This document shows, one piece after another, positions 1 to 12,220 of a stretch of DNA of 12,220 nt. This DNA is from Candidatus Eiseniibacteriota bacterium (GTDB lineage Bacteria; JAFGKV01), in NCBI GenBank assembly GCA_025453925.1, contig JALOPK010000167.1, positions 1 through 12,220 of the forward strand, written 5' to 3'. Positions within the stretch are counted from its first letter, which is position 1. Each line of letters opens with the position of its first letter. Position numbers and translations under genes: made by a program. The notes beneath the pieces are model-generated. The model worked only from the letters and a program-made list of their open reading frames with translations. It made no database searches and had not been told where the DNA came from.

Positions 1-452
1 GTCCGGAGGATCTCGACGCCTTGGCTGCTGCGGCCGCTCCGCGCCGGATCGTCCCCTTCCCCGGCGGGATCGAGGCCGAACTTGCTGCCCTCGATGAGGA
101 AGAGCGGATCTCCTACATCCGTGAGTTTGGGCTTGGCGAAAGCCGTGTGCCCGATTTGCTTCGTTCGGGTTTTGACCTGCTAGGGCTCATCACCTTCTAC
201 ACAGTCGCCCGCAACAAGCTGCATGCCTGGCGCATACGCAACGGGCGTTCGGCGCTGGACGCTGCGGCACTCATCCATTCGGATATCGCGGGAGGCTTTA
301 TCCGGGCCGACGTCTTCTCGGCCGACGATCTCCTGGGACACGGATCGCTGGCCGCGCTGCGCTCCGCGGGCAGGCTCAGGAGCGAAGGCCGTGACTACGA
401 AGTGAGCGACGGTGACGTCCTCTACATTCATTTTCAACCCGCTCTTCACTGA
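1..452 (+). CDS. ychF: YchF-type ATPase, C-terminal part (5' truncated by window edge)
   Basis: This is the last 149 codons of YchF/Obg-like ATPase, read in the frame starting at base 3; the start codon and the GTPase domain lie outside the window. YchF is a cytoplasmic P-loop ATPase of the TRAFAC class that binds ribosomes or nucleic acid. The visible part runs from the end of the helical/G-domain region (the segment EEERISYIREFGL) into the TGS domain, roughly the last 85 residues. Typical YchF signatures are LLGLITFYTV, then AWRIRNG, then IHSDIAGGFIRADV and finally the motif around YEVSDGDVLYIHF. The C-terminus matches the family's usual end, so this side of the gene is complete. It does not look like part of the downstream glycan operon: 54 bases and a possible weak hairpin separate them. 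The identification is strong because the TGS domain of YchF is very conserved. Confidence 0.93.
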   Translation, partial: PEDLDALAAAAAPRRIVPFPGGIEAELAALDEEERISYIREFGLGESRVPDLLRSGFDLLGLITFYTVARNKLHAWRIRNGRSALDAAALIHSDIAGGFIRADVFSADDLLGHGSLAALRSAGRLRSEGRDYEVSDGDVLYIHFQPALH

Positions 453-455
453 TCC

Positions 456-487
456 ACCGCCGCGCACGCGAGGGGTGGCGGTCTTTC
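456..487 (+). terminator. Possible weak hairpin after ychF
   Basis: A 6-bp stem, ACCGCC (456-461) with GGCGGT (477-482), has a 15-base GC-rich loop and is followed by CTTTC. It begins four bases after the ychF stop codon, which is where an intrinsic terminator would be expected. The loop is long and the T-run is only three bases, so this could be chance in GC-rich DNA. Confidence 0.3.
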
Positions 488-506
488 GGCGGATGGAGTC
501 AGCCCC

Positions 507-1937
507 ATGCATCTTCTGATTCTTGCCGCCATTGCCGCGGTTGGCTACGTGTTGGGCACCAACCTCTCGGCCGGAGACCCGAAGGTGGCCGCGGCGGTAC
601 TGGCTTTTGTCGGTATCATCGCCAGTTTCTCGAAACCGTTCGCCGTACTCATGCTTCTTCTCGTTCTATCGCCCTTCCACGGCATGGCGCGGGCTTATTT
701 CCTCAGCCCCACGACCGCGCTGTGGAAGGAGTTCCTCGCAGTCTGCCTGACCGTCGGCTGGCTGGCGCGCCAAATCGTCCACCGGCAGAAGATGAAGGCC
801 AATGCCCTGAACATGCCAATCGCCTTGTTCACGGGCATCACGATTATCCACGGATTCACCTCTCCGACGCTTCTCCAGGGGCTTTACGAACTCAAGAAGA
901 CGGTGCCGTTCATTCCCATCTTCTTCTTCGTGGCGAACAACCCAATGAGCAAGCCTCAGCTCAAGCGGGTGATCACGGCATTGCTGGTGGTGGGAACGCT
1001 GACCGCCTTGATCGGCATCGTGCAGTGGGTTCTGGGGGGGCCGTGGCTGCTGCGGCACAACCTCATGTATGTCGGCCGCAACGTGGCCTTCCCGGCGTCG
1101 ACCTTTCTCCGCGCCTGGTCGACGTACGGCGGCCCCGGGTTCTTCGCCGCCAACCTTCTCGTCTACCTGTACATCGCGACCGCGTTGTTCGTGAGTCCGA
1201 GTCACGAGACGAGGCGGAACCGCATGCTCTTCGCCATGGTGCTGCTGTTTACCGCTCTGGTGTTCACGATGTCCCGTGGCCCCGTGATGCTTTACGGCAT
1301 CGGCCTCCTGGCGCTGAGCCACTACAGCGGCCGAAAGAGTCCTCTGCTCCTGGTTGCGCTGGCCACATTGGCGATAGTCGCCGTGTTCCCCGCGGCGGTG
1401 CGGGAGCGTGCCGCCATGAGCTTCGGTCAGCAGGACACGAGCTGGCAGTTCCGCATCTGGTTTCTCACGAATGTCGGCATCCCGGACATGATCAAACACC
1501 CTCTAGGCGCCGGGCTCGGCACCACCCGGGGGTTCAACTACGGGGTGGTGAGCGGGTTGGCCGACGTGACCGGTTTCACCGGCGAATTCGAGCGCCTGGA
1601 GGGCGGCACCGAGAACGGGTATCTGCACATAGGCATCCAGATGGGTTTCCCCGGTCTCGCGCTCTTCGTTTGGATCTTCCTCGCGTTTTTCGCGACGGGA
1701 TTCGGCATCTACCGGCGGTTGAAGGACCCTTATCTCCGGGCGATCGCGCTGGCCGCCCTCGCGGTGAATCTGGAGGTCACCGTGGGCAATATGCTCGGTG
1801 TGGCCTTCGACGCGTTTCCGTTGGACTTGTACTACTGGTTCCTCGCCGGGATCCTGGTGTCGCTCCCTGAGGTCGAAGCGGCGATGGAACGATCACAGAC
1901 GCCGGCCGTCGGGGCGCCTGTGGTGCCCCAAACGTGA
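507..1937 (+). CDS. O-antigen ligase/polymerase family membrane protein (Wzy/WaaL-like)
   Basis: This 476-residue polytopic membrane protein, with about 10-12 hydrophobic segments, belongs to the O-antigen ligase/Wzy_C superfamily. Members use polyprenyl-diphosphate-linked glycans at the outer face of the inner membrane, either joining a glycan to an acceptor (WaaL, PglL) or polymerising repeat units (Wzy). Family marks are Ser-Arg-Gly at 256-258 (SRGP), Arg316 in the loop before LGAGLG (333-338), and ENGYLH (369-374) before the hydrophobic stretch that starts near Gly379. The large hydrophilic loop at about 300-372 corresponds to the catalytic periplasmic loop. GGAG at 495-498 sits 8 bases before the ATG and supports this start. 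The gene is followed after 48 bases by the GT operon on the same strand, so co-transcription is likely. Ligase and polymerase cannot be told apart from sequence. A run of seven G (1034-1040) lies inside the gene. Confidence 0.85.
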   Translation: MHLLILAAIAAVGYVLGTNLSAGDPKVAAAVLAFVGIIASFSKPFAVLMLLLVLSPFHGMARAYFLSPTTALWKEFLAVCLTVGWLARQIVHRQKMKANALNMPIALFTGITIIHGFTSPTLLQGLYELKKTVPFIPIFFFVANNPMSKPQLKRVITALLVVGTLTALIGIVQWVLGGPWLLRHNLMYVGRNVAFPASTFLRAWSTYGGPGFFAANLLVYLYIATALFVSPSHETRRNRMLFAMVLLFTALVFTMSRGPVMLYGIGLLALSHYSGRKSPLLLVALATLAIVAVFPAAVRERAAMSFGQQDTSWQFRIWFLTNVGIPDMIKHPLGAGLGTTRGFNYGVVSGLADVTGFTGEFERLEGGTENGYLHIGIQMGFPGLALFVWIFLAFFATGFGIYRRLKDPYLRAIALAALAVNLEVTVGNMLGVAFDAFPLDLYYWFLAGILVSLPEVEAAMERSQTPAVGAPVVPQT

Positions 1938-1985
1938 CGGGTCGCCCCGTCCATCGTCGCGGGCATCTGACCACCGGCAGGCCCG

Positions 1986-3182
1986 ATGCTTGATCGTTTC
2001 CTCTCGCTGGCAGACCTCTTTCCCCCTGAGCGCTTCGGCGGCTCGGAACGGGTCATACTGGAACTCACCAGGGCCCTGGCACACGCCGGCTGCACGGCGG
2101 GCGTCATGGCGGGCGGGAGACATGTCCGTGAGCCCGATGCGACCTCTGCCGTCGCCGTGTGGCGCTACCGGGTGCGAACATCTCCTCTGCCGGTCCTGTT
2201 CGCCACGTCCTTCCTCAGGCTTCGCTCGATTCGGCGTCTCCCTGTGGTGGCGGACGGAGGCGCGTTGCTGCTGCACCATCCGCTCTCGGCATGGGGTGCC
2301 CTTCAGGCCGGACACGGCCGTTACGCCACTCCGGTCGGATTCTTCTACGGTCCCATCGACGAGGAGTGGGCCTGGCATTGGAGGCACGTGCGTAGACTGG
2401 GATCCAGGGGGTTGGTTTCCCCGCTTCTTCAGGGCGTGATACCCCCCCTTCTGCGGACGGTGCAGCGAGCGGCGCTCCGTCAAACCCAGGCCATCATCGT
2501 GCTTGGCTCGTATACGGAGCGCCTGGTGAAGAAACTGGTGCCGGAGGGGCCTGAGGTGTTCGTGGTTCCACCCGGCGTGGATCTCCAGCGATTCCACCCC
2601 GCGTCCGGCAAGGCCGAGGCGAAGCGGGCAATCGGCATCGATCCGGCCTCGGACGTGCTGCTCTCGGTACGCCGTCTCGTGCCGCGAATGGGGATTTCCA
2701 CGCTGCTCGAGGCGCTGTGGATACTGCGGAGAACGCGCCCATCCGTGCGGCTGGTGCTGGTGGGCACGGGAGAGCTTGCGCCGCGGCTGATGCGCGAGGC
2801 AGCCGCTTTGGGCCTCGCCGACTGCCTCACGCTCGCCGGCCACGTTGGTGATGCGGCGTTGGCCGACTACTACCGCGCCGCGGACGTGTTCGTGTTGCCC
2901 AGCGCGGCACTCGAGGGCTTCGGCCTCGTCACGCTGGAGGCGCTGGCCTCGGGCGTCCCGGTGGTCGGGACGACCATCGGAGAAACCCCATCGGTCATCG
3001 GTGATGCGCCGCACATCGGTGCGCTGGTGCCGCCTGCAGACTCCCGTGCAATGGCCGACGCGTGCAGAGCAGTGCTCGAGGGCAGCTTCTCACCTGAGGC
3101 GTGCCGCGGATTCGCCAGCCGATTCAGTTGGGCGACCATGGCCTCGTCCGTGCGCTCGATTGCGGCGGGTGCCTCCCGATGA
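1986..3182 (+). CDS. GT4-family glycosyltransferase (GT-B fold)
   Basis: This 398-residue protein is a probable retaining, cytoplasmic glycosyltransferase that moves a sugar from a nucleotide-sugar donor to a growing glycan. The N-terminal acceptor domain has the glycine-rich turn FGGSERV (17-23). The linker PPGVDLQRFHP (195-205) leads into the C-terminal donor domain. The E-x7-E nucleotide-sugar motif is E310-GFGLVTL-E318, followed by ALASGVPVVG. The usual R-x-x-x-E-K-G phosphate-binding stretch reads RRLVPRMG (229-236), so the conserved Lys is Met; this is a recognised variant in part of GT4, not necessarily a defect. ATG 1986 is the only reasonable start, because an in-frame TGA lies at 1968-1970 and the N-terminus then matches the family. 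The Shine-Dalgarno is weak (GGCAGG, 1976-1981). The stop overlaps the next start as ATGA (3179-3182). Donor and acceptor are unknown. It contains a run of seven C (2442-2448). Confidence 0.9.
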   Translation: MLDRFLSLADLFPPERFGGSERVILELTRALAHAGCTAGVMAGGRHVREPDATSAVAVWRYRVRTSPLPVLFATSFLRLRSIRRLPVVADGGALLLHHPLSAWGALQAGHGRYATPVGFFYGPIDEEWAWHWRHVRRLGSRGLVSPLLQGVIPPLLRTVQRAALRQTQAIIVLGSYTERLVKKLVPEGPEVFVVPPGVDLQRFHPASGKAEAKRAIGIDPASDVLLSVRRLVPRMGISTLLEALWILRRTRPSVRLVLVGTGELAPRLMREAAALGLADCLTLAGHVGDAALADYYRAADVFVLPSAALEGFGLVTLEALASGVPVVGTTIGETPSVIGDAPHIGALVPPADSRAMADACRAVLEGSFSPEACRGFASRFSWATMASSVRSIAAGASR

Positions 3183-4330
3183 GACCCATCCGTGTCCTGC
3201 ACCTGGTGCACACCCCGGGCCCCGGCGGCACCGAGGCAGTGGTCGGAAACCTGCTCTCCTGGCTCGCTCCTCGCGATGCCGTGCAGGCACTGGGGTGTCC
3301 CGATGGGCCTCTGGCGCGCGAGGCGGAGGAGGGCGGCACCCGTTGCTTCAGGGTGCCGTTTGAACGGGTGCGGCGGACATACTCGCCCGTCGCCCTTGTT
3401 CGATCGCTTGAGGCCGTCTCTGCCGTGCACTGGGCGCTGAATGATGCGATCGAGGCATTTGAGCCCGACATCGTGCATGCCCACGCCGCCAAGGCCACGG
3501 TCCTGGCGGGGAGATGCCGAAGCCTTGGGGAGTCGTCGTCATGGAAGCTCTTGTGGCACATGCATGATTACATTCCTCTGGGTCTGCTCCGTGGCCTGTG
3601 GATCCGGCGCGCCCGAGGGGCCGCGGATTCGATCGTGACGGTGTCCCGGCATGTCGCCGACAGCGTTCTGGGCCAGAGCCACGGCGCCGTGGTCATCCAC
3701 AATGCAATCCCTCCCACGATGCCCGCGGATCCCGTCGCGGGCGCCTCGATGCTGGAATCCCTGAGCATCCCGGCCGGCAGTCCGGTGATCGGGTACGCGG
3801 GGCGCCTGGACGCCGAGAAGGGCGTTGAGGAGTTGCTGCGTATCTTCCACCGGGTGTGCGCACAGGAACCGAAGGCCAGACTGCTCATCGCCGGCGGCTC
3901 CCCATTCCAGGCCGACGCCGCGGCGCGACACCTGATCGACCTGGCCGCGCGCCTCAATCTGCAGGACCGTGTGCACTTTCTCGGCAGGCTGCCGGATCTG
4001 ACATCCTTCTACGCCGCGCTCACCCTCTTTGCCCATCCTGCTCCACGCGAACCGTTCGGTCTGGTGGTCCTGGAGGCGCTGGCGCACGGGATCCCCGTGG
4101 TGGCATTCGACACGGGTGGTCCCCGGGAAATACTCTGTGGTTTCGAACCGGGGCTTCTGGTTGCCGCGGGCAACAGCGATGAGTTTGCGGCGACCTGTTG
4201 CCGGGTGGTGCGGAATGAGGCTCTCCTGACCCGCGTGCGAAGGGAAGGGCCGGGCTTTGTCTCCACGGCGTTTGGGCCGTCCGTCCAGGGCCGTGCGATA
4301 CTCGAACACTATCGGAGTATGTTGACGTGA
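3179..4330 (+). CDS. GT4-family glycosyltransferase (GT-B fold)
   Basis: This 383-residue glycosyltransferase is the second GT4 enzyme of the operon. The N-terminal Rossmann-like domain opens with a hydrophobic strand and the turn HTPGPGGTEAVV (11-22); PDIVHAH (96-102) and HMHDY (127-131) are typical GT4 acceptor-side motifs. The donor domain has GRLDAEKG (208-215), with the canonical Arg and Lys that contact the donor phosphates, and E291-PFGLVVL-E299, the E-x7-E motif, followed by ALAHGIPVVAFDTGG. The start at 3179 (ATG overlapping the previous TGA) is preferred over an in-frame start 78 bases upstream at 3101. The upstream extension has no family similarity and would overlap the neighbour by over 80 bases, whereas the 3179 start gives the expected N-terminus. 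Its stop overlaps the next gene as GTGA (4327-4330). All key residues are present. The sugar specificity cannot be read from sequence. Confidence 0.91.
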   Translation: MRPIRVLHLVHTPGPGGTEAVVGNLLSWLAPRDAVQALGCPDGPLAREAEEGGTRCFRVPFERVRRTYSPVALVRSLEAVSAVHWALNDAIEAFEPDIVHAHAAKATVLAGRCRSLGESSSWKLLWHMHDYIPLGLLRGLWIRRARGAADSIVTVSRHVADSVLGQSHGAVVIHNAIPPTMPADPVAGASMLESLSIPAGSPVIGYAGRLDAEKGVEELLRIFHRVCAQEPKARLLIAGGSPFQADAAARHLIDLAARLNLQDRVHFLGRLPDLTSFYAALTLFAHPAPREPFGLVVLEALAHGIPVVAFDTGGPREILCGFEPGLLVAAGNSDEFAATCCRVVRNEALLTRVRREGPGFVSTAFGPSVQGRAILEHYRSMLT

Positions 4331-5307
4331 CGCCTGCCCTCGTACAGAAGCTCCGGTGCCCTCGGTGTCGGTCTGATTCCCCCCTAGAGTCCACCTTCAC
4401 TGCGCTCAACCGCGAGGAGATCGAGAGTGGCGCGCTCACCTGCACGGCGTGTCGTGAGGAATACGCTATCGAGGAAGGGATTGCCGACCTTCTCGGATCC
4501 CACTCCGCCGTCGTACGCGGTGAGCGGGCCGTCTATCGAGGCAGCAAGATACAGGTTGAGGATCGGCTTCGTTCCCTGGATCCCGCCGCCCGTGATCTGG
4601 AGTTACGGCGGATCGCGTTCATGGAACACACAGGGGAGCAATTCCGACTCACCTCTTCACTGAACCTTCAGGGCGTGTTGGATAGGGTGTCCCCACGGCC
4701 TGGGCAATGGTTGATCGAGTTGGGCGCCGGGTCGGGCTGGCTGACCGCCCGCTGGGCAGCCCTCGGGCTCCATTGTGTCGCCGTGGACATCTCCGCGGAT
4801 CTCAAGCTCGACCTTTCCCCGCTGGTCATGAGCAGGGAAGGGGTCTTCTTCGACCGGCTCATGGCGGATATGACCAACCTGCCTATCCGCACGGGGGCGA
4901 TGGACTGGGTGTTCGTCTCGGCATCTCTCCACCACGCCGCGAGCCTGTCTGACAGTCTCCGCGAGGCGGCAAGGGTTCTGGCGCCAGAGGGCACGCTGGT
5001 GGTCATCGATCAGGCGGCGGAAGAGACGCCCGGCCTCCACGAGCGAAGCTTCACCTACCTCCAGTGGCGCCGCGCGCTGCGGAGCGCGGGCGTGCGGCCG
5101 GAATTCATGTTCCCTGCTTATTATCAGGCGATTCTTTCGGGCACCGCCAGCCTCCCTGTGGCATCTCGTCGATTCGCCTGGCTCGCCCAGGTTGCCTGGC
5201 GCTCGCGCCTGCGAGGGCTGCTGCTCTCCCGACCCGTTCAGACGGCCGCCAGAGTGCTGCTCGGCCTCAATGTCTGCATGATGGCCAGGAAGACGGGTGA
5301 CTCGTGA
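4327..5307 (+). CDS. SAM-dependent class I methyltransferase with N-terminal Cys4 (Trm112-like) domain
   Basis: This 326-residue cytoplasmic protein has two parts. Residues about 8-58 form a small Trm112/zinc-ribbon-like domain with two Cys pairs (C11/C14 and C39/C42), ending in the typical YAIEEGIADLL. Residues about 125-235 are a Rossmann-fold methyltransferase. Motif I is ELGAGSGWL (131-139) and binds S-adenosylmethionine. VDIS (153-156) supplies the acidic residue for the ribose. ADMTNLPI (180-187) is motif II-like, and SLHH (200-203) precedes a motif III region with VLAPEGTLVVID. This architecture is common in O-antigen and exopolysaccharide loci, where members may methylate a sugar or the end of a chain; the substrate here is unknown. 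The start is GTG, overlapping the previous stop as GTGA, and the first residues lead straight into the Cys domain. The end overlaps the next gene by another GTGA (5304-5307). The C-terminal ~75 residues are basic and were not assigned. Confidence 0.87.
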   Translation: MTPALVQKLRCPRCRSDSPLESTFTALNREEIESGALTCTACREEYAIEEGIADLLGSHSAVVRGERAVYRGSKIQVEDRLRSLDPAARDLELRRIAFMEHTGEQFRLTSSLNLQGVLDRVSPRPGQWLIELGAGSGWLTARWAALGLHCVAVDISADLKLDLSPLVMSREGVFFDRLMADMTNLPIRTGAMDWVFVSASLHHAASLSDSLREAARVLAPEGTLVVIDQAAEETPGLHERSFTYLQWRRALRSAGVRPEFMFPAYYQAILSGTASLPVASRRFAWLAQVAWRSRLRGLLLSRPVQTAARVLLGLNVCMMARKTGDS

Positions 5308-6827
5308 CCGCGAGCCACCCGTCAATCGGCCGCGACGCGAGCCGGGCCGTGTGGTTTCTCTTGCTCTCCGCCATGGCGGCGGTGGGAGCCGCGCTCCGGC
5401 TTTGGCACATCGATGCGCAGAGTCTGTGGCTTGACGAGGCCCAGTTCCTCCACGCGGCCGTCTTGTCGCGTTTCCGGGACATGATCCGCTTTCTGGTCGA
5501 GCAGGATTTTCACCCGCCGGCCTACCCTTTCATCCTGCGGGGCTGGCTCAAACTGACCGGGACCGGCGATGGCGCCGTGCGTGCGCTGCCCGCCCTGTTC
5601 GGCGTGGCACTCATACCCGCAACCGCAGAATTGGGCAGAGCCCTCTTCGGGCGCCGGGACATCGGCCTGTGGGCCGCGCTGGTGGTGACGCTCAACGGCT
5701 ATCACCTGTACTTGAGCCAGGAGGCCCGGCACTATACATGGCTTGCCCTGATTGGTGTTCTGCACATGCTGGCGTTCGTGCGGCTTCTCAGAACCGTCAG
5801 TGTCCGCTGGCTGCTGGCATTCTTCGTGTCGGGCACCGTGGGGCTTTTCTCCCACTACCACATGCTGCTCATCCTCACCGCCGAGGCCCTGGTTGCCCTT
5901 GCGTGGACGGGCCGGCGGATGTTGCTCCTCGCCATGGCTGCGTGTGCGATACCGTTCTTCGCCCTGTGGACGGGCCAGCTCATCGCCCAGAGCCACCGGC
6001 GGGCCCTCTGGGGCGAGGCGCTCATCGACCCGGGGATGAATCCGGCGACCGGGGCGGTCGCCGTGGCCACGAACCTCGGATGGAGCTTCCTTGATTTCTC
6101 TACGGGGAGTTATCTGCGGTTGGTGGGGAACGCCGGGTTCGACCTTCCCGATCTTTTCAAAGCCGCGGCGCTCGGCTCTGCCGGATGGCTAGCGCTCATG
6201 GGCCTCTGGTCCCAGACACGGCGAGAGTCGCCGGGACGTCAGGCGACGGGCGTGCTGGCGTGCCTCGGCCTTGTGCCCGTTGCCGGCGCCATCGCCAGTG
6301 GATTTCTCCAGGCCAACGTGTTCGAGACGAAGTACGTGTCCTTCGTGGCGCCGCTGTGGGCGGTTATCCTGGGCGCGGGATGCCGGGTCGGCCTCAGGGG
6401 GAGGATCGGGCGCGTCGTGGTGGCGTTGTTCGTGGGCGGGCTCCTCACCTCGGTGATTCACTACCACATGGAGGCCATCCCCTGGAAAGAGGATTGGCGG
6501 CACGCCTCCGGCCTTGTCGAGCGGGGGTGGAGACCGGGCGACATGCTGCTTCAGCGGGCGCCCTACACTGATTTCTCGCTGGATCACTATCTTCCCTTCC
6601 CGCCGACGAGGCTCTCTTCCGGCCTGGCCACCATCCCGAGCGAAGCGATGGCCGAATCAGTCTACCTGGAAGCGAGGCAGCGGGGGGCGCGAAGGTTGTG
6701 GGTGGTGCTCAGTCATGACGAACACGCCGAGACGACGCTCAGACTCCTCGGTCAGGCCATGCCCGTGGAGGGGTACTGGGTTCCCCACGGTATCCAGGTC
6801 GCCCGATTCAGGATGCCTCCCGGATGA
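5304..6827 (+). CDS. ArnT/PMT-like integral membrane glycosyltransferase (GT39/GT83 type, GT-C fold)
   Basis: This 507-residue polytopic inner-membrane protein resembles the PMT_2/ArnT glycosyltransferases, which use polyprenyl-phosphate sugars and act on the outer face of the membrane. After the first membrane helix comes WLDEAQ (42-47), with the Asp-Glu pair typical of the catalytic first loop. HPPAYPFILRGW (70-81) is the second diagnostic loop. SQEARHY (138-144) matches the conserved Gln-Glu-x-Arg-x-Tyr of the family, and TKYVSFVAP (342-350) resembles the later R/K-Y motif. About ten hydrophobic segments fill residues 15-385. The last ~120 residues are soluble and are expected outside the membrane. 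The start is GTG inside a GTGA overlap with the methyltransferase, and the end is an ATGA overlap with the next gene. The acceptor (lipid, glycan or protein) is unknown. Its presence suggests that part of this glycan is built from a lipid-linked donor. Confidence 0.85.
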   Translation: MTASHPSIGRDASRAVWFLLLSAMAAVGAALRLWHIDAQSLWLDEAQFLHAAVLSRFRDMIRFLVEQDFHPPAYPFILRGWLKLTGTGDGAVRALPALFGVALIPATAELGRALFGRRDIGLWAALVVTLNGYHLYLSQEARHYTWLALIGVLHMLAFVRLLRTVSVRWLLAFFVSGTVGLFSHYHMLLILTAEALVALAWTGRRMLLLAMAACAIPFFALWTGQLIAQSHRRALWGEALIDPGMNPATGAVAVATNLGWSFLDFSTGSYLRLVGNAGFDLPDLFKAAALGSAGWLALMGLWSQTRRESPGRQATGVLACLGLVPVAGAIASGFLQANVFETKYVSFVAPLWAVILGAGCRVGLRGRIGRVVVALFVGGLLTSVIHYHMEAIPWKEDWRHASGLVERGWRPGDMLLQRAPYTDFSLDHYLPFPPTRLSSGLATIPSEAMAESVYLEARQRGARRLWVVLSHDEHAETTLRLLGQAMPVEGYWVPHGIQVARFRMPPG

Positions 6828-8017
6828 AGGTGCTGTGGGCCAGTCCGTATCTCCCGCTCCCGGTGACCACTGGGGGCAAGCGGCGCATCGGCAGCCTCAT
6901 GCGGAAGCTCTCTCCACGCCACGAGATCACACTGGTTGCCTACGACCGGGGCGAGATCGCCAGCGCGCGAGAGGCCAGCAGAGGGCTGGTGCATGCCCTC
7001 CACACCGTGGGGCGCCGTCCAACCAAGAGCCCCGCCAACGCGGTGCTCTGGGCCGTGGGGCCCTGGCCGTTCATGGCCGTGGCGAACGGGTTCAATCCAG
7101 GTATGGTTCGGCTGCTTCGAGATGCCGTGAACAGCATCCGGCCGGATGTGGTCCACTGCGAGCACTTTCACCTCTGGCACTCCATGACCCGGGCCCGTCT
7201 TCCCGGATGGCCGCCGATCGTGCTCAGTCAGCAGGGCATCGAGTTTCTCATCACGGAACGGTTCGCCACAGTCCCCGCATCGGGGCTGCTCAGGGCGGGT
7301 CTCCGGCTGGAGCTTGCCAAGGCGCGCCGCTGGGAGGTCAGTGCCTGTCGCGCCGCGGATGCACTCATCGTGGTATCTCAAGAGGACAAGCGATTGTTGT
7401 CGGAGTTCGTCGCTGCCGAGCGGATCAGTGTCGTGGAGAACGGAGTCGACAGTGAGGAGTTCCACCCGCCGGAGGGAGGTATTGACCCGGCATCGTCTGT
7501 GATGCTATTCGTCGGCACGTTCTCGTTCTTCGGTAATCGCGACGCGCTCCACCACCTCGTCTATGAGATCCTGCCCCGAGTGCGCCAGGCGAGCCCCGCA
7601 GCGACCCTCCGCGTGATCGGCGAGAGCCCACCGCCAATCGTCACGGAGGGCGTGGAATTGCTGGGCAGCGTTCCCCAAGTGGGGCCCCACCTGGGGCAGG
7701 CAAGGCTGCTCATCGCGCCGCTGCGGACCGGGAGCGGGACGAAGCTCAAGGTGCTGGAGGCAATGGCCTGCGGCATACCCTTCGTCACGACGTCTCTTGG
7801 TGCGGAAGGGATAGATCGCGCCCATGAAGCAGGCATCATCGCGGACGACACAGACGGCCTTGTCGAGGGGGCAGTACGCCTGCTCGGTGACGTCGAACTC
7901 GCTCGACGGCTGGGTTTGAGAGGTCGTGAGATCGTCACCCGATGCTACTCGTGGGATGCCAGCGCTCATGCGCTGGAGGGGGCGTGGGAGGGAGTGGGAC
8001 ATGTGTGTCTTCGTTGA
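6824..8017 (+). CDS. GT-B glycosyltransferase (Glyco_trans_1_4 type)
   Basis: This 397-residue glycosyltransferase is the last gene of the coupled run. The N-terminus is SPYLPLPVTTGGKRR (7-21), the donor-domain entry is VENGVDSEEFHP (204-215), and VGTFSFFGNRDAL (230-242) is the strand-loop typical of this subgroup. The donor site reads PLRTGSGTKLKVLEAMACG (299-317). In this subgroup the first Glu of E-x7-E is replaced by Ser304 and the second, Glu312, is kept. Its style resembles the sugar transferases found with exopolysaccharide/exosortase loci, but no exosortase or PEP-CTERM gene is visible here. The ATG is inside an ATGA overlap (6824-6827), so translation is probably coupled to the upstream membrane enzyme. 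It ends 143 bases before the ABC genes. Substrates are unknown. Confidence 0.87.
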   Translation: MKVLWASPYLPLPVTTGGKRRIGSLMRKLSPRHEITLVAYDRGEIASAREASRGLVHALHTVGRRPTKSPANAVLWAVGPWPFMAVANGFNPGMVRLLRDAVNSIRPDVVHCEHFHLWHSMTRARLPGWPPIVLSQQGIEFLITERFATVPASGLLRAGLRLELAKARRWEVSACRAADALIVVSQEDKRLLSEFVAAERISVVENGVDSEEFHPPEGGIDPASSVMLFVGTFSFFGNRDALHHLVYEILPRVRQASPAATLRVIGESPPPIVTEGVELLGSVPQVGPHLGQARLLIAPLRTGSGTKLKVLEAMACGIPFVTTSLGAEGIDRAHEAGIIADDTDGLVEGAVRLLGDVELARRLGLRGREIVTRCYSWDASAHALEGAWEGVGHVCLR

Positions 8018-8072
8018 AGCCCTCACCATTCCTGTTCACAGAGAGCCTCCGGCGGCAACCGGTTCGTCTCCC

Positions 8073-8107
8073 GGAAGGGGAGCTCCCGGCACGGAGCTGC
8101 CTCCTTC
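8073..8107 (+). repeat. Imperfect hairpin in the gap between glycan and ABC genes
   Basis: In the 143-base gap (8018-8160), GGGGAGCTCC (8077-8086) pairs with GGAGCT plus CCTC (8093-8098 and 8100-8103). The pairing has one bulged G (8099), one G·T pair and a six-base loop. Three more pairs follow outside an A·C mismatch. It lies 59 bases after the last GT stop codon. There is no T-run, so it is not a classical intrinsic terminator. It could be an RNA processing or attenuation element, or chance. The rest of the gap shows only the 8-bp palindrome AACCGGTT (8057-8064) and no convincing promoter. Confidence 0.4.
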
Positions 8108-8146
8108 GACCCTGACGGCCACACCGTCCGGTAGCGGTCGGCGGGT

Positions 8147-8153
8147 AAGGGGA
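8147..8153 (+). promoter_or_regulatory. Ribosome binding site of ABC ATPase 1
   Basis: AAGGGGA sits 7 bases before ATG 8161. It supports that start and shows that this gene, unlike the coupled glycan genes, begins translation independently. Confidence 0.55.
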
Positions 8154-8160
8154 ACAAGCT

Positions 8161-9075
8161 ATGTCTGCGCTGATTGAGGCACGGGAACTCAGCTTCCATT
8201 ACGGGTCGCGCGCTGCGCTGGACAGCGTGTCCTTTTCGGTCCCGGAAGGGGCCACCGGCCTCCTGGGGCCCAATGGCGCGGGCAAGACCACTTTGGTCAG
8301 GCTAATCGTGGGCCATCTTCCTGTTTCTCCCGGCCGCCTATGGGTTCAGGGCACTGACGCCGCGGATAACTCCCGTATTCTGCGGGCCGCCATCGGCCTG
8401 GCGCCGGAGGGGGATGTTCTGGTGCCCGGGCTGAGTGGCGTCGCATACGTGGCCTATGCGGGGAGGCTGTCCGGCCTCAGCAGGCGCACTGCGATGGACA
8501 GGGCGCACATGTCGCTGCACCACGTCGGGCTGGGCGCCGACCGCTACCGCCGTGTTGAGGAGTACTCAAAGGGCATGCGTCAGAGGCTGAAGCTCGCCCA
8601 GGCGCTGGTGCACGATCCGCCATTCCTCATACTGGACGAACCCACCGACGGCATGGATCCGAAGGGACGAGACGAAATGCTCGAACTCCTCGCCAATCTT
8701 GCCGTGGATCATCGGAAGAACCTCCTGCTGTGCACGCACATCCTCGATGATGTGCAGCGAGTCTGCCAACGGGCCCTGGTGATTTCGCGCGGGAAGTCAA
8801 TGGGCGTCGTTGACCTGGCGAGTGCATCGAACCCTGTCGATACCTACGCGGTGTCGCTTGCCGGCGCGGTCGATGCGTTCGCCGCCTCCGCCGCGGCCCA
8901 CGGTGTGGGCCTGCGGGTGGATGCCTCGGGCGAAGGTGAGATCACGTTTGCGAGGGGCGAGGTTGATTCCGTGGTCGCCATGGCTCGGATGGCGGGCGCT
9001 GAAGTCCAGCGCCTGATTCCGGCCCGCGAGCGCCTCGAGGACATGTTCGCCCGGCTTGTCCGCCCGGAGGTATGA
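8161..9075 (+). CDS. ABC transporter ATP-binding protein 1 (NatA/ABC-2 exporter type)
   Basis: This 304-residue cytoplasmic ATPase powers an ABC-2 type exporter. Walker A is GPNGAGKTT (36-44). The Q-loop region is GLAPEGD (79-85), with Glu in place of Gln, as is common in the NatA/DRA class. The signature is YSKGMRQR (135-142) rather than LSGGQ. Walker B is FLILDEP (155-161) with catalytic Glu160. The D-loop is DGMDP (163-167), unlike the usual SGLDP, and the switch is His193. All catalytic residues are present. Residues about 225-304 form a C-terminal extension rich in Ala, Val and Gly, of the kind seen in this class; its role is unknown. The next gene, the permease, begins one base after the stop codon. 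A related but distinct ATPase follows the permease, so the two may work as a heterodimer. The exported substrate cannot be inferred. Confidence 0.91.
   Translation: MSALIEARELSFHYGSRAALDSVSFSVPEGATGLLGPNGAGKTTLVRLIVGHLPVSPGRLWVQGTDAADNSRILRAAIGLAPEGDVLVPGLSGVAYVAYAGRLSGLSRRTAMDRAHMSLHHVGLGADRYRRVEEYSKGMRQRLKLAQALVHDPPFLILDEPTDGMDPKGRDEMLELLANLAVDHRKNLLLCTHILDDVQRVCQRALVISRGKSMGVVDLASASNPVDTYAVSLAGAVDAFAASAAAHGVGLRVDASGEGEITFARGEVDSVVAMARMAGAEVQRLIPARERLEDMFARLVRPEV
9066..9070 (+). promoter_or_regulatory. Ribosome binding site deciding the permease start
   Basis: A consensus GGAGG lies 6 bases upstream of ATG 9077. It favours this start over an in-frame TTG at 9056, which would add seven residues and overlap the upstream ATPase gene. 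Confidence 0.7.
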
Positions 9076-9076
9076 C

Positions 9077-9919
9077 ATGCCTGCGTATCCGTACGAACCA
9101 CTGGCGTCGGCGCCATTTCCCCGTGCCCCCTGGCGGACGGTGTTCACCATGTACGCCAGGCGATATCTCCGGCGACGGAGTGTTGTCATCGTCATTCTTC
9201 TGGCGAACATCCCCACCGTTGTTGGCGCCGTGCTGCTCTATCTGATCGGACAGGGCAAGCAGATCGGGCCATTGAGCGACGCGCTTCCCAATATCAACAT
9301 GAAGCTCGCCCGCCCCTTCGTCGACAACTTCCTCACCGCTACGGCGATCCTCGCGGCCATCATCGGTCCCTCGGCGATCGCCGGGGAGCGGCGGGCCGGC
9401 GGCGTGGTGTTTCACCTCATCCGGCCCATGACCGGCAGGGAACTGCTGCTGGGGCACTGGCTGGCGGTCTCGGCGGTGCTGTGTGCCACCGGATTAGTGC
9501 CGCTGGTCGCGCTCTTTCTCTTCGGGAGGCTGGTGCTCCCGGCGAGTCTCCTGGGGGCTCTGCCGTGGAGTGCCGGCCTGCGGGTGCTTGGCGTGGGCGC
9601 GGTGGCGTCGGCGCTGGTGGGACTTGTGGTGATCGCGATCTCGGCCAGTGCCGGGAACAGCCGTGGGGCCTTTCTTGTGTGGCTCCTGTCCTACTTTGGG
9701 AGCAAGATCGCCATGGATGTGCTGCGCGCCGCCAAGGTCGGCGAGGTCGTGCGATGCCTGAGTTTGCCGGACGTACTCAAGCAGTTTGCCGCGTATGCTC
9801 TGGAAGGGACCGCCCGGTTCGAAGGTTGCGGGCCCTGGTGGATGCTGGTGTTCGCGGCGATAGTAGCGGCGGCTGTGGTGAGCCTCACCCGGGGAGTATC
9901 GGCCGTTGAGCGCACCTGA
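9077..9919 (+). CDS. ABC-2 type transporter permease
   Basis: This 280-residue inner-membrane protein is the only permease of the cassette. Six likely membrane segments lie at about 35-57, 84-103, 128-150, 163-190, 196-212 and 255-272. The stretch from IAGERRAGG (101-109) to RPMTGRELLLGHW (116-128), between segments two and three, is the ABC-2 hallmark: a Glu-Arg-containing turn followed by a Pro and a Gly-Arg-Glu coupling helix. The length is slightly short but normal for the family, and one copy would be expected to dimerise. ATG 9077 is chosen because of the GGAGG at 9066-9070. Its 3' end overlaps the second ATPase gene by 14 bases. The substrate (lipid, glycan, peptide or ion) is unknown. 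It is too divergent from Wzm-type polysaccharide permeases, by eye, to call it an O-antigen exporter. Confidence 0.86.
   Translation: MPAYPYEPLASAPFPRAPWRTVFTMYARRYLRRRSVVIVILLANIPTVVGAVLLYLIGQGKQIGPLSDALPNINMKLARPFVDNFLTATAILAAIIGPSAIAGERRAGGVVFHLIRPMTGRELLLGHWLAVSAVLCATGLVPLVALFLFGRLVLPASLLGALPWSAGLRVLGVGAVASALVGLVVIAISASAGNSRGAFLVWLLSYFGSKIAMDVLRAAKVGEVVRCLSLPDVLKQFAAYALEGTARFEGCGPWWMLVFAAIVAAAVVSLTRGVSAVERT
9891..9896 (+). promoter_or_regulatory. Ribosome binding site for the TTG start of ABC ATPase 2
   Basis: GGGGAG lies 9 bases before TTG 9906, within the end of the permease gene. No in-frame ATG or GTG is available before the first conserved ABC strand, so this site supports the TTG as the start. 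Confidence 0.55.
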
Positions 9920-10841
9920 CGTCGCGGTACGCCTCACGGGCGTATCCAAGTGGTACGGCGAGGTTCTGGGAGTCAGCGGTGTCACGTTGGACATCCCCCG
10001 CGGCGGGGTTTTCGGTCTCCTGGGGCCCAACGGCGCGGGCAAGAGCACACTGATGGGTGTCATCAGCGGGCTCCTGGCGCCGTCGGCGGGATCGGTCATG
10101 GTCTTTGGCCGCGATCCCCGGTTTTCCCGGGAGGCCCGGGCCGGCATCGGCCTTTGTCCGGAGGGTGATGCCGTTTTCCCCGGCATGAACTGCATCGAGT
10201 CTCTCGTCTACCTCGGTCGGCTTGCCGGGCTCTCCGCCGCAGTCAGCAGGGCGCGGTCCCGCGATGTCCTGGATCAACTGGGCCTCGCCGGCTTTGCGAA
10301 GCGCGAACTCAGGAAGATGAGCAAAGGGGAGCGGCAGCGGGTGAAGCTGGCGCAGGCGTTGCTGCACCATCCCGATCTGCTCCTTCTGGACGAGCCCCTT
10401 TCCGGCATGGACCCGTTGGTGCGGATTGACGTCACCACGTTGATCCGCGACCTGGGCGCGGGGGGTACGACCGTTCTGGTGTCCAGTCACATACTCTCCG
10501 AAGTCGAAGCCATGACGTCCCGGGTGATCGTCGTCAGCGCCGGAAAGGTCATCGCCAGCGGTCAGGTCGCGGAGATACGCGCCATGCTGAACCGCCACCC
10601 GCACAAAATCAAAGTGTCCTGCGACCGCCCCGCGGCCCTGGCCAGGGATCTCCTGGAGGGTCCGGGGGTCGTCGGCATGGAGCTTGGGGAAGGGGGCATC
10701 GTCGTCCGCACCACCGATCCTGGGCAGTTTTACGGGTTTCTCAATGATGCCATCGTCCGGGTTCGCCCGGGGGTCGAGGGGTTCTCCGCAGAGGATCATG
10801 ACCTTGCCTCGGTGTTTCAGTATCTGGTCCCGGGGCAATAG
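9906..10841 (+). CDS. ABC transporter ATP-binding protein 2 (NatA/ABC-2 exporter type)
   Basis: This 311-residue ATPase is the second of the cassette and a diverged paralogue of ATPase 1. Walker A is GPNGAGKST (40-48). The Q-loop region is GLCPEGD (82-88). The signature is MSKGERQR (138-145). Walker B is LLLLDEP (158-164) with Glu163, the D-loop is SGMDP (166-170), and the switch is His195. The core seems fully active. The C-terminal ~80 residues form an ABC-2-type extension ending in DHDLASVFQYLV. The start is a TTG overlapping the permease by 14 bases; the reading frame fits from the fourth or fifth residue on. Shared local wording with ATPase 1 (IGLxPEGD, GRLxGLS, QRxKLAQAL) points to an ancient duplication. 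Two different ATPases with one permease suggest an asymmetric transporter, though homodimers or a missing second permease are possible. Confidence 0.9.
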   Translation: MSAPDVAVRLTGVSKWYGEVLGVSGVTLDIPRGGVFGLLGPNGAGKSTLMGVISGLLAPSAGSVMVFGRDPRFSREARAGIGLCPEGDAVFPGMNCIESLVYLGRLAGLSAAVSRARSRDVLDQLGLAGFAKRELRKMSKGERQRVKLAQALLHHPDLLLLDEPLSGMDPLVRIDVTTLIRDLGAGGTTVLVSSHILSEVEAMTSRVIVVSAGKVIASGQVAEIRAMLNRHPHKIKVSCDRPAALARDLLEGPGVVGMELGEGGIVVRTTDPGQFYGFLNDAIVRVRPGVEGFSAEDHDLASVFQYLVPGQ

Positions 10842-10894
10842 CACGGGTCGGGACGGTGAACCATCGGCAAGAGATACGGGCGGACATGAAAACG

Positions 10895-10901
10895 AAGGAG
10901 G
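10895..10901 (+). promoter_or_regulatory. Strong ribosome binding site for the small orphan gene
   Basis: AAGGAGG lies 4 bases before ATG 10906 and is the best Shine-Dalgarno match in the window. It selects this start over longer in-frame readings that would run back into the ATPase 2 gene. Confidence 0.65.
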
Positions 10902-10905
10902 ACAC

Positions 10906-11202
10906 ATGAGCCGGGCACCATTCGTTGCGCTTCTCGCCATGCTGGGATTCATCGCCCTGGTAGCCTTGGGTCTGGGGTGGCATCCCCGAACCGGGGGAGA
11001 ATTGTGGTCCCGCGCCCCGGGGCGCCAAGGCTCGGCCGGACACGCTCCGGAGACGCCGTCACTGGGTGACACCATGCCCGGACCGCTCGACCTCTCCGCG
11101 ACCCCTCCCGAGTCTCTCGCTGCATCGACGCCCCCGGAGCCTCTGGAACGCCCCGACTCCCTCACCGATTCCACTGCGACTGGTCTCGCTGAGACCATAT
11201 AG
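10906..11202 (+). CDS. Small membrane-anchored proline-rich protein, function unknown
   Basis: This 98-residue protein was not recognised. Residues 6-24 form one hydrophobic segment (from FVALLAMLG to GLG) preceded by Arg3, which fits an N-terminal membrane anchor with the rest outside. No clear signal peptidase site or lipobox Cys is seen. Residues 26-98 are polar and rich in Pro, Ser, Thr and Glu, with an imperfect repeat PPESL (67-71) and PPEPL (76-80). No catalytic motif is visible, and this part is probably disordered. It starts 64 bases after ATPase 2 with a strong ribosome binding site, so it is probably the last gene of the ABC operon. Its stop codon (TAG, 11200-11202) lies inside the inverted repeat at 11194-11235. 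It could be an accessory subunit of the transporter, a cell-surface protein, or a remnant. The strong ribosome binding site argues that it is a real gene. Confidence 0.6.
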   Translation: MSRAPFVALLAMLGFIALVALGLGWHPRTGGELWSRAPGRQGSAGHAPETPSLGDTMPGPLDLSATPPESLAASTPPEPLERPDSLTDSTATGLAETI

Positions 11203-11235
11203 GACACGTCCAATATAGGACGTGTCCTATATGGT
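11194..11235. repeat. Perfect 18-bp inverted repeat made of four 9-bp half-sites
   Basis: ACCATATAGGACACGTCC (11194-11211) is the exact reverse complement of 11218-11235, with a six-base AATATA loop. Inside it the half-site ATATAGGAC occurs at 11197-11205 and 11213-11221, and its complement GTCCTATAT at 11224-11232 (exact) and 11208-11216 (one mismatch). This gives two 20-bp interrupted palindromes, 16 bases apart and sharing four bases. The element is AT-richer than its surroundings. It sits at the end of the plus-strand genes, facing a convergent glycosyltransferase gene. As RNA it would form a very stable hairpin on either strand, but no T-run follows, so a classical terminator is not certain. 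A dispersed repeat (REP or MITE-like), a bidirectional terminator or a protein-binding site are alternatives. Confidence 0.92.
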
Positions 11236-11375
11236 TATGAGAGCGGCAACAGCAGGATATGGAACGTACAACTTCGCACAACCAATGTGCAACGTCGAAC
11301 CATGCGGGGCCGTCGGGCCGGCGGCTTCTCCACCAGCCGTTCTCTCATCCAGGCATCGGGTCATCCACTACGCCA

Positions 11376-12220
11376 TCACTCCATCATTTCCGCCTTCCGC
11401 TCATCGAGAAACGTGCAGAGGCGATGGGTGGCTTCGATGAAGCGGGGCCAGGAATAGCGCTCCTCCACCAGCCGACGGCCCGCTTTGCCGAGCCGATCGG
11501 CGATGGCGCCGTCGCTGAGGACTCGGACTAAGCCCGCGGCCAACGCTGCCGATTCCGGCGCCACGAGGATTGCCGTCTCCGGGGTCAGCACCTGGGTGTG
11601 GGTCTCAAGATCCGTGGCGACGATGGGCTTCCCGGACTGGAGATATGAGTAGATCTTCAGGGGTGTGTTCTGCCCTACCAGCCGGGGAGAGACCAGCACG
11701 GAGGCCATCTCCATGAATGAAGGCATCTCCTCCGGGGGACGCTGTCCGGTCAACCGCACGTGGTCGGTCAACCCCATCCGCTCCGTCCGGGAGCGGAGCT
11801 CACTTACCTGGCCGGCCTCGCCGCCGACCAGCACGAACAGGGCGCCGGGGCAGCGGGCCAGCACCTGCGGAGCAGCCTCCATCAGGAGATCAAGGCCCTG
11901 GTTCACCTCAAAGGTTCCGGTGTAGAGTACGACCTGCCTGCCGTCGGCCTCCAGGCTCCTGCGCAAGGCCCTGGACCGGACCGCAGTGTCGGGCCCAGGC
12001 GGTTCGCACACCGGGGGGTTCTCGATGAGGAACACCCGTTTCCCGGGGTCGATCGCCCTGGCGACATGCTCCAGCCACGGGCAGACGACGATCACGGCCG
12101 CGCTGTGTCGCACGATCCATGCTTCGGCGTACCGCGCGAGCGCCAGGAGGGCGCGCGGTTTGGTGAATTGGTAGTTCAGAAGCTGCTGGGGCAGGCTCGA
12201 GTGCATGTCGTACACATGGG
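11376..12220 (-). CDS. GT-B glycosyltransferase, C-terminal part (5' truncated by window edge)
   Basis: The visible 281 codons are the C-terminal two thirds of a glycosyltransferase on the minus strand. The first visible residues, HVYDMHSSLPQQ, are internal and match the YDMHSSLP motif of this GT4-like group, so the apparent start at 12215 (GTG) is not real. The donor domain shows ENPPVCEPP at the linker, YTGTFEVNQGLDLL with the Gly-rich turn, and VGQNTPLKIYSYLQSGKPIVATD at the sugar-nucleotide site. There the positions of the two E-x7-E glutamates appear to be Gln and Ser, a feature of this subgroup. It ends in a helix with the usual RYSWPRFIEAT. It is convergent with the ABC cassette and so belongs to another transcript, probably a further part of the same glycan locus. 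Specificity is unknown. Confidence 0.85.
   Translation of the reverse strand, partial: HVYDMHSSLPQQLLNYQFTKPRALLALARYAEAWIVRHSAAVIVVCPWLEHVARAIDPGKRVFLIENPPVCEPPGPDTAVRSRALRRSLEADGRQVVLYTGTFEVNQGLDLLMEAAPQVLARCPGALFVLVGGEAGQVSELRSRTERMGLTDHVRLTGQRPPEEMPSFMEMASVLVSPRLVGQNTPLKIYSYLQSGKPIVATDLETHTQVLTPETAILVAPESAALAAGLVRVLSDGAIADRLGKAGRRLVEERYSWPRFIEATHRLCTFLDERKAEMME

Follow-up and report, generated by a model that had tools for sequence, protein, structure and literature searches.

A dispersed double palindrome as a probable binding site of an AphA-like PadR regulator in two genomes of one bacterial genus

AphA of Vibrio cholerae, a member of the PadR-1 family, recognises the site ATGCAA-N4-TTGCAT and binds paired sites cooperatively with a footprint of 37 bp (PMC6855506). 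The element described here lies in a 12,220-nucleotide stretch of DNA (the window, contig JALOPK010000167.1) and resembles AphA sites in its palindrome geometry, TAT(3)AC-NN-GT(3)ATA, in the pairing of adjacent sites (here a 36-bp double) and in its candidate binder, a dimeric PadR-1 protein with a Vir_act_alpha_C domain. It differs from them in the letters of the half-site (AGG for GCA), in being nearly always a rigid double with a 16-bp offset, whereas many AphA sites are single or degenerate, and in its location, which is non-promoter and often in 3' intergenic DNA. The same palindrome is found at putative PadR autoregulatory operators in Salinibacterium and in a genome designated G062, where the doubling with a 16-bp offset is seen too, but these operators occur in one copy per genome and the present element as 30-40 doubles.

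REP and BIME sequences of enterobacteria are dispersed intergenic palindromes, present in tens of copies and biased to the 3' ends of genes. The element shares all of these features, but association with a transposase was not found and there is no asymmetric head; its arms appear to evolve as protein half-sites, and the promoter of a regulator carries a site. A precedent for a nucleoid-associated protein of the PadR family is NapM of mycobacteria, discussed as DNA-bridging in the part of the source drawn on here (PMC13340245), which describes no dispersed, sequence-specific set of palindromes for it. Our main reading, to which we give a probability of about 0.7, is that the elements are double binding sites for an AphA-like PadR-1 protein and for the most part not ordinary promoter operators.

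The double element in the window

The perfect 18-bp inverted repeat reported in the first-pass annotation is present, with arms at 11194-11211 and 11218-11235 around a 6-nt centre, and the whole reads ACCATATAGGACACGTCC-AATATA-GGACGTGTCCTATATGGT. Three of the four half-site copies counted within it are exact and one carries a mismatch, their order being ATATAGGAC (11197-11205), GTCCAATAT (11208-11216, the complement of ATATAGGAC with one mismatch), ATATAGGAC again (11213-11221) and GTCCTATAT (11224-11232). Both of the overlapping 20-bp palindromes, with centres AC and GT, were seen as well, and they make up a core of 36 bp in which two ATATAGGACNNGTCCTATAT palindromes are offset by exactly 16 bp and have ATAT in common. 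The features of the element and its surroundings are as follows.

9906..10841, plus strand: ABC transporter ATPase (PF00005), left convergent partner; its orthologue adjoins the same element in the congener
10906..11202, plus strand: small ORF of 98 aa with a hydrophobic N-terminus, kept in the congener (locus L084, 3751-4038)
11194..11211, plus strand: left arm of the outer 18-bp inverted repeat, from sequence and fold
11197..11232, no strand: double element, two ATATAGGACNNGTCCTATAT with a 16-bp offset, proposed cooperative double operator of PadR/AphA type
11197..11216, no strand: palindrome 1, ATATAGGACACGTCCAATAT, one mismatch to the consensus
11213..11232, no strand: palindrome 2, ATATAGGACGTGTCCTATAT, exact consensus
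11218..11235, minus strand: right arm of the outer 18-bp inverted repeat, from sequence and fold
11376..12215, minus strand: glycosyltransferase (PF13692), right convergent partner; its orthologue adjoins the same element in the congener

There is indeed more order here than chance would give, as two matches to the palindrome (up to 3 mismatches) occur in the window and none in 200 dinucleotide shuffles, and the element folds as RNA with -38.1 kcal/mol (z = -9.3). The perfection of the outer 18-bp repeat is partly luck, because the two-base (NN) centres of the palindromes are mostly non-complementary in the other copies (complementary pairs in 8 of 34 double elements of the same genome, 5.5 expected).

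The ABC ATPase and the glycosyltransferase do converge on the element, as had been noted, but the small conserved ORF, which was overlooked by simple gene finding and follows the ABC cassette, ends within it, its TAG stop codon (11200-11202) coming from the element itself. The stop codon of the ORF in the congener likewise lies inside the element, and a Pfam search with the small ORF gave no match. Upstream, positions 507-10841 hold a cluster resembling those for surface polysaccharides. It encodes several glycosyltransferases and a protein like O-antigen ligases (PF04932), after which come an ABC-2 permease and two ABC ATPases that flank it.

Copies, positions and conservation

The window's genome (G000; 3.9 Mb, 502 contigs, 82% complete) and a second genome from its genus (G001, the congener, a Candidatus Fermentibacteria whose loci coincide with Zod_Metabat.355) are both fragmented assemblies, presumably from uncultured organisms, and gene calls in them are approximate. 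With up to 3 mismatches allowed, 87 palindromes were found in the window's genome and none with the reversed control, and 40 double elements were recovered with a 34-bp pattern; the congener has 61 palindromes and 30 double elements. The element is thus far from unique in its own genome, and its description as a lineage-specific dispersed repeat holds well, as no copy was found among 58 other bacterial genomes searched, including one of the same family (G002). A search of about 85,000 species genomes found the exact palindrome at only nine other places; five belong to Salinibacterium and the related PHSC20C1, others to Paraburkholderia, Nostoc and Anaerolineales. This list and the assignment of the congener to Candidatus Fermentibacteria do not bear out the tentative link to repeats in some PVC-group genomes. 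The window region had no blastn match among plasmids. A phage or viral origin was rejected, as IMG/VR contains the single palindrome once and the double site nowhere. A literature search for palindromes in Fermentibacteria found nothing relevant.

Two of the outside matches, in two Paraburkholderia species (L019 879-898 and L020 795-814), are exact single palindromes with differing NN centres that precede a large autotransporter-like ORF by about 95 bp, with no PadR gene adjacent. The match on an Anaerolineales contig (L024 4004-4023) is intergenic, sits within a longer palindrome (GACGTCATATAGGACGAGTCCTATATGACGTT) and also has no PadR gene next to it.

The anatomy of the copies was compared over 37 double elements of the window's genome and 29 of the congener. 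The two palindromes are 16 bp apart and a third is never present, while a few copies in the two genomes consist of a single palindrome. The GA and TC letters are near invariant, the NN centres vary with a leaning to purine-pyrimidine, and the inner half-sites are looser than the outer ones, many inner half-sites of the congener being ATGAC. Flanks are unconserved, except for a C just outside the element in the window's genome. The arms, outer and inner, show no compensatory changes of the kind expected of a structured RNA (in the window's genome, 0 against 0.72 expected for the outer arms and 1 against 0.73 for the inner arms), a pattern that favours independent protein half-sites over an RNA stem. 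Only the NN centres are slightly more complementary across the outer repeat than expected (59 cells against 46.9, P = 0.006, both genomes pooled), which could be explained by an RNA or cruciform role.

All of the 64 elements first examined lie outside predicted genes. Positional classes were assigned with a home-made hexamer gene finder that misses small genes; on this basis, convergent regions hold 11 of 26 sites in the window's genome (13.7% expected from intergenic length, P = 3e-4) and 6 of 24 in the congener (11.8% expected, P = 0.056), or 17 of 50 when pooled (about 12-14% expected). Between co-directional genes, 17 of 22 sites are closer to the 3' end of the upstream gene (P = 0.008). 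The bias to 3' ends and convergent regions is thus moderate, and strong only in the window's genome; many copies sit 100-400 bp past gene ends and some are in divergent regions.

The window element has an orthologue in the congener (L084), which lies between the orthologous convergent genes (flanking proteins 75-76% identical) and matches it at 33 of 36 bases, forming an island within diverged intergenic DNA. Counterparts next to an orthologous gene were found for 7 of the 42 sites examined in the window's genome, where a rough estimate gives well under one gene end by chance; a few of the other sites clearly lack one, and the figure is a bound and no rate, as the congener DNA fetched was enriched for site loci. 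Judged from these alignments, element positions are partly conserved and partly turned over. Turnover is substantial, most positions in the window's genome being unseen in the congener, and a copying mechanism may have contributed.

The PadR gene and the candidate binder

One copy of the element reveals the likely binder, as it coincides with the -10 promoter box of a PadR gene. This gene (contig C333, 426-986, locus L048) encodes a PadR-1 protein with PadR (PF03551) and Vir_act_alpha_C (PF10400) domains, 74% identical to its orthologue in the congener (L092). The solved structure nearest to this protein is that of AphA (1yg2, E = 6e-24). Both species have the element about 20 bp ahead of the PadR start, with a -35 box (TTGACT/TTGACA) 17 bp from the first TATATA of the element, which therefore covers the -10 box. 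A -35 box at a fitting spacing is almost confined to this copy, the locus L052 being perhaps a second case. The element has the palindrome of AphA geometry, TATNNNACNNGTNNNATA, in the form TATAGGAC-NN-GTCCTATA.

Adjacency of a PadR gene to one of about 40 copies could by itself be due to chance, and it is evidence from other phyla that carries the assignment of the binder. In all five exact matches from the Salinibacterium group, which differ in their NN centres, the palindrome directly precedes a PadR gene whose product is of the same HFWPADQSQ type as that of the window's genome (about 41-43% identity). When 386 genomes were searched with the PadR protein, the best match beyond the genus was that of G062 (45% identity). 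Its promoter carries TATAGGACTTGTAGCATATAGTACAAGTCCTATA, again a double with the 16-bp offset, which occurs once in that genome. This double site (L198, reverse strand, ahead of the start of the PadR gene) lies inside a perfect 27-bp inverted repeat made of CCACCCCGTGCCATTATAGGACTTGTA and its complement around an 8-bp centre. A PadR gene on a Kovacikia plasmid has GTCCTATATATGACTAATCATATAG upstream. Across 21 distant homologues, G062 and Kovacikia included, 9 have a TATNNNACNNGTNNNATA palindrome upstream (up to 2 mismatches, at least 6 of 8 positions paired), compared with 0.13 expected from shuffling. The same-family genome that lacks the elements also lacks a close PadR (best 33%). No upstream site was found for some homologues of similar identity, such as that of Deinococcus ficus (46%). 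Nothing relevant turned up in the literature on PadR proteins with TATAGGAC or on ChIP-seq of PadR proteins at convergent genes.

On this evidence PadR is probably the binder of the elements, and of the roles offered in the first-pass annotation the display of ordered sites to a dimeric protein is the best reading, consistent with the independent half-sites and the association with PadR promoters. One PadR dimer would sit on each 18-20-bp palindrome, and two dimers with centres 16 bp (about 1.5 helical turns) apart would bind the 36 bp cooperatively. At its own gene, bound PadR would regulate, and probably repress, the promoter. The proposal of an operator can be kept for this copy but not for the rest, which are mostly at non-promoter sites; we accordingly call all copies putative PadR binding sites and only the PadR-gene copy a putative promoter operator.

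Possible roles of the dispersed copies

It had been proposed that a genome-wide search would separate a terminator or REP role (copies at convergent 3' ends) from that of an operator (copies upstream of genes), and it gave both, 3'-end and convergent copies together with the one at the PadR promoter. The window element folds into a strong hairpin and takes in the stop codon of the small ORF, and the copies lean to convergent regions and 3' ends, as a bidirectional terminator or mRNA 3'-end hairpin might, but the GC-rich hairpin with a following T-run that marks an intrinsic terminator is absent, a scan found no terminator-like site and an Rfam search no match. Given also the lack of compensatory changes in the arms, the distance of many copies from gene ends and the occurrence of others at -10 boxes and in divergent regions, we regard a terminator as highly improbable. 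A set of tens of intergenic palindromes across a chromosome also recalls the site sets of Noc or MatP, and a partition site of the parS type bound by another protein such as ParB was considered; each of the two genomes has a single ParB_N protein, with no second paralogue and no element at its locus, and the geometry and promoter association favour PadR, making this the least credible of the explanations.

Two others deserve somewhat more weight, though both seem unlikely to us. If the elements were an ordinary regulon, each would be the operator of a nearby promoter, possibly of an unannotated small RNA, and PadR a global regulator; PadR regulators do work at promoters, a well-spaced -35 box exists at the PadR gene and some copies are in divergent regions. 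Against this, -35-like boxes are not enriched at any offset from the elements, a scan found no promoter-like site near the window copy, the flanking genes as read from their sequences have no common theme and convergent and 3'-end positions are preferred; such regulation is possible for some copies. A repeat of REP or MITE type spread by a transposase (e.g. Y1/RAYT), its resemblance to a PadR site being secondary or due to hitch-hiking, would fit the lineage-specific, intergenic palindromes in tens of copies and the many positions not seen as common to both species; a full 36-bp site arises at a new place more easily by copying than by point mutation, and Y1_Tnp proteins are encoded in both genomes. 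None of the elements is near any Y1_Tnp locus, though, and the same-family genome has Y1_Tnp without elements. Common flanks and GTAG-type asymmetry are lacking, the NN centres vary freely, orthologous copies are kept against diverged flanks, and this explanation does not account for PadR promoters in other phyla having this architecture.

Returning to PadR as the binder, a non-promoter role is favoured for the dispersed copies because they have no promoter signature and their flanking genes no evident theme. In related bacteria such a site occurs once, at the regulator's own promoter, and in the Fermentibacteria genus it appears to have multiplied to about 40 copies, mostly off promoters. There PadR might serve as a chromosomal docking factor that blocks or insulates transcription between neighbouring genes, and/or the copies might contribute to nucleoid organisation, to titration of the autoregulated PadR, or to both. 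A true chromosome-organising or insulating function is put forward tentatively, and it is with similar reserve that we suggest that a local autoregulator has become a chromosome-wide factor by multiplication of its double operator to about 40 partly position-conserved sites.

An operator that other lineages have once per genome and this genus about 40 times, at places where one would not look for classical regulation, would offer a route from a one-gene regulator to a nucleoid-associated protein. If PadR does bind, the genomes allow a before-and-after comparison (one site in G062 and in Salinibacterium, no site and no close PadR in the same-family genome, 30-40 in the two of the genus) that would bear on the evolution of local regulators into proteins that organise or insulate the chromosome or, alternatively, on the tuning of an autoregulated repressor by decoy sites. 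It would also assign a DNA motif to a PadR subfamily found in several phyla.

The congener additionally has a second, unrelated palindrome, GACTATTCTAATATTAGAATAGTC, which is identical in at least five places:

C3, 562-585
C78, 312-335
C159, 1358-1381
C232, 36534-36557
C271, 1593-1616
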